DNA of 64,000 bases, taken from positions 930,001-994,000 of the forward strand of contig NZ_AP019547.1 of assembly GCF_013168275.1 (NCBI RefSeq), read 5' to 3'. The position numbers and the translations under genes are program-made. Shown here in pieces: positions 1 through 64,000 of the stretch. The DNA comes from Candidatus Nitrotoga sp. AM1P. GTDB lineage: Bacteria; Pseudomonadota; Gammaproteobacteria; Burkholderiales; Gallionellaceae. The notes beneath the pieces were generated by a model. It worked only from the letters and a program-made list of their open reading frames with translations. It did not search any database and was not told where the DNA came from. The first letter of the stretch is position 1. Every line of letters starts with the position of its first letter.

Positions 1-146
1 TTTTATTATCATCCATGTAACTTTTTCCCTTCAAAATTGATACATGATTATGGCATAAGCCATCCGAGTCTAAACTAGAAAGACTCTGGTTAGATCAATT
101 TAAAATTTCCTGATTTAAAAACAGGATGACCATAACCGGCACGATC

Positions 147-656
147 TTAAACTACCTCTGTTACCTGACTTAGCAGTTCCAAAACTCCTTGAAAAGCTAT
201 GCCCACAGACTGCGTGCGAATTTCTGCACGGTTACCAGAGAGATGATGCAGGCACACAAAGCACTGTCCCTCCTTAATTCCCCAAGCAAACCACACTGTG
301 CCAACAGGCTTGTCCGACGTACCGCCTGCTGGCCCGGCAATGCCGCTGACCGCCAATGCCACCTGCGCATGGCTATAGTACAACGCGCCTGCTACCATTT
401 CGCGCACTACGGCCTCACTGACCGCGCCGTAACGTGTCAGAGTGTCTTGGGCAACACCCAGCATCTCGCGTTTAGCCTCATTTGAATAAGTGACAAAGCC
501 GCGCTCAAACCATTCGGAACTGCCCGCAATATCAGTAATGGCACTGGCCACCGCACCGCCCGTACATGACTCGGCTGTGGCCAACACAAGACCATGCGAC
601 TTTAGCGCACTGCCAATTTGGATTGCCATGTTTTCAATATCACGACTCACAAACAT
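147..656 (-). CDS. pncC: Nicotinamide-nucleotide amidohydrolase PncC (CinA C-terminal domain protein)
   Basis: A 169-residue protein consisting of only the CinA C-terminal domain. The family deamidates nicotinamide mononucleotide to nicotinate mononucleotide in the cytoplasmic pyridine nucleotide salvage cycle. Seen: the signature ATAESCTGG near residue 26, GSSEWFERGFVTYSNEAK near residue 45, and the glycine-rich VSGIAGPAGGTSDKPVGTV near residue 104, all typical of the family. Length matches stand-alone PncC proteins, which lack the N-terminal MoCF-like domain of full CinA. The ATG at 656 places the ESCTGG motif at the usual distance from the N terminus. It is transcribed away from the window start and is followed, on the same strand, by no other gene that can be seen here. 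Confidence 0.93.
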   Translation of the reverse strand: MFVSRDIENMAIQIGSALKSHGLVLATAESCTGGAVASAITDIAGSSEWFERGFVTYSNEAKREMLGVAQDTLTRYGAVSEAVVREMVAGALYYSHAQVALAVSGIAGPAGGTSDKPVGTVWFAWGIKEGQCFVCLHHLSGNRAEIRTQSVGIAFQGVLELLSQVTEVV

Positions 657-780
657 AATTTCATTGGCTTTTCATTTTCACGCTTGGACTAATCGCACGG
701 CAGGTTGACTATCGGTCATCTGGAAAACTCAGCTAATCTCAAATAAAAATATCCCAGCTGGGTGCGGAGATAGCAGCTTT

Positions 781-1974
781 TTATTTGTACATCCCTCGTG
801 CCAGATCGATCTGGATATCGCTTGCTGCTTCCAATCCGACCGCAATGCGCAACAAACCCTCACTAATACCCGCTGCATCTCTGGCCTCCTGAGTTATACG
901 GGCATGCGTGGTGGTGGCTGGGTGGGTTAATGTGGTCTTGGTGTCGCCCAAGTTAGCCGTGATTGAAATCATGCGCGTGCTATCGATAAGACGCCAAGCC
1001 TCTTCTCTGCCACCCTTTACTTCAAACGATACGATACCGCCACCAGCCTTCTGCTGCTTCATCGCCAGTTCATGTTGTGGATGCGACGGCAGACCGGGGT
1101 AATACACGCGCGCCACATTATCCTGCGCCTCCAGCCATTGCGCCACGGACAGCGCATTAGCGCTGTGCGCGTTCATACGAATCTTCAATGTCTCCATGCC
1201 TTTCAGAAATACCCATGCGTTGAATGCGCTCATAGTCGGCCCCGCCGTACGCAGAAACTGGTATATAGGTTCTATCACTTTCTTGTTGCCTAGCACCGCA
1301 CCTCCCAGTACACGCCCTTGGCCATCAAGATATTTAGTAGCGGAATGAATCACGATGTCCGCGCCTAAATCCAGCGGGCGCTGCAACGCGGGAGTGCAAA
1401 AACAATTGTCTACTGCCAGTAACACACCTTGCTGCTTCGCTACTGCCGCAATGCCTGCAATGTCGGATATTTCAGTAAGGGGATTGGACGGTGTCTCCAG
1501 AAAAAATAGCCGTGTGTTAGGTCGTACCGCAACTTCCCACTCGTTCACATCGGTGGCAGAAACAAAGGTCGTGTCCACACCAAACCGTTTAAAAATGGTA
1601 CCGAACAAATTTACCGTCGAGCCAAATATGCTGCGCGAAGCGACGATGTGATCCCCGCTTTTTAGCAAACCCATACAGCACGCCAAAATCGCCGACATAC
1701 CTGACGCCGTCGCCACACACTGCTCCGCGCCTTCCAGCGCGGCCAAACGCTCCTCAAACATGGTAACGGTAGGGTTGGTGAAACGCGAATAAATGTTGCC
1801 CGGCTCTGCGCCGATAAAGCGTGCAGCGGCTTGGGCCGCGCTATCGAACACGAAACTGGAAGTCAGAAACAGTGCTTCGCTATGTTCATTAAATTGGCTG
1901 CGTTTTGTGCCCGCGTGTACTGCGAGTGTTTCAAGCTGATAAGATTTTTCTGCGTGGTTAGATTGTTCTGGCAT
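781..1974 (-). CDS. metZ: O-succinylhomoserine sulfhydrylase MetZ
   Basis: A 397-residue PLP-dependent enzyme of the Cys/Met metabolism family. MetZ makes homocysteine directly from O-succinylhomoserine and sulfide in methionine synthesis. Seen: NIYSRFTNPTV near residue 60, GAEQCVATASGMSAI, the aspartate of LAVDNCFCTP, and the PLP lysine in VIHSATKYLDGQGRVLGG. Length is normal. The start at ATG 1974 has a strong ribosome site (GAGGGAG read on the minus strand, 1981-1987). The leader carries a SAM-II-type riboswitch and an intrinsic terminator, which is strong independent support for a methionine-pathway role. Related cystathionine gamma-synthases or O-acetylhomoserine sulfhydrylases cannot be excluded by eye, but the sequence reads most like proteobacterial MetZ. 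Confidence 0.92.
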   Translation of the reverse strand: MPEQSNHAEKSYQLETLAVHAGTKRSQFNEHSEALFLTSSFVFDSAAQAAARFIGAEPGNIYSRFTNPTVTMFEERLAALEGAEQCVATASGMSAILACCMGLLKSGDHIVASRSIFGSTVNLFGTIFKRFGVDTTFVSATDVNEWEVAVRPNTRLFFLETPSNPLTEISDIAGIAAVAKQQGVLLAVDNCFCTPALQRPLDLGADIVIHSATKYLDGQGRVLGGAVLGNKKVIEPIYQFLRTAGPTMSAFNAWVFLKGMETLKIRMNAHSANALSVAQWLEAQDNVARVYYPGLPSHPQHELAMKQQKAGGGIVSFEVKGGREEAWRLIDSTRMISITANLGDTKTTLTHPATTTHARITQEARDAAGISEGLLRIAVGLEAASDIQIDLARGMYK

Positions 1975-1992
1975 AACGTACTCCCTCGTGCA

Positions 1993-2027
1993 AAATAAAA
2001 AACCCGGATAGCTTAAGCTAAACCGGG
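1993..2027 (-). terminator. Intrinsic terminator in the metZ leader
   Basis: Read on the minus strand, CCCGG at 2027-2023 pairs with CCGGG at 2007-2003, with an inner TAGC-TTAA-GCTA stem-loop, and the hairpin is followed at once by TTTTTTATTTT. It lies between the SAM-II-like aptamer and the metZ ribosome site. This suggests premature termination as the regulatory output when SAM is bound. Confidence 0.8.
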
Positions 2028-2029
2028 CT

Positions 2030-2086
2030 TCACCCGCTTTAGCTGTATTTATAAAGCGCCCGCAAGCTGTTCCTCAAATCGGCGCG
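2030..2086 (-). ncRNA. SAM-II-type riboswitch upstream of metZ
   Basis: Read on the minus strand the leader starts CGCGCCGATTTGA, continues to CTTGCGGGCGC and then TATAAATACAGCTAAAGCGGG. The order and spacing match the SAM-II consensus as remembered: CGCGC-GAUUU, then UUGC, a GCGC closing strand, AUAAAU-AGCUAAA, and a terminal GGG. GCGCC at the 5' end can pair with GGCGC to form P1, and the 3' AGCUAAA-GGG tail supplies the pseudoknot strand. The predicted promoter starts transcription right at the aptamer's first base, and a terminator follows. SAM-II elements sit in front of methionine and SAM synthesis genes, best known from alphaproteobacteria. Confidence 0.85.
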
Positions 2087-2093
2087 TATGCAA

Positions 2094-2122
2094 AATTAAC
2101 ACTTGGTACACATCATTGTCAA
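2094..2122 (-). promoter_or_regulatory. Sigma-70-type promoter of metZ
   Basis: On the minus strand there is a perfect -35 TTGACA (2122-2117), a 17-base spacer and a weaker -10 TTAATT (2099-2094). The predicted start, about seven bases further on, falls at the first base of the riboswitch aptamer, which supports the assignment. Confidence 0.6.
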
Positions 2123-2382
2123 CATCCGACTGCCATGAGGCAAAGGGCATCTAGCGCAGGTGTAATGTATGGCAGCCGGCCTCAAGCATGAGTCTCGCGA
2201 AGTGCTGGGAGACAGGGCATTATTTCAGGTATTCTTTAAGGATAAGGTACGCTACACTAAAATGATAGAAAAATTACTTTATCATCGGCTATTGCACTTC
2301 GAATTTAAATCCACGCTACATCATCAGGATACAAATCCTTGCGGCGCTCGGAATGCGCGAATCAATCAACGGAGAAAATGTC

Positions 2383-3108
2383 ATGGCGGGTCATAGTAAA
2401 TGGGCAAATATTCAGCACCGCAAAGGTCGCCAGGATGAAAGGCGGGGCAAGATTTTTACACGCTTGATCAAGGAAATTACCGTGGCGGCCAGGCTGGGTG
2501 ATAGCGATCCGGCCAGTAATCCGCGCCTGCGATTAGCGATGGAAAAAGCCTATGACCAGAATATGCCGAAAGATAATGTGGAGCGCGCTATTAAACGCGG
2601 CAGCGGGGAACTGGAAGGTGTGGATTACCTTGAGCTGCGCTACGAAGGCTACGGCATCAATGGCGCCGCGGTGATGGTAGATTGCATGACCGATAATAAG
2701 ACACGCACCGTGGCCGATGTGCGCCATGCTTTCACAAAGCACGGCGGCAATCTCGGCACAGATGGTTCTGTGTCATTTCTATTTAAACATTGCGGGCAGA
2801 TGATTTTTGCACCGGGCACCGATGAAAATGCACTAATGGAAGTAGTGTTGGACGCGGGAGCAGAGGACGTAATGAGCAATGATGACGGCAGTATCGAAGT
2901 TATTACTGCACCCAATGATTTTATCGAAGTTAAGCAGCGCTTGGAAACCGCTGGCTTTAAGCCGGAAATGGCAGAAATAATTATGAAGCCTATTGTCGAA
3001 GTCATGTTTACGGGTGACGATGCAGTGCGCATGCAAAAACTATTAGACGCACTGGAAAACCTTGATGACATACAGGAAGTTTATACAACGGCCGTGATTG
3101 CGGAATGA
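2383..3108 (+). CDS. yebC: YebC/PmpR family regulatory or translation-associated protein
   Basis: A 241-residue protein starting [20 protein letters not shown], the hallmark N terminus of the YebC/TACO1 family. Members have been described as DNA-binding regulators and, more recently, as factors that relieve ribosome stalling. The family is cytoplasmic with three alpha/beta domains. The start at ATG 2383 is chosen over the in-frame ATG at 2353 because the family begins at this MAGHSKW motif and GGAGA lies eight bases upstream (2371-2375). It precedes ruvC by about 50 bases, the yebC-ruvCAB order common in proteobacteria, so co-transcription is likely. Confidence 0.95.
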
Positions 3109-3157
3109 ATGAAGAGAAAACAGGGATAAGGGGAACGGCTAAATTCTCTTTTCTCCG

Positions 3158-3694
3158 ATGACTCATTCTTCTCCCGCACGCATTTTAGGTATTGACCCAG
3201 GCCTGCGTATTACCGGGTTTGGCGTGCTGGACAAAGTGGGGCAAAAACTCATTTATGTCGCCAGCGGCTTTATTAAAACACCGGGTGGTGATTTGCCTGA
3301 GCGTCTTAAGGTCATTCTCAATTCATTACGTGAAGTGATTGAAATGCATCAGCCGCAGCTGGTGGCGATAGAAAAAGTATTCGTTAACGTCAATCCGCAA
3401 TCCACCCTGCTACTGGGGCAGGCGCGTGGTGCGGCGATTTGCGCTGCGGTACTGGCGAGCTTGCCAGTTGCGGAATACACTGCGTTGCAAGTGAAGCAGG
3501 CGGTGGTCGGTAATGGCCATGCGAAAAAGGAGCAGGTGCAAGATATGGTACAGCGATTGCTGGAATTGTCCGACTCCCCCAGCCCGGATGCGGCGGATGC
3601 GCTGGCGTGTGCGATTTGTCATGCGCACGCTGGTATGGGAATGGGCCAACTGGCGACCAAGGGCTTGCGCATGCGCAATGGCAGATTAAGTTAG
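3158..3694 (+). CDS. ruvC: Crossover junction endodeoxyribonuclease RuvC
   Basis: A 178-residue Holliday-junction resolvase, which cuts four-way junctions symmetrically after branch migration by RuvAB. Seen: the acidic catalytic residues in [15 protein letters not shown] near the N terminus, the glutamate of [15 protein letters not shown], and the C-terminal pair in [16 protein letters not shown], an RNase H-like arrangement. Length is normal. It is the first gene of a ruvC-ruvA-ruvB run, with a gap of about 106 bases before ruvA. Confidence 0.96.
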
Positions 3695-3800
3695 AAAGCA
3701 TGGTAACTTCTCCAGCCACGGATTAAACACGATTGTAATTTTTCTAATGCAATAATTATCGCATCTGCACAATTAGCCGAAAAGATTAACAAAGGAAAAC

Positions 3801-4379
3801 ATGATTGGGCGTTTGACAGGTAACTTGTTGGAAAAAAATCCACCGCAAATTTTGTTGGATGTTCAAGGCGTGGGATATGAGGTGAATGTGCCGATGAGCA
3901 CTTTCTATAACCTGCCTGTACTGCATGAACGTGTGGTTTTATATACCCAACTTATCGTTCGTGAAGATGCACACCTGCTCTATGGCTTTGCTTCTGAGGA
4001 CGAGCGCACAGCGTTTCGTCACTTGTTGAAAATTAGTGGCGTGGGGCCGAAGTTGGCGCTGTCGGTGCTGTCTGGTTTGAGCTTGAATGATCTTGCCATT
4101 GCCGTGGCAAGTAAAGAGGTAGGGCTATTAACCAGAATTCCAGGCGTTGGCAAAAAGACCGCCGAGCGGCTGTTGCTGGAATTGCAAGATAAATTCATCG
4201 TGTCCGTGTCGGATGGCGCAAGTGGTGTTGTGACGCCACATGGCAACGATATCACCAACGCGCTGTTGGCGTTAGGCTACAGCGGGAAGGAAGCGGATTG
4301 GGCAGCCAAACAATTGGCCGCAGATGCAACTGTATCGGACGGCATCCGCCAAGCACTTAAGCTATTATCCAAAGTATGA
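3801..4379 (+). CDS. ruvA: Holliday junction branch migration protein RuvA
   Basis: A 192-residue protein with the three RuvA domains: an N-terminal OB fold ([20 protein letters not shown]), a middle domain with two helix-hairpin-helix motifs ([18 protein letters not shown] and [19 protein letters not shown]), and a C-terminal RuvB-contact domain with the [16 protein letters not shown] helix. RuvA tetramers hold the junction while RuvB pumps DNA. An AAAGGA-like site precedes ATG 3801. The stop overlaps the ruvB start by four bases, indicating translational coupling. Confidence 0.96.
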
Positions 4380-5437
4380 TCCAAAACGATAATCTAACTG
4401 CAGTTGATCGCATTATTTCTCCCGCTCCCGTCTCTTTGCAGGAGGAAATGCAGGAACGTGCATTACGCCCTAAACATCTGGACGAATATATTGGCCAGGA
4501 AAAAATACGAGGGCAGTTGGAAATTTTCATTGAAGCAGCTCGCAAACGCAAAGAGCCACTTGACCATGTCCTACTGTTCGGCCCGCCAGGGCTGGGCAAG
4601 ACGACTTTAGCGCATATCATCGCACGCGAGATGGGCGTCAACATGCGCCATACTTCCGGGCCAGTTTTAGAACGTGCCGGGGACCTCGCTGCCCTGTTAA
4701 CCAATCTCGAGCCGAACGATGTGCTGTTTATCGATGAAATCCATCGTCTGTCGCCGGTGGTGGAAGAAATCCTGTATCCCGCGCTGGAAGACTATCAGAT
4801 CGATATCATGATCGGCGAAGGCCCCGCAGCGCGCTCGGTGAAACTGGACTTGCCACCGTTCACTCTGGTTGGAGCAACCACTCGCGCCGGTATGTTGACC
4901 AACCCCCTGCGCGACCGTTTCGGTATCGTAGCGCGCCTGGAGTTTTACACCACCAGCGAATTACAGCGCATCGTGACGCGCTCTTCCGGTTTACTGGAAT
5001 TGCCAATCTCGCCCGATGGGGCTCTGGAAATTGCGAAACGTTCACGCGGTACGCCACGTATTGCAAATCGATTGCTACGCCGCGTGCGCGATTTTGCCGA
5101 AGTAAGGGCGCAAGGCGAAGCAACGCGCAACGTGGCAGATGCCGCGCTTACCATGCTCGACGTAGATATGCAGGGGTTGGACATGATGGACAGAAAACTA
5201 TTGTTGACCGTGATCGAAAAGTTTACCGGTGGCCCAGTGGGCGTAGACAATCTTGCCGCTGCCATCGGCGAAGAGCGCGATACCATTGAAGATGTGCTGG
5301 AACCTTATTTGATTCAACAGGGCTACTTGCAACGCACATCGCGCGGAAGGGTGGCGACCGCTAATGCCTACAAACATTTTGGACTAGCGCAGCCACGTAA
5401 TGCTAACAGCAAAGATTTATGGGAGGAGAGCAATTAG
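4376..5437 (+). CDS. ruvB: Holliday junction DNA helicase RuvB
   Basis: A 353-residue AAA+ motor. Seen: Walker [13 protein letters not shown], Walker [11 protein letters not shown], the sensor-1 region [11 protein letters not shown], the arginine-finger region NPLRDRFG, and the C-terminal winged helix ending [14 protein letters not shown]. The N-terminal stretch [13 protein letters not shown] is typical. ATG 4376 overlaps the ruvA stop (ATGA). It completes ruvCAB. The downstream flank is a rearrangement scar rather than a conserved neighbour gene. Confidence 0.97.
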
Positions 5438-5520
5438 AAACAATGCATTGTCAATAATCTTTGCATTCGTTATTCCCGCACAGTTAAATTCAAACCTTGA
5501 ATATGCCAGCGAGGGACACA

Positions 5521-5850
5521 TCACAGCCAATACTCAAATCTGCGGGCTGCCCATCCCTTAATCCGGCTGACCAGTGAACGCTGCTCCCATGTTTCCTTGG
5601 TCATTTCGACTGAATTGCGGAGATCCTCGAAAAACGCATTTTTCATCGCAGTGCCGAACTCATCGCCAAAGACCACCACGTTGATTTCATTGTTGTGCAA
5701 AAAACTACGGGTATCAATATTGGTCGACCCTACCGTCAACCAAGCCTTGTCGAGCACGGCGGTCTTGGCATGCAAGACCGCAATTTGCAGTTGATAGATC
5801 TTGATCCCGCTGGCCAGCAATTTGCTGAAAAAGAATTTGCCGGCCTTAAT
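5521..5850 (-). pseudogene. Cardiolipin synthase, C-terminal fragment
   Basis: Only the last third of a phospholipase D-type cardiolipin synthase remains. Seen on the minus strand: AGKFFFSKLLASGIKIYQL, then an HKD motif (LHAKTAVLDKAWLTVGSTN with the downstream NIDTRSFLHNNEINVVV) and a C terminus ending FEYWL. Full enzymes carry two HKD motifs in about 400-480 residues; the first HKD and the membrane-spanning N terminus are absent. Similarity stops near 5850 and the frame hits a stop at 5869-5871. The only initiation codon in frame is a TTG at 5820 inside the domain. The fragment abuts a different headless gene on the other strand, so this is a deletion or recombination junction and the product is presumably inactive. 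Confidence 0.8.
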
Positions 5851-6298
5851 TTTGGAGTGGAGGTGTCCTTAACCCATGACTTAGGCTCTCATGATAGGGT
5901 CAAAGCTGCTTCACTTACCAATGGAATAGTTAGAGTCGATACCGAGCATAATGATGTTGCACGGATCATGCTTAAGAGCCATTATTTTTTTACACCAGAG
6001 AAGAAATTAATGGGAAAACAATGGGGATGTGGTCCTTTTGTCTCACTACAGCCTGGATCAGATCAAATAATTGAAGCTGTAGGCTTAGGGGTAATGTTGG
6101 GCTTTAAGCGAAATATCAAAGATGATAACGATACTAGCAGTTGGAATAGTTGGTATCGGAGCCGTTACCGATCCAAATGTAAAAGTACCCGGAGCTGGCA
6201 TTGCGAAAAATCAACCTCTTCCAACAGGCGAATCGGAGATTCGCTATAAAGAGATGAGTCAATGGGGTGTTCTGATACTAACTTCATTCAGTTTCTAA
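5836..6298 (+). pseudogene. Headless, frameshifted hypothetical protein fragment
   Basis: The plus-strand reading from about 5836 (GLNFGVEVSLTHDLGSHDR, later VARIMLKSHYFFTP, GCGPFVSLQPGSDQIIEAVG, VMLGFKR) looks like a real protein. Around 6115-6150 the frame breaks, and sensible sequence resumes one frame over (GIGAVTDPNVKVPGAGIAKN to ILTSFSF, stop 6296-6298). The beta-rich, aromatic-ended C terminus recalls an envelope or porin-like hypothetical protein, but I cannot name the family. No start codon or signal peptide is present because the 5' part is replaced by the cardiolipin synthase fragment. An open frame beginning at 5695 runs through both and is not a genuine start. Confidence 0.6.
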
Positions 6299-6640
6299 AA
6301 TTAGGGTATACGGAATTTTGTGTAAACTGGGTTTGCAAATAACTCATTAAAATCCGTACATCAAACTGAATCAACGGGACAAAATGGAAGCACCCGTTTT
6401 ATTTCCCACCTTCAACCCTTCTCGACGGGCCTTGCAGGTGATAGTTCAACTGATGTCCCAACCGTCGATACCCGCTTTGCCACCTCAAATACCTTCAGCG
6501 CATCTACCTTAAGCAACCTCACTGTCTGCTCCCGAAACTATCGTACGTAAATTCTTTTGGATATCTGTTCCATCTTCGTCCCCATCGTCAGCATTTTAGA
6601 AACATTGGATTTTTTGCCAGCTTACCTCAATGCATTATGG
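6299..6640. other. Gene-free stretch before the peroxiredoxin
   Basis: About 340 bases with no recognisable gene, RNA or repeat on either strand. Together with the two broken genes just upstream it extends the decayed segment from ruvB to the peroxiredoxin promoter. Confidence 0.6.
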
Positions 6641-6669
6641 TTGACAGCTACCCTATCACTCGCTAAATT
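6641..6669 (+). promoter_or_regulatory. Sigma-70 promoter of the peroxiredoxin gene
   Basis: A perfect -35 TTGACA (6641-6646), a 17-base spacer and -10 TAAATT (6664-6669). The gene's ATG is at 6708 with AAGGA at 6696-6700, leaving a short leader. Confidence 0.65.
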
Positions 6670-6707
6670 CCATACCTTGGCAATTCAGTCAACAAAAGGA
6701 AAAAATC

Positions 6708-7310
6708 ATGGCTGTTCTCGTCGGTAAGCTTGCCCCCGATTTTACTGCTGCTGCGGTGATGGGTAATAATGAAATAAACGAAACTTTTAATTTAAATAGC
6801 TACTTGGACGGCAAGTATGGTGTGGTGTTCTTTTACCCACTGGACTTTACTTTCGTTTGTCCTTCCGAATTGATTGCATTCGATCATCGTCTAAACGACT
6901 TCAAGGAACGTCAAACAGAAGTAATCGGCATTTCCATTGATTCCCAGTTCACACATCTGGCTTGGAAAAATACGCCCGTTAATATGGGCGGCATCGGTCA
7001 GGTGCGCTACCCGCTCGTGGCCGATATTAAACACGACATTTGCCGTGCGTATGACGTTGAACACAAGGATGGCGTAGCTTTCCGCGGTTCGTTCCTGATA
7101 GACCGGGGCGGTATGGTACGCCATCAAGTGGTGAACGATTTACCGCTGGGTCGCGACATTGATGAGATGCTGCGTATGGTAGACGCATTGCAATTTCACG
7201 AGGAGCATGGTGAAGTTTGTCCCGCTGGCTGGAGCAAGGGTAAAGCTGGAATGGATGCCTCTTCTGAGGGTGTGGCGAAGTACTTGACCGAGCACGCTGA
7301 AAAGTTATAA
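6708..7310 (+). CDS. 2-Cys peroxiredoxin (AhpC/TSA family)
   Basis: A 200-residue thiol peroxidase that reduces hydrogen peroxide and organic hydroperoxides. Seen: the peroxidatic cysteine at residue 51 in FTFVCPSE, the conserved arginine region RGSFLIDRGG, and the resolving cysteine at residue 171 in HGEVCPAGW. This is the typical dimeric 2-Cys (Prx1/AhpC) pattern. No AhpF partner is adjacent, so the electron donor may be thioredoxin or another reductase elsewhere. It is a single-gene unit with its own promoter and a strong terminator. Confidence 0.93.
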   Translation: MAVLVGKLAPDFTAAAVMGNNEINETFNLNSYLDGKYGVVFFYPLDFTFVCPSELIAFDHRLNDFKERQTEVIGISIDSQFTHLAWKNTPVNMGGIGQVRYPLVADIKHDICRAYDVEHKDGVAFRGSFLIDRGGMVRHQVVNDLPLGRDIDEMLRMVDALQFHEEHGEVCPAGWSKGKAGMDASSEGVAKYLTEHAEKL

Positions 7311-7331
7311 ACACTTATTTTAAAGTTACGC

Positions 7332-7355
7332 AAAGGCTCCCTCGGGAGCCTTTTT
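7332..7355 (+). terminator. Intrinsic terminator after the peroxiredoxin gene
   Basis: GGCTCC at 7335-7340 pairs with GGAGCC at 7345-7350 around a CTCG loop, followed by TTTTT. It sits 20 bases after the stop codon. Confidence 0.9.
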
Positions 7356-7422
7356 ATTGATCTCAATCGCAGCCAAGGACTGCTACAATTCGACCACTCT
7401 GTTACGATTTTGCAAGGCACTT

Positions 7423-8853
7423 ATGTTGATTTGGCTCGTGATTTTGTATTTGATGATTTCTATCGGAATTGGCTTGTATGCCGCCACGCGCGTACATAAT
7501 GTCAAAGATTATGTAATGGCTGGCCGGCACTTGCCGCTGTATGTTGTAACTGCCACCGTGTTTGCTACCTGGTTTGGTGCGGAAACGGTATTGGGAATAT
7601 CCACAAAGTTCGTCCAACAAGGCTTGAGAGGAATAGTTGAAGATCCTTTCGGTGCCAGCATGTGCCTGATTTTGGTGGGGATATTCTTCGCCGCCAAGCT
7701 CTATAGAATGAATCTGATTACCATCGGCGACTATTACCGGAAACGCTACGACCGCTCGGTGGAGGTACTTACCAGCCTGGCTATTATCGCTTCATACTTG
7801 GGCTGGGTATCCGCGCAAATTACAGCGCTGGGCCTGGTGTTTTCCTTTATCACCCAAGGTGCGCTTTCACCCAGCGAAGGTATGGTGGTTGGCGCTGGTA
7901 TCGTGCTGGTTTACACCTTGTTTGGCGGCATGTGGTCGGTGGCGTTGACCGATGCTTTCCAAATGACGATTATCGTTGTCGGCATGTTGTACCTGGCTTG
8001 GCTGCTGTCCGGTGTAGCAGGGGGGGCAGGAATGGTCATAGACCATGCCGCACATGCCAACAAGCTAATTTTCTGGCCACAGCTTGAAACCAAAGATGTG
8101 CTCGCATTCATCGGCGCAGCGGTAACCATGATGCTAGGCTCCATTCCACAGCAGGACGTATTCCAGCGTGTGATGTCCGCAAAAAATGAAAAAACAGCCG
8201 TACACGGTGCGCTACTCGGTGGCGTTCTGTATTTTCTGTTCGCCTTCATTCCCATTTTTCTGGCTTATTCCGCCACGTTGATCGATCCCATAATGGTCGC
8301 CACATTGATCGACGAAAATGCGCAGTTGATTTTGCCGACGCTGATCATGAACCACACGCCGGTGTTTGCGCAGGTAATGTTCTTTGGCGCACTGCTTGCC
8401 GCTATTATGAGCACTGCCAGCGGCACTTTACTGGCACCGTCAGTGACTTTTACCGAAAACATCCTGAAAGACATTATCGGCCACCAGAGTGATCGACATT
8501 TTTTGTGGACTATGCGCATGGTCGTTGTATGCTTCACCGTGGCCGTTACCTTGTTTGCGCTAAAATCTACATCAAGTATCTATTCGATGGTGGGGAACGC
8601 CTACAAGGTGACTTTAGTGGCAGCGTTCATTCCGCTGGTGTGCGGGTTGTACTGGAAGCGGGCGAACACGCAAGGAGCGTTGTTTGCAATTGCCGCGGGC
8701 CTATCTTCCTGGTTATTGCTTGAAATTTTTAATCCTGAAGGGCTGTGGCCACCGCAACTAGCGGGCTTACTGATGAGTGCAACAGGCATGTTGGTCGGCT
8801 CGCTGCTGCCGGATTTGAAGCGCCGCCGCCAGGCTGTTCATCAAATTGAATAG
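7423..8853 (+). CDS. Sodium:solute symporter family protein
   Basis: A 476-residue, very hydrophobic inner-membrane protein of the sodium:solute symporter (SSS) family, with about 13 expected membrane helices. Seen: LVILYLMISIGIGLYAATRV at the N terminus, DYVMAGRHLPLYVV, the gating region ATWFGAETVLG, ITIGDYYRKRYDR, and SIPQQDVFQRVMSAKNE, all characteristic SSS positions. The substrate cannot be deduced; relatives carry proline, pantothenate or organic acids. ATG 7423 is chosen because the first membrane helix begins at once and AAGG lies a few bases upstream. An in-frame TTG at 7357 would add 22 residues running back to the preceding terminator. Confidence 0.85.
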   Translation: MLIWLVILYLMISIGIGLYAATRVHNVKDYVMAGRHLPLYVVTATVFATWFGAETVLGISTKFVQQGLRGIVEDPFGASMCLILVGIFFAAKLYRMNLITIGDYYRKRYDRSVEVLTSLAIIASYLGWVSAQITALGLVFSFITQGALSPSEGMVVGAGIVLVYTLFGGMWSVALTDAFQMTIIVVGMLYLAWLLSGVAGGAGMVIDHAAHANKLIFWPQLETKDVLAFIGAAVTMMLGSIPQQDVFQRVMSAKNEKTAVHGALLGGVLYFLFAFIPIFLAYSATLIDPIMVATLIDENAQLILPTLIMNHTPVFAQVMFFGALLAAIMSTASGTLLAPSVTFTENILKDIIGHQSDRHFLWTMRMVVVCFTVAVTLFALKSTSSIYSMVGNAYKVTLVAAFIPLVCGLYWKRANTQGALFAIAAGLSSWLLLEIFNPEGLWPPQLAGLLMSATGMLVGSLLPDLKRRRQAVHQIE

Positions 8854-8873
8854 CAGACATGGCCGTCATACTA

Positions 8874-8891
8874 CTGTCACAATTCTGTCAT
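8874..8891 (+). promoter_or_regulatory. Pho box (PhoB operator)
   Basis: CTGTCACAATTCTGTCAT contains two CTGTCA-type heptamers separated by four bases, the canonical PhoB-binding arrangement of 11-base periodicity. It lies about 40 bases upstream of phoB, indicating phosphate-starvation control and autoregulation of phoBR. Confidence 0.88.
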
Positions 8892-8931
8892 ACCATCGCA
8901 AGTTGTTTGTCATGTGAACAACGGAGAAATA

Positions 8932-9618
8932 ATGACCGCTAATATTCTGGTAGTGGAAGACGAACCTGCGATTCAGGAACTGCTGGCATTCAACATAGCG
9001 CAATGCGGCTACCGCGCAATCGAGGCATATGATGCCGATAGCGCTTGGACGCACATCAACCATGCGCTGCCAGATCTAATCCTGCTTGACTGGATGCTGC
9101 CCGGTAGCAGTGGCGTGGAGCTGGCGCGCCGTCTACGCACCGATCAACGCACACGCAACATTCCCATTATAATGCTGACTGCACGTACCGACGAACGCGA
9201 CAAAATTATGGGGCTGGAGTCAGGTGCAGACGACTACATAACCAAACCATTTTCGCCGCGTGAGTTGATGGCTCGCATCCGTGCCGTGTTACGCCGCCGT
9301 GCACCACAAATGAGTGATGAAACAGTCACGGCAGGTGGGCTGGAATTATCGCCAGCGATGCATCGTATCAACGCTAATGGAGCAATGATTGATCTTGGGC
9401 CGACCGAATTTCGTTTGTTACATTTTTTTATGACCCATCCCGAGAGAGTCTATAGTCGTTCGCAGCTGCTCGACCAAGTTTGGGGCGATCATGTATTTGT
9501 GGAAGAGCGCACAGTGGATGTGCACATTCGCCGTCTGCGCCAAGCGCTTGAACCCTCCAGCCTCGATGGACTGATTCAAACTGTGCGCGGCAGCGGCTAC
9601 CGTTTTTCGTGCAATTAA
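8932..9618 (+). CDS. phoB: Phosphate regulon response regulator PhoB
   Basis: A 228-residue OmpR/PhoB-type response regulator. Receiver domain: acidic residues in VVEDEPAIQE, the phosphorylated aspartate in LILLDWMLPGSSG, the conserved lysine in DYITKPFSPREL. The C-terminal winged helix has GPTEFRLLHFFMTHPERVYSR and VDVHIRRLRQALEP. The PhoB assignment over other OmpR-type regulators rests on the upstream Pho box, the following phoR and overall sequence. ATG 8932 is preferred over GTG 8914 because the receiver begins directly and CGGAGA precedes it. Confidence 0.93.
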   Translation: MTANILVVEDEPAIQELLAFNIAQCGYRAIEAYDADSAWTHINHALPDLILLDWMLPGSSGVELARRLRTDQRTRNIPIIMLTARTDERDKIMGLESGADDYITKPFSPRELMARIRAVLRRRAPQMSDETVTAGGLELSPAMHRINANGAMIDLGPTEFRLLHFFMTHPERVYSRSQLLDQVWGDHVFVEERTVDVHIRRLRQALEPSSLDGLIQTVRGSGYRFSCN

Positions 9619-9751
9619 ATAAATTGGATGGGTAAATCGTAGCCATAATTAATCCCGTCAATTGCAGTCTATTTGCATCCTGCCGATATGTAGTTTTCTC
9701 CTGCTTTGCACATCCTAGTAATGGCGCAGCGTAATTTTAAAAGGCTACACC

Positions 9752-11074
9752 ATGTTTAATTTTTGGCGGCGTGCACTTTTTTTCCCTTTTGTCTTTCTCG
9801 TTCTCTCCTTGTTAGTGTGGGCAACAGTTGGAGCGTTACCCGCTACCTTATTCTTTAGTGTATTTTTGCTGATATATCTAGTGCTTCACTTGCGCCAGCT
9901 CGAAGCACTTGATTACTGGCTGGCCGATTCTGATGAGCGTATGGTGCCTGATGGTCCAGGGATGTGGGAGGAGGTCTTTACGCGGCTGAACAGAATGGTA
10001 CGTCAGCATCGCAAAGAACATGAGCAACGTGTCGCGGCACTACAACACATGGAGCAGGCTACCTCGGCGCTGCCAGAAGGAGTGACCATACTCGATGAAG
10101 CCTATCACATTGAATGGTGCAACCCGCTTGCCGAGCAACATTTTGGCCTGGACTGCAAGCGCGACATCGGCCAACAAATCACTTATCTGGCGCGTCAACC
10201 TGAATTCGTGCAGTACCTTGCCCTGCACGAATTCAGCGAACAACTGGTTCTGTGCGGTGCGCGGCAGGACGGGCTGACGCTGTCCATCAAACTGATTCCC
10301 TACGGCAACAACAAGCTGCTATTGATCAGCCGCGACATTACTCATCTGGAACGTATTGAGACCATGCGCCGTGATTTTGTCGCTAATGTGTCGCATGAAC
10401 TACGCACACCGCTTACCGTAGTCAACGGTTTTGTTGAGACCCTGCACGACATGCCCAACCTTGAAAACAGCATGACACGCCGCGCGCTGCACCTGATGGG
10501 CGAACAAACGCACCGCATGGAGCGGCTGGTAGACGATTTACTTACCTTGTCCAAACTGGAGGACACACTCAACGCCTTGCAGGAAGAAACCGTGGATGTA
10601 TCCAGACTTTTAAGCACGCTACATCAAGAGGGACAATCTTTAAGTGCGGAAAAACACACCTTGCGACTGGAACTAACAAGTAGTTGCGCTCTGCTTGGCA
10701 ACGCCGATGAGTTACGCAGCGCCTTTGGTAATTTAATATCAAATGCCATCCATTACACTCCGCAAGGGGGCGAGATTTTAGTAAGCTGGCACGAACAAGG
10801 CGACCGGCCAGTTTTCAGTGTCCAGGACAGCGGTAGCGGCATCGCGCCGCAACATATTCCGCGCCTGACCGAGCGTTTTTATCGGGTAGACCGCAGTCGC
10901 GCACGAGAAACCGGAGGCACAGGTCTGGGGTTGGCCATTGTCAAACACATAGCTAGCCGACATCAAGCGCGACTTGAGATTGCCAGCGTGGAAGGCAAGG
11001 GCAGCACCTTCAGCATGGTATTCCCGGCCAGTCGACGTCTGTCATTGCCAGCGGAAGAAACTGGTGCCACTTAG
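9752..11074 (+). CDS. phoR: Phosphate regulon sensor histidine kinase PhoR
   Basis: A 440-residue membrane kinase. Seen in order: two N-terminal hydrophobic segments, a PhoR-type linker (MWEEVFTRLNRMVRQHRKEH), a PAS-like domain (ALPEGVTILDEAYHIEWCN), the HisKA box with phospho-accepting histidine (DFVANVSHELRTPLTVVNG), and the ATPase N, G1 and G2 boxes (FGNLISNAIHYTPQGG, VQDSGSGIAPQH, GGTGLGLAIVKHI). PhoR senses phosphate status through the Pst/PhoU system and phosphorylates PhoB. It lies 133 bases after phoB with no visible terminator, so it is probably co-transcribed from the Pho-box promoter. Confidence 0.93.
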   Translation: MFNFWRRALFFPFVFLVLSLLVWATVGALPATLFFSVFLLIYLVLHLRQLEALDYWLADSDERMVPDGPGMWEEVFTRLNRMVRQHRKEHEQRVAALQHMEQATSALPEGVTILDEAYHIEWCNPLAEQHFGLDCKRDIGQQITYLARQPEFVQYLALHEFSEQLVLCGARQDGLTLSIKLIPYGNNKLLLISRDITHLERIETMRRDFVANVSHELRTPLTVVNGFVETLHDMPNLENSMTRRALHLMGEQTHRMERLVDDLLTLSKLEDTLNALQEETVDVSRLLSTLHQEGQSLSAEKHTLRLELTSSCALLGNADELRSAFGNLISNAIHYTPQGGEILVSWHEQGDRPVFSVQDSGSGIAPQHIPRLTERFYRVDRSRARETGGTGLGLAIVKHIASRHQARLEIASVEGKGSTFSMVFPASRRLSLPAEETGAT

Positions 11075-11123
11075 TGATACCATTACATATTAATGGCTGG
11101 ATATTCAATAACTTCTCTTACAC

Positions 11124-12152
11124 TCAGGCTAAGTTTTTAACATACCATGCCATCGATTCTTCCAAACCTTGGGCAATAAAGTGACTAGGCGCATAACCCA
11201 GAAAAGACTGGGCTTTTGAAATATCTGCTTGAGAGTGGCGCACATCACCCCCACGAAAATCACGGTAAACCGGTTTAAATTCTTTCAAATGGGGAAAGTG
11301 CGGCAGGAGCAATATTCGGCATTGCTCAAAGAGGTTATTAAGCGTAGTTCTATCCCCGACAGCGATATTGTAAACTTGATTGGTGGCAGCGATATCCTCT
11401 ACAGTCGCTGCAAGAAGATTGGCTTGCACGGCGTTGTCGATATAGCAAAAGTCGCGGCTGGTTTCTCCGTCGCCATTGATATAAACAGGCTGATTCTTGA
11501 TCATACCGGACACCCACTTCGGGATTACCGCTGCGTAGGCACCATTAGGATCCTGGCGACGTCCAAAAATGTTGAAATAGCGCAATCCGATTGTGTGAAA
11601 TTCATAACATCTACTAAATACATCAGCATAAAGCTCGTTCACATACTTTGTCACTGCATAAGGCGACAAAGGCTTGCCTATTAAATTTTCAACCTTGGGC
11701 AACCCGGGATGATCACCATAAGTTGAACTGGAAGCCGCATATACAAAGCGTTTTACCGCTGCATCGCGCGCCGCCACCAGCATATTGAGAAAACCCGAGA
11801 TATTATTTTCATTAGTAAGTATGGGATTCTCAAGCGAGCGTGGCACCGAACCAAGCGCCGCCTGATGCAGTACATAATCCACACCTGATACCGTCTCTCG
11901 ACAAACACTTAAATCGCGAATATCACCCTCAATGACACGCAACCGAGCCCATTGCGACGGTGTTACGTAATGCTGTACCTTCTCCAGATTCTCTCTATAA
12001 CCAGTAGAAAAATTATCCAAGCCAATAACATGCTGCTCGAGCCGGAGAAGTGTCTCTACCAAGTTGCTCCCAATAAATCCAGCCGCGCCCGTAACCAGCC
12101 AAACACATGGTTCCTGCGGAAGACGCTGCTTAAGAGCTTGAAAAGCGGTCAT
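11124..12152 (-). CDS. UDP-N-acetylglucosamine 4-epimerase-type protein (WbpP/TviC-like)
   Basis: A 342-residue extended short-chain dehydrogenase/epimerase. Seen: the NAD-binding [19 protein letters not shown] near residue 18, [28 protein letters not shown], the [13 protein letters not shown] serine motif and the [13 protein letters not shown]yr-x-x-x-Lys pair. This pattern, with the N-terminal extension before the Rossmann motif, matches WbpP and Vi-antigen TviC, which interconvert UDP-GlcNAc/GalNAc and their uronic acids. It supplies a sugar nucleotide for surface polysaccharide, consistent with the glycan loci further along, although it stands alone here and points away from them. Confidence 0.85.
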
Positions 12153-12396
12153 AATTATTCCTCACACATACCAAAGAGCCATACCCTATGCCTTTGACTA
12201 ACATCGAATTAAAATGCGAATTTGTCGCTTGCAAATGCAAATTATTTGTAATTAACAATTGAAGACTTCAGAACATTTCTAAACGGGTACCAAAGACGAC
12301 TTAAATCGCAGACAGAAATTGCCCCTATCGAATTCTACCTTAGCTCAACTTCATTTCACACTTACCATCCAGGTTTAACAAAAGTGCTGAATATTT
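12153..12396. other. Divergent intergenic region between the epimerase and hemP
   Basis: AT-rich, with no gene recognised. It presumably carries the promoter of the epimerase on the minus strand; the Fur-like box of hemP follows at its right edge. Confidence 0.5.
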
Positions 12397-12415
12397 ATCA
12401 ATGGTAATCATTCAA
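12397..12415 (+). promoter_or_regulatory. Fur-like box upstream of hemP
   Basis: AATGGTAATCATT (12400-12412) matches 12 of 13 bases of the Fur core AATGATAATCATT. The full 19-base match is weaker at both edges. Its position about 90 bases before hemP fits iron-dependent repression. Confidence 0.55.
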
Positions 12416-12504
12416 ATATTACAAAAAACTTGCAATCATCTTTGAATAAAGTAATAATAATAATACGAATTGTTCTTATTTATATTAAATGGATTTTGAT
12501 AGCT

Positions 12505-12696
12505 ATGCCCATTCAACGCGAGACAGAAACTTCTAACACTGCGTGTCAGTCAGTTTCAAACTCTAAAAAAAATTTACTCATTCGCATTAAAAGTGAAGAT
12601 TTGTTTCAACTAAAGCGCGAAATAGAAATTGAACATGCAGGCCGCATTTACCGACTGCAATTAACTCAAAGCAACAAGATGATTTTAACAGCATAA
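12505..12696 (+). CDS. hemP: Hemin uptake protein HemP
   Basis: A 63-residue protein ending EIEHAGRIYRLQLTQSNKMI LTA-like, the conserved C-terminal core of HemP (an E-H-x-G-x-x-Y-R-L-x-L-T pattern). HemP proteins are small cytoplasmic proteins tied to haem uptake genes; in some betaproteobacteria they activate haem receptor genes. ATG 12505 is chosen over an ATG-less extension back to 12430 because the family begins close to here and the extension is unusually hydrophobic. The Fur-like box upstream and the HugZ gene about 3.5 kb downstream suggest an iron or haem theme, now interrupted by an IS30 insertion at 12801. Confidence 0.8.
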   Translation: MPIQRETETSNTACQSVSNSKKNLLIRIKSEDLFQLKREIEIEHAGRIYRLQLTQSNKMILTA

Positions 12697-12800
12697 ACAT
12701 ACAACTACATTAGCAACGAACGACAATAATTCGTGTAATCACAATAACTCTGAGCATTGCATCACTAAAAATAATTAGTGCACCACTGGTAAGTAAGCAA

Positions 12801-13905
12801 GGCGGATTCAAGTTCGAAGTGCAACAGCTCATGCTAGCTTGGTGTAGCGCATCGCTACCCCAAATAATACTCCATGCGGTGACCTGAAACCCAGCACTTT
12901 GCGTGGCCGGTGGTTGAGTCGTTCTACCGCTCGCTGCACTTGCTCCTCGGTAACGTCAGTCAACTTCATGCCCTTGGGGAAGTACTGCCGCAATAACCCA
13001 TTACTGTTCTCGTTCAGACCTCGCTCCCAGGAACGGCAGGGGTGCGCGAAATAGATCGCAGTCTGTAGTTCTGCTGCGATGCGTTCATGTCCCGTAAACT
13101 CTTTGCCGTTATCGAATGTAATGGTGTGGCATTGGTCTTTATGGGGACTCAGCAAACTCGTTGTCACGGTCGTTACACCCTCGGCATGTTTGCTGCGTAT
13201 GTGCCCCGTCAACACATAGCGCGACTTCCTTTCAGCCAGGGTAACCAGTCCACCTTTGTGGTTCTTGCCGATGACGGTATCACCCTCCCAATCACCCATG
13301 CGCGTCTTTTGGTCCACGATTTCCGGACGTTCATTAATGCTGACACGGTTCTTGATCATGCCTCGCCGCTCTTGCCCGCTCGCATATCGCTTGCGGCGTG
13401 GTTTCTGGCTACGTAAATGTTGGTGCAGGTCACCTCCATCACGTTTGTCCGCGTAAATGTGCTGGTAGATGATCATCTCATGGCTAATCTGCAGTTCACC
13501 TTCCAACTCAAGCCGATTAGCGGCTTGTTCTGGGCTGAGGTCTTCCCGGATCAACCTCTCGACTTCCGTCCAGCACTCCGATGAGAATTGCTTGCCATTG
13601 ATACAGACTTGCCGGCGCTCATCACGTAATGATTGCGCTTGTTTTAGCCGCCAGCCACGTTGACCTTTGTTTCGTCTGAACTCTCGTGAAATCGTCGACT
13701 TGTCCACGCCCATCTTTTGGGCAATCCGAGTTTGATTCAAACCCGCTTGTTTCAATCCGTAAATCTGATATCGTTGTCCGCTGGTGAGTTGCTTATATTG
13801 CTTCATCTGTGCTCCTTTTACTTGGTCGTTTAAGTGGCTCCGATAGTAACGCAGCTTGCCACTTAAATTCACTTACAAAAGTTGCACTTCAGTGTTGAAT
13901 CCGCC
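12801..13905 (-). mobile_element. IS30-family insertion sequence, copy 1
   Basis: The element is bounded by 25-base inverted repeats, 12801-12825 and 13881-13905. They share GGCGGATTCAA at the outer end and GAAGTGCAAC at the inner end and differ only in four bases between. One transposase gene lies inside on the minus strand. Total length of 1105 bases fits IS30. I see no clear target-site duplication. Confidence 0.9.
12829..13806 (-). CDS. IS30-family transposase (copy 1, intact frame)
   Basis: A 325-residue DDE transposase. Seen: the N-terminal helix-turn-helix (LTSGQRYQIYGLKQAGLNQ, QKMGVDKSTISREFRRNKG), then the catalytic domain with GDWEGDTVIG, HTITFDNGKEFTGHERIA and SWERGLNENSNGLLRQYFPK. 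The start MKQYKQ at 13806 matches the second copy at 16991; the open frame runs upstream to 13872, but that would read back toward the terminal repeat. One extra residue occurs in EMIIYQHIYADK compared with EAIYRHVYADK in copy 2. The frame is open, so this copy may be active. Confidence 0.92.
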   Translation of the reverse strand: MKQYKQLTSGQRYQIYGLKQAGLNQTRIAQKMGVDKSTISREFRRNKGQRGWRLKQAQSLRDERRQVCINGKQFSSECWTEVERLIREDLSPEQAANRLELEGELQISHEMIIYQHIYADKRDGGDLHQHLRSQKPRRKRYASGQERRGMIKNRVSINERPEIVDQKTRMGDWEGDTVIGKNHKGGLVTLAERKSRYVLTGHIRSKHAEGVTTVTTSLLSPHKDQCHTITFDNGKEFTGHERIAAELQTAIYFAHPCRSWERGLNENSNGLLRQYFPKGMKLTDVTEEQVQRAVERLNHRPRKVLGFRSPHGVLFGVAMRYTKLA

Positions 13906-14247
13906 GCATAATAAAATTGGCTTACACATAAAGTTTGTATTAACACTACCCCGCATACTCCTTAGATTTCATACCAAATCATAAACCAGCATCAAGGTAT
14001 ACTCTCTATTGACCTGTACAACCATTGGCAGTGAACTCAAGCCAACAATTCTAGTCAAACTTAACAGAAGTTTACTAAGGCAAATAACGCAAAGCAAAGA
14101 ATATAAATAAATGTAGCGAGAGAGAGAAAATTTTCATCAATAGAAGTAGCAACGGGGCAGCGCCAATTTGCTGCATGTAGATGAATACTCTCTTTAACTA
14201 GATACATTATTATCTTGGTTCAAGAGTTCACTATAGGAGGAATGTCA
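13906..14247. other. Intergenic region right of IS30 copy 1
   Basis: About 340 AT-rich bases with no gene or RNA recognised. The right end holds the ribosome site of the next small gene (AGGAGG at 14235-14240). Confidence 0.5.
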
Positions 14248-14589
14248 ATGTACAGAATTATATTGGCTCTACTCAGCATAATTGCTGTTTCAGCTTCAGC
14301 AAGGACTATTCCACAGACTATTACTCCTAATGTCACATCGAAATTGCTGTCTACTCCGAACATTACACCGGGACTGCTGTCTACCCAAAATATCACACCC
14401 GGATTGCTGTCTACTCCAAATATCACACCCGGATTGCTGTCTACTCCAAATATTACATCGCGCCTGCTTTCATCCCCACAATTCTCTACTCCAGCAACCT
14501 TTATTCCTCACACGTTCTCTAATCCAGAAAATTCGAATCAAGGTATTCCGATTCTAGAAATTTCACCTCCATTTATTCCAACACCATAA
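14248..14589 (+). CDS. Small secreted protein built from decapeptide repeats
   Basis: A 113-residue protein of no family I recognise. Seen: a signal peptide (MYRIILALLSIIAVSASA, likely cut after ASA), a short linker, five tandem ten-residue repeats of the form P-N-I-T-P-G-L-L-S-T (14326-14475), and a proline-rich tail ending FIPTP. The perfect AGGAGG at 14235-14240 is seven bases before ATG 14248, which decides the start over ATG 14242 (one base away). There are no cysteines, no membrane anchor and no sorting signal. It stands alone between IS30 copy 1 and a gene-poor stretch. Export to the periplasm or outside is likely; the function is unknown. The strong ribosome site, intact frame and in-register repeats argue that it is a real gene. 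Confidence 0.65.
   Translation: MYRIILALLSIIAVSASARTIPQTITPNVTSKLLSTPNITPGLLSTQNITPGLLSTPNITPGLLSTPNITSRLLSSPQFSTPATFIPHTFSNPENSNQGIPILEISPPFIPTP
14326..14475 (+). repeat. Five in-frame 30-bp tandem repeats
   Basis: The units start at 14326, 14356, 14386, 14416 and 14446. Units 3 and 4 differ by one base (CAA versus CCA), whereas units 1, 2 and 5 have drifted more, so the array probably grew by recent duplication in the middle. Each unit encodes ten residues of the secreted protein. Confidence 0.9.
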
Positions 14590-15414
14590 GTTTTATGCGA
14601 GCACCAGAAGTGATGTGATTGTGGAAGGCAAATGCAAACAAAGAATATGCCGCTATGCATCACACCACCCTTATAATTGACGAATCACGAACAAAGTGAC
14701 CAACCGGATTCAAATGCCTGACAGTATAAGTCCACAATTCCTCTCTACAATTTCACTTGACCTAGCCTCAGCGCGTTGGTGATCACCACACCGATCTAAA
14801 GCTCATTGCGACTGAACGATATCGTCGGATACCATGAGGCGATCTTCTATTTTCCGCATCAGGTCGTACGCCGCCCATACACACATCCGGCGTGAAGCCT
14901 TTGGTAACAACAGTGCTGCATTCGCGCAGATGTGTCGTGTACCTTACACGCTGCCCATCTCATCGAGGAATCGCGAACCACGCGCAAAACCAATATGCAG
15001 ATGAAGTTCTTTTTATTGGAATCCTTAGCGGCAAACGAAATATCGCTCACTAGCAAAAGGTATGTCACTTATCCAGATGGTTACAGGTCAAGCACCATGC
15101 TGAATAACGTAGTAGAATTTATGACTTAATAATCGCAATTACCCATTGCAAATCACATAGAGCCGAAATTATTTTGCTGCCAGTTTTTATCATCATATTG
15201 GCAAGTAAAAGTTTGTTTATTTATTCAGAAAAATCAACATACCGGCAAAACTGAAAACAACGTAAGTACTATGGTAATCAACCGCGCCAATGACAACAAC
15301 GTGGTAAAAATCAGGCTAACCACCCACTCCGTACAGCGCAATCTTGTCTGAATTAATCTGCGATAACACGCAGAAAATACAGCAAATCCATCCAGAAAAT
15401 TTCCATAATTCATT
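14590..15414. other. Gene-poor stretch with a P-type ATPase relic
   Basis: Some 820 bases without a convincing gene. Short open frames on both strands around 14860-15130 resemble nothing I know and have no ribosome sites worth noting. The one recognisable item is a heavy-metal ATPase tail at 14745-14809, listed separately. The stretch reads as decayed DNA. Confidence 0.5.
14745..14809 (-). pseudogene. Relic of a heavy-metal P-type ATPase C terminus
   Basis: On the minus strand the reading AMSFRS, a one-base slip, then VVITNALRLGQVKL and a stop matches the usual end of CopA/HMA-type metal ATPases (AMAFSSVSVVTNALRLRR-type). Only about 20 residues survive. The match is short but distinctive. 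Confidence 0.5.
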
Positions 15415-15444
15415 TTGTTTGATAAAACAACTTTTTTGTATAAT
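15415..15444 (+). promoter_or_regulatory. Sigma-70 promoter of the WrbA-type gene
   Basis: TTGTTT (15415-15420), an 18-base spacer and a perfect TATAAT (15439-15444). The predicted start lies only about 12 bases before ATG 15463, so the leader is very short and no clear ribosome site is seen. Confidence 0.6.
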
Positions 15445-15447
15445 TAA

Positions 15448-16071
<624 letters not shown>

Positions 16072-16148
16072 AATTGGAACAATAAATGCCTTAAATATTT
16101 ATTCCCGCTTTCCCGGAAATAACACATAAATAACTTTCAGGAATATTT

Positions 16149-16844
16149 ATGAATAATGCGCGCGAAGCTCGCCAAATGTTACGTGCTCATCGCTACGGCG
16201 CGCTATGCACGCTGTCTAAAAAATTTGATGGCCATCCGTTCGGCTCTATCACACCCTATCTAGTTGACCATGATGGCAGTCTACTCATTCTGATTAGCAC
16301 ATTAGCGGAGCACACCAAAAACATCCAATATGACCCACGTGTAAGCCTAATAACGCATAACCAAGATAGCCCACATATTCAAACTCAAGGACGTATCACC
16401 GTGGTGGGTGCAGCGCAAATTATTACGGATACAGACAAAGCTGGCACACGCTATTTGCGCTACTTTCCGGAAGCACAAACCTACTTTAACATGCATGACT
16501 TTTCAATTTACCGCATCATGCCGCAGTCATTACGTTATATTGGTGGCTTCGGCAAAATCCATTGGATCGAGGCAAATAGCTATTTAGTACCACCCTATCC
16601 GTTAATTCAGCAAGAAAATAACGTGATCTCACACATGAACACGGATCATCGCGACACAATGCGTCACTACTGCCAACACTTTCATAAAATCGAAGTACTG
16701 CACGCGGAAATGTTAGGTATCGACTGCGATGGTTTCGATGTCCGCGCCGATGAAAAAATATTACGTTTTGATTTTCCCGAAATGGTGTTCGATGCGCAAC
16801 AGGCTCGCCATGCTTTAATCGCTATGTCACGAGCGCCTAGATAA
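16149..16844 (+). CDS. HugZ-type haem utilisation protein (FMN-binding split barrel plus DUF2470)
   Basis: A 231-residue protein. Residues 1-150 form a pyridoxamine 5'-phosphate oxidase-like split barrel (LRAHRYGALCTLSKKFDGHP, RYIGGFGKIHWIEANSYL), and residues 155-231 a DUF2470 domain (VISHMNTDHRDTMRHYCQHF). This architecture is that of HugZ/HutZ, which help use haem as an iron source, in some cases as haem oxygenases. Histidines suitable for haem contact lie in the SHMNTDH motif. With hemP at 12505 it suggests a haem-iron module, now split by IS30 copy 1 and intervening DNA. Confidence 0.82.
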   Translation: MNNAREARQMLRAHRYGALCTLSKKFDGHPFGSITPYLVDHDGSLLILISTLAEHTKNIQYDPRVSLITHNQDSPHIQTQGRITVVGAAQIITDTDKAGTRYLRYFPEAQTYFNMHDFSIYRIMPQSLRYIGGFGKIHWIEANSYLVPPYPLIQQENNVISHMNTDHRDTMRHYCQHFHKIEVLHAEMLGIDCDGFDVRADEKILRFDFPEMVFDAQQARHALIAMSRAPR

Positions 16845-16891
16845 ATATCCATGCCAAAGACTTTATTTTTCTTTGCTTAAAATAAATACAG

Positions 16892-17992
16892 GGCGGATTC
16901 AACACTGAAGTGCAACTTCTGTAAGTGAATTTAAGTGGCGAGCTGCGTTAATATCGGAGCCACTTAAATGACCAAGTAAAAGGAGCACAGATGAAGAAAT
17001 ACAAGCAGCGCACCAGCGGGCAACGATATCAGATTTACGAATTGAAACAAGCGGGTTTGAATCAAACTCGGATTGCCCAAAAGATGGGCGTGGACAAGTC
17101 GACGATTTCACGGGAGTTCAGGCGAAACAAAGGTCAACGCGGCTGGCGACCAAAGCAGGCGCAATCGTTACGTGATGAGCGCAAGCAAGCCTGTACGAAT
17201 GGCAAGTGCTTCTCATGGGATGAATGGGTGGAAGTCGAGAGGTTGATCCGGGATGACCTCAGCCCAGAACAAGCCGCCAATCGGCTTGAGCTGGAGGGCG
17301 AACTGCAGATCAGCCATGAGGCGATCTACCGGCATGTCTACGCAGACAAACGTGATGGAGGTGACCTGTGCCGGCATTTGCGAAGCCAGAAACCACGCCG
17401 CAAGCGATATGCAAGTGGGCAAGAGCGGCGAGGCATGATCAAGAACCGTGTCAGCATTGATGAACATCCGGAAATCGTTGACCAAAAGACGCGCATGGAG
17501 ATTGGGAAGGTGATACCGTCATCGGCAAGAACCACAAAGGTGGACTGGTTACCCTGGCTGAAAGGAAGTCGCGCTATGTGTTGGCGGGGCACCTACGCAG
17601 CAAACATGCCGAGGGTGTAACGGCCATGACAACGAGTTTGCTGAGTCCCCATAAAGACCAATGCCACGCCATTACATTCGATAACGGCAAAGAGTTTGCG
17701 GGACATGAACGCATCGCAGCAGAACTACAGACTGCGATCTATTTCGCGCACCCCTGCCGTTCCTGGGAGCGAGGTCTGAACGAGAACAGTAATGGGTTAT
17801 TGCGGCAGTACTTCCCCAAGGGCATGGCGTTGACTGACGTTACCGAGGAGCAAGTGCAGCGAGCGGTAGAACGACTCAACCACCGGCCACGCAAAGTGCT
17901 GGGTTTCAGATCACCGCATGAAGTACTATTCGGGGTAGAGGTGCGCTACACCAAGCCAACATGAGCTGTTGCACTTCGAACTTGAATCCGCC
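16892..17992 (+). mobile_element. IS30-family insertion sequence, copy 2
   Basis: The ends carry the same GGCGGATTCAA outer repeats as copy 1, at 16892 and, inverted, up to 17992. The orientation is opposite to copy 1. A two-base AG repeat on each flank could be a target duplication. Many single-base differences from copy 1 show that the two insertions are not a recent duplication of each other. Confidence 0.9.
16991..17964 (+). pseudogene. IS30-family transposase (copy 2, frameshifted)
   Basis: The N-terminal 165 or so residues (MKKYKQRTSGQRYQIYELKQ, MGVDKSTISREFRRNKGQRG) read normally. Near 17496 one G is missing relative to copy 1 (ATGGAGATTGGGAAGG against ATGGGTGATTGGGAGGG), so GDWEGD is lost. 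The rest of the catalytic domain, including FDNGKEFAGHERIA and ERGLNENSNGLL, continues in another frame to 17964. The product is a truncated DNA-binding domain without catalytic residues. IS30 elements do not normally rely on programmed frameshifting. Confidence 0.88.
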
Positions 17993-18013
17993 AGATAAAT
18001 TTGAAAAATTAAC

Positions 18014-18658
18014 ATGCATCACGCATTAAATGCTACCTCGTCTCCCATGAAACCTTACTCTGAATCATGCGAACAAAACCAAGCTCCCATACTTGAAGTC
18101 CTACAAGAAACACTCGTTAATCAAAAATATGTATTGGAAATAGCCAGTGGGACCGGCCAGCATGCCGTCTATTTCGGGCGTGCGCTACCCCACTTGACTT
18201 GGCAAACCAGTGAATTAGCGCAAAATCATGCGGGTATCCTGGCCTGGCTGGACGAGGCCCAACTACCCAATGTGCTTCCACCTGTAGCCATCGATGTGAA
18301 CGACGACCAATGGCCTATCGAAATTGTAGATACAGTGTTTAATGCCAACACGGTACATATCATTTCTTGGCCAGAAGTTGAGCAACTGTTTGCAGGCATA
18401 GCACGCGCTTTAAGTGCAGGTGGCATTCTGTGTCTGTATGGGCCCTTTAACTATGAGGGAAAGTTTACCTCCGAAAGCAATGCGCGTTTTGATGCATGGC
18501 TCAAATCACGCAACAGAAACAGCGGTGTGCGGGATTTTGAAGCTATCAATCGGCTCGCCGAAACGCATGGACTATTTCTGCTGAAAGATGTGCCCATGCC
18601 CAACAACAATCGAACCTTGGTGTGGCAACGCGCTCCCAACAACCTTGAAGCACCATGA
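18014..18658 (+). CDS. DUF938 family predicted SAM-dependent methyltransferase
   Basis: A 214-residue class I methyltransferase-like protein. Seen: the SAM-binding motif VLEIASGTGQHAVYFGRAL, the acidic motif QTSELAQNH, NANTVHIISWPEVEQLFAGI, and GGILCLYGPFNYEGKFTSESNARFD cut short here at its known core GPFNYEGKFTS. This is the DUF938 signature; the substrate is unknown. An internal ATG at 18047 (MKPYSESCEQN) aligns better with the usual family start. IS30 copy 2 ends only 21 bases before ATG 18014, so the native promoter has probably been displaced. The stop overlaps the next start (ATGA at 18655). Confidence 0.8.
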   Translation: MHHALNATSSPMKPYSESCEQNQAPILEVLQETLVNQKYVLEIASGTGQHAVYFGRALPHLTWQTSELAQNHAGILAWLDEAQLPNVLPPVAIDVNDDQWPIEIVDTVFNANTVHIISWPEVEQLFAGIARALSAGGILCLYGPFNYEGKFTSESNARFDAWLKSRNRNSGVRDFEAINRLAETHGLFLLKDVPMPNNNRTLVWQRAPNNLEAP

Positions 18659-19806
18659 GCATAAAAATAATCGAATCCATAGCAGATATTTCCGAGGCAC
18701 AATGGAACGCACTCGCAGGAAGCAATCCGTTTCTTTCCCATGCCTTCCTACGAGCACTACAAGAAAGTGGTTGTACCACCCCGCGTACCGGCTGGGAGGC
18801 GCAGTTCCTCACGGTCTGGCAAGACAACCTTCTTGCTGGCGCTATGCCGATTTATCGTAAGCACCACTCCTATGGCGAATTCGTTTTTGATTGGGCATGG
18901 GCCGAGGCATATCAGCAACATGGGCTGAACTATTACCCAAAATTATTGTGTGCCCTACCGTTTACGCCTATTACCGGGGCAAGGCTTCTGGCAGCAACCG
19001 CCGAAGTACGAATACAGCTAATCCGTTCCGCTCTGCAAATGGCGCAGGAGGCAGGCGTATCCTCCCTCCATTGTCTATTCCCCGATGAAAACCAGGCGCT
19101 GGAAATGCAACAGGAAGGAATGATGTTACGTCGCGGCGTGCAGTTTCACTGGCAAAATCCTGGGTACGCCGATTTCGATGCTTATCTGTCCAGCCTGCGT
19201 CAAGACAAGCGCAAAAAAATAAAACATGAGCGACGCAAGGTGAAGGAGGCCAACATTTTCTTCGAGCGCATCCGCGGAGAAAATATCTCTGAAGCCCAGT
19301 GGGATTTTTTCTTTCAGTGCTATACCCATACCCATAGTCAGTACAACTCTCCACCATCATTGAATCTGAATTTTTTCAAACGCATCGGCGCGACCATGCC
19401 TGAAAACATTCTGCTGATCATCGCATCGCGCAGTGGAAAGCAGATTGCCAGCGCATTCAACTTATTCAACCGTGATGTTCTTTACGGGCGCTCATGGGGT
19501 ACGCTGGAATATCATCCTGGTCTGCACTTCGAAACTTGCTACTATCAAGCCATTGAATTTTGCATCGAACATAAAATCGCCACCTTTGAAGGCGGGGCGC
19601 AAGGAGAACATAAACTTGCCAGAGGATTTCTACCGATCACAACTTGGTCGGCGCATTGGCTGGCGCATCCGCAATTCTCACGAGCAGTAGAAGATTTCTT
19701 AAAGCGTGAGACAGGAAACATTAGCCAGTATATAAATGAGCTAAACGACAGCAATCCCTTTAAATGCCAGCCTGTTAGTAACAAAATAAATTTGTCCGGT
19801 TTTTAA
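18655..19806 (+). CDS. GNAT-like acyltransferase, COG3146/DUF482 family
   Basis: A 383-residue protein of the COG3146 (DUF482) family, related to GNAT and FemAB folds. Seen: WNALAGSNPFLSHAFLRALQ near the N terminus, FVFDWAWAEAYQQHGLNYYP, the basic stretch LRQDKRKKIKHERRKVKEAN, and FEGGAQGEHKLARGFLPITT near residue 315. The family is often labelled peptidogalycan biosynthesis protein, but no reaction is established to my knowledge. It is translationally coupled to the DUF938 gene. Confidence 0.8.
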   Translation: MSIKIIESIADISEAQWNALAGSNPFLSHAFLRALQESGCTTPRTGWEAQFLTVWQDNLLAGAMPIYRKHHSYGEFVFDWAWAEAYQQHGLNYYPKLLCALPFTPITGARLLAATAEVRIQLIRSALQMAQEAGVSSLHCLFPDENQALEMQQEGMMLRRGVQFHWQNPGYADFDAYLSSLRQDKRKKIKHERRKVKEANIFFERIRGENISEAQWDFFFQCYTHTHSQYNSPPSLNLNFFKRIGATMPENILLIIASRSGKQIASAFNLFNRDVLYGRSWGTLEYHPGLHFETCYYQAIEFCIEHKIATFEGGAQGEHKLARGFLPITTWSAHWLAHPQFSRAVEDFLKRETGNISQYINELNDSNPFKCQPVSNKINLSGF

Positions 19807-20376
19807 ACACTAAAACTCTCTTCATTTTGATTTCCCTATTCTTATAGTCGCTGTGATCATTTTCTCAACTGCTTCTTAACTGCTCGCCACCCGACATGAA
19901 TGGCCTTCAAACGATTTGCCAATGTTATGCTAAAATGTATAAAGATTTAGATCGATAAGACCCATAATAACTACCTCTTCAAATTGAATTAAAAGCGATA
20001 CTTGGCAAGCCCTTATCGAAGACGGGGCTACTGAATGGAGGACAAATTTGCATAAAAATAAAAGTGATTTAACAGTATGAATGTATCTATAACGATACCG
20101 TTTAATACCTTTTCTCATAAAGTTAATATCTTTAAATCTGATTAAAGAAAAAACCCTAAACTCAAAGTTAGCGAAGATAAAAAGTCAGAGCTGTACTAAA
20201 GTTTTTCATGCTTCATCCGATGATCTATCATCAGCTTAGTAAAAACTCAGCATGTTTATAATTGAAACTCTAGCAACGAAATTACGACTTCATCTAAGTA
20301 ATCATGATGGAGGGTGAGATATGCGCTTAGCACACCTGCCATCATCAATAATGATCGCAAATTTAAGGAAATTCAG
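19807..20376. other. Intergenic region before the exopolysaccharide locus
   Basis: 570 AT-rich bases with no gene, RNA or repeat recognised. It must hold the promoter of the XrtA exopolysaccharide locus. I found no sigma-54 motif (GG-N10-GC) of good quality here, in contrast to the PEP-CTERM gene at 50.6 kb. Confidence 0.5.
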
Positions 20377-21009
20377 ATGAATACTCTACATACCAATATC
20401 ATGAAATGGCTAGTTTGTTTTGTTATAGTATTTTCAGCATTAACCCTTGGAGGTTGCGCTAACACAAAACGTATAACTCTTTCTCCATCAGACGAACCTC
20501 CCTCACATGACTATATAATTGGCCCGGGGGACAACGTTAATATCATAGTCTGGCACAACCCAGAGGTCTCCATGTCCGTTCCAGTTCGCCCGGATGGAAA
20601 AATTACCACCCCTCTGGTAGAAGACCTGCCCGCCATGGGAAAGACGTCAACACATTTAGCTCGTGACATTGAAAAAGCACTGGCTACATTTATTCAAGAT
20701 CCGGTTGTAACGGTTGTTGTGACTGGTTTCATTGGGCCATACACAGAACAAATTCGTGTAATAGGAGAAGCTGGTAAACCCCAAGCGCTTAACTATAACA
20801 AAGGTATGTCACTAATGGATGTCATGATCGCCGTAGGTGGCATCACAAATTTTGCCGCAGGCAACAAGGCCAGCATTATTCGCAACATTGATGGAAAAGC
20901 ACAATATATTGCAGTTCGGTTGGACGATCTAATTCAGGATGGCGACATTTCAGCAAACATACCAGTACGTCCAGGGGATATTTTAGTCATTCCTGAAAGT
21001 TTCTTTTGA
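20377..21009 (+). CDS. XrtA-associated polysaccharide export lipoprotein (Wza/EpsE-like)
   Basis: A 210-residue outer-membrane polysaccharide export protein. Seen: a lipoprotein signal with lipobox LGGC (cysteine near residue 27), the poly-export domain DYIIGPGDNVNIIVWHNPEV with VRPDGKITTPLVEDLPAMGK, and a SLBB-like segment (IRVIGEAGKPQALNYNKG). ATG 20377 with AAGGA eight bases upstream places the signal peptide correctly; the frame is open back to 20314. Such proteins form the outer-membrane channel for exopolysaccharide. It is the first gene of the XrtA locus. Confidence 0.92.
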   Translation: MNTLHTNIMKWLVCFVIVFSALTLGGCANTKRITLSPSDEPPSHDYIIGPGDNVNIIVWHNPEVSMSVPVRPDGKITTPLVEDLPAMGKTSTHLARDIEKALATFIQDPVVTVVVTGFIGPYTEQIRVIGEAGKPQALNYNKGMSLMDVMIAVGGITNFAAGNKASIIRNIDGKAQYIAVRLDDLIQDGDISANIPVRPGDILVIPESFF

Positions 21010-21171
21010 TTTATATTTTCTTTCTTAAACTTAAGAGAATAATTTAAACGATCAAGTGTCACACCTAATTTTTCAATACATTCCATAATTAAATGGCTAC
21101 TCCGTTATGTAATCGCGGAGTAGTGTTAAATTAAAAGTTGATACCCGCACCATTATGGAGATCTTGACAAG

Positions 21172-22710
21172 ATGGAGGAATTAATAGCCCTGCTACTTTC
21201 CTACTTAAAGGGAATATGGAAATACCGATGGTACGCGGTGGTTATTGCATGGATCATTGTCTTAGCTGGAGGGTTCAAGATATATTCTCTACCTAACAAT
21301 TATGAGGCTTCCGCGAGAGTCTTCGTGGATACACGAACTATCTTAAAGCCATTACTGGCAGGTATGACAACTGTTCCCAACATGGAACAACAAGTTTCAA
21401 TCATGAGTCGTACTCTTCTTAGCCGTCCAAACGTTGAACGAGTTATGAGAATGGTGGATTTAGATATCAAAGCAATAGATGCCAAGGATCATGAGCGACT
21501 AGTCAGCAATATGATGGGGCAAATCAAGATCAACGGAAGTAATAGTGCTGACCTCTATGTTATTTCCTACAACCACCAAAATCCAAAAATTGCAAAAGAT
21601 GTAGTTCAGTCCTTCCTAACCATCTTTGTTGAAGGCAGCTTTGGGAATCAGAAACAAGACTCCGAAAAAGCAATTAAATTTATCGATGAACAAATCAAAA
21701 ATTATGAAGATAGATTAGTCACTGCGGAAAAAGCTGTTACGGACTTTCAAATAAAGAATAGTGGTCTATTGCCTCGGGACGGTGATTATGGATCACAACT
21801 GCAAGCAGTATCGGATAGTCTGAACGAAGCGAAATTAGGACTGCGTGAAGCAGAGCAAGCGCGCAATGCCATCAAAAATCAAATTGAAGATGGCGCACCT
21901 CCTGAAGATCCGGCGACAGTACCAGCTCCCTCAACTATCGCTAACCCGGAAATTGACGCTCGGATACAGGCATTAACTAATGACATGGATGCCTTGCGAC
22001 TACGCTTTACAGAGCGCCATCCAGATGTTATTTCAATCAAGCGCCTGATTACAAAACTTGAAGAACGTAAGGTGGAGGAAGCTAAATTTAAAAAACCTAC
22101 CACTGATCGGGATCGAGGTAAGAGTTACAGCCCAATGCTACAACAACTGAATGTTTCTTTATCAGAGGCCGAAGCCAGAGTCGCTGCGATGAAAGCTCGA
22201 GTGGAAGAATATTCTTCACGCAGTGCTCAATTAAAAGCACTGACTATTGCAAAACCACAAGTTGCAGAACAGTTTTCACAGCTCAACCGTGATTATCAGA
22301 TTAACAAAACGAATTATGAAAGCCTTATAGGACGCCGAGAGTCTGCAAAGCTGTCAGGGGAATTGAGTGCCACTTCAGATATGCTGACATTCAAGGTCAT
22401 AGATCCCCCTACGGTTCCACTTGTTCCTTCAGGACCGAACCGGTTAATGTTATTCAGTTTAGTTTTTGTTGGTGCCCTGCTGGGCGGGATAGGCAGTGCG
22501 CTTTTAATGAGTCAAATCAGACCTACTTTTTTGAGTCAAAATAGTCTACGAGAATCAATTGGTTTGCCGATACTAGGTACCGTGACCATGAATTGGACTG
22601 CCAATGAAGTAATCAAGCGGAAACGGAGCCTTTATGCTTTCGGTCTCTCTATCTCTCTGCTGGTTGCCTTATATAGCGTGGTAATGGTGTTTTTGTTCCT
22701 TAAACTATAA
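21172..22710 (+). CDS. XrtA-type polysaccharide chain length determinant protein (Wzz/EpsF-like)
   Basis: A 512-residue inner-membrane co-polymerase. Seen: an N-terminal membrane helix (WYAVVIAWIIVLAGGFKIYS), the Wzz domain (YEASARVFVDTRTILKPLL), a long periplasmic coiled-coil region (about residues 160-390), and C-terminal helices around LMLFSLVFVGALLGGIGSAL and LYAFGLSISLLVALYSVVMV. It sets chain length together with the tyrosine kinase encoded next. The separate kinase places it in the split Wzc-type arrangement usual for XrtA loci. Confidence 0.92.
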   Translation: MEELIALLLSYLKGIWKYRWYAVVIAWIIVLAGGFKIYSLPNNYEASARVFVDTRTILKPLLAGMTTVPNMEQQVSIMSRTLLSRPNVERVMRMVDLDIKAIDAKDHERLVSNMMGQIKINGSNSADLYVISYNHQNPKIAKDVVQSFLTIFVEGSFGNQKQDSEKAIKFIDEQIKNYEDRLVTAEKAVTDFQIKNSGLLPRDGDYGSQLQAVSDSLNEAKLGLREAEQARNAIKNQIEDGAPPEDPATVPAPSTIANPEIDARIQALTNDMDALRLRFTERHPDVISIKRLITKLEERKVEEAKFKKPTTDRDRGKSYSPMLQQLNVSLSEAEARVAAMKARVEEYSSRSAQLKALTIAKPQVAEQFSQLNRDYQINKTNYESLIGRRESAKLSGELSATSDMLTFKVIDPPTVPLVPSGPNRLMLFSLVFVGALLGGIGSALLMSQIRPTFLSQNSLRESIGLPILGTVTMNWTANEVIKRKRSLYAFGLSISLLVALYSVVMVFLFLKL

Positions 22711-22854
22711 TTTTGAGGAAGCCTCTTAACAACTTAAAACTGCAACTAAGAGCAATTAAAACATAGGCGACATAAAAGATAGGTGTTTGTTAATTAACAA
22801 AGCCAAATCAAAAAGCGGACAAAGCAGCCAGACCGAACACCGTTGGGAGATTAT

Positions 22855-23727
22855 GTGAGCATTATTGAAAAAGCAGCAAACAGATTTGGGCAGAATAACG
22901 GTGAGATAACGCCTGCACCAAAAATAAAGTCGGAGAATCTAAATGAACAAAGTTCAAAAATAATTAATGAACACAATACCCACAATTTAGACAAGCCAAT
23001 GATTGCGCAAGTCGAAATCAATCTTGCTAAATTGCATCAATTAGGAATGATCACACCGGACCAAGGAAAAACTTTAGCCGCGCAGGAGTTTAGAGGAATA
23101 AAACGTTCTTTGATCCAGAATGCTTTCTTTAAAGGTGCCGGTGCGATACACCACGGAAATTTGATTATGGTAACAAGTTCGTTACCCAGAGAAGGAAAAA
23201 CATTCTGCGCCATTAATCTGGCCATGAGCATCGCAACAGAAATGGACCACACAGTTCTGCTGGTTGATGCAGACGTAGCTCGTCCATCGGTTCTCCGCAC
23301 ATTAGGATTGAAATCAGCTGTCGGGTTGATGGATATTCTTCTCGACGAAAAGCTCGATTTAGCAGACGTAATGATTAATACTAACGTCGATACTCTCAGA
23401 ATTTTACCTGCTGGAACAAGTCACAGACATGCAACAGAACTGTTGGCAAGCCAGGCGATGAGCAGCTTGTTAAATGAAATTTCAAACCGATATCCAGATC
23501 GCATCGTCATATTTGATTCCCCTCCTTTGCTCCCCACAACTGAGGCACGTGTTCTAGCCGGCCAGATGGGTCAGATTGTCATGGTGGTAGAAGCCGAAAC
23601 CACTACCCAGCATGCAGTCAAAGAGGCACTTCGTCAGATCGAAACAAGCCCTCATATTAATTTAGTCTACAATAAGGCAAGGGCATTCCCAGGCGGAACC
23701 AATTATGGTTACGGCTATTATGACTAG
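22855..23727 (+). CDS. XrtA-associated BY-type tyrosine autokinase (EpsG-like)
   Basis: A 290-residue cytoplasmic kinase. Seen: Walker A (SSLPREGKTFCAINLAMSI), Walker A' (HTVLLVDADVARPSVLRTLG), Walker B (RIVIFDSPPLLPTTEARVL) and a tyrosine cluster at the very C terminus (NYGYGYYD), as in bacterial tyrosine kinases that drive polysaccharide polymerisation. GTG 22855 (SIIEKAANRFG) is preferred over the in-frame TTG at 22843: the family begins with a SIIEKA motif and GGGAGA lies just upstream. The Walker A has PREGKT where PGEGKT is usual. Confidence 0.9.
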   Translation: MSIIEKAANRFGQNNGEITPAPKIKSENLNEQSSKIINEHNTHNLDKPMIAQVEINLAKLHQLGMITPDQGKTLAAQEFRGIKRSLIQNAFFKGAGAIHHGNLIMVTSSLPREGKTFCAINLAMSIATEMDHTVLLVDADVARPSVLRTLGLKSAVGLMDILLDEKLDLADVMINTNVDTLRILPAGTSHRHATELLASQAMSSLLNEISNRYPDRIVIFDSPPLLPTTEARVLAGQMGQIVMVVEAETTTQHAVKEALRQIETSPHINLVYNKARAFPGGTNYGYGYYD

Positions 23728-25279
23728 AGTGATTGGGAATAATGGAGTTAACCAGTTTGTCTATACGACAGTACAAACAGTTACCCTTACCCTGCTGATT
23801 TTACCAGCCTGTTCTACCGCTGCTGACTGGAAAATCTCACCCAGACTAAATTTATTAGAAACTTATACCGATAATGTAACACTGGCTACAAAAGGCAATG
23901 AGAAAAGCGACTTCATCACCCAAATTAATCCTGGAATATCGTTGATTGGAACCGGGACACGCTTAAAAGTCAATGTCGACTACACAATGCAAAACCTTTT
24001 TTATGCAAATGAGCAAAGTCGAAATAGGACTGTTCATCAGTTAAGGGCAAGTGAAAACGCGGAGCTAATAAAAAACTTTTTTTTCCTGGACAGTACTGCA
24101 AGTATCAGTCAACGTAACATTTCTCTCCTTGGCCCAATAACAGACAATAACGAAAACATTACGAATAACCGAACCAATGTAAAAACCTATAGCATTAGCC
24201 CCTATATACGTCACAATTTTTCCAATTTTGCTTCAACTCAAGCGCGCTACACACATAATGCTGTCTACACAGACGTAGGGGCATTCTCTGGAAGGAAATC
24301 TGACACTATCCTGTTAAGCTTAACCAGTGGCTCTGCCTTCAGAACACTAGGCTGGGGCTTGAATTATAATAAGCAAAAATTAGATTTCCTCGACAGATCT
24401 ATAGAAAATGAACGATATACCGGCAATCTTCGCTACCGGATTTCATCAAAATTCAGCCTGACTGGAACCAGTGGATATCAAAAATTCAGCTATACATCAC
24501 TAACCGGAGTATCGGCTGGATCTTTCTGGACAGCTGGTTTTGCTTGGACACCAGCCGAAAGGACTAGTATTACTGCCAATACTGGTAAAGCTTTTTTTGG
24601 CACTACGTACATGCTTAGAGCCAGCCATCGCACTCGCAGGTCAGCTTGGAGCTTAAACTACAACCAGGATATCACCACCACCCGCGATCAATTTTTCATC
24701 CCCCCCACAACCGATACGGAAAATTTCCTGAACCAACTGTGGATGTCCAACATCCCCGACCCGGTAATGCGTCAGCAAACAGTAGAGAACTTCATTAGAG
24801 ACAATGGACTGTCAGCCTCCATTTTTGACCCAGTCAATTTCCTCACAAATCAATTTTTTCTGCAAAAGCGCTTACAGGCGAGTGTTGCTTTTAGTGGTGC
24901 AAGAAACACACTTGTATTTAGCATTTTCCATATGTTGCGCGAAGCACAAACACTTGGAGATGTAAATGATGCTTCGATTATTGGGACGAGCAACATTGGA
25001 CTGAACAGAAACATAAAGCAAATTGGAGGCAATGCTCTTTGGAACTGGAAAATTGGTCCACGAACCAACGCCAATGTTGGCGTCATGTACTTGAAATCCA
25101 GTTTACTCGCCACGGGCAGAGAGGACGACACCAAGACCTTCAGAGCCGGCCTGACAAGACAATTACAGCCCAAGCTTAATGGAGCAGTAAATTTTCGACA
25201 TATCGAGCGAACCTCTAACCAAATTGGCAGTGATTATCGCGAGAATGCTCTCATCGCATCACTGTCTATGCGTTTCTAG
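23705..25279 (+). CDS. PEP-CTERM/XrtA system outer-membrane beta-barrel protein
   Basis: A 524-residue exported protein. Seen: an N-terminal signal (VTLTLLILPACSTAA), then DWKISPRLNLLETYTDNVTL, followed by about 480 residues of alternating aromatic/polar strands ending in IASLSMRF with a terminal Phe, typical of outer-membrane barrels. It matches the family found in XrtA loci (TIGR03016-like, uncharacterised). Likely roles are secretion or anchoring of the exopolysaccharide. It overlaps the kinase by 23 bases; ATG 23705 has AGGCGGA upstream, and ATG 23720 is an alternative. Confidence 0.85.
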   Translation: MVTAIMTRVIGNNGVNQFVYTTVQTVTLTLLILPACSTAADWKISPRLNLLETYTDNVTLATKGNEKSDFITQINPGISLIGTGTRLKVNVDYTMQNLFYANEQSRNRTVHQLRASENAELIKNFFFLDSTASISQRNISLLGPITDNNENITNNRTNVKTYSISPYIRHNFSNFASTQARYTHNAVYTDVGAFSGRKSDTILLSLTSGSAFRTLGWGLNYNKQKLDFLDRSIENERYTGNLRYRISSKFSLTGTSGYQKFSYTSLTGVSAGSFWTAGFAWTPAERTSITANTGKAFFGTTYMLRASHRTRRSAWSLNYNQDITTTRDQFFIPPTTDTENFLNQLWMSNIPDPVMRQQTVENFIRDNGLSASIFDPVNFLTNQFFLQKRLQASVAFSGARNTLVFSIFHMLREAQTLGDVNDASIIGTSNIGLNRNIKQIGGNALWNWKIGPRTNANVGVMYLKSSLLATGREDDTKTFRAGLTRQLQPKLNGAVNFRHIERTSNQIGSDYRENALIASLSMRF

Positions 25280-25296
25280 CTGGAGCAACCAAATAA

Positions 25297-26304
25297 ATGT
25301 ATGAATCTTACTACGGACTAAGTGCCAAACCGTTTCAATTAAAGCCTGACCCCCAGTTCTTTTTTGGCAGCAGAGGTCATAAGCGCGCCATGGCCTACTT
25401 GGAATATGGCCTGTCACAAGGGGAAGGTTTCATCGTCATCACCGGTGAGGTTGGTGCAGGCAAAACCACCTTGGTGCGCAGTCTTTTTTGTAAACTTGAA
25501 TCTGAAAAAATTCAAGCAGCACAAATCGTCAACACCAACCTTAACGCAGATGATACATTAAGAATGGTAGTCGCAGCATTCGGACTTCCCTACGAAGATG
25601 ACTCCAAAGCTTCTCTGCTGACCAAACTTGAGCTGTTTCTTCGACAATGTGATCAAAAAGGAAAGCGTGCACTACTGATAGTGGATGAAGCACAGAATCT
25701 TTCATCTCAAGCAGTGGAAGAATTAAGGATGTTGTCCAATTTTCAAACTGCTGACAAATCATTGCTGCAAATCTTCCTGTTAGGACAGCCTGAATTCAGG
25801 AGAACCCTTCTTAGTCGCGACATGCAACAATTGCAGCAGCGGGTAATTGCGACCTACCACTTGGGACCATTAGATGCCCTGGAAACCAAAGACTACATCG
25901 AACACCGACTGCATACCGTTGGCTGGAATGGAGATCCCTCCTTGAGCGAAGATGCTTTCTTTGAAATCTATAATTTTACTGGCGGCATCCCACGCAAAAT
26001 AAATACACTTTGTGACCGCCTTTTTCTAATGGGTTACCTCGAAGAGCGTCACAATTTCAAAAGCGCTGATGTAACTGAAGTATTAGGTGATATTCAACAG
26101 GAGCTTGCTCTTCCTATATCAGAGACTGCAGCACAAAACTCATCCGACATCCCGCAGATCGAGCAGAAAGAAAATGCTCAGGAGAGTTTAGGAAATATGG
26201 ATGAAAGGCTTTTCAAGATGGAAAACTCAGTCATCTCCGTTCTAGATCTGCTTAAACGGATTCTTTCTCGCTCCAATTCAAACATCAATAACCTTACAAA
26301 GTAA
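25297..26304 (+). CDS. XrtA-associated AAA ATPase (ExeA/GspA-like)
   Basis: A 335-residue ATPase starting MYESYYGLSAKPFQLKPDPQ, the signature of the XrtA-associated ATPase (TIGR03015-like). Seen: Walker A (GEVGAGKTTLVRSLF), Walker B (RALLIVDEAQNLS), and the second region GGIPRKINTLCDRLFLMGYL. Residues from about 270 form a short acidic linker and coiled-coil tail. ExeA-like ATPases help assemble envelope machines; the exact role in PEP-CTERM systems is unknown. It lies 17 bases after the barrel gene. Confidence 0.9.
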   Translation: MYESYYGLSAKPFQLKPDPQFFFGSRGHKRAMAYLEYGLSQGEGFIVITGEVGAGKTTLVRSLFCKLESEKIQAAQIVNTNLNADDTLRMVVAAFGLPYEDDSKASLLTKLELFLRQCDQKGKRALLIVDEAQNLSSQAVEELRMLSNFQTADKSLLQIFLLGQPEFRRTLLSRDMQQLQQRVIATYHLGPLDALETKDYIEHRLHTVGWNGDPSLSEDAFFEIYNFTGGIPRKINTLCDRLFLMGYLEERHNFKSADVTEVLGDIQQELALPISETAAQNSSDIPQIEQKENAQESLGNMDERLFKMENSVISVLDLLKRILSRSNSNINNLTK

Positions 26305-26637
26305 ATGACCCTATCAATGGCTATGACTATTTACTGAGGAGCGAATTCACTTTGCGAATGAAATTGAAGTAGATAAATCAACTCGCATGAGAGCGCAGTG
26401 GCAAGTTAAATGGAATCCAAAGCAGGCTCGGGAATTGCAGGATAAGCAATATCAAGTATCTGTCAGTGCTCTGTGTTTCTCGCAGAAAATTGGAATAGCA
26501 TGTAAATACTGATTGAGCAGAACATAATCTCAAATCAACAAACGTGTTCAACAAGTTTAACAAAAGTTCAAAGAGTGCAACAGCGTGTTGCCGCCTTACA
26601 AATCATTTGAATAAATTCATATTATCAATAACAGTTA
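26305..26637. other. Intergenic region between the two halves of the XrtA locus
   Basis: 333 AT-rich bases with no gene recognised. In many XrtA loci a TPR protein and the prsK/prsR regulators sit near here; none of these is present in this window. A promoter for the wecB-to-wzy-like run is probable but not identified. Confidence 0.5.
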
Positions 26638-27801
26638 ATGCAAATTATTAAACCACCGACCCCTCGACCTTTTAGCATTCTATGTATTGTAGGCGCACGC
26701 CCTAATTTCATGAAAATGGCTCCTATCATGGCGGCCTTTGCCGCTCTTGGACCAGAACTTGATGTATCTCTGGTTCATACCGGTCAACATTATGACGTAG
26801 CCATGAACCATCAATATTTCGAAGCGCTCGGCATACCGCAGCCCGATATTAATCTGGAGGTTGGCTCTGGAAGCCATACAGCACAAACCGCCAATGTGAT
26901 GCTCCGCTTCGAATCAGTTCTGGACACAAAACACCCTTCCGCAGTGCTGGTCGTTGGAGATGTGAATTCCACTCTAGCCTGCACGCTCGTGGCAGTAAAA
27001 AAAGGAATTCCCGTAATTCACGTTGAGGCCGGTCTGCGCAGTTTCGACCGCGCTATGCCGGAAGAAATCAACCGGGTTTTGACTGACCAGGTATCTGAAC
27101 TGCTTTTCATCACTGAGCGCAGTGGTCGCGAAAACCTGTTGCGCGAGGGAATAGCCGAATATCGCATTCGATTTGTCGGCAATGTCATGATCGACACCTT
27201 GCATCACAACCTGGAAAAAGCAATCCCGGTATCTCAAATCCTGCAGAATGCCGGCAGAGAAGAGTTTCTGGTTGGCCATGACGGATATGCCATCCTCACC
27301 GCACACCGGCCTTCCAATGTGGATGATCCTGACACCCTGCGCTCATTGCTTGAAACCACCCTCAAGATTAGTACCCAATTACCCATTATTTTTCCGATGC
27401 ACCCACGCACTCGTGACATGATTCAAAAATTTGAATTGAGCAAAATGCTGGATGTTCCTACAGTACTGCAACTGCCTCCAATGGGTTATCTGGAAATGCT
27501 GGGGCTTATGAAGGATGCACGAGTTGTATTAACCGACTCAGGTGGTATTCAGGAAGAAACCACGGCCCTTGGCGTACCCTGCATTACACTCAGGAATAAT
27601 ACAGAAAGGCCGATCACAGTGGATGAGGGTACCAACACTATCGCCGGACTGGATTCGGCAAAGATACTAACGATATTTGACGAAATCATGCTTACCGGTG
27701 GAAAAGCAGGTCGAATCCCTGAGTTCTGGGATGGGCATGCCTCAACACGCATTGCAGCGGAAATTCTTGATTGGCTGAAAAACGGTTTACAAAGCAAATA
27801 A
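26638..27801 (+). CDS. wecB: UDP-N-acetylglucosamine 2-epimerase (non-hydrolysing)
   Basis: A 387-residue enzyme converting UDP-GlcNAc to UDP-ManNAc. Seen: VGARPNFMKMAPIMAA at the N terminus, VLVVGDVNSTLACTLVA, HVEAGLRSFDRAMPEEINR with the catalytic acidic pair, AHRPSNVDDPDTL, and VLTDSGGIQEETTALGVPCI, all family hallmarks. It provides a sugar nucleotide for the exopolysaccharide and opens the second half of the locus. Confidence 0.93.
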   Translation: MQIIKPPTPRPFSILCIVGARPNFMKMAPIMAAFAALGPELDVSLVHTGQHYDVAMNHQYFEALGIPQPDINLEVGSGSHTAQTANVMLRFESVLDTKHPSAVLVVGDVNSTLACTLVAVKKGIPVIHVEAGLRSFDRAMPEEINRVLTDQVSELLFITERSGRENLLREGIAEYRIRFVGNVMIDTLHHNLEKAIPVSQILQNAGREEFLVGHDGYAILTAHRPSNVDDPDTLRSLLETTLKISTQLPIIFPMHPRTRDMIQKFELSKMLDVPTVLQLPPMGYLEMLGLMKDARVVLTDSGGIQEETTALGVPCITLRNNTERPITVDEGTNTIAGLDSAKILTIFDEIMLTGGKAGRIPEFWDGHASTRIAAEILDWLKNGLQSK

Positions 27802-27934
27802 TTATTGAAGCCTTGACAAATATATAAGCACGATACTTTGCCCGCAATGGCGCTTAAATGAAAATGAAGCAATTTAAGCAAGCAATCTGCACAACAAATG
27901 TTATCAAGTATGGATTTTTACCGGAAAAAATCTG

Positions 27935-28786
27935 ATGACCACAGCGCTAATACGTAACGCGATGACTATTGACGTGGAAGATTACTTCCAAGTCTCGGCC
28001 TTCGCCTCCACTATCGCGCGCGAGCAATGGGGAAATCTGCCGTGCCGGGTAGAACGCAATATTGATATCGCCCTAGCTTTACTGAATGAAGGTAATGCGC
28101 ACGCAACTTTTTTCACTTTAGGCTGGATCGCTGAGCGCTATCCCAGCATGGTGCGCCGCATCGTAGACAATGGACATGAGCTTGCCAGTCATGGTTATGG
28201 TCACCAACGCGTTAGCGAGCTGAGCCGCAATGAATTCAACGAAGATATCTCACGCGCCAAAAAAATACTGGAAGACCTCTCAGGCAGTCCGGTAATTGGC
28301 TATCGCGCCCCGAGCTTTTCCATCGGCGCTGATAACCTGTGGGCGCTTGATTTACTACAAGAAGCTGGCTATCAATATAGCTCCAGCATATATCCGATTC
28401 GGCACGACCATTACGGTATGCCCGAGGCACCTCGCTTTGCCCACTACCCGCGCGGCACAGACGGCATGCTGGAACTCCCCCCCACCACGGCAGCATTACT
28501 GGGCCGAAACCTGCCAGCGGCAGGCGGGGGCTATTTCAGACTACTTCCCTATCAAGCGTCTCGCTGGCTCATACGCCGTGTCAATCAACAGGATGGAGAA
28601 CCCTGTATTTTTTATTTTCACCCGTGGGAGCTTGATCCAGACCAACCGCGTCAATCTAACATCTCGACGAAAACACGATTTCGCCATTACATCAATCTGA
28701 AACATATGGAGTCCCGCCTACAATCGTTGTTGCGGGATTTCCACTGGGATCGCATGGACCGCATATTCATGAAAGCAGGCGCGTGA
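27935..28786 (+). CDS. XrtA system polysaccharide deacetylase (NodB fold with DUF3473)
   Basis: A 283-residue carbohydrate esterase 4-type enzyme. Seen: the metal-binding aspartates (MTIDVEDYFQVSAFAS), the HGYGHQRV histidine motif, the GYRAPSFSIG arginine motif, and the DUF3473 C terminus (FYFHPWELDPDQPRQ). It probably removes N-acetyl groups from the polymer or its lipid-linked intermediate. GTG of the next gene overlaps its stop by four bases. Confidence 0.92.
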   Translation: MTTALIRNAMTIDVEDYFQVSAFASTIAREQWGNLPCRVERNIDIALALLNEGNAHATFFTLGWIAERYPSMVRRIVDNGHELASHGYGHQRVSELSRNEFNEDISRAKKILEDLSGSPVIGYRAPSFSIGADNLWALDLLQEAGYQYSSSIYPIRHDHYGMPEAPRFAHYPRGTDGMLELPPTTAALLGRNLPAAGGGYFRLLPYQASRWLIRRVNQQDGEPCIFYFHPWELDPDQPRQSNISTKTRFRHYINLKHMESRLQSLLRDFHWDRMDRIFMKAGA

Positions 28787-29835
28787 AGGAATTTTCAGCG
28801 ATCGCATCCGCACTACAGGTACGCGTGATGACATCAAATGACGTCGCACGCTGGGACGAATTCGTTTATGCCTGTCCTGCCGCCACATTTTTTCATCGTG
28901 CTGGCTGGAAAGAAGTAATCGAACGCGCCTTTGGGCACCACACTTACTTCCTGCTGGCTGAAGAAAATGGAACCATTCAAGGCATCCTGCCGCTGGCAGA
29001 GATCAATAGCAGATTGTTTGGACATTCATTATCTTCACTACCGTTTTGCGTTTACGGCGGTGTCATCGCAAATACAGAGTCAGCGCGGAAGGCACTGGAT
29101 GATGAGGCTCAGATACTGGCTACGAAATTAGCTGTGGACTTCCTGGAATATCGCAACATTATGCCCTTCCACACTGACTGGCCAAGCAAGAATCTCTATG
29201 TCTCTTTTCGCAAGGTCATCGAGCCGGACGTGGAAGCAAACATGCTCGCCATCCCCCGCAAACAAAGGGCGATGGTTAGAAAGGGCATTAAAAACGGTCT
29301 CGCTAGCGAGATTGACGAAGGAGTGGAGCGGTTTTTTTCCGTGTTCGCGGACAATGTACACCGCCATGGCACTCCCGCATTGCCAAAACGCTATTTCGTA
29401 CTACTTAAAGAAATATTCGGCAGCGACTGCGAAGTACTGTCAGTAGTTAAGGATGGGCTCATTTTAAGCAGCGTACTGAGCTTTTATTTCCGCGATGAAG
29501 TATTACCCTACTACGCAGGCGACACCGTGGAGGCTCGCGATTTTGCGGCAAATGATTTTAAATACTGGGAGCTGATGCGGCGCGCTTGCGAACGCGGTAT
29601 TAAGATCTTCGACTATGGACGCAGCAAGCGCGGCACCGGCCCATTCGATTTCAAGAAAAATTGGGGGTTCGAACCGCAACCGTTGCATTACGAATATCAA
29701 TTGCTCCGGGCGAAAACCGTGCCTGATACCAATCCATTAAATCCAAAATACCAGTTGTTCATCAAGATGTGGCAAAAACTACCCCTGCCAGTAGCCAACT
29801 GGCTCGGACCGCACATCGTAAAAAATTTGGGATAA
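28783..29835 (+). CDS. FemAB-related protein, PEP-CTERM/XrtA system-associated
   Basis: A 350-residue protein of the FemAB-like family found with XrtA (TIGR03019-like). Seen: TFFHRAGWKEVIERAFGHHT, GILPLAEINSRLFGHSLSSL, a basic patch RKQRAMVRKGIKNGL, and FDYGRSKRGTGPFDFKKNWG near residue 285. FemAB enzymes transfer aminoacyl groups from tRNA to peptidoglycan precursors; whether this branch aminoacylates the exopolysaccharide is untested. The GTG start (28783) overlaps the deacetylase stop. Confidence 0.88.
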   Translation: MKEFSAIASALQVRVMTSNDVARWDEFVYACPAATFFHRAGWKEVIERAFGHHTYFLLAEENGTIQGILPLAEINSRLFGHSLSSLPFCVYGGVIANTESARKALDDEAQILATKLAVDFLEYRNIMPFHTDWPSKNLYVSFRKVIEPDVEANMLAIPRKQRAMVRKGIKNGLASEIDEGVERFFSVFADNVHRHGTPALPKRYFVLLKEIFGSDCEVLSVVKDGLILSSVLSFYFRDEVLPYYAGDTVEARDFAANDFKYWELMRRACERGIKIFDYGRSKRGTGPFDFKKNWGFEPQPLHYEYQLLRAKTVPDTNPLNPKYQLFIKMWQKLPLPVANWLGPHIVKNLG

Positions 29836-29840
29836 GGCTA

Positions 29841-31130
29841 ATGGATCATTTGCTTTATCTTACTCACCGCATCCCCTACCCGCCCAACAAAGGGGACAAA
29901 ATACGTTCGTACCATTTACTGAAATATTTGGCGCGACACTATCATGTTCATCTCGGCACCTTTATCGATGATCCAGACGATTGGCAATACATAGATACAG
30001 TAAAGCAATTGTGCGGAGATACCCATTTTGCATCTTTAAATCCCCGCACGGCGCGTCTGCGAAGTTTGGGCGCACTCATGATGAATCGCCCTTTAACTAT
30101 TGATTATTATCGCAATAACGATTTACAGGAATGGGTAAGAAAAGTAATAAAGACACGAACAATTAAACGCGTTCTAATATTTTCCTCTGCGATGGCACAA
30201 TATGTAACAGGCATCCAACAAGCGCGTTGCATCATCGATTTCGTCGACATAGACTCCGATAAATGGCGTCAATACGCAAAAAGAAAGCCATGGCCGATGA
30301 GTTGGCTATATCGACGCGAAGCTCGCCTGCTGCTCCGCTACGAACGACAAGTGGCGCGCAAGTATGATGCATCGCTGTTCGTTTCGGAAGCTGAAGCCGA
30401 TCTTTTTAAACAACTGGCACCGGAGAGCACTGAGAAAATTGGATTCTTCAACAATGGTGTGGATAGTGACTATTTTTCGCCTAGCCGAGAATATCCTGAT
30501 CCATATCAGCCAAATATGGCGGCCATTGTCTTTACCGGGGCCATGGACTATTGGCCGAATGTGGACGCCGTGTGCTGGTTCGCCCAGGAAATTTTCCCCG
30601 CGGTACTTGCCAAGCATCCCCATGCACGCTTTTATATCGTTGGATCTCGCCCAACCGCCGCCGTGCAGGAACTGGTCCAGCTACCTGGAGTTGTGGTAAC
30701 AGGCGCGGTAGCAGATGTTAGACCCTATCTCGCCCATGCCCAACTAGCGGTGGCGCCCTTACGCATCGCCAGAGGCTTACAAAACAAAGTCCTGGAAGCC
30801 ATGGCCATGGCCAAAACTGTTATTGCATCTCCTCAAGCAGCAGAAGGCATTCTGGCGACATCAGGTCAAGAGCTACATATTGCCAGCAACAGCCAGGCGT
30901 TTAGCCGCATTATTATATCGATGCTCACACATAGAACCGAAGAACATTCTGGCGAAACCGCCCGCGCCAGGATTCTGGCTGATTATGAATGGGAACGCAG
31001 TCTTGCGCATGTCAAGGCATTGCTTGATGAAGCTCCAATAACTACGACTCAATCCTGTAAACCAGAAAAGAATACCTGGATACCACAAGAAATCCCACAC
31101 TTGACCACTTTCAAGGATGAGCAACGATGA
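29841..31130 (+). CDS. PEP-CTERM/XrtA system glycosyltransferase, TIGR03087-like
   Basis: A 429-residue GT-B glycosyltransferase. The true start is ATG 29841 (MDHLLYLTHRIPYPPNKGDK), where the family begins; the frame continues upstream into the FemAB gene. Seen: KGDKIRSYHLLKYLARHYHV, GFFNNGVDSDYFSP, AIVFTGAMDYWPNVDAVCWF, and APLRIARGLQNKVLEAMAMA, the sugar-nucleotide-binding EX7E-like region. It adds one sugar of the repeat unit. The stop overlaps the exosortase start (ATGA). Confidence 0.92.
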   Translation: MDHLLYLTHRIPYPPNKGDKIRSYHLLKYLARHYHVHLGTFIDDPDDWQYIDTVKQLCGDTHFASLNPRTARLRSLGALMMNRPLTIDYYRNNDLQEWVRKVIKTRTIKRVLIFSSAMAQYVTGIQQARCIIDFVDIDSDKWRQYAKRKPWPMSWLYRREARLLLRYERQVARKYDASLFVSEAEADLFKQLAPESTEKIGFFNNGVDSDYFSPSREYPDPYQPNMAAIVFTGAMDYWPNVDAVCWFAQEIFPAVLAKHPHARFYIVGSRPTAAVQELVQLPGVVVTGAVADVRPYLAHAQLAVAPLRIARGLQNKVLEAMAMAKTVIASPQAAEGILATSGQELHIASNSQAFSRIIISMLTHRTEEHSGETARARILADYEWERSLAHVKALLDEAPITTTQSCKPEKNTWIPQEIPHLTTFKDEQR

Positions 31131-32728
31131 CTGGCACAACACTCCAAGCGTTAACTCCGTCCAGTATCGACAGCCAAACCGGGCAGCCAGTATTGCAATG
31201 GCGTTTTATGGCTATCCTCACACTTACGGTCATTGCCACAATTCTAATTATTTATCAGCAAACCGTATTATCCACCGTCGCTATCTGGCTGCGGTCCGAG
31301 ACCTTTACCCACGGTTTTTTTATTTTCCCGATTAGTGCCTATCTCATATGGATGAAGCGCAAATCGCTTGCCGAGATAGCCCCATGCCCGGATTACCGTG
31401 GCTTGTTGGCCATGGCAGGGTTAGGCCTTGGCTGGCTGCTTGCCGATGCCGGAAGTGTGCAGGTTGTTGCTCAGTTATGTTTAGTAGCAATGATCCCGGT
31501 GGTAGTCTGGACTATACTGGGGATGCAGGTAACCCGCGCGATAACCTTCCCCCTCGTATTCCTGTTTTTTGCCGTTCCTTTCGGGGAATTTTTGATTCCC
31601 CCGCTGATGGATTTCACTGCCGATTTTGTGGTAACCGCACTGCAAATAACAGGCATTCCGGTTTACCGCGAAGGAACATTCTTCACAATACCCAGTGGCC
31701 AGTGGTCCGTCGTAGAAGGTTGTAGCGGTTTGCGCTACCTGATCGCATCTTTCACTCTGGGCAGCTTATATGGCTATCTCACCTATCGCAGTAATAAACG
31801 CAGGCTCATTTTTGCAGCACTTTCATTAATCGTCCCCATTTTTGCCAATGGGCTGCGTGCTTATATGATCGTGATGATCGCCCACTTAAGCAATATGCAA
31901 TTGGCATTGGGAGTTGACCATTACATCTACGGTTGGGTCTTTTTCGGAATCGTTATGACGTTGCTATTCTGGATCGGTGCTTTCTGGCGGGAAGATCAAT
32001 CAGATCAACAACGGCAAGAAAACAGGATTGCTGTTAATACAGCTCATGGGGCGATCACGAGCCGAGGCTTTGCCATGGCGGGCGTTATCATCATTCTAGT
32101 TGCAGCCTTTTGGCCCGCTTACGCAGCTTATTTGAACAACCGTCCAATCAAAACCGATGGGCTAACAATTAAACTGCCTGAATCAAATCAAGGCTGGAAT
32201 TTACAATCCACGCCACTTACGGATTGGCAGCCACACTATGTTGGTACGAATGCGCAAATTATGCGCACTTATCGCAAGGAGGATAAGGTCATCAGCGTGT
32301 ACCTCGGTTATTACCGGACTCAGCGCCAAGATGCGGAATTAATCAATTCCCAAAACTATATGATCCAACAAAAAAATCCAGTATGGAGCAATGTAGGAGA
32401 AACGCAACGCAAAATTTCTCTCCATGACAAAAATGAAATAATCCAGCAAACATTATTACGCGCCTCCAATAACCGGTTGTTAATTTGGAGTTGGAATAGC
32501 TTGGAAGGCACATACACTATTAACCCGTATCTGGCGAAGTTACTTTTGGCAAAGGCCAAACTACTTGGGCAGCGTGACGATGGTGCAGTGATCATTATTA
32601 CTGCCCCCTATGAAGGGACACCGGAATCAGCGGCAGTATCACTGCAATCTTTTGCCAACGATATGCTACCGGCAATTGATGCCAGCCTTAATCAAGTAGC
32701 AGAGCGCGAAACATATGCACACGAATAA
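31127..32728 (+). CDS. xrtA: Exosortase A fused to EpsI domain (XrtA)
   Basis: A 533-residue inner-membrane protein. Residues 1-290 form the exosortase with about eight membrane helices and the catalytic triad Cys199 (VVEGCSGLRYL), Arg244 (FANGLRAYMIV) and His265 (LGVDHYIYGW). Residues from about 320 to 530 form an EpsI domain in the periplasm (WNLQSTPLTDWQPHYVG, VISVYLGYYRTQRQDAELIN). Exosortases cut PEP-CTERM sorting signals and are thought to pass the protein to another acceptor. The substrate at 50060 carries a matching signal. Start by ATGA overlap; the last 14 bases overlap the next gene. Confidence 0.95.
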   Translation: MTGTTLQALTPSSIDSQTGQPVLQWRFMAILTLTVIATILIIYQQTVLSTVAIWLRSETFTHGFFIFPISAYLIWMKRKSLAEIAPCPDYRGLLAMAGLGLGWLLADAGSVQVVAQLCLVAMIPVVVWTILGMQVTRAITFPLVFLFFAVPFGEFLIPPLMDFTADFVVTALQITGIPVYREGTFFTIPSGQWSVVEGCSGLRYLIASFTLGSLYGYLTYRSNKRRLIFAALSLIVPIFANGLRAYMIVMIAHLSNMQLALGVDHYIYGWVFFGIVMTLLFWIGAFWREDQSDQQRQENRIAVNTAHGAITSRGFAMAGVIIILVAAFWPAYAAYLNNRPIKTDGLTIKLPESNQGWNLQSTPLTDWQPHYVGTNAQIMRTYRKEDKVISVYLGYYRTQRQDAELINSQNYMIQQKNPVWSNVGETQRKISLHDKNEIIQQTLLRASNNRLLIWSWNSLEGTYTINPYLAKLLLAKAKLLGQRDDGAVIIITAPYEGTPESAAVSLQSFANDMLPAIDASLNQVAERETYAHE

Positions 32729-33872
32729 TCCACCGTTAATTGTGCATGTCATTCATCATTTTGGCGTGGGCGGCATGGAAAATGGCATCGTGAATTTGAT
32801 CAACCATATGCCCCCGGAACACTATCGCCACGCCATCGTATGCTTGACCGGATACAGCGAATTTCGTCAGCGCCTGAATCAACCCGTTGAATTGGTAGCA
32901 CTCAACAAACGCGCCGGCAATGATGTCGGTCTGTATGGTCGATTGTTTCGTGAACTGCGTCGGCTCAAGCCAGCCATTGTGCATACACGCAACTTGGCGG
33001 CCTTAGAAGGACAAGTTGTTGCCGCTGCCGCGGGCATCAGCAACAGAGTGCATGGCGAGCATGGGCGTGACATGTTCGACTTGCAGGGCAAGAATCGTAA
33101 ATACAATTTGCTAAGGCAAGCAATCCGACCACTGGTAAAGCATTACATTCCAGTGAGCAAAGATCTTGAACGCTGGTTAATCGATACCGTGCATGTCAAT
33201 CCGGCAATCGCTACCCAAATTTACAATGGTGTCGATAGTGTAAAATTCACACCGTTCACTACACCAAGGATTAACTTCGGCCCGCCGGGATTTTGCCCGC
33301 CGGATGGATTTGTGATCGGCGCCGTGGGACGCATGGCGGAGGTAAAAGACTATCCAAATTTGGTGCGTGCGTTTCTGCGCATGCTCGAACTTAAGCCTGA
33401 GCTCCATACCCGCGCACGGCTGGTTATTCTGGGCGAAGGTGTAGCGCGCATGGCTTGCCTGGCCTTACTCAAGCAAGCCAATGCCGAGCATCTCGCCTGG
33501 CTACCTGGCAGCCGAGATGACATAGCGGATTTGATGCGCCAATTCGACGTATTCTGCTTATCATCGTTGGGCGAAGGCGTATCCAACACTATTCTGGAGG
33601 CGATGGCATGCGGTTTGCCTGTGGTTGCAACCGCCGTCGGCGGCAACAGCGAACTGATAGAGGCAGGCATCACGGGCACGTTGGTGCCCTCTGCCGACCC
33701 GAAAGCAATGGCGCATGCCTTGCTAATGTATTATCAAGATAGCGCACTTACCCGCACACATGGCGCGGCGGGGCGGGCCAAAATCGAGGCACACTTCTCA
33801 ATGTCGGCCATGGTACGCGGATATCTGGGCGTATATGACACAGTGCTGGGTAATTTAAATAGAGACAAATAA
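32715..33872 (+). CDS. PEP-CTERM/XrtA system glycosyltransferase, TIGR03088-like
   Basis: A 385-residue GT4-type enzyme. Seen: VIHHFGVGGMENGIVNLINH, NRVHGEHGRDMFDLQGKNRK, VIGAVGRMAEVKDYPNLVRA and the donor-binding EGVSNTILEAMACGLPVVAT. It belongs to the exosortase-linked subgroup. It overlaps xrtA-epsI by 14 bases and precedes the amidotransferase by 23. Confidence 0.92.
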   Translation: MHTNNPPLIVHVIHHFGVGGMENGIVNLINHMPPEHYRHAIVCLTGYSEFRQRLNQPVELVALNKRAGNDVGLYGRLFRELRRLKPAIVHTRNLAALEGQVVAAAAGISNRVHGEHGRDMFDLQGKNRKYNLLRQAIRPLVKHYIPVSKDLERWLIDTVHVNPAIATQIYNGVDSVKFTPFTTPRINFGPPGFCPPDGFVIGAVGRMAEVKDYPNLVRAFLRMLELKPELHTRARLVILGEGVARMACLALLKQANAEHLAWLPGSRDDIADLMRQFDVFCLSSLGEGVSNTILEAMACGLPVVATAVGGNSELIEAGITGTLVPSADPKAMAHALLMYYQDSALTRTHGAAGRAKIEAHFSMSAMVRGYLGVYDTVLGNLNRDK

Positions 33873-33895
33873 CTTATAAAAATGAAAACAACATC

Positions 33896-35806
33896 ATGTG
33901 TGGCATAGCCGGTATATTTGATACGCAAGCCAAGCGCCCCATTGACCAGGCGCTACTTGCGCGCATGAACCAGACTCAGCATCATCGCGGCCCAGACGAG
34001 AGCGGCTTGCACGCTGAGCCAGGAATTGCAATGGCGCACAAGCGGCTCTCGATTATAGATCTCTCCTCCGGTCATCAGCCCCTGTTCAACGAAGATGGTA
34101 GCGTGGTGGTGGTATTTAATGGCGAAATTTACAACTTCGTCGATTTGATCCCCGAACTGCAAGCACTGGGCCATACCTTCCGCACCCGCTGCGATACTGA
34201 AGTCATCGTGCATGCCTGGGAGCAATGGGGGGAAGCCTGCGTCGAGCGTTTCCGCGGCATGTTCGCATTCGGATTATGGGATCGCAATAAAGAAACATTT
34301 TTTCTGGCACGCGATCGCCTCGGTGTGAAGCCGCTCTACTATGCCCTGCTCGACGACGGTCAGCTTATCTTTGGTTCCGAGCTCAAGGTCTTAACTGCCC
34401 ATCCAGCGTTGCGACGTGACATTGATCCACACGCGATTGAAGAATATTTCGCCTACGGCTATATTCCCGAACCGCGCACTATTTACCAACAAGCCTTAAA
34501 GCTGTCGCCCGCGCATACTCTCACCATCAAGCGCGGTCAGCCAATTCCCCAGCCGCGAGAATATTGGGACGTACCATTCCAACCCCTTGCTCTAATGACG
34601 CAAGCCGAAGCACAAGAAGAACTCATACCCCTGCTGCGCGAATCTGTGAAAATCCGCTTGGTCTCAGAGGTGCCGCTAGGAGCTTTCCTTTCCGGTGGCG
34701 TAGATTCCAGCGCCGTGGTAGCCATGATGGCTGAATTATCCACCGAACCGGTGAATACCTGCTCAATCTCATTCGGTGATCCGGCATTCAACGAATCCGA
34801 ATACGCAGCGAAAGTTGCAACACGCTATCACACGAATCATCGAGTAGAGCAAGTTGATGCCGATGATTTCGATCTCATCGATAAGTTAGCTGCACTCTAC
34901 GATGAACCTTATGCAGACAGCTCCGCCATCCCCACGTACCGCGTATGCCAACTGGCGCGAAAAACCGTCACTGTCGCGCTTTCCGGTGACGGTGGCGACG
35001 AGAGTTTCGCTGGCTACCGACGCTATCGCTGGCATCTGAACGAAGAACACATGCGTAGCTTCATTCCATCTGCTGTGCGTCGCCCCGTATTTGGCCTGCT
35101 GGGCAAGCTCTATCCCAAAGCAGATTGGGCACCTAAAATTTTTCGTGCCAAATCGACGCTCGAAGGCATGGCACGCGATTCAGTAGAAGGTTATTTTCAT
35201 AGCGTTTCGCTCTTGAGCGATACCATGCGCGCACGCCTCTTCAGTCCGGAATTCAGCCGAGAGCTGGGAGGCTACCGCGCGGTGGAAGTTATGTACCGGC
35301 ACGATGCACGCTCGCCTGCCCAGGAACCCTTGGCACGAGTGCAATACCTCGACATCAAGACCTATCTCGTAGGCGACATTCTCACCAAGGTTGACCGTGC
35401 CAGCATGGCACACGCGCTCGAAGTACGCGAACCTCTGCTTGATCACAAATTGGTGGAGTGGGCCTCGCGCTTACCCGCATCGCTCAAGCTTCAGGGAGGG
35501 GAAGGCAAGTATATCTTCAAGAAAGCGATGGAATCGCACCTGCCAAATGAAATTTTATACCGCAAGAAAATGGGTTTCGCGGTGCCGCTTGCAAACTGGT
35601 TCCGCGGCCCCCTGAAAGAGAAAGTGCGGCAGGCAGTGCTAGGCCCAACGCTGGCTGCGACTGGTTACTTTAATGCGGATTACCTCCGTGAATTAGTTGA
35701 CCATCATCAAGCCGGACTGCGCGATTACAGCACACCCTTGTGGACACTGTTAATGTTCGAGGCATTTCTTCGCAACATGCAGCAAAGCAGTTCCATGAAG
35801 GAATAA
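33896..35806 (+). CDS. Exosortase A-associated amidotransferase (asparagine synthase-like)
   Basis: A 636-residue class II amidotransferase. Seen: Cys2 nucleophile (MCGIAGIFDTQ), KRLSIIDLSSGHQPLFN, FNGEIYNFVDL, GDGGDESFAGYRRYR and the ATP pyrophosphatase loop FLSGGVDSSAVVAMM. Exosortase A loci carry this subgroup (TIGR03108-like). It may amidate a uronic acid of the polymer rather than make asparagine, which would agree with the UDP-glucuronate-using gene next to it. That is inference from context. Confidence 0.9.
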   Translation: MCGIAGIFDTQAKRPIDQALLARMNQTQHHRGPDESGLHAEPGIAMAHKRLSIIDLSSGHQPLFNEDGSVVVVFNGEIYNFVDLIPELQALGHTFRTRCDTEVIVHAWEQWGEACVERFRGMFAFGLWDRNKETFFLARDRLGVKPLYYALLDDGQLIFGSELKVLTAHPALRRDIDPHAIEEYFAYGYIPEPRTIYQQALKLSPAHTLTIKRGQPIPQPREYWDVPFQPLALMTQAEAQEELIPLLRESVKIRLVSEVPLGAFLSGGVDSSAVVAMMAELSTEPVNTCSISFGDPAFNESEYAAKVATRYHTNHRVEQVDADDFDLIDKLAALYDEPYADSSAIPTYRVCQLARKTVTVALSGDGGDESFAGYRRYRWHLNEEHMRSFIPSAVRRPVFGLLGKLYPKADWAPKIFRAKSTLEGMARDSVEGYFHSVSLLSDTMRARLFSPEFSRELGGYRAVEVMYRHDARSPAQEPLARVQYLDIKTYLVGDILTKVDRASMAHALEVREPLLDHKLVEWASRLPASLKLQGGEGKYIFKKAMESHLPNEILYRKKMGFAVPLANWFRGPLKEKVRQAVLGPTLAATGYFNADYLRELVDHHQAGLRDYSTPLWTLLMFEAFLRNMQQSSSMKE

Positions 35807-35949
35807 TCAAGTTTGCCGATTGAGTTCCAAATGCATCATGCAAAATTTTCTTTACGGCATCTATAAGTTTGACTCATATTTCCCGCTTAAGTTAGTTCAA
35901 TTACTAACACGCATACTAGTTTGCAATACATCTATTTAAGGAAATTGTA

Positions 35950-36993
35950 ATGAAAAAGGTTTTGATCCTTGGCGTAAGCGGCTTCATCGGCCACCATTTA
36001 TCCAACCGCATTCTTGCTACAACCGATTGGGATGTGTATGGCATGGATATGAACGCTGACCGTATCACTGATTTGCTCGATCAGCCACGCTTTCACTTTT
36101 TTGAAGGTGACATCACTATCCATAAAGAATGGATGGAATATCATATAAAGAAGTGCGATGTGATTTTGCCATTGGTGGCAATTGCTACGCCCTCCACCTA
36201 TGTTAGGGAGCCGTTGCGTGTATTTGAGCTGGATTTCGAAGCTAATCTACCTATCGTACGCGCAGCCGTTAAATACAAGAAACATCTAATATTTCCTTCT
36301 ACTTCTGAAGTATATGGCATGTGTCACGATGAGGAATTTGACCCCGAAAATTCTGAGCTTATCTGCGGCCCGATCAATAAACCGCGGTGGATTTATTCCT
36401 GTGCCAAACAATTGATGGATCGCGTAATTTGGGGCTATGGCATGGAACAGGGATTGAACTTTACTCTCTTCCGTCCATTCAACTGGATCGGCTCTGGACT
36501 GGACTCCATCCACACCCCTAAAGAAGGAAGTTCGCGCGTACTGACACAATTCTTCGGTCACATCATACGCGGCGAAAATATAAGTCTGGTAGACGGTGGA
36601 CAACAAAAACGTGCATTCACTTATATCGACGATGGTATAACCGCACTGATAAAGATCATTGAAAACAAGGATGGTATCGCTTCCGGCAAGATTTATAACA
36701 TTGGCAACCCGGTCAACAACTATTCCATCTGTGACTTGGCTACCATGATGCTGAAACTGGCCGAGGAATACCCGGAGTACCGCAATTCTGCAAGCAAGGT
36801 GCAACTGGTAACAACCACTGCGACAACCTATTACGGCAAAGGCTACCAGGACGTGCAAAACCGTGTTCCCAAGATCACCAATACCTGCGAAGAACTGGGA
36901 TGGGAGCCAGTTATTTCGATGGCCGATGCCCTGCGCAAAATTTTTGATGCTTACCGCGAACAAATCAATGACGCGCGCGACCTGATGGAATGA
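35950..36993 (+). CDS. Bifunctional UDP-4-keto-pentose/UDP-xylose synthase
   Basis: A 347-residue short-chain dehydrogenase like the C-terminal half of ArnA. Seen: the NAD motif KKVLILGVSGFIGHHLSNRI, PLVAIATPSTYVREPLRVFE, the FPSTSEVYGM serine motif, the IYSCAKQLMDRVIWGYG Tyr/Lys pair and FRPFNWIGSG. The family oxidises and decarboxylates UDP-glucuronate to UDP-4-keto-arabinose and, in part, UDP-xylose. It supplies a pentose or keto-pentose for the exopolysaccharide. RBS AAGGAA precedes ATG 35950. A 236-residue open frame on the opposite strand is a shadow. Confidence 0.9.
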   Translation: MKKVLILGVSGFIGHHLSNRILATTDWDVYGMDMNADRITDLLDQPRFHFFEGDITIHKEWMEYHIKKCDVILPLVAIATPSTYVREPLRVFELDFEANLPIVRAAVKYKKHLIFPSTSEVYGMCHDEEFDPENSELICGPINKPRWIYSCAKQLMDRVIWGYGMEQGLNFTLFRPFNWIGSGLDSIHTPKEGSSRVLTQFFGHIIRGENISLVDGGQQKRAFTYIDDGITALIKIIENKDGIASGKIYNIGNPVNNYSICDLATMMLKLAEEYPEYRNSASKVQLVTTTATTYYGKGYQDVQNRVPKITNTCEELGWEPVISMADALRKIFDAYREQINDARDLME

Positions 36994-37122
36994 CATACAA
37001 GGTGCTGAGATTAAGAATCCGGATAGATACTCTTAAAAAAGTACGCTATACCTGACCACTATTAATTACCGCGCTTTGAATTTAAATTCACGATTTAAAT
37101 ACGCAAACGATTTAAAAAAGCA

Positions 37123-38337
37123 ATGCACATCCTACATATCCTCGATCATTCCATTCCACTGCATAGTGGCTATACTTTTCGCACGCTTTCTATTCTTAAA
37201 GAACAACGTGCCTTAGGATGGGAAACCAGTCACCTGACTAGCCCAAAGCAAGGTATCTGTAGCGCAAGCGAGGAGACTATCGATGACTGGCATTTTTTCC
37301 GCACACGCCATACGATTGCCAAAATGACGAAAGTACCTTTATTGAACCCAATTTCCGTCATTAACAGTCTTACTCGTCGTCTTAACAAAGTAGCCAGAAT
37401 TGTTAAACCAGACATTTTGCATGCCCACTCCCCTGCTTTAAATGCCATAGCTGCTTTACGCGTTGGCCGTAGCTTGGGCATTCCAGTGGTCTATGAGGTT
37501 CGTGCATTCTGGGAAGATGCGGCGGTAGACCATGGCACCAGCAAAAAACACGGTTTGCGTTACCGCCTCACTCGTGCACTTGAAACCTATGCCTTAAAGC
37601 GCGTGGATGCCATTACCACGATTTGTGAAGGCCTGCGCAACGATATCGTGATGCGTGGCATTTCGGAACAAAAAGTCACCGTTATTCCCAATGCCGTGGA
37701 TATTGAAAAATTTTCCTTTGAAAGCACGCCGGATAATGTACTTAAACAGCAACTAGGTTTGGCAGACTACCGTGTCCTCGGCTTCATAGGCTCATTCTAT
37801 GCCTATGAAGGACTGGATTTACTGCTAACTGCATTACCGCTCATACTCGATCAGACGCCGGATATCCGTGTTTTATTGGTGGGCGGTGGGCCACAAGAAG
37901 AAGCATTAAAACAACAATCTCGCCAACTGGGCATTGCAGATAAGGTTGTGTTCACCGGTCGAGTACCGCACAGTGAAGTGAACCGCTATTACGACCTGGT
38001 AGACGTACTCGTTTATCCGCGCCACTCAATGCGTCTCACGGAATTGGTTACGCCGTTGAAACCACTGGAAGCGATGGCACAGGGCCGTTTGTTCGTGGCC
38101 TCCAGCGTGGGCGGTCACAAAGAACTAATTCGTGATGGTGAAACGGGCGTGCTGTTCCAAGCCGAATCTGCGCAAGACCTAGCGAACAAGGTGCTCGATT
38201 TGCTTAACACGCCCGAGCGCTGGCCAGCGATAAAAGCTGCCGGGCGGCGCTTTGTCGAGACTGAACGTAACTGGAAAGTATCCGTAGCTCGCTATCGTGA
38301 CGTTTACAACCGCTTAACCGGCAAAGCGGCAAGGTAA
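37123..38337 (+). CDS. Exosortase A-associated glycosyltransferase, TIGR04063-like
   Basis: A 404-residue GT4 enzyme. The N terminus MHILHILDHSIPLHSGYTFR is diagnostic of the exosortase-associated subgroup. Also seen: EVRAFWEDAAVDHGTSKKHG, NAVDIEKFSF, GFIGSFYAYEGLDLLLTALP and LTELVTPLKPLEAMAQGRLF. It probably adds an internal sugar of the repeat. Confidence 0.92.
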   Translation: MHILHILDHSIPLHSGYTFRTLSILKEQRALGWETSHLTSPKQGICSASEETIDDWHFFRTRHTIAKMTKVPLLNPISVINSLTRRLNKVARIVKPDILHAHSPALNAIAALRVGRSLGIPVVYEVRAFWEDAAVDHGTSKKHGLRYRLTRALETYALKRVDAITTICEGLRNDIVMRGISEQKVTVIPNAVDIEKFSFESTPDNVLKQQLGLADYRVLGFIGSFYAYEGLDLLLTALPLILDQTPDIRVLLVGGGPQEEALKQQSRQLGIADKVVFTGRVPHSEVNRYYDLVDVLVYPRHSMRLTELVTPLKPLEAMAQGRLFVASSVGGHKELIRDGETGVLFQAESAQDLANKVLDLLNTPERWPAIKAAGRRFVETERNWKVSVARYRDVYNRLTGKAAR

Positions 38338-38342
38338 GCAGA

Positions 38343-39458
38343 ATGCGAATTCAAGATTTAAAAATTGCCCTCGTTGGGCCGTTGCCGCCACCTTCGGGCG
38401 GCATGGCCAACCAGACTTGGCAACTAGCTACGTTGCTAAAGCAAGAAGGAGTCAACGTAGAGCTTGTCCCAGTGAATGCCCCCTACCAACCACGCTTTGT
38501 CGGCCACATCAAAGGGCTGCGTGCCGTGTTTCGCTTACTGCCGTACTTGTTCCATTTATGGCACGCTGCAGGCAGGGTCGATTTATTTCACATCATGGCC
38601 AACTCTGGCTGGTCGTGGCACTTATTTGCAGCACCGGCGGTGTGGATCGCAAAGTTACGCGGCAAGGCAGTGTTGGTCAATTACCGTGGTGGCGAGGCCG
38701 ACGAATTTTTCACTCGGGCATTTGCCTGGGTACAGCCAACACTGAGGCAAGTCAATATAATCATTGTGCCTTCCGGTTTCCTGGAAAGAATATTCGCGAA
38801 TCGAGATTTCATTACTCGTATAGTGCCCAATATTGTAAATTTAAGCCGTTTCATCCCTAACGATTCGCGCACACGAAACCTTTCGGCACCGCATATCGTG
38901 GTCGCGCGTAATCTGGAACCTCTGTACGACAATACCACTGCGCTGAAAGCATTCCGCATTGTGCGTGTAGCCATTCCTGGCGCGTGTTTAACTATCGCTG
39001 GTTCCGGCCCAGAACGCGCGAAATTGGAAGCGATGGCAAAGGAACTGGGCGTGGCCGATGCTGTAGTGTTTGCAGGTCAAATAGATAACGAGCACATGCC
39101 CGTACTTTATCGCGAAGCAGATATCGCTCTAAATCCCAGTCTGGCAGACAATATGCCGATCTCGATTTTAGAGGCATTGGCAAGTGGTGTGCCAGTGGTC
39201 AGTACCGATGTTGGCGGTATACCGTTCTTGGTGGAAAACGGAAAAACCGCATTACTGGTGCCGCCACGTGATCCAGAGCAGATGGCCGAGGCTGTACTAC
39301 GTGTATTGCGTGATGAATCGTTGCGAGAACGCATGGTTAAAAATGGTCTGGATCACGCGCACCGATTCGCTTGGGAAAGCGTACGAGGTGAACTCTTTTT
39401 GGCGTACAAAATGGCACTGAATGGGGCGGCATTAGCTGTTACCCTAGATGGAAAATAG
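38343..39458 (+). CDS. Glycosyltransferase family 4 protein
   Basis: A 371-residue GT-B enzyme. Seen: ALVGPLPPPSGGMANQTWQL (N-terminal loop), PNIVNLSRFIPND, IAGSGPERAKLEAMAKELGV and the donor site DNMPISILEALASGVPVVST. It lies five bases after the previous glycosyltransferase and two before the next gene, so it is clearly in the operon. The sugar is unknown. Confidence 0.9.
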   Translation: MRIQDLKIALVGPLPPPSGGMANQTWQLATLLKQEGVNVELVPVNAPYQPRFVGHIKGLRAVFRLLPYLFHLWHAAGRVDLFHIMANSGWSWHLFAAPAVWIAKLRGKAVLVNYRGGEADEFFTRAFAWVQPTLRQVNIIIVPSGFLERIFANRDFITRIVPNIVNLSRFIPNDSRTRNLSAPHIVVARNLEPLYDNTTALKAFRIVRVAIPGACLTIAGSGPERAKLEAMAKELGVADAVVFAGQIDNEHMPVLYREADIALNPSLADNMPISILEALASGVPVVSTDVGGIPFLVENGKTALLVPPRDPEQMAEAVLRVLRDESLRERMVKNGLDHAHRFAWESVRGELFLAYKMALNGAALAVTLDGK

Positions 39459-39460
39459 AC

Positions 39461-40882
39461 ATGGCCAGTCTCTATAATCGATTGGTAGCGCATACCCTGT
39501 TTCCTCTGCATGAACGGCTGATGCAGCGCCCCACTTTCGGCTACCTGAACGAGCTGGAAAAAAGCCAATGGTTGTCTCGTACTGGGGTCGAACAATTACA
39601 GATGCACAAGCTCAAGCTACTGCTCCAGTCGGCGGAACAACACAGCCCATGGCATGCCGAGCGCATCCACGCCGCCGGTCTGGAGCCACGCAGCGACACG
39701 ACACTCACCCTGGAAGCACTGCGCCGCTTGCCCACCATGACCAAGCAGGACGCCACTCGCAACATCGAACAACTGGTCTGGCGCGACATTCCCGGCGGCG
39801 CCTTCAAATATAATACGGGCGGTTCCAGCGGCCAGCCGCTGATTTTTCACTATGGACGCCTGCGCCAAGCCTCTGATGCCGCCGGACGAATACGCGCACG
39901 GCGCTGGTGGGGCGTCGAGGTGGGTGATCGGGAAATCTATCTCTGGGGCGCGCCAGTGGAGTTAAACAAAACCGGTCATATCAAGGCACTGCGGGACCGG
40001 CTGCTCAACCAGCTGGTGCTAAACGCTTTCGACATGTCGGTAGCCAATATGGATGCCTACATCGAAGCCATTCGCGGGTTCCAGCCCAAATGCATTTACG
40101 GTTACGCCAGTAGCTTGGCTCTGCTGGCGGCACACGCTAAGGAACGCGGCATCAAACTCAGGTTGCCCTCACTCAAGGTGGTATGTACCACCGGCGAACC
40201 GCTTTATCCACATCAGCGCAAATTGATCGAAGATATTTTCGGCGTTCCCGCCGCCAATGAATTCGGCAGCCGCGACATTGGTTTCACTGCCCACGAAACT
40301 CCGAATGGCCAGATGCTGTTGATGAGCGAAAGCATCATCCTCGAAGTCCTCGATGCACAAGGTAATCCAGTCGCGCCAGGCGAATCCGGCGAAGCGGTCA
40401 TGACCGGACTCTGTTCCCACGCTCAACCCTTTATCCGTTACCGCACCGGCGACGTGGTACGCTACGCGAACGACACCTGCAAAGCTGGACGCGGGCTGCA
40501 CGTGATCGGGGAAGTGATGGGTCGCACCACAGATTTCGTGGTGCGCTCCGATGGCACGATCATGCATGCGCTTGCAGTAATCTACGTATTGCGGGCAACG
40601 GAGGGGATCGACGAGTTCAAATTTATCCAGCACACCATTCAGGACGTAGAGATTTTTGTGGTGCGAAACCCTGATTGGACCGAGCAATCTCGCGACAAGA
40701 CCGTGAGCGGAATTCAAGCTCGACTCGGCAACAACGTGCGGGTCGAACTACGATTTGTGGACTCGATTCCGCCAGAAGTTTCGGGCAAATACCGCTACGT
40801 GGTGAGCCACGTGCCACTGCAATCGGGTCTCGATAGCGCACTCCAAGAATCGCCGCCCACTATACAACTAGAAAAAATTTAA
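39461..40882 (+). CDS. PaaK/CapK-like adenylate-forming ligase
   Basis: A 473-residue protein of the phenylacetate-CoA ligase-like superfamily (COG1541). Seen: the nucleotide-binding loop FKYNTGGSSGQPLIFHYG, the CTTGEPLYPHQRKL and AANEFGSRDIGFTAHE motifs, and the hinge region RYRTGDVVRY. Capsule loci contain distant relatives (CapK). The enzyme probably activates a carboxylate as an acyl-adenylate, perhaps for transfer to a sugar; neither substrate nor acceptor can be read from the sequence. It starts two bases after the previous stop. The next two genes are an alpha/alpha-toroid protein and a formyltransferase. Confidence 0.85.
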   Translation: MASLYNRLVAHTLFPLHERLMQRPTFGYLNELEKSQWLSRTGVEQLQMHKLKLLLQSAEQHSPWHAERIHAAGLEPRSDTTLTLEALRRLPTMTKQDATRNIEQLVWRDIPGGAFKYNTGGSSGQPLIFHYGRLRQASDAAGRIRARRWWGVEVGDREIYLWGAPVELNKTGHIKALRDRLLNQLVLNAFDMSVANMDAYIEAIRGFQPKCIYGYASSLALLAAHAKERGIKLRLPSLKVVCTTGEPLYPHQRKLIEDIFGVPAANEFGSRDIGFTAHETPNGQMLLMSESIILEVLDAQGNPVAPGESGEAVMTGLCSHAQPFIRYRTGDVVRYANDTCKAGRGLHVIGEVMGRTTDFVVRSDGTIMHALAVIYVLRATEGIDEFKFIQHTIQDVEIFVVRNPDWTEQSRDKTVSGIQARLGNNVRVELRFVDSIPPEVSGKYRYVVSHVPLQSGLDSALQESPPTIQLEKI

Positions 40883-40899
40883 CAGGGAAAACGAGTAAC

Positions 40900-42123
40900 A
40901 TGAACCTTACCAATTTACTTGCACTGCCTTTCCGTTACCGTCCTTGGCGGCCGCGGCATATGCGTCTGATCCTCAATGACATTGCTGCACCGGCTCAACC
41001 CGAATTTGACCATGCAACGCATCTTGTGGGCGCAATCGACTGGCTCTGTCGTGCCCAGGACATCAGGGATGGCCACCCAGACGCAGGCGGTGTTTCGGCA
41101 GGATGGAGCTTCGAGGACGGCTGGCTGCCAAGCTATCCGGAAACCACCGGCTACATCATCGAAACCTTCCTTGCGGCGAGCAAAGTGTTGGAACGCCCTG
41201 ATCTAGAAAAACGTGCCCGGCGCATGATCGACTGGGAACTCTCCATACAGCAGAACGATGGCGCATTTCCCGGCCACTTCGGCGAAGCAGGCAGCCGCCC
41301 GGTGATCTTCAATACCGGTCAAATCATGCATGGCATGCTGGCTGGATATCTGCAACTGGGTCACCAGGAATGCCTGGCAGCAGCAGTCAAAGCGGGTTTA
41401 TGGCTGGTTCGTCAACAAGATGCCGATGGCTGCTGGCATCGCTTCGAACACAATGATGTACCGCACGTGTACAACACTCGGGGCACTTGGGCGCTAGCGG
41501 CCACGGGCCTGATCGCGAACGAGCCAGAACTAACCCAAGCAGCGCGACGTAATCTCGATTGGGCACTCACTCAACAAACAACTTCCGGATGGTTTTGTAC
41601 CAACGCCTTTACTCCGGACAAAGCACCGTTTACTCATACCATCGCCTATGCGATTCGTGGGTTTTTAGAGAGTGGGATATTGCTGGACGATGCACGTTAT
41701 CTTTCAGCTGCCATTGCCGCTGCTCGCGGCATGGCGCGGGTACAACGCGCCGACGGCTGGCTGGCCGGCACTTATACGGATAATTGGATACCATGTGCAA
41801 ACTACAGCTGTGTCACTGGCGTAGCACAAATGAGCCTCAATTGGACACGCCTGGCACAAGATGGCGGCGCACCGGAATTTCGGGAGAACGCACGCCGTGC
41901 AATCGGCTACGTAAAACGTACGCAGCGTCTTAATGATGCTGACGAGGCGGCGCGAGGAGGTATCGCTGGCTCGTCACCGATCTGGGGCGATTATTCCCGT
42001 TTCGAATATCCAAACTGGGCAGCAAAATTTTTTGCCGATGCGCTAATGATGGATATGCACGATTGTGTAATTCCTCCCGTCGCTACGCGAATCGCCAAGC
42101 CAGGGGAATATCCACATGGCTGA
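40900..42123 (+). CDS. Alpha/alpha-toroid hypothetical protein in the XrtA locus
   Basis: A 407-residue protein with no signal peptide. It has repeated helical hairpins with Trp/Gly-rich turns (GGVSAGWSFEDGWLPSYPET, GYIIETFLAASKVLERPDLE, NDGAFPGHFGEAGSRPVIFN, NTGQIMHGMLAGYLQLG, QDADGCWHRFEHNDVPHVYN), the pattern of an (alpha/alpha)6 barrel. That fold is shared by glycoside hydrolases such as GH88/GH105, polysaccharide lyases, uronyl epimerases and terpene cyclases. The exact family is not recognised. It overlaps the formyltransferase by eight bases. A role on the lipid-linked or nascent polymer is inferred from context only. Confidence 0.7.
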   Translation: MNLTNLLALPFRYRPWRPRHMRLILNDIAAPAQPEFDHATHLVGAIDWLCRAQDIRDGHPDAGGVSAGWSFEDGWLPSYPETTGYIIETFLAASKVLERPDLEKRARRMIDWELSIQQNDGAFPGHFGEAGSRPVIFNTGQIMHGMLAGYLQLGHQECLAAAVKAGLWLVRQQDADGCWHRFEHNDVPHVYNTRGTWALAATGLIANEPELTQAARRNLDWALTQQTTSGWFCTNAFTPDKAPFTHTIAYAIRGFLESGILLDDARYLSAAIAAARGMARVQRADGWLAGTYTDNWIPCANYSCVTGVAQMSLNWTRLAQDGGAPEFRENARRAIGYVKRTQRLNDADEAARGGIAGSSPIWGDYSRFEYPNWAAKFFADALMMDMHDCVIPPVATRIAKPGEYPHG

Positions 42124-42946
42124 ACTTTCTATCATGGTGCTATGCGGGCGGGCGCCACGGCATCTTTATGTCGCAAACCGGCTGTGTAGTGCCGCACAAG
42201 TGGTAGCTATAGTGCAGGAGGCGGGCAGCCACTGGACGTACAAAAAAATACTCAAGCTACTGCGCCCGGATAACTTGTGGCGCAAAGTGTGGCGCTGGCT
42301 ACGCGACCGCAAACGTTACGCTGACGGGGGTGAAGGCAAATTTTTCTTTGGCGGTGCCGAACCGCGACTCGACAGACCCGAATTGACCACCGAGGTGCCA
42401 CATATTAATCATCCAAGTGTAATCGAGCTTGCCGATCGGCTGCGGCCCGACGTAATTGCCGTGTTCGGCACCTCACTCATCAAAGGAGCGCTGCTTACGC
42501 GTGGTTCTTTGGGCATCATCAATCTGCATGGTGGCTTGTCGCCCGAATACCGCGGCGCAGATTGCACATTCTGGGCGCTTTATAACGGTGAACCGGAAAA
42601 AATCGGCTGTACGCTACACTTCATCGACGCTGGCATCGATACCGGCAAGCTGCTCGCCCATATTTGTCCCGAAGTACATGAAGGAGACGACGAGCTCACC
42701 CTGTTTTGGCGCGCTGTACGCGATAGCGCCGAAGCTTACGCCGAAGCGATCGAACGCCTCGCGCGAAACGAAGCGCTGGGTGCGTCGCAATCAGGCAAGG
42801 GCAAGTTGTATCAAGTCAAGGATCGCGGCTGGCATCACGAGCAACATCTCGCACAATGTTTGCACAATGGCTTGCTCAAGGATATCCATTTAAAGAAGCG
42901 CGTGACATGGTTTACTGCCCCCCCTTCCGAAAAAGAACAGAGGTAA
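42116..42946 (+). CDS. Formyltransferase-like protein (sugar N-formyltransferase candidate)
   Basis: A 276-residue protein with a methionyl-tRNA formyltransferase-type catalytic core: the Asn/His motif LGIINLHGGLSPEYRGADC (the usual INLHPSLLPxYRG has Gly-Gly here) and the aspartate motif FIDAGIDTGKLL. It lacks the C-terminal tRNA-binding domain of Fmt. Relatives formylate amino sugars with N10-formyl-tetrahydrofolate. The short length and place inside an exopolysaccharide operon favour an amino-sugar formyltransferase. It starts within the previous gene and ends four bases before the next. Confidence 0.8.
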   Translation: MAELSIMVLCGRAPRHLYVANRLCSAAQVVAIVQEAGSHWTYKKILKLLRPDNLWRKVWRWLRDRKRYADGGEGKFFFGGAEPRLDRPELTTEVPHINHPSVIELADRLRPDVIAVFGTSLIKGALLTRGSLGIINLHGGLSPEYRGADCTFWALYNGEPEKIGCTLHFIDAGIDTGKLLAHICPEVHEGDDELTLFWRAVRDSAEAYAEAIERLARNEALGASQSGKGKLYQVKDRGWHHEQHLAQCLHNGLLKDIHLKKRVTWFTAPPSEKEQR

Positions 42947-42950
42947 GTCA

Positions 42951-44270
42951 GTGCGTGATTTGATCATCACTGCCATCGTGTTTGGGCTTTTGCCTATGGT
43001 CTTATCACGTCCACATGTCGGTCTTTACCTTTATTCCTGGCTAAGTTACATGAACCCCCACAAGCTGGCTTGGGGTTTCGCGACCTCAATGCCCTTTGCC
43101 TATATCGTGGCAATTACGACATTGATTAGTATATTCACTTCAAAAGAGCCGAAACACATGCCGTGGACGCGCGAAATGACGGTGCTGCTCATGTATGTTG
43201 TATGGATGTCGGTAACCACATATTTTGCATTTTTCTCCAATCTGGCTTGGGAACAATTACAAAAAGTCCTCAAAATTCAAATCATGATCTTTCTGACACC
43301 TCTGGTAATAACTAATCGCCAACGGTTGCATGGACTGGTTTGGATAATAGCGCTGTCACTTGGTTTTTATGGGGTAAAAGGCGGAATTTTCACGATAATG
43401 AAAGGAGGGGCGCACCGTGTCCAGGGACCACCAGGAACATTCATTGACGGTAACAATGAAATCGCTTTAGCTTTGCTAATGACTATTCCTCTGATGCGCT
43501 ATTTACAATTAACTGAGACACGCAAATGGCTGCACCAGGGATTGGGGGCAGCAATGGTACTAACCGCAGTATCCGCCATTGGCACACAATCTCGCGGTGC
43601 CTTGGTGGGTGCGGCGGTAATGGGCTCGATCTTCTGGATGAAAAGCCGGAATAAATTCTTCACCAGCGTTATGCTTGTAGCCGCAGTCGGTGTGGTGGCC
43701 ATGGTTATGCCGCAAGAGTGGTATGACCGCATGTCAACCATTAAAACTTATGAGCAGGATACATCTGCTCGAGGCCGAATTAACGCTTGGTGGACAGCAT
43801 GGAATGTGGCTAACACTCGTCTTACAGGCGGCGGATTTGAAATGTTTCAGTATCAAACATTCCAGGCGTACGCTCCAGATCCGATCGATGTCCATGATGT
43901 TCATAGCGTATATTTTGAAGTGCTGGGTGAGCATGGATTTATCGGACTCGGGCTATGGTTATTGCTTGCTATCTTGACGTGGCAAACCGGCTCTTGGGTA
44001 ATAAAACAAGCGAAACTCGATCCTGACAAAAAATGGGCAGCAGATTTAGCCGCGATGGGACAGGTAAGCATGATTGGCTATGCGTCAGCCGGAGCCTTTC
44101 TTGGACTGTCCAATTTCGATCTCTATTACCACCTACTGATGATTATCATACTGACTAAAATAATTTTATTGAAAGAGCAAGCACAGACGGCCAGTGCATC
44201 AATCTTATTGAAAAATAAAACACAAACAGTCAGTACAATTGCAGCTACGCAACCCCAAAAAAGTTTATAG
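42951..44270 (+). CDS. Exosortase A-associated O-glycosylation ligase / Wzy-like polymerase
   Basis: A 439-residue inner-membrane protein with about eleven hydrophobic segments. Seen: SRPHVGLYLYSWLSYMNPHK at the N terminus, GPPGTFIDGNNEIALALLMT, GTQSRGALVGAAVMGSIFW and HDVHSVYFEVLGEHGFIGLG, the Wzy/WaaL-type loop. It matches the XrtA-associated O-glycosylation ligase family (TIGR03097-like). It may polymerise the repeat unit or move glycan to protein. GTG 42951 starts four bases after the formyltransferase stop. It is the last gene of the locus. Confidence 0.9.
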   Translation: MRDLIITAIVFGLLPMVLSRPHVGLYLYSWLSYMNPHKLAWGFATSMPFAYIVAITTLISIFTSKEPKHMPWTREMTVLLMYVVWMSVTTYFAFFSNLAWEQLQKVLKIQIMIFLTPLVITNRQRLHGLVWIIALSLGFYGVKGGIFTIMKGGAHRVQGPPGTFIDGNNEIALALLMTIPLMRYLQLTETRKWLHQGLGAAMVLTAVSAIGTQSRGALVGAAVMGSIFWMKSRNKFFTSVMLVAAVGVVAMVMPQEWYDRMSTIKTYEQDTSARGRINAWWTAWNVANTRLTGGGFEMFQYQTFQAYAPDPIDVHDVHSVYFEVLGEHGFIGLGLWLLLAILTWQTGSWVIKQAKLDPDKKWAADLAAMGQVSMIGYASAGAFLGLSNFDLYYHLLMIIILTKIILLKEQAQTASASILLKNKTQTVSTIAATQPQKSL

Positions 44271-44440
44271 TTATGATTAGCTTAAAGCCTTAAAATGAAG
44301 TTAATAGCCGTCTGTGGACGCGTGATCGTTATAACAATGACCCTCATCTTTAGACTTAAGTTAAATTCATAATTGATAATGCCGCGAAATTACATTCCGC
44401 ACGAAAAATTGTCCGACATCTCCCGACCTGACGAAACATA

Positions 44441-44989
44441 ATGACAAATACACTTAAAATTGGCCTTATTTCAATTAGCGACCGAGCCAGCAGTGGCGTT
44501 TATCAGGATGCTGGCTTACCCGCATTACAAGAGTGGTTTACGCAGACGCTGACTAGCCCATGGCAATGCGTTACACGCTTGATACCGGATGAACAGACGA
44601 TGATTGAGACTACCTTGATTGAACTGGCAGATCAAGAAAAATGCCATCTGATCTTGACTACTGGAGGGACCGGTCCAGCGTTACGCGATGTTACGCCGGA
44701 GGCCACATTGGCCGTGGCACACAAAGTATTACCTGGTTTCGGAGAACAAATGCGTGCAGTCAGCCTGCGTTATGTTCCTACGGCAATTTTGTCACGCCAG
44801 CTTGGCGTGACACGCGGACAGTCCCTGATTCTGAATCTGCCTGGGCAACCGAAGGCAATAAAGGAAACTCTGGATGGAATTTTTGCCGCCGTGCCTTACT
44901 GTATCGATTTGATTGGTGGACCCTACATAGAAACAAACCCTGACGTATTAACGTCATTCCGTCCCAAGTCAGCGCAACGACAAAAATAG
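44441..44989 (+). CDS. mogA: Molybdopterin adenylyltransferase MogA
   Basis: A 182-residue MoCF-fold protein. Seen: IGLISISDRASSGVYQDAGL, HLILTTGGTGPALRDVTPEA and LNLPGQPKAIKETLDGIFAA. MogA adenylates molybdopterin before molybdenum insertion. Its stop ends one base before the convergent moaC stop, and no terminator hairpin fits between. Confidence 0.93.
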   Translation: MTNTLKIGLISISDRASSGVYQDAGLPALQEWFTQTLTSPWQCVTRLIPDEQTMIETTLIELADQEKCHLILTTGGTGPALRDVTPEATLAVAHKVLPGFGEQMRAVSLRYVPTAILSRQLGVTRGQSLILNLPGQPKAIKETLDGIFAAVPYCIDLIGGPYIETNPDVLTSFRPKSAQRQK

Positions 44990-44990
44990 G

Positions 44991-45470
44991 TTATGCAGCT
45001 TGCCAATGTCCCGAACGCCCACCCTGTTTTTCCAGTAAGCGCAATCGGTTAATTTCCATGCCACGATCAACCGCCTTGCACATATCATAGATCGTTAACA
45101 GAGCGATACTTACTGCAGTCATGGCTTCTATTTCGACACCGGTGCGGCCAAACGTTTCTGCTGTCGCGATGCATTCCACCGTACTGCTCTCATGGTCGAG
45201 ATGAAACTCCACCGCAACATGAGTCAAATACAGCGGGTGACATAATGGAATTAATTCGGCGGTACGCTTACTCGCCTGTATCGCAGCAATACGCGCTATA
45301 CCCAGCACATCACCCTTCTTGGCTGTGCCGGAAGCAATCAACTCCAGCGTGCCAGGACTCATTTTGATATTGCCGGACGCTTTTGCGATACGCTGGGTCT
45401 CGCTCTTGCCAGCAACATCCACCATATGTGCCTGTCCGTCTTGATCGAAGTGGGTCATGCCATTTGTCAT
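44991..45470 (-). CDS. moaC: Cyclic pyranopterin monophosphate synthase MoaC
   Basis: A 159-residue enzyme that with MoaA makes cyclic pyranopterin monophosphate. Seen: [36 protein letters not shown] and [26 protein letters not shown], cited here by its core [17 protein letters not shown]. Length is normal. ATG 45470 overlaps the moaE stop (ATGA), so it is translated after moaE in a mobB-moaD-moaE-moaC order. Confidence 0.95.
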
Positions 45471-45940
45471 GCTGATTTCCTGACTGTATCGTTATGCCAA
45501 TGTTCCATGCGTTTCACATCTGTCTCACGTGTTTCCAGCCACTGTGAACCTTCCCGAGTTTGTTCTTTTTTCCAGAATGGAGCAGCAGTTTTCAAGTAGT
45601 CAATAATGAATTCACAGCCCGCAAATGCTTCACCGCGATGCAATGCCGTAGTCGCCACCAGCACAATCTGGTCATTTGCAAACAATTGCCCAATACGGTG
45701 GATTACACGAACATTTATTAAACTCCAACGTTCAGTCGCCTCAGCAATAATTTTATTCAGCGCCTTTTCAGTCATGCCGGGATAGTATTCAAGATAAATA
45801 CTCTCTATCGTTTCATTATGACTAAAATCGCGCACTAAACCGACAAAACTAACCATGGCACCCACTTTTGAATTTCCGGAACGCAGGGTTTTCAATTCAA
45901 AGGCCAAATCAAAATCATCTTCCTGTATTAACACGCTCAT
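45467..45940 (-). CDS. moaE: Molybdopterin synthase catalytic subunit MoaE
   Basis: A 157-residue large subunit of molybdopterin synthase. Seen: [63 protein letters not shown] and the catalytic lysines in [23 protein letters not shown] 45940 is chosen because GGAGG lies eight bases upstream; a TTG at 45946 is in frame. The start is two bases from the moaD stop. Confidence 0.94.
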
Positions 45941-45942
45941 TA

Positions 45943-46197
45943 TCAACCTCCGGAGATAGGCGAAAAAATGGCAATCTCATCATTCTCATTAATGGCGGCA
46001 GGCAAACCAGCAAACTCTTGATTGATCGCGCAACGCACACGGCTGTCTGCCAGCTCCTGCGCCCATATATCTCCGCGCAAACGTAGCCATGCCAGCAGAC
46101 CCGCTAGTGTCGACGCTTCTGCTGGCACATCCGCCGTTTCGCGTGACATCTTCAAATGTTCTCTCGGCCGGCCGAAATACACTAATTCAATTTTCAT
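45943..46197 (-). CDS. moaD: Molybdopterin synthase sulfur carrier subunit MoaD
   Basis: An 84-residue ubiquitin-like sulfur carrier ending in the required Gly-Gly (ENDEIAIFSPISGG). The terminal glycine is adenylated and thiocarboxylated, then gives its sulfur to MoaE's substrate. This is the functional copy of two; the second at 46500 lacks the tail. Its leader is not a normal promoter region but a decayed copy of the mobB 3' end. Confidence 0.94.
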   Translation of the reverse strand: MKIELVYFGRPREHLKMSRETADVPAEASTLAGLLAWLRLRGDIWAQELADSRVRCAINQEFAGLPAAINENDEIAIFSPISGG

Positions 46198-46270
46198 GGT
46201 TGTTCCTGGAAAAATTATTCAAAATAAATACGGCTGGTTTCTTTTGGCATCTCTATATCAAGTAGGGATA
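46198..46270 (-). pseudogene. Duplicated and decayed 3' end of mobB
   Basis: On the minus strand this stretch (CCTACTTGATATAGAGATGC and on to CCAGGAACAACC before ATG) aligns base by base with the last 70 bases of mobB at 46820-46890, which encode PVLDIDAPKEVAAFILNYF. Here the frame is broken by stops. It shows that moaD was copied together with the preceding mobB end. Confidence 0.75.
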
Positions 46271-46499
46271 TGAGAATATCTATGTTCAGAAACCATCTAT
46301 AAAACTCTTATCCTATTGCTATAGATTACCGGCATGACGATATATTTGCTATTTCATTACACAATTCGCGTATTCCTGCTTCAATCATTGCAATCAAATT
46401 ATTAGTAAGTTACATACCGGGCAAATTAAGCAGAAAATACCTTTACCAGTTTTCCGTCAGGACAACTGTTTTTTGCAGAAATTATTAAATTTTAATAAT
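46271..46499. other. Spacer between the two moaD copies
   Basis: About 230 AT-rich bases without a gene. The right end holds a perfect palindrome, AATTATTAAA, T, TTTAATAATT (46480-46500), touching the stop of the degenerate moaD copy. There is no T-tract, so it is a doubtful terminator. Confidence 0.5.
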
Positions 46500-46823
46500 T
46501 CAAGAGCATGGATTCTCTCTAAAACGTGGCTCAATTGGCCTTAAGCGAGAATCATTAATCCAAAATTCTGAACAGCCATGGTAATGGGCGGTGATGGCAA
46601 TCTCGTCATTTTCGTTCAATGGTCGTGCCAGACCAGCAAACTCCTGATTAACCGCGCAACGCACACGATCTTCATTCATTTCTTGCGCCCATAATTCTCC
46701 ACGCAAACTTAGCCATGCAAGCAGGCCGGTAAGTGTCAACGACTCATCTGGAACATCTACCGTTTCCTGTGATATGTTCAAATTTTCTCTCGGCTTGCCA
46801 AAATACACTATCTCAATTTTCAT
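46500..46823 (-). CDS. MoaD paralogue lacking the C-terminal Gly-Gly
   Basis: A 107-residue frame. Residues 1-78 closely match the neighbouring MoaD (MKIEIVYFGKPRENLNISQE, VRCAVNQEFAGLARPLNEND). After EIAI the sequence departs (TAHYHGCSEFWINDSRLRPI) and runs 30 residues further with no Gly-Gly, so it cannot act as a sulfur carrier. It keeps the ATGA overlap with mobB, the ancestral gene junction. It is probably a decaying duplicate, but the open frame means a changed role cannot be ruled out. Confidence 0.75.
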   Translation of the reverse strand: MKIEIVYFGKPRENLNISQETVDVPDESLTLTGLLAWLSLRGELWAQEMNEDRVRCAVNQEFAGLARPLNENDEIAITAHYHGCSEFWINDSRLRPIEPRFRENPCS

Positions 46824-47326
46824 AGCTTTCCTTGAAAATAATTCAGAATAAACGCGGCCACTTCCTTTGGCGCGTCAATATCAAGCACAGGTAACGGGAA
46901 TTTGTCTTTGCTATTTGTCACCACTGCAATAATACCCGGTTCAGATGGATATAGACTCTCAGCCCCGGTTTCTTTGCGATGCACCTCCAGTTTTGGTATG
47001 GCTGCATGCTTGTAACCTTCCGCCAATATGAGGTCATAACCGGAAAACCGTGAACAGAGATATTCCAGGCTAGGTTCCGGTTCATCGTTCAGCTCATGCA
47101 TTAAAGCCCATCTTTGCGCAGAAACAATCAATACTTCGCTTGCACCTGCCTTGCGATGGCGATAGGTATCTTTACCCGGTTTGTCGATATCAAAATCATG
47201 GTGAGCATGCTTGATAACAGCAATGCGCAAGCCTTGTGCAGTCAAAAAAGGAATAACTTTCTCCAGCAGCGTTGTTTTACCGCTACCGGAATAACCCGCG
47301 AAACCCATTATTTTTTTATCAGACAT
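46820..47326 (-). CDS. mobB: Molybdopterin-guanine dinucleotide biosynthesis adapter MobB
   Basis: A 168-residue P-loop GTP-binding protein. Seen: Walker A (MGFAGYSGSGKTTLLEKVIP), AVIKHAHHDFDIDKPGKDTY, and YDLILAEGYKHAAIPKLEVH. MobB assists MobA in making the guanine dinucleotide form of the molybdenum cofactor, used by DMSO-reductase-type enzymes. It opens the minus-strand cofactor operon. Confidence 0.93.
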   Translation of the reverse strand: MSDKKIMGFAGYSGSGKTTLLEKVIPFLTAQGLRIAVIKHAHHDFDIDKPGKDTYRHRKAGASEVLIVSAQRWALMHELNDEPEPSLEYLCSRFSGYDLILAEGYKHAAIPKLEVHRKETGAESLYPSEPGIIAVVTNSKDKFPLPVLDIDAPKEVAAFILNYFQGKL

Positions 47327-47613
47327 AAAGTTTTTTAATTATTGCGCGTGACCAAATTGTAGTATCAGCGTAGCGTACAGTGAACCCATCCGTCAAGACA
47401 GAAGTCAATCTGGTTTCAGCTACTCTGTATACCTCAGCGCACCTGTACTACGCTGACTCATTCTTGCTAACCAACTTGCCTATCCTTACCTACAAGTTGT
47501 CCTGTAACATATTAATATGTAGGCTTCAGAAAGTGTAGAAGCCCTTATGCAAACTTACCCCCCATTATGAACAACTACTGTGCAGCCCAATTTTGCTTGT
47601 GTGAGACAACTTC

Positions 47614-48246
47614 GTGAATCAAGCAAAACGCCAGGAAATTTTTCTACGCCTGCAAGCAGCCAATCCGCACCCGACCACTGAGCTGGAATACCACTCGGCG
47701 TTTGAGCTCCTTGTGGCGGTGATCCTATCGGCACAAGCTACCGATGTCAGCGTAAATGCCGCCACCCGGCAATTATTCCCGGTAGCTAACACACCGCAGA
47801 ACATTCTCGATCTGGGCGAAGAAAAATTGCGCGGCTATGTACAACGCATCGGCCTTTACAAAACCAAGGCAAAGCACATTATTCAAACCTGTCGACTATT
47901 ATTAGAAAATAATAATGGCAACGTGCCGCAAACACGCGAGGCGCTGGAAGCTCTTCCGGGTGTAGGACGCAAGACCGCAAATGTAGTGCTCAATACTGCC
48001 TTCGGCCAACCCACCATCGCAGTAGATACACACATTTTCCGCGTATCCAACCGCACCGGCCTTGCCCCCGGCAAAACGACGCTGGAAGTAGAACAAAAAC
48101 TGCTCAAGTTTGTACCGGACAAATTTAAACATGATGCACACCATTGGCTGATCCTGCATGGACGCTATATATGTCAAGCACGCAAGCCAAAATGTGGCAT
48201 TTGTCGCATCGTAGATCTGTGTGAATACCGCCACAAGGAAATATAA
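47614..48246 (+). CDS. nth: Endonuclease III
   Basis: A 210-residue DNA glycosylase/AP lyase for oxidised pyrimidines. Seen: LVAVILSAQATDVSVN, the helix-hairpin-helix LEALPGVGRKTANVVLNTAF with the catalytic lysine, VDTHIFRVSNRTGL with the catalytic aspartate, and four cysteines of the 4Fe-4S cluster near the end (CQARKPKCGICRIVDLC). GTG 47614 gives the usual length. The stop shares one base with the next start. Confidence 0.95.
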   Translation: MNQAKRQEIFLRLQAANPHPTTELEYHSAFELLVAVILSAQATDVSVNAATRQLFPVANTPQNILDLGEEKLRGYVQRIGLYKTKAKHIIQTCRLLLENNNGNVPQTREALEALPGVGRKTANVVLNTAFGQPTIAVDTHIFRVSNRTGLAPGKTTLEVEQKLLKFVPDKFKHDAHHWLILHGRYICQARKPKCGICRIVDLCEYRHKEI

Positions 48247-48668
48247 TGTTCAACCCCAGCAGAGATGAAGCACGAATGTTTCTCATCGATACCTGGCGCA
48301 AGCGTCGCGCAGGCGCGCTGCTCTCTCCACTGGAAGACCTCGCTGCACAGCTCATCGAAAAGCATCCTGAATATTACTCAATACTGGAAAATCCGGAACG
48401 CTATCAGGATAAAGACTACACACCAGAACAAGGCACAACGAACCCCTTTCTGCACCTGATGATGCACCTCACTATTGAGGAGCAGATTTCCATCGACCAA
48501 CCGCATGGCATCCGCATGCACTTTCAGCGTCTTGTTGCACAACATCAATCAGAACACAACGCTCAACATCGCATGATGGAATGCCTGGGTGAAATGATCT
48601 GGCAGGCGCAGCGTAACAGCACAGCACCAGATGCAAACGTGTACTTGAATTGTCTGGAGAAACAATAG
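48246..48668 (+). CDS. DUF1841 family protein
   Basis: A 140-residue protein of unknown function with the DUF1841 pattern (FNPSRDEARMFLIDTWRKRR, NPFLHLMMHLTIEEQISIDQ, PHGIRMHFQRL). Members often follow nth, as here, where the genes overlap by one base. It is helical and probably cytoplasmic. Confidence 0.85.
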   Translation: MFNPSRDEARMFLIDTWRKRRAGALLSPLEDLAAQLIEKHPEYYSILENPERYQDKDYTPEQGTTNPFLHLMMHLTIEEQISIDQPHGIRMHFQRLVAQHQSEHNAQHRMMECLGEMIWQAQRNSTAPDANVYLNCLEKQ

Positions 48669-49228
48669 TGGCTAATCGTTTAAGCAAAATTGTCACCCGC
48701 ACGGGGGATAAAGGAAGTACCGGACTAGCCGACGGCACGCGCGTGGAAAAATATTGTGCACGCATTCACGCCATCGGCAGCGTAGATGAACTTAACAGCC
48801 ATCTCGGCGTACTGCTGGCTGAAACTATACCGGATGACGAGCGCAACTTACTGGTACATATACAGCATGACCTGTTCGATCTCGGCGGTGCGTTAGCATA
48901 TCCTGCTGCGCAATTTACCGAAGACAAGCTCCTGCACATGGATGCCGCCATTGCTCACTACAATGCTGACCTGCCACCACTTAAGGAATTTATCCTTCCG
49001 GGTGGAACCCGTGCAGCGGCACAATGCCATGTAGCGCGTACCGTGGCACGTCGCGCTGAACGAGACTTTGCCGCACTCGCTCAGCTCGAAGCCGTACCAC
49101 AATATGGCCTACCCTACTTGAACCGTCTTTCGGACTTATTGTTCATACTGTGTCGTGTACTCAATCACACAATGGGGCAAGAAGAAACGTTATGGCAAAG
49201 AACATTACTAAAGCGACTAGAGACCTAA
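48668..49228 (+). CDS. ATP:cob(I)alamin adenosyltransferase (PduO type)
   Basis: A 186-residue enzyme that attaches adenosine to cobalamin. Seen: the ATP-binding N terminus VTRTGDKGSTGLADGTRVEK, SVDELNSHLGVLLAE, LPGGTRAAAQCHVARTVARR and the C-terminal LNRLSDLLFILCRVLN. GTG 48668 is chosen because GGAGA lies seven bases upstream and the family starts just before TRTGDKG; the TTG at 48650 would add six residues. It overlaps the DUF1841 stop by one base, forming an nth-DUF1841-pduO run. Confidence 0.92.
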   Translation: MANRLSKIVTRTGDKGSTGLADGTRVEKYCARIHAIGSVDELNSHLGVLLAETIPDDERNLLVHIQHDLFDLGGALAYPAAQFTEDKLLHMDAAIAHYNADLPPLKEFILPGGTRAAAQCHVARTVARRAERDFAALAQLEAVPQYGLPYLNRLSDLLFILCRVLNHTMGQEETLWQRTLLKRLET

Positions 49229-49318
49229 ACTTCAATCTTGGAGGAATCATTTGAACCAAACTGTCCGAGGGCATCGCTATCTTAAGCGACGCTGGATATT
49301 AGCCAAGTGATCTTTAAT

Positions 49319-49845
49319 GAATTACCCCGCGGCAAGCCGCGGGGTATCAGAACAGCGCCAGTTGACGATCCTCGTGTATCTTTGTGTATACCTTACCTTG
49401 ACCACTTACATACTTCATAATCATCTCTTCGTTACCATGCTTCCCAACGCTACTTGCAAAATACCCGCTTGTCCAAAACTCTCCACCCCACAATTGCTTC
49501 TTGACCTCTGGACATCTACGAAATATCTCTCGTCCCGTTATACTCTTAATTACTCTGACCACCTCTGACACTGACTTGGTGGGTACACTTTGCACCAAAA
49601 AATGAACATGCTCTTCATCCGCACCTATCTCTAAAAATTTGATCTCATACCTCTTCTCTATCTCAATACATACGTCTCTTAACCCATCCTCTACCTTTTT
49701 ACTGAATACCATCCGACGATACTTCGCTGGACACACTATGTGCGTACAGCAATACCGTTACATTATGCTTCTTATGAATGTATTCACTCATCCATCCAGT
49801 TTAAGGCAAAGTCAAAGGCAAAGTCGCAGCAAGCCGCGAGGAATC
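49319..49845 (-). mobile_element. IS200/IS605-type element, decayed
   Basis: A single tnpA-type gene lies between two hairpins. One is perfect, ACCCCGCGGC-AA-GCCGCGGGGT (49324-49345); the other has one mismatch, TCGCAGC-AA-GCCGCGA (49824-49839). Both share the CGC-GCAAGCCGCG core. Subterminal hairpins and a lone Y1 transposase gene are the IS200 pattern. Exact ends are not defined. Confidence 0.75.
49347..49791 (-). pseudogene. IS200-type transposase TnpA, frameshifted near the N terminus
   Basis: The N terminus from ATG 49791 reads MSEYIHKKHNVTVLLY, then one extra base (near 49743) breaks the expected LLYHIVCPAKYRR. The remainder continues in the next frame as VCPAKYRRMVFSKK to LALF. Seen in that part: the HUH motif (GADEEHVHFLVQ), SITGREIFRRCPEVKKQLWG and the catalytic tyrosine region FWTSGYFASSVG. 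The shorter open frame from GTG 49736 keeps HUH and tyrosine but lacks the first strand. Probably inactive. Confidence 0.82.
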
Positions 49846-50059
49846 ATACCCAAGAGATTGAATCCGCCATCTTCATGACGAGTAAAAGGCTGATTGCGTG
49901 TCACTAGCCTACTTTCAGGAGTAGTCGGCAGCATCACCTCAGACGCATTCACTAAGAAATGAAGTACAAAATAATCGAGTGCGAGGCCGTAGACAAGTGC
50001 GTGCATCACCTTCACGCCAAACTTATATTCTATACGCCTCCACCGTAAAAAACTGTTAA
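49846..50059. other. Stretch between the IS200 element and the PEP-CTERM gene
   Basis: No gene that I can support. A minus-strand open frame runs across this stretch and the IS end (to 50015), but it is not recognised. TTGAATCCGCC at 49858-49868 equals the outer 11 bases of the IS30 ends elsewhere in this window. Confidence 0.45.
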
Positions 50060-50578
50060 TCAGCCGTGGCGACGGCGAGCAAATCCAAGTCCCGCAAGTC
50101 CGAGTCCCAGCAACGCCAAGGTTGCAGGTTCAGGTACGGCTGCTACCGATTGAATATTGCCAGCTTGGTTAATGCTACCACTGCTTTCGAACCCAGTAGC
50201 CGGCAAGATCGGGGCAGTAAAGTTCGAACCAACGTCGACAATAGGTCCAACAACGGTGTTGTCCACTGGGTATGAGATAATGTCCGGGACCGGGAGTACT
50301 AAGGGGGGTACTGAGCTGAATGTTTCAGAGGTGTATTCCTCGCCAACAAAGATATTTTTTGAGAAACTCAAATTTCCATTAATCTTACTTTTTTGAACAT
50401 TGGTTACCCCCGCTTTACCTAGGACTCCAAAGCTGGACAAAGCGGAACCCAACAGTGGCGCAGCCGATACCGAGAATGGGCAGAAAAATAAACTAATCAC
50501 TACCCATTCCAAAGTCGACAATAACCTCAATGAGCTACCATTACGCGTACTTCTAGCATATTTAAATGGAATCTTCAT
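50060..50578 (-). CDS. PEP-CTERM sorting domain protein with a short DUF3494-like N terminus
   Basis: A 172-residue exported protein. Seen: a signal peptide (WVVISLFFCPFSVSAA), then PLLGSALSSFGVLGKAGVTN and KINGNLSFSKN, which resembles the start of ice-binding-like DUF3494 domains (LGSAxxFAVLxxxxVTNTGPTxIxGDLGVSPG); the rest of that 200-residue domain is missing. The C terminus is a clear PEP-CTERM signal: VPEPATLALLGLGLAGLGF followed by ARRRHG. XrtA encoded at 31127 should process it. A sigma-54-like promoter lies about 70 bases upstream. The protein is Ser/Thr-rich, as expected for a glycosylated target. Confidence 0.85.
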   Translation of the reverse strand: MKIPFKYARSTRNGSSLRLLSTLEWVVISLFFCPFSVSAAPLLGSALSSFGVLGKAGVTNVQKSKINGNLSFSKNIFVGEEYTSETFSSVPPLVLPVPDIISYPVDNTVVGPIVDVGSNFTAPILPATGFESSGSINQAGNIQSVAAVPEPATLALLGLGLAGLGFARRRHG

Positions 50579-50655
50579 GCTGACATCCTTGAAAGGTTAA
50601 ATAAAATGCGATCAAGCTTGATATGACAATCGAGGAGATCTACAGTATATAAAAA
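50579..50655 (-). other. Leader of the PEP-CTERM gene
   Basis: This is the part between the sigma-54-like motif and the PEP-CTERM start. It is AT-rich and contains the predicted transcription start near 50645. No other signal was recognised. Confidence 0.4.
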
Positions 50656-50671
50656 GCATTATTCATGCCAA
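50656..50671 (-). promoter_or_regulatory. Sigma-54-like promoter facing the PEP-CTERM gene
   Basis: On the minus strand TTGGCATGAATAATGCT has the -24 GG and -12 GC separated by exactly ten bases and is followed by a T-run, close to the consensus TTGGCACG-N4-TTGCT. PEP-CTERM genes are known to be under RpoN and PrsK/PrsR control in other betaproteobacteria. The start codon lies 78 bases beyond the -12 GC. Confidence 0.7.
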
Positions 50672-50723
50672 TATATTTATTCATAATTAAACAATCAGTT
50701 ATAAATAAATATATTGGCATGAA
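50662..50723. repeat. Perfect inverted repeat, 20-bp arms, 22-bp loop
   Basis: TTCATGCCAATATATTTATT (50662-50681) is the exact reverse complement of 50704-50723. The loop is 50682-50703. Each arm contains the TTGGCATGAA half of a sigma-54-like site, pointing outward, toward the PEP-CTERM gene on one side and the wzm gene on the other. Confidence 0.95.
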
Positions 50724-50729
50724 GCAAGC
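50714..50729 (+). promoter_or_regulatory. Sigma-54-like promoter facing the ABC exporter genes
   Basis: TTGGCATGAAGCAAGC keeps GG and GC ten bases apart, but the -12 element is AAGC, not TTGC, so it is weaker than its mirror. A transcript would start near 50741, 209 bases before wzm. Confidence 0.4.
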
Positions 50730-50949
50730 CATGTAAAAATTTACGACATAGTTAAAAGTAGGGGGTTCTTGGGGATTCAGTTCTTATGCACTCCGTCAAA
50801 AATAACATCGAAAAATCAAACGAATGATACCAAGTTGATGAATCAAGAGTGAACGTTTAATCGGCATGCTTCTACGATAAATCCATTACAACAACTTAAT
50901 AAAAAACCACATATTAATTACAGATACTTAATATGCATTTGGCCACAGA

Positions 50950-51744
50950 ATGAAAGACATACTCCTCACGGCATGGCGCTACCGCTATTTCATTTTCTCT
51001 TCCATTAAAACTGAGCTTAGTACAAAATTTGTACGGAGTCATTTAGGGGGACTGTGGATGATCTTAAACCCACTAGCTCAGGTACTTATATTTGCTTTTG
51101 TACTCTCAGCGGTGCTATCTGCTAAATTACCCGGTATCAATAACAAATATGCCTACTCCATCTATCTGATGGCTGGCACTTTAGGTTGGACGCTTTTTGC
51201 TGAAATTGTTAACCGCTGCCTGACCCTATTCATAGATAACGGCAACATTATCAAAAAACTGACATTTCCTAAAATAGCTTTACCTCTTATCGTTACTGGG
51301 AGCGCTTTGATCAACAACATTTTATTGTTTGTAGCCATTTTGGCAATATTTGGCATACTGGGACATCCCCCAAGTATTGCACTTATTTGGCTCCCAGCAA
51401 TCATGGTGATGACTATCGCCTTGGCACTTGGGTTAGGCCTGACCTTGGGTGTTCTAAATGTCTTTATGCGCGACATTGGACAAATCGTACCCGTAATTAT
51501 GCAATTTCTGTTCTGGTTCACCCCTATTGTATATATGGTGAACATCATTCCGGAACAATATCAAAGCTGGCTGGTGCTAAACCCCCTCATTCCCATAATC
51601 ACCAGCTATCAGGATATTTTGCTATATAACCGTGCGCCCAACTTGGCCGGATTAGGTGAGACTGCAATAATTGCGACTTTCCTACTCGCTTTTGCGCTGC
51701 TGCTGTTTCGCAAGGCCAGCCCCGAAATGGTGGATCAACTATGA
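50950..51744 (+). CDS. wzm: ABC transporter permease for polysaccharide export (Wzm-like)
   Basis: A 264-residue inner-membrane permease of the ABC-2 type with about six helices. Seen: FVRSHLGGLWMILNPLAQVL, MAGTLGWTLFAEIVNRCLTL, KKLTFPKIALPLIVTGSALI and FLFWFTPIVYMVNIIPEQYQ, hallmark segments of O-antigen and teichoic exporters. Its stop overlaps the ATPase start by four bases. With Wzt it moves a completed lipid-linked glycan to the periplasm. Confidence 0.92.
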   Translation: MKDILLTAWRYRYFIFSSIKTELSTKFVRSHLGGLWMILNPLAQVLIFAFVLSAVLSAKLPGINNKYAYSIYLMAGTLGWTLFAEIVNRCLTLFIDNGNIIKKLTFPKIALPLIVTGSALINNILLFVAILAIFGILGHPPSIALIWLPAIMVMTIALALGLGLTLGVLNVFMRDIGQIVPVIMQFLFWFTPIVYMVNIIPEQYQSWLVLNPLIPIITSYQDILLYNRAPNLAGLGETAIIATFLLAFALLLFRKASPEMVDQL

Positions 51745-53027
51745 GTGGCGAACTACATGTCAAAAATCTGGGTAAATCTTACCGCCAATGGGGCAGTGAA
51801 TGGCGGCGTGTGGTTTCCTGGTTTGTGCCAACCATTACCCCGCGTGAAGAACATTGGGTACTCAAAGACGTGAATTTTTCCATAAGCCCTGGTGAAGCCG
51901 TTGGCATAGTTGGACAAAACGGTGCAGGCAAAAGCACCCTGCTAAAACTCATTACCGGCACCACCCGCCCTACCCTGGGCCAAGTAAGATTACGTGGCCG
52001 AGTGGCGGCAATTCTGGAACTGGGCATGGGCTTCAACCCCGACCTGACGGGCCGACAGAATGCTTACCACTCCGCTGGTCTTATGGGCCACAGTCAGACT
52101 GACATAGAAAAAGCGATGCCTGAAATTGAGGCCTTTGCCGAAGTTGTCGATTATTTTGAACAACCAATGCGCACTTACTCGAGTGGTATGCAAATGCGTG
52201 TAGCATTTGCCGTAGCCACTGCTTTCAGGCCCGATATTCTTATCGTGGATGAAGCGTTATCGGTAGGCGATGCTGCCTTCCAACGTAAGTGTTTTCACCA
52301 CATCGAGGCATTTCGTGCCCAAGGAGGCACCTTACTCTTTGTCAGCCATGATATTGAAACTGTCAAACGGCTATGTGACAAGGCGATCTTTATCCATCAT
52401 GGGACAGTCAAAGCAATTGGAAAAGCGAAGACCGTCTGCGACGAATACGAGCAGACGATTTTTGGAGACGTCGCCAAGCGCACCACTATTGCCAGCCCTA
52501 CAAAATCGGTTGGATCGCTAGATTTAGGCCTTAATTCTGAAAGTATCGAAAAGCAGTATGGCGATGGCGGGGCTGTCATTTTCTCTGTCACGATAAAAAG
52601 CGCTTCAGGAGAAGCCATTAATGTCATTCCCGAGGGAGTCCCGTTTTCCGTTAACTACCAAATTCAATTTGCAAGACCCGCTCGCGGCGTCAAATTCGGA
52701 ATGATGGTGAAAACTGTCGAGGGCGTCTGTATTTACGGAACCAACACTACCAATTGTTCCATGCAAGAGTCTTTTAATGCCCAAGACGATATTTCGGTTT
52801 GCTTCGAGCTGCAAGGCAATTTGGTGCCTGGAACATATTATCTCAACGTGGGATCGACTTACGAATCAGACGATGGACCAGTGTTTCTGCATCGTAGAGT
52901 TGATTGCCTGATCTTTCGAGTAACATCCTCCGAATGTCATTACGCAGCGGGTTATGCAAATCTGTTTGCCAAGCCAGCACTCAGTCAATTCAGCGAATCA
53001 CAAAAAGTGTCAGAAGTGGTCTTATGA
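51741..53027 (+). CDS. wzt: Polysaccharide ABC transporter ATPase with C-terminal binding domain (Wzt-like)
   Basis: A 428-residue ATPase. Seen: Walker A GIVGQNGAGKSTLLKLITG, signature YSSGMQMRVAFAVATAF, Walker B ILIVDEALSVGDAAFQRKCF, and the switch histidine in LLFVSHDIETVKRLC. Residues from about 265 form a beta-rich extension (FSVTIKSASGEAINVIPEGV, LQGNLVPGTYYLNVGSTYES), like the Wzt domain that recognises a modified chain end. This suggests the exported glycan carries a terminal modification, fitting the sulfotransferase and methyltransferase that follow. Confidence 0.93.
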   Translation: MSGELHVKNLGKSYRQWGSEWRRVVSWFVPTITPREEHWVLKDVNFSISPGEAVGIVGQNGAGKSTLLKLITGTTRPTLGQVRLRGRVAAILELGMGFNPDLTGRQNAYHSAGLMGHSQTDIEKAMPEIEAFAEVVDYFEQPMRTYSSGMQMRVAFAVATAFRPDILIVDEALSVGDAAFQRKCFHHIEAFRAQGGTLLFVSHDIETVKRLCDKAIFIHHGTVKAIGKAKTVCDEYEQTIFGDVAKRTTIASPTKSVGSLDLGLNSESIEKQYGDGGAVIFSVTIKSASGEAINVIPEGVPFSVNYQIQFARPARGVKFGMMVKTVEGVCIYGTNTTNCSMQESFNAQDDISVCFELQGNLVPGTYYLNVGSTYESDDGPVFLHRRVDCLIFRVTSSECHYAAGYANLFAKPALSQFSESQKVSEVVL

Positions 53028-53713
53028 TAGCAATCATTGCGGGTATGCAGCGTAGCGGTTCTACGTTTTCCTTTAACGTTGCCAGAGAGCTTCTGGAAGC
53101 GCGTGGAGGGGTATCAGTCTTTTCCACAAATGCCTTCGATGAGGCTCTGGATGCATCAATGAACAGTAATAATCTAATCATAAAAACTCACGCACCCGAT
53201 CATTTCACCAACTTACTTTTGAAAAAGAATGCACTGCCCTGCATCTGCACTATCCGGAAACCTGAAGATGCCATCGCATCATGGATGAGAACATTCGAAT
53301 TTTCTCTCGAAGAGTCGGTAGCAGCATACGAAGGATGGCTTGCCTGGCACCGCCAGATGTCCAAGCATGTTCTAAACATTGACTATGACGAAATCGAAAG
53401 AACACCACTATTAGCTGTATTGAAGATCGGGCGTTACCTGCTTCGGGATATGAAAATAAATGAGATCATTCAGATCTGGTGGCAATTCAGAAAATCTACG
53501 GTGTACAAAAAGACTCAAGGACTTCAAAGAGAAACCCACGAAATTGTAGACATGGGTTTCAGCTATTACGACAAGAGAACCTTCTTCCACCGGCGCCATG
53601 TCTCATCATTGGAGATGACGTCAGCACATGAATTTCTTACCCAGCAGCAAATTGCTTTTGTTCGTCAGGAACTAAAGGAATATGTGGACGTCGCAGGCAA
53701 CTATCACTGGTAA
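53024..53713 (+). CDS. Sulfotransferase-like protein
   Basis: A 229-residue protein with a PAPS-type phosphate-binding loop at its N terminus (IAIIAGMQRSGSTFSFNVAR) and a second region CTIRKPEDAIASWMRTFEF, like the 3'-phosphate site of sulfotransferases. ATG 53024 overlaps the wzt stop (ATGA), a better start than the in-frame one at 52904 that lies inside wzt. The acceptor is probably the exported glycan, from context. A kinase-like P-loop protein is an alternative. Confidence 0.75.
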   Translation: MIAIIAGMQRSGSTFSFNVARELLEARGGVSVFSTNAFDEALDASMNSNNLIIKTHAPDHFTNLLLKKNALPCICTIRKPEDAIASWMRTFEFSLEESVAAYEGWLAWHRQMSKHVLNIDYDEIERTPLLAVLKIGRYLLRDMKINEIIQIWWQFRKSTVYKKTQGLQRETHEIVDMGFSYYDKRTFFHRRHVSSLEMTSAHEFLTQQQIAFVRQELKEYVDVAGNYHW

Positions 53714-53726
53714 CACGAGGTAAATA

Positions 53727-55139
53727 ATGACGTTCGTTTCTTATGCCCAAAATTTTGAAGATGTAATGCTATGGCGCGCGCTCAAACACGTGCAAAATGG
53801 TTTCTATGTAGACGTCGGCGCGCAGCACCCGGTGGTTGACTCTGTCAGTAAGGCCTTCTATGCGTATGGCTGGAGGGGTATTCACATTGAGCCTGTCCCT
53901 GAATATGCCGAACTCTTGCGCAAGGACAGGCCTGACGAGACAGTATTGCAAATTGCGTTGGCTGATACAGAAGGCACACTTGAACTTAACGTCATTCCGG
54001 ACACAGGCCTAAGCACAGCCGTAGACGCCTATGCGCAACGCCACCAAGTGGAGCGAGGTTATGAGCGTCAGCGGATACAAGTGCCGGTTCTGACGTTAAA
54101 ATCAGCATTGAAATTTTTGGTGGGCAAGGACGTTCACTGGCTGAAAATTGACGTTGAAGGGTTCGAAGAACGGGTTCTCAATGGGTGGGACACCCAAGTC
54201 TTGCGTCCATGGATAATGGTAGTTGAGGCCACCATCCCAAACTCACCCAAGACAGATTACGCGAGCTGGGACCCAATCCTCACAACAGCGGACTACCAGT
54301 TTGTTTATTTCGACGGACTCAACCGTTTTTACATAGCTAAGGAGCATGCCGAGCTTGCTGAGGCATTTTCTTGTCCGCCGAATGTTTTTGACGATACGAT
54401 ACTCGATGCAAGCTCCCACCTTTGTCGAGGTGTGATAGCGTCATATCAGGCACGACAAGAAGCGGCAGCATGGGCGCAGAAGTCTGACGCCCATGCCGCC
54501 GCAATTCGCGAGCAAGAACTTAATGCTCGATTAACCCGGGAACAGTCTGATCACACCACCAGCCAAACGCGCACTAAATGGCTTGAAAATGAGTGGAACG
54601 CGGCCAAGGCCAAAATCGATGAACTGAATCATCACAATCATAATTGGAGAACGATGGCAAATGGGCTTAACCACGAACTACAAAGTGTTTATGCCAGCAA
54701 ATCCTGGCGTATCACTTCACCGTTGCGCAAAATCATGCTGGCTACTAATCGGGGATTGACACTACTTTCACTCCAAATGCGATGGTTGCTTCGTTTGACA
54801 AAGCGCATGACCAAACCATTGGCAGTGTGGGCGATACGTCAAACCATCGCTAAACCAACCTTAAAGGCATATGCATTGAGTGTGCTCACCAAGCATCCGC
54901 ACCTTATGCAGCACCTGCGCCAGTTTGCCATGCGATCGGGATTGATTGCGGGCTCAAACATGCCGTCGCAAATCAATCAACGGGTATACCTCGGCTCAAA
55001 TCCGAAGAATGTTGCAGGAGCTTACCCACCGGATCTGTCAGAACAATCGATAAAGGAACTCCCTCCTCGCGTCGTCCGCATTTATTCGGACCTGCAAAAA
55101 GCAATTAACGTGAGGAGATCCAATGCGCATTGTAATTGA
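53727..55139 (+). CDS. FkbM family methyltransferase with coiled-coil tail
   Basis: A 470-residue protein. Residues 1-230 form an FkbM methyltransferase (YAQNFEDVMLWRALKHVQNG, FYVDVGAQHPVVDSVSKAFY, WLKIDVEGFEERVLNGWD). Residues 235-320 are a charged coiled coil, followed by YASKSWRITSPLRKIMLATN, a motif common at the end of such coils in glycan-assembly proteins, and about 130 basic residues. It probably O-methylates a sugar, perhaps as a capping mark recognised by the Wzt extension. It overlaps the next gene by 17 bases. Confidence 0.85.
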   Translation: MTFVSYAQNFEDVMLWRALKHVQNGFYVDVGAQHPVVDSVSKAFYAYGWRGIHIEPVPEYAELLRKDRPDETVLQIALADTEGTLELNVIPDTGLSTAVDAYAQRHQVERGYERQRIQVPVLTLKSALKFLVGKDVHWLKIDVEGFEERVLNGWDTQVLRPWIMVVEATIPNSPKTDYASWDPILTTADYQFVYFDGLNRFYIAKEHAELAEAFSCPPNVFDDTILDASSHLCRGVIASYQARQEAAAWAQKSDAHAAAIREQELNARLTREQSDHTTSQTRTKWLENEWNAAKAKIDELNHHNHNWRTMANGLNHELQSVYASKSWRITSPLRKIMLATNRGLTLLSLQMRWLLRLTKRMTKPLAVWAIRQTIAKPTLKAYALSVLTKHPHLMQHLRQFAMRSGLIAGSNMPSQINQRVYLGSNPKNVAGAYPPDLSEQSIKELPPRVVRIYSDLQKAINVRRSNAHCN

Positions 55140-58100
55140 CATGCAAGGTGCGCAAGGTAGCAACCGGCAACGCGGCATTGGTCGCTATACCCTCTCTATA
55201 ACTAAAGCAATCATCCGCAATCGCGGTGATCATGAGGTGCTTCTCGCCCTCAATGGGCTTTTTCCTGACACCATTGAACCGATACGCGCTGCGTTTGATG
55301 GCTTGTTGCCACAAAAAAATATCCGTGTCTGGCAGGCACCAGGGCCGAGATATGATTCAAGCAACGAAAATCATTGGCGCACTCGCGCCGCCGAACTAGT
55401 TCGTGAGGCTTTTCTAGCGAGCCTCAAGCCGGATATCATACTTGTCAATAGCCTTTTCGAAGGATCAAATGATGATGCTGCCACCAGCATTGGCATGCTG
55501 AGTCGCACCATGCCGACGGCGGTGATCCTACATGACTTGATCCCCCTGATTCACCGCCACCTCTACCTGCAAAATCCGCTGGTCGAGTCCTGGTATGAGA
55601 ATAAACTCGGCCATCTGCGCCGAGCCGACCTGCTGCTCGCTAATTCGGAATCATCTCGGCAAGAGGGTATTCGTTACCTCAGTTTTCCGCCTGAAGCATG
55701 TCTCAATATTTCTGCGGCAGCTGACCCTCAATTTCAGCCGCAGCAAATTGACTCCAAGCGAAAATCAGAAATTCGCCAGCGTTACGGGTTGCATCGCCCA
55801 TACGTGATGTACACAGGCGGTATAGATCACCGTAAAAATGTTGAAGGTCTTATTCGCGCCTACTCGAAACTGACCAAACCGCTGCGCACCAGCCACCAAC
55901 TAGCGATTGTTTGCGCTAATCTGACCCTTAGCAGTCGTGCTGCCCTGAAAAAAATCGCCAGGGAGCAGGGATTAAAGGATGATGAAGTGGTGCTGACGGA
56001 ATTTGTACCTGAAGATGATTTACTCATGCTTTACGGCTTATGCAAAACCTTTGTATTACCATCGTGGCATGAAGGCTTTGGCTTGCCAGCTTTGGAGGCG
56101 ATGTCTTGCGGGTGTGCAGTAATTGGCTCCAACACTTCCAGCCTACCAGAAGTGATTGGCCGCGATGACGCTCTATTTGACCCGATGGACGATATGACCA
56201 TCGCTGAAAAGCTTACGCAGGTGCTGACTGACGAAAAATTCCGATTAGAATTAGAACAACACGGCCTGGAACAGGCCAAGCTATTTTCATGGGATACCAC
56301 TGCGCAACGGGCAATTGCCGCCTTTGAAAACCTTCATACGAGACAATCTTCCGATGCTTCAGTGTTGTGCCCCCTTCCCTGCCGGCCCAAACTGGCGTAT
56401 GTCTCGCCATTGCCACCAGTGCGTAGCGGTATCAGTGATTATAGCGCCGAACTTCTGCCCGAGCTTGCACGCCATTACGATATTGACGTGATCGTGGCGC
56501 AAGACTCCGTGTCCGTACCTTGGATCGAGGCCAACTGCCCGATTCATAGTGTGGAATGGTTCAAGACTAACGCAAACCGTTACGATCGGGTGCTCTATCA
56601 TTTTGGCAACAACACCTTTCATCAGCACATGTTTAACTTGCTGGAAGAAGTGCCGGGTGTCGTCACTCTGCATGATTTTTTCCTATCTGGTGTAGTAGGT
56701 CACATGCATTTTAGTGGTCAGGAGTCTGTTTCCTGGGTTCAAGCTCTCTATCAAAACCACGGCTATGCGGCCATGCAACAACATTTCAGTACCTCAGATA
56801 CGGCGGAAGTACCTTGGCGCTATCCGTGCAATTTAGGTGTACTTCAGACTGCCCTTGGAGTAGTTGTACACTCCAAAAACTCCATACGATTGGCTGGCCA
56901 GTGGATCGACGAAAAAGCGGCTGATGACTGGGCGGTGGTTCCGCTCCTTCGCATTCCAGAATTTGGTATTGATCGAACTAAAGCACGCCGCTTGCTTGGC
57001 TTTGGCAATGATGATTTTGTGGTGTGTAGTTTTGGTTTACTCGGGATGACCAAGCTGAACCATCGATTGCTCGACGCTTGGCTAACCTCGACTTTAGCGA
57101 AGAATATCGATTGTATACTGGTATTCGTCGGCGAGAATCAGGGCGGTGTGTATGGGGCAGAACTGGTCACCCGGATCCGCCAAAGTGGCTTAAGTAAGCG
57201 TATTCGCATTACCGGCTGGACAGACACTGCCACCTTCCGCCATTACCTTGCGGCGGCCGATGCAGGGGTGCAATTGCGCACACTCTCCCGTGGCGAAACG
57301 TCGGCAACAGTACTGGATTGTATGAATTACGGCCTTCCCACTATCGTGAATATTAACGGCAGCATGGCAGACCTGCCCGATGACGGAGTATGGAAGCTGT
57401 CAGACGAATTTGATGATGCGGATCTGGTGGGGGCACTGGAAACCCTGTGGCGTGACCCTGCTCGCCGACAGCAATTGGGCGCGAGGGCGAGAGAGATCAT
57501 TCTTACGCATCATGCTCCACGGACCTGTGCCGACCAGTACGCCCAGGCGATCGAGTCTATATATCAGACAGCGCTTACCAACGAGTCCGCTTTAGTCCGC
57601 GCATTGTCCCACATTGAACCGGCGCCGACAGAAGCTCCAGCGTGGATCTCTGTGGCAGAAGCAACGGTCCTTTCCATATCACCCCGGCATGTTCCCCGTC
57701 AGTTATTAATTGACATCTCGGAACTGGTTCAACGCGATTCAAAAAGTGGTATTCAACGAGCTGTGCGCAGCATTCTAAACGAATTACTTGCCAATCCACC
57801 CGCTGGCTACCGGGTGGAACCCGTTTATGCCACACCTGATCACAGCTACCGCTATGCCCGGCGCTTCACTTTGCGCTTCCTCAACTGCCCCGAATCGATC
57901 CTGACAGATGATCCAATCGAATTCCGAGCTGGTGACCTGTTTCTGGGGCTGGACTTACAGCCTCAAGTAGTGCCGTCTCAACAGGCCTTTTATAAGCAGT
58001 TGCGCAACTACGGTATACAGGTTCAATTCGTAGTATTTGATCTTTTGCCTATTATTTTGCCCAAAGCTTTCCCTGAGTGGGCGACAAAAATACATCAAGA

Positions 58101-58869
58101 CTGGCTGCAAGTAGTGACTGAAAGTGATGGTGCTATTTGCATCTCCAAAGCCGTGGCTGACGAGCTAACAGACTGGCTCAAGGCGAACGGATTAGCACGT
58201 CAACGACCATTCATGATTGACTGGTTTCATTTGGGAGGGAACATAGAAGCATCATCCCCATCCAAAGGTGTGCCAGACAATGCAAGGTTAGTGTTAAGTC
58301 AACTAGCGAATCGTCCGAGCTTCTTGATGGTCGGCACCTTGGAACCCCGTAAAGGTTATATACAGGCACTTGCTGCATTTGAAAAAATATGGGCGGAAAA
58401 CGTAGATGTGAATTTGGTGATTGTTGGCAAACAAGGTTGGATGATGGAATCGCTGGTAGATCGTCTGCGCCAACATCCCGAACTGGGGAAGCGCCTATTT
58501 TGGCTAGATGGCATCAGCGACGAATACCTGGAAAAAATTTATACAGCCAGCACGTGCTTAATTGCTGCCAGCGCGGGCGAAGGCTTCGGACTACCGCTCA
58601 TCGAAGCTGCCCAGCATAAAAAACCCATAATTGCGCGAGATATTCCCGTGTTCCGCGAAGTGGCAGGTGAACACGCATTTTATTTTAGTGGGCTTGCCCC
58701 CCTTGCCCTGGCGAGGGCGATTAGTGAATGGTTAACATTAAACGCCAATGGATTGGCACCTCAATCAATTGGCATGTCCTGGCTCACCTGGCAGCAAAGT
58801 GCTGAGCAATTGCTTACAAGAGTTTTAACGAGCCGCAACCAGCAGGTTTTACAAGAGTCAGCCGTATAA
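55123..58869 (+). CDS. Three-domain glycosyltransferase
   Basis: A 1248-residue protein containing three GT4-like (GT-B) modules. Module 1 (about 1-410): MRIVIDMQGAQGSNRQRGIG, GGIDHRKNVEGLIRAYSKL and HEGFGLPALEAMSCGCAVIG. Module 2 (about 425-825): LAYVSPLPPVRSGISDYSAE, LHDFFLSGVVGHMHF and RGETSATVLDCMNYGLPTIV, with a less canonical donor site. Module 3 (about 870-1245): LLIDISELVQRDSKSGIQRA, FLMVGTLEPRKGYIQALAAF and GEGFGLPLIEAAQHKKPIIA. No membrane segment is seen. It could add several sugars in order, or act as a processive chain-building enzyme for the ABC-exported glycan. It starts inside the FkbM gene. Confidence 0.9.
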   Translation: MRIVIDMQGAQGSNRQRGIGRYTLSITKAIIRNRGDHEVLLALNGLFPDTIEPIRAAFDGLLPQKNIRVWQAPGPRYDSSNENHWRTRAAELVREAFLASLKPDIILVNSLFEGSNDDAATSIGMLSRTMPTAVILHDLIPLIHRHLYLQNPLVESWYENKLGHLRRADLLLANSESSRQEGIRYLSFPPEACLNISAAADPQFQPQQIDSKRKSEIRQRYGLHRPYVMYTGGIDHRKNVEGLIRAYSKLTKPLRTSHQLAIVCANLTLSSRAALKKIAREQGLKDDEVVLTEFVPEDDLLMLYGLCKTFVLPSWHEGFGLPALEAMSCGCAVIGSNTSSLPEVIGRDDALFDPMDDMTIAEKLTQVLTDEKFRLELEQHGLEQAKLFSWDTTAQRAIAAFENLHTRQSSDASVLCPLPCRPKLAYVSPLPPVRSGISDYSAELLPELARHYDIDVIVAQDSVSVPWIEANCPIHSVEWFKTNANRYDRVLYHFGNNTFHQHMFNLLEEVPGVVTLHDFFLSGVVGHMHFSGQESVSWVQALYQNHGYAAMQQHFSTSDTAEVPWRYPCNLGVLQTALGVVVHSKNSIRLAGQWIDEKAADDWAVVPLLRIPEFGIDRTKARRLLGFGNDDFVVCSFGLLGMTKLNHRLLDAWLTSTLAKNIDCILVFVGENQGGVYGAELVTRIRQSGLSKRIRITGWTDTATFRHYLAAADAGVQLRTLSRGETSATVLDCMNYGLPTIVNINGSMADLPDDGVWKLSDEFDDADLVGALETLWRDPARRQQLGARAREIILTHHAPRTCADQYAQAIESIYQTALTNESALVRALSHIEPAPTEAPAWISVAEATVLSISPRHVPRQLLIDISELVQRDSKSGIQRAVRSILNELLANPPAGYRVEPVYATPDHSYRYARRFTLRFLNCPESILTDDPIEFRAGDLFLGLDLQPQVVPSQQAFYKQLRNYGIQVQFVVFDLLPIILPKAFPEWATKIHQDWLQVVTESDGAICISKAVADELTDWLKANGLARQRPFMIDWFHLGGNIEASSPSKGVPDNARLVLSQLANRPSFLMVGTLEPRKGYIQALAAFEKIWAENVDVNLVIVGKQGWMMESLVDRLRQHPELGKRLFWLDGISDEYLEKIYTASTCLIAASAGEGFGLPLIEAAQHKKPIIARDIPVFREVAGEHAFYFSGLAPLALARAISEWLTLNANGLAPQSIGMSWLTWQQSAEQLLTRVLTSRNQQVLQESAV

Positions 58870-59310
58870 ATCTATTGGTGAATTCAATTTATCTCGTGTC
58901 CTAATACCGTGTGATAGCGTGCAGACGACTAGTAGATTGATCATTAAAATTACACCGTAAATTTAGTCATTTTGACTTAATGTAAGTATATGTAATAATA
59001 CAATAAATTTATTATTTATAATAGTTTTTGCGTAGTTTATACTTGTATTTCAAACATAGGAGGCTAACAAAATTATGCTATTCTTTAATCTAAATTTATA
59101 GACGAAAATTTACGTAAATTTTTAGTTTCTCTAATTAATAATTTCATAGATACTTTTAACTGTGTATTTTTAACATACAGGAAATATTACCTTGCAATAG
59201 AAATTTATTACAATTTTCAGCCCAGTTATTGGCTTACTCAAACTACACTTATATAAATTCGGATGTGGAAACACCAAATAGCTCACCTCTAAACAAATCA
59301 GGAGACCAAC
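58870..59310. other. AT-rich intergenic region before the beta-helix genes
   Basis: 441 strongly AT-rich bases with no gene or RNA recognised. GGAGA at 59301-59305 is the ribosome site of the next gene. Long A/T runs could carry promoters, but none is clear enough to list. No GG-N10-GC motif of good quality was found. Confidence 0.5.
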
Positions 59311-60237
59311 ATGTTTAAAAAATTATCCGCCGTATATTTAATTGCTACTCTGGGTATCATCGTAGTAACCCCTGGACAGGCTGCCGTTCAACGTGCCTTT
59401 GTTGCGTCCTATGGATTGAACTCCAATACTTCCTTTGACTGTGATGTTGCCCACCCCTGCCGCCAGTTTTTAGCAGCAGTAACCGTAGTCAATCCAGATG
59501 GCGAAGTCGTAGCGCTCGATACCGCAGCGTATGGCGCCGTCACACTCACCCAGTCGATCTCTTTAACGGCAGCTCCGGGGGCCTATGCCGGCATTACTGT
59601 CTTTCCAGGCTCAAACGGAGTGACGATTGCCACTCCCGGAGTGAATGTAGTGCTACGTGGCCTGACTATTAATGGTCAAGGCGGTACTAACGGGATTTTA
59701 ATGACAGCTGGTGCCAAGCTTTCAATCGAAAACTGTGTCATTTCCAATTTTAATGCTGGTGCCCAACACGGCGTTTTTGTTAACACAGCCGCTACGGTGC
59801 GGATGGTGAACACCCTTATTCGCGATAGTGACGTTGGCATTGAGTTTCAGGGGGGAGCGACGGCCGATATCTCCGGATCCAAGTTTCTCGGAAATATCAG
59901 CAATGGCATCTTTGCGAATAACACAAATAGCTCGACTACGACTGTCGCTATCAGCGATACCGTCGTGACTGGAGGAGGTGTTGGAATTGAAGCATTTTCG
60001 ACTGCTGGAAACTCGCGAATAAACATGATCCGTTCAGCAGTTACTAATACCACCGAAGGTATCGCGGCATCTGCCTCGGGCGGAGCTGCCTCAGTAACTC
60101 TCAGCGACAGCATGGTGACGGGAAACACAACGGGGTATTTCCAGAGCTCCGGCGGCACAATAAGGTCGCTGGTCAATAACATTATCACGGATAACGGCGG
60201 TAATACAGGTGTACTTACTACTTTAGCTCCTTTGTAA
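59311..60237 (+). CDS. Secreted right-handed beta-helix repeat protein, copy 1
   Basis: A 308-residue exported protein. Seen: a signal peptide (AVYLIATLGIIVVTPGQAA), a conserved head (VQRAFVASYGLNSNTSFDCD, two cysteines in DCDVAHPCRQFL), then about 220 residues of short beta-helix turns (NVVLRGLTINGQG, AKLSIENCVISNF, TVRMVNTLIRDSDVGIEFQG). Such heads occur in many proteobacterial hypothetical proteins. There is no sorting signal. The enzyme class is unknown; a polysaccharide-binding or lyase-like role would fit the glycan locus but is speculation. Confidence 0.8.
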   Translation: MFKKLSAVYLIATLGIIVVTPGQAAVQRAFVASYGLNSNTSFDCDVAHPCRQFLAAVTVVNPDGEVVALDTAAYGAVTLTQSISLTAAPGAYAGITVFPGSNGVTIATPGVNVVLRGLTINGQGGTNGILMTAGAKLSIENCVISNFNAGAQHGVFVNTAATVRMVNTLIRDSDVGIEFQGGATADISGSKFLGNISNGIFANNTNSSTTTVAISDTVVTGGGVGIEAFSTAGNSRINMIRSAVTNTTEGIAASASGGAASVTLSDSMVTGNTTGYFQSSGGTIRSLVNNIITDNGGNTGVLTTLAPL

Positions 60238-60305
60238 AACCGGCCGAACCGGTCATATCCAACGGTCCTGGATAAGCCCGCGGTCTTAACAATTAGGAAA
60301 TGATC

Positions 60306-61265
60306 ATGTTAAAAAAATCTCCAGCCGTATATCTGCTTGCAGTTATGTGTGCAATGATAGCGACCCCTGCACAATCCGCCGTTCAGCGTGCCTTTGTTGC
60401 ATCTTATGGATTAAACTCCAATACTTCATTTGACTGCGATGTTACCCACCCATGCCGCCAGTTTCTAGCAGCGGTAACCGTAGTCAACCCAGATGGCGAA
60501 GTCGTAGCGCTCGATACCGCAGCGTATGGCGCCGTCACACTCACCCAGTCGATCTCTTTGACGGCAGCTCCGGGTGCCTATGCCGGCATTACTGTCTTTC
60601 CAGGCTCAAACGGAGTGACGATTGCTACTCCCGGAGTGAATGTAGTGCTACGCGGCCTGACTATCAATAGTCAAGGCGGCGATGCCGGTATTTTAATGAC
60701 CGCTGGCGCCAAGCTTTCAATCGAGAACTGTGTCATTGCTAATTTTTCGATTATTGGTAGCCCCTTTAACCAATACGGGGTATTAGTCCAAACAGCAGCA
60801 ACGGTGCGGATGGTTAACACCCTTATTCGCGATAATGATATAGGTATTCAAATTCAAGATGGAGCTACGGCTGACATCTCTGGATCGAAATTTTTCGGTA
60901 ATTCCACTTATGGCATCGTTGCATTCAATGACATAAACGGCACGACCACGACTGCTGCTGTCAGCGATACTGTCGTGACAGGGGGTGGCATCGGTATTTA
61001 TGCAATTGTGGATTCCGCCTCCACCGCCACCGCCAGAGCAGAGATAGTCCGTTCGATAGTTTCGAATTATAGCGGAGGCGTTGCTGCCGAAAGCCAAAAT
61101 GGAACCGCTTCGGTTAGTATTCGTAAGAGCATGGTGACAGGAAGCAGTATATACGGGCTTGGACAGATCGGCTCTGGCGCAACGATGACATCTTACGGAA
61201 ATAATATGCTATCGAATAACTCCAGCAACCTTCTCGGCACATTAACTACCGTAGCGCCCCTCTAA
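60306..61265 (+). CDS. Secreted right-handed beta-helix repeat protein, copy 2
   Basis: A 319-residue paralogue of the preceding gene. ATG 60306 (MLKKSPAVYL) is chosen to match copy 1, with AGGA seven bases upstream; ATG 60300 is also in frame. The head is almost the same as copy 1 at protein level, and long DNA runs there are identical; from about residue 140 the helix turns diverge (FSIIGSPFNQYGVLVQTAAT, VDSASTATARAEIVRSIVSN). The genes are 68 bases apart. Confidence 0.8.
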   Translation: MLKKSPAVYLLAVMCAMIATPAQSAVQRAFVASYGLNSNTSFDCDVTHPCRQFLAAVTVVNPDGEVVALDTAAYGAVTLTQSISLTAAPGAYAGITVFPGSNGVTIATPGVNVVLRGLTINSQGGDAGILMTAGAKLSIENCVIANFSIIGSPFNQYGVLVQTAATVRMVNTLIRDNDIGIQIQDGATADISGSKFFGNSTYGIVAFNDINGTTTTAAVSDTVVTGGGIGIYAIVDSASTATARAEIVRSIVSNYSGGVAAESQNGTASVSIRKSMVTGSSIYGLGQIGSGATMTSYGNNMLSNNSSNLLGTLTTVAPL

Positions 61266-61438
61266 ATCAGTATTAGCGTATTGAAGGCTTGTGAAACCAA
61301 ATATAGTCAGCTTACTCTAAGCTAAACCAGTGGGAATGAGGATGTTCTAATCAATCTTTATTAATTGTCGACTTTAAGGTATCTGAGCATAATAAAAACT
61401 ATGAAGTGCGATACGGTTTGTGCAATATGGATACGGGA

Positions 61439-62614
61439 ATGAAGGTCATTCTTTCAGTTAATACCATCAAACCATCTTTGTCCGGGATCGGCCGCTATAC
61501 ATGGGAACTAACAAAACGTATTCCAACTATTCAGGGTGTGAAGTCAGTACGTTTTTTTTCTGATGGTCGCTGGGTGAACAATGCAAGCTCGCTACTCGAA
61601 CAATCGTCAGTCAAACTTGCTATACGTCAGCGGCTAATACGTAGCCCTTTGGTAGTAGCGGCATATCGTTGTTTGTCTCCCCTATTGTTGCGCCAACGTT
61701 TACGAGATTACTCTGATCATATATATCATGGCACAAGTTTCTTGTTGCCCCCCTTTTCTGGCCCGGCAATTGTAACCATTCACGATTTGTCGGTTTTTCG
61801 TTACCCACAGTTTCATCCTCCTGAGCGTGTTTCTTTCATGCAACGGGAAATTCCAATAACATTGGGCCGTGCCAATTTTTTGATTACAGATTCAGAATTT
61901 ATTCGGCAAGAGATCATCGAATTTTTTGGTTGGCCAGCAGATAAAGTGCGGGCTATACCGTTGGGAATTGCCGAGGACTACTGCCCACGAAGGATGGAGG
62001 AAACAGTTGATGTGCTAAGAAAATTTGGTCTAGAATTTGGTGCTTACACACTTTGCGTAGCAACCATTGAGCCCAGAAAGAATATTGGGACATTACTGTC
62101 AGCCTATGAAGCATTGCCACAAGCTCTAAGAAACCGGTATCCACTGGTGCTGGCGGGAGGGTATGGATGGAGAAGTGAGGCTATTCACCGTCGCATTGTG
62201 CATGGGCAGCGGCAGGGGTGGCTGCGCTATCTTGGGTATGTATCTGAGGCCAAGTTGCCTAAACTTTTTTCCGGCGCCCGGGGATTTGTTTACCCCTCCT
62301 TATATGAGGGTTTCGGATTGCCCGTGCTTGAGGCCATGGCGAGCGGCTTGCCAGTGTTAATATCCAATCGCGCATCATTGCCGGAAGTAGCCTTAGGAGC
62401 GGCGCTCATTGTGGAGGCGGAAGACGTTCAGACTATGACTGAAAATACCCGTGTGCTACTGGAAGATGATCAATGGAGGGAGACCGCGATTAAACGATCT
62501 CTGGAGGTGGCAGCACAATATTCCTGGGAAACGACCGCTCGGAAAACGGTGGAGATCTATCATTCCGTTAACAACCACCTAGCAACGGATAAGCCCGTGC
62601 TTAAACAATTATGA
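61439..62614 (+). CDS. Glycosyltransferase family 4 protein
   Basis: A 391-residue GT4 enzyme. Seen: ILSVNTIKPSLSGIGRYTWE, GTSFLLPPFSGPAIVTIHDL, VATIEPRKNIGTLLSAYEAL, and the donor motif YEGFGLPVLEAMASGLPVLI. It resembles mannosyl- and rhamnosyl-type transferases of surface glycans. The start is uncertain: the frame is open from GTG 61406, with ATGs at 61427 and 61439; the family usually begins near MKVILSVNT. Confidence 0.88.
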   Translation: MKVILSVNTIKPSLSGIGRYTWELTKRIPTIQGVKSVRFFSDGRWVNNASSLLEQSSVKLAIRQRLIRSPLVVAAYRCLSPLLLRQRLRDYSDHIYHGTSFLLPPFSGPAIVTIHDLSVFRYPQFHPPERVSFMQREIPITLGRANFLITDSEFIRQEIIEFFGWPADKVRAIPLGIAEDYCPRRMEETVDVLRKFGLEFGAYTLCVATIEPRKNIGTLLSAYEALPQALRNRYPLVLAGGYGWRSEAIHRRIVHGQRQGWLRYLGYVSEAKLPKLFSGARGFVYPSLYEGFGLPVLEAMASGLPVLISNRASLPEVALGAALIVEAEDVQTMTENTRVLLEDDQWRETAIKRSLEVAAQYSWETTARKTVEIYHSVNNHLATDKPVLKQL

Positions 62615-62636
62615 ATGTCACCAGGAAGACAAAGAA

Positions 62637-63599
62637 ATGAGGGCGCTAATTTGTGGAGTAGGCGGGCAGGATGGCGCATACCTTTCAAGACTTTTGCTAG
62701 ACAAGGGATACGAGGTCATCGGCGCATCAAGAGATGCCATGGCCTCTTCTTTCAGTAACCTGAAGAATCTCGGCATTCTGGACAAAGTGATCACTACTTC
62801 GATGGCCATTACTGACTTTCGCAGCGTCCTTCAAACTTTGGTTAAGCATCAACCTGACGAAATTTACAATCTCGCTGGGCAGAGTTCTGTCGGGCTTTCT
62901 TTCGAGCAGCCTGTGGAAACGATGGAAAGTATCGCAATCGGAACGCTGAATTTGTTGGAGGCAATCCGATTTTACGGAAAGCCGATACGGCTTTACAATG
63001 CAGGTTCAAGCGAGTGTTTCGGTGAGACTGGCACTAATCCAGCAAATGAGGAAACACCATTCAGGCCCCGAAGCCCCTATGCAGTAGCCAAAGCTTCAGC
63101 ACATAACCTTGTTGCAAACTATCGGGAGGCGTACAGTCTCTATGCGTGTACCGGCATTTTGTTTAATCATGAGTCTCCCCTCCGCCCAGAACGTTTTGTG
63201 ACACAGAAAATTGTCAGTACTGCAGCAAGGATTGCTTCGGGCAGTAATGAAAAATTGGAAATGGGGAACATCGATATACAAAGAGACTGGGGATGGGCAC
63301 CTGAATATGTGCAGGCGATGTGGAAAATGCTACAACTAAATCACCCCGAGGATTTCGTCATAGCTACTGGCAAGACAGTAACCTTGGAATTCTTTATCGA
63401 ACAAGCATTTCAATTTTTTGGATTACATTACAAAGATTATCTTGTTATCAATTCAAACTTGTATCGTCCAACCGACATCCACATCGGATCAGCGAACCCA
63501 TCTAAAGCTAACAAATTATTGGCTTGGCGTGCCCAAGTAAGAATTGAGACAATCATAGAGAACATGTGTATCTCGACCAAGAATGCAATTTACACTTAG
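62637..63599 (+). CDS. GDP-mannose 4,6-dehydratase-like protein
   Basis: A 320-residue short-chain dehydrogenase. Seen: the NAD(P) motif RALICGVGGQDGAYLSRLLL, YNLAGQSSVGLSFEQP, NAGSSECFGETGTNP, SPYAVAKASAHNLVANYREA (Tyr/Lys pair) and GILFNHESPLRPERFVTQKI. These fit the GMD family, but it is shorter than the usual 340-370 residues and differs from the true gmd that follows. It could be a second dehydratase or act on the product of the other, for example a reductase or epimerase. An AGGAAG site precedes ATG 62637. Confidence 0.8.
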   Translation: MRALICGVGGQDGAYLSRLLLDKGYEVIGASRDAMASSFSNLKNLGILDKVITTSMAITDFRSVLQTLVKHQPDEIYNLAGQSSVGLSFEQPVETMESIAIGTLNLLEAIRFYGKPIRLYNAGSSECFGETGTNPANEETPFRPRSPYAVAKASAHNLVANYREAYSLYACTGILFNHESPLRPERFVTQKIVSTAARIASGSNEKLEMGNIDIQRDWGWAPEYVQAMWKMLQLNHPEDFVIATGKTVTLEFFIEQAFQFFGLHYKDYLVINSNLYRPTDIHIGSANPSKANKLLAWRAQVRIETIIENMCISTKNAIYT

Positions 63600-63702
63600 T
63601 CGCCATCAATTATTCGGTATCATTTTTATACTGTTTCTTCACTGACAGCCATATTTCCCAAATATTTTGGCTGAAAATCAATATTGTTAGGAATTATCCT
63701 CT

Positions 63703-64000
63703 ATGCAAAAAATCGCTTTAATCACTGGTGTGACAGGACAAGACGGCGCTTACCTGGCCGAGTTTCTGTTAAAGAAAAGCTACATCGTGCATGGCATCAA
63801 GCGCCGTGCTTCTTTGCTCAACACAGACCGCATTGACCACCTGTACCAGGATCCTCATGTCAGCAATCGTAATTTCATTTTGCACTACGGTGACATGACT
63901 GATTCAAGCAGTCTAATTCGCATCATTCAGCAAGTACAACCAGACGAAATATATAACCTCGCTGCGCAAAGCCACGTGGCTGTATCGTTCGAAGAACCTG
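63703..64000 (+). CDS. gmd: GDP-mannose 4,6-dehydratase, 5' part (cut by window end)
   Basis: The first 99 codons of a typical Gmd. Seen: [20 protein letters not shown], the [20 protein letters not shown] arginine-rich NADP loop, [20 protein letters not shown] and [18 protein letters not shown]. The enzyme makes GDP-4-keto-6-deoxymannose, precursor of GDP-fucose, GDP-rhamnose or GDP-perosamine. AGGA lies ten bases before ATG 63703. Confidence 0.93.

Follow-up and report, generated by a model that had tools for sequence, protein, structure and literature searches.

A predicted PrsR/sigma-54 promoter unit with a palindromic spacer upstream of a PEP-CTERM gene in Candidatus Nitrotoga

The intergenic region and its palindrome

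The window, by which we mean the whole stretch of 64,000 nucleotides that was analysed, comes from Candidatus Nitrotoga, a genus of nitrite oxidizers, and contains a 371-nt intergenic region (50579-50949) that separates a PEP-CTERM protein gene on the minus strand from a wzm-like exporter gene on the plus strand. The PEP-CTERM gene (50060-50578, minus strand), which encodes 172 aa and is the predicted target of the promoter described below, was recognized by its signal (TIGR02595, 29.1 bits, cut-off 16); its product has orthologues in the genus at 77, 75 and 52% identity and scored 50.7 bits against the NCBIfam model floc_PepA, below the 80-bit cut-off. On the plus strand lie genes for a wzm-like ABC-2 exporter permease (50950-51744) and a wzt-like ABC exporter ATPase (51741-53027), so that both flanks are of the kind named in a preliminary description of the locus. 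Further out, an IS200/IS605 family transposase gene (49347-49736; 110.2 bits, cut-off 55), accompanied by a hairpin at 49323-49346, separates pduO from the PEP-CTERM gene; in the related genome SPKER the PEP-CTERM module has the opposite orientation relative to pduO. Two similar small open reading frames at 45943-46197 and 46500-46823 resemble, by eye, a duplicated sulphur carrier of the MoaD/ThiS type, and an open reading frame of 1248 aa at 55123-58869 contains three group 1 glycosyltransferase stretches.

Within the intergenic region we found the perfect 20-bp palindrome of the preliminary description, with its arms at exactly the positions given there, 50662-50681 and 50704-50723. The left arm includes the minus-strand promoter's -24 element, and the right arm lies between the PrsR box and the IHF-like site. 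Extended inward, the palindrome has 25-nt, AT-rich arms that are 96% complementary and enclose a 12-nt loop. Its length exceeds chance: no other perfect inverted repeat in the window (loops of up to 80 nt) is as long, five in all having arms of at least 11 bp and the runner-up reaching 14 bp, and when the 371-nt region was shuffled 300 times with its dinucleotides preserved, the longest inverted repeat was 14 bp, with a mean of 7.7. Exact matches to TTGGCATGAA occur in the window only at the two palindrome arms, while nine places match with one mismatch against 8.66 expected, which is chance level. The preliminary description had allowed that the palindrome might be scattered through the genome as a mobile repeat; a 106-base query around it, searched against the whole genome of 3,008,303 bases, found no place but its own, where it matched in both orientations, and a mobile or dispersed palindromic repeat is ruled out by this single place in 3.0 Mb.

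The leftward promoter, its PrsR box and their conservation

On the minus strand, a sigma-54 -24/-12 promoter, TTGGCATGAATAATGCT, lies at 50655-50671 with a predicted start near 50644, 77 nt separating the site from the ATG of the PEP-CTERM gene. With an approximate scoring matrix, on which all sigma-54 scores given here rest, this site scored 16.8, the highest value among the 127,968 positions of the window, the next best reaching 14.5. The pattern TTGGCAYGN5TGC gave 14 matches in the genome compared with one for its reversed control. The sigma-54 promoter that had been proposed to face the PEP-CTERM gene thus has support in the sequence.

Upstream of this site, at 50732-50748 on the minus strand, we identified a 17-nt PrsR (PEP-CTERM) box, TGTCGTAAATTTTTACA, which ends in TTTTTACA and is separated from the sigma-54 site by a spacer of 61 nt. 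Haft 2006 reported that proteobacterial PEP-CTERM genes are preceded by a 17-nt motif 1 ending in TTTACA, that the spacer between it and motif 2, a sigma-54 motif, is 62.8 nt (sd 10.6), and that motif 2 lies 71 nt (sd 38.5) from the start codon (PMC1569441, in the portion of the article available). Judged against that published text description, and with motif 1 expected 32-92 nt upstream of motif 2, the box fits motif 1. The genome encodes PrsR (739.9 bits, cut-off 502.6), with the PrsK gene adjoining the PrsR gene (667.8 bits, cut-off 300), as well as RpoN (448.4 bits, cut-off 277.35) and IHF-alpha (151 bits, cut-off 120.25). The leftward promoter combines motif 1, motif 2 and both distances of the Haft 2006 description (PMC1569441), in a genome with PrsR and PrsK above their cut-offs, and as far as sequence goes the minus side has all the parts of a PrsR promoter. 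PrsK, PrsR and RpoN had been put forward earlier as a fitting control system, which agrees with the presence of the box and of all three genes.

To follow the promoter across genomes we used an orthologue search, which gave matches in 23 of 61 genomes, most of them over the C-terminal signal only, and from which eight loci (L033-L039 and L050) were taken for promoter comparison. In seven of these, our own included, the box stands roughly 170 nt ahead of the gene and is accompanied by a sigma-54 site, which the pattern detected in six and which was recognized by eye in one, L037 (TTGGTATGAATATTGCT); the eighth, L050, a partial orthologue match, is without the box. Searching the genus for the box followed by 45-75 bases and a sigma-54 site returned 22 places in 12 of 19 genomes, compared with none for the reversed control. 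Twenty of the 22 units stand before an open reading frame with a PEP-CTERM-like tail; the other two, L102, which has no intact downstream frame, and L106, whose downstream frame has no such tail, were kept in the count. L106 (G009:C37:11890-11986) may represent another PrsR target.

Spacers in the 22 units measured 61-65 nt in 19 cases and 53-54 nt in three. In our own genome, five of eight PEP-CTERM loci carry the box, and three sister loci with a sigma-54 site have spacers of 63, 93 and 95 nt, the last two falling outside the 45-75 range of the genus pattern. At a further locus (L006) the box is present but the nearest candidate, an AG-for-GG site scoring 12.9, lies about 130 nt beyond it, outside the spacing limit, and at three PEP-CTERM loci (L007, L009 and L010) the pattern found no box. 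These steps, 53-54, 61-65 and 93-95, would be consistent with helical phasing in whole turns; such phased spacings, the genus box pattern TGTCGnnAnnnTTTACA and the putative IHF site described next can be tested.

The loop of the palindrome contains an IHF-like site, AAACAATCAGTTA, at 50689-50701 on the plus strand, which agrees at 8 of 9 positions with what we take to be the IHF consensus. Over the 22 genus spacers, the matches to this consensus summed to 174, compared with 158.2 (sd 2.7) in shuffled spacers, and none of 300 shuffles reached 174. The stretch 50689-50701 is a candidate IHF site between the PrsR box and the promoter. The box and the IHF-like site, neither of which the preliminary description had named, complete the predicted promoter unit. 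By analogy with the known family, the parts whose order, spacing and conservation we observed would act in the following way: PrsK would phosphorylate PrsR, which would then bind the box at 50732-50748; IHF would bend the spacer at 50689-50701; and PrsR would contact and open the sigma-54 polymerase held at 50655-50671, giving transcription that starts near 50644 and proceeds leftward through the PEP-CTERM gene.

Compared with the regions described by Haft 2006, the locus shares the 17-nt box ending in TTTACA, a spacer near 63 nt, the -24 GG and -12 GC, a short leader, the PEP-CTERM gene and the PrsK/PrsR pair; it differs in having, within the spacer, a perfect 20-bp palindrome and an IHF-like site enclosed by it, neither of which is mentioned in the available text, where the term 'palindrom' has no occurrence (PMC1569441). 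The pepA gene of Aquincola tertiaricarbonis RN12 likewise is a PEP-CTERM gene behind -24/-12 motifs, with a mapped start after them and rpoN1-dependent transcription; RpoN dependence was measured there and is predicted here, and the sections of that article available describe no palindrome (PMC9850573). A literature search, mostly outside subscription journals, returned no description of a palindrome or an IHF site in a PEP-CTERM promoter. Our results indicate that Candidatus Nitrotoga shares the PrsR/sigma-54 control of PEP-CTERM genes that has been predicted for other Proteobacteria.

Origin and possible activity of the symmetry

Having a predicted unit that recurs in the genus, we asked how often its symmetry recurs. 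A perfect 20-bp repeat is present in one of the 22 units, that of the window, and the other 21 have 6-10 bp. Aligned on the same axis, the arms pair at 20 of 20 positions in our own genome, at 15 in SPKER, the nearest relative, and at 11 in LAW, and pairing in LAW is, from this comparison, at background, like that of unrelated promoters. Across the 19 further units, the segment most complementary to the promoter arm pairs with it at 10-13 of 20 positions, including the G009 orthologue (L103), in which 12 of 20 are paired at the same distance from the box. When any axis was allowed, the best 20-nt arms paired at 12-16 of 20 positions in the other 21 units, so that the value in SPKER is notable only for its shared axis.

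All five unpaired columns of SPKER coincide with those at which the two species have different arm sequences, three on one side of the palindrome and two on the opposite side. This pattern fits either homogenisation of the arms by template switching or decay of an older, better repeat. Most likely, template switching used one arm of an older, imperfect repeat as the model for the other, or an older near-perfect repeat has been decaying in the relatives. Mutation of quasipalindromes by template switching has been reported in E. coli and yeast (PMC7202029 and PMC8604942, as far as their accessible text goes); in contrast to those cases, the one in the window is probable from a comparison of three genomes only, in which LAW as the outgroup does not settle the direction. 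The partial pairing in SPKER means that the symmetry is not wholly new, and a mild selective role is conceivable. On either account of the symmetry, the -24 lookalike on the plus strand would be a mirror copy of the real -24 element, and an eye-catching symmetrical promoter can thus be the reflection left by a spacer mutation.

We also looked for an inverted -24 design as a recurrent arrangement in 399 evenly drawn genomes of the order, two of them from this genus, our own included. Among the matches listed there were 60 places in 49 genomes compared with 43 reversed controls, which is near control level, and when 31 of the matches (30 loci) were re-read, only that of the window had arms longer than 10 bp or a nearby PrsR box. 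A recurrent inverted -24 design was rejected on this ground, the other 30 re-read matches being unlike the window's.

Taken together, we consider that 50655-50748 holds the parts of a PrsR-box/IHF-like/sigma-54 unit predicted to serve the PEP-CTERM gene only, and that the palindrome is probably the outcome of mutation in the spacer of this lineage and not a pair of promoters, a reading to which we assign a probability of roughly 0.8. The symmetry would then most likely be a property of the spacer, privately acquired, and not the mark of two designed promoters.

The palindrome could nevertheless act on the promoter in which it lies. It is upstream of the predicted leftward start and would hence lie outside the transcript; an RNA hairpin or terminator in the leftward transcript was rejected on this ground, and any effect would be exerted as DNA. 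One such effect would be a cruciform, driven by supercoiling, that sequesters both the -24 element and the IHF-like site and shuts the promoter independently of PrsR. The AT-rich, nearly complementary 25-nt arms with their 12-nt loop would suit such a structure, as would a DNA fold z-score of -7.3, none of 200 shuffles folding as well. There is also a precedent in the ospC gene of Borrelia burgdorferi, where an inverted repeat upstream of a surface-protein promoter, as here, must be present for supercoiling, temperature and pH to bring about induction, and its pairing potential outweighs its sequence; that repeat was tested for function whereas the window is known from sequence, and the available text names no sigma-54, PrsR or IHF (PMC3700930). 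Against a cruciform stands the comparison within the genus, in which none of the other 21 units has a long perfect repeat and LAW pairs at background, and we regard it as unlikely. Were it true, DNA topology would veto PrsR and constitute a second, independent input to a single PEP-CTERM gene beside a swapping glycan-export cassette.

The plus-strand site and the divergent exporter genes

The preliminary description had seen in the palindrome two divergent sigma-54 promoters that place the PEP-CTERM gene and the wzm/wzt exporter under one common switch. The second of these would be the GG-N10-GC site TTGGCATGAAGCAAGCC at 50714-50730 on the plus strand, which is the sole plus-strand site scoring at least 9 in 50579-50949. 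It scored 11.8 with the same approximate matrix, with AAGC at -12 and with 15 higher sites listed among the 127,968 positions, and its predicted start, near 50742, falls within the PrsR box. No activator box was found upstream of it, the one box of the window being on the wrong side. In the two nearest relatives the -24 GG of this site is absent, the SPKER equivalent scoring 5.2 and that of LAW giving a negative score.

Comparison of the neighbouring genes pointed the same way. Matches to the exporter permease were found in 14 of 18 other genomes of the genus, at no more than 32% identity, and DNA homology ends at 50750 against the SPKER locus (12.5 kb) and at 50757 against the LAW locus, 2-9 bp past the box. 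A conserved link to wzm was rejected on these two grounds. The neighbourhood itself does recur, which speaks for a joint switch: in LAW, a different GT2-wzm-wzt operon diverges from the PEP-CTERM gene, and an epimerase gene occupies that position in G003. In neither genome, however, does a sigma-54 site scoring at least 9 face the divergent glycan gene, and the neighbourhood thus recurs while the second promoter does not. By these sequence tests we judge the plus-strand site not to be a promoter, and the exporter is, as far as the genomes compared indicate, a lineage-specific neighbour, the wzm/wzt and glycosyltransferase cassette appearing to have been swapped in beside the PEP-CTERM module. 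Hence the proposed promoter toward wzm/wzt did not hold up, and with a best exporter match of 32% in the genus and a long palindrome in one of 22 units, a joint switch by two divergent promoters is very unlikely. The apparent swap concerns 50751-59290, which finds no counterpart at the DNA level in the 12.5-kb SPKER and LAW loci, though both of its flanks match.

It is highly improbable that an additional dimeric regulator uses the palindrome as its operator to adjust the leftward promoter alone. The symmetry partly shared with SPKER on the same axis would accord with an operator, whereas the arms are AT-rich and have no repeat elsewhere in the genome, and usual operators are shorter than these arms. 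Finally, it is scarcely credible that the leftward promoter belongs to the sigma-70 type and resembles a sigma-54 site by accident, for although a sigma-70-like pair, TTGGCA-16-TATACT (10/12), overlaps the sigma-54 site on the minus strand, its TATACT segment varies across seven aligned loci that preserve both the -24/-12 bases and the PrsR box.

Related sequences were also seen at other loci, which we record beside the predicted PrsR/sigma-54 unit. Upstream of a boxless PEP-CTERM gene in our own genome (L010/L012; 67412, minus strand) lies a strong sigma-54-like site, TTGGCATGTAATTTGCT, which scored 18.7 at L010 with the approximate matrix. Two further loci of this genome (L011 and L013, at 40431 and 125135) have an identical sigma-54-like sequence, TTGGCACGGAAGCTGC, and LAW carries a second PrsR-type box, TGTCGGTTATTTTTACA, at L084:9491 on the minus strand.
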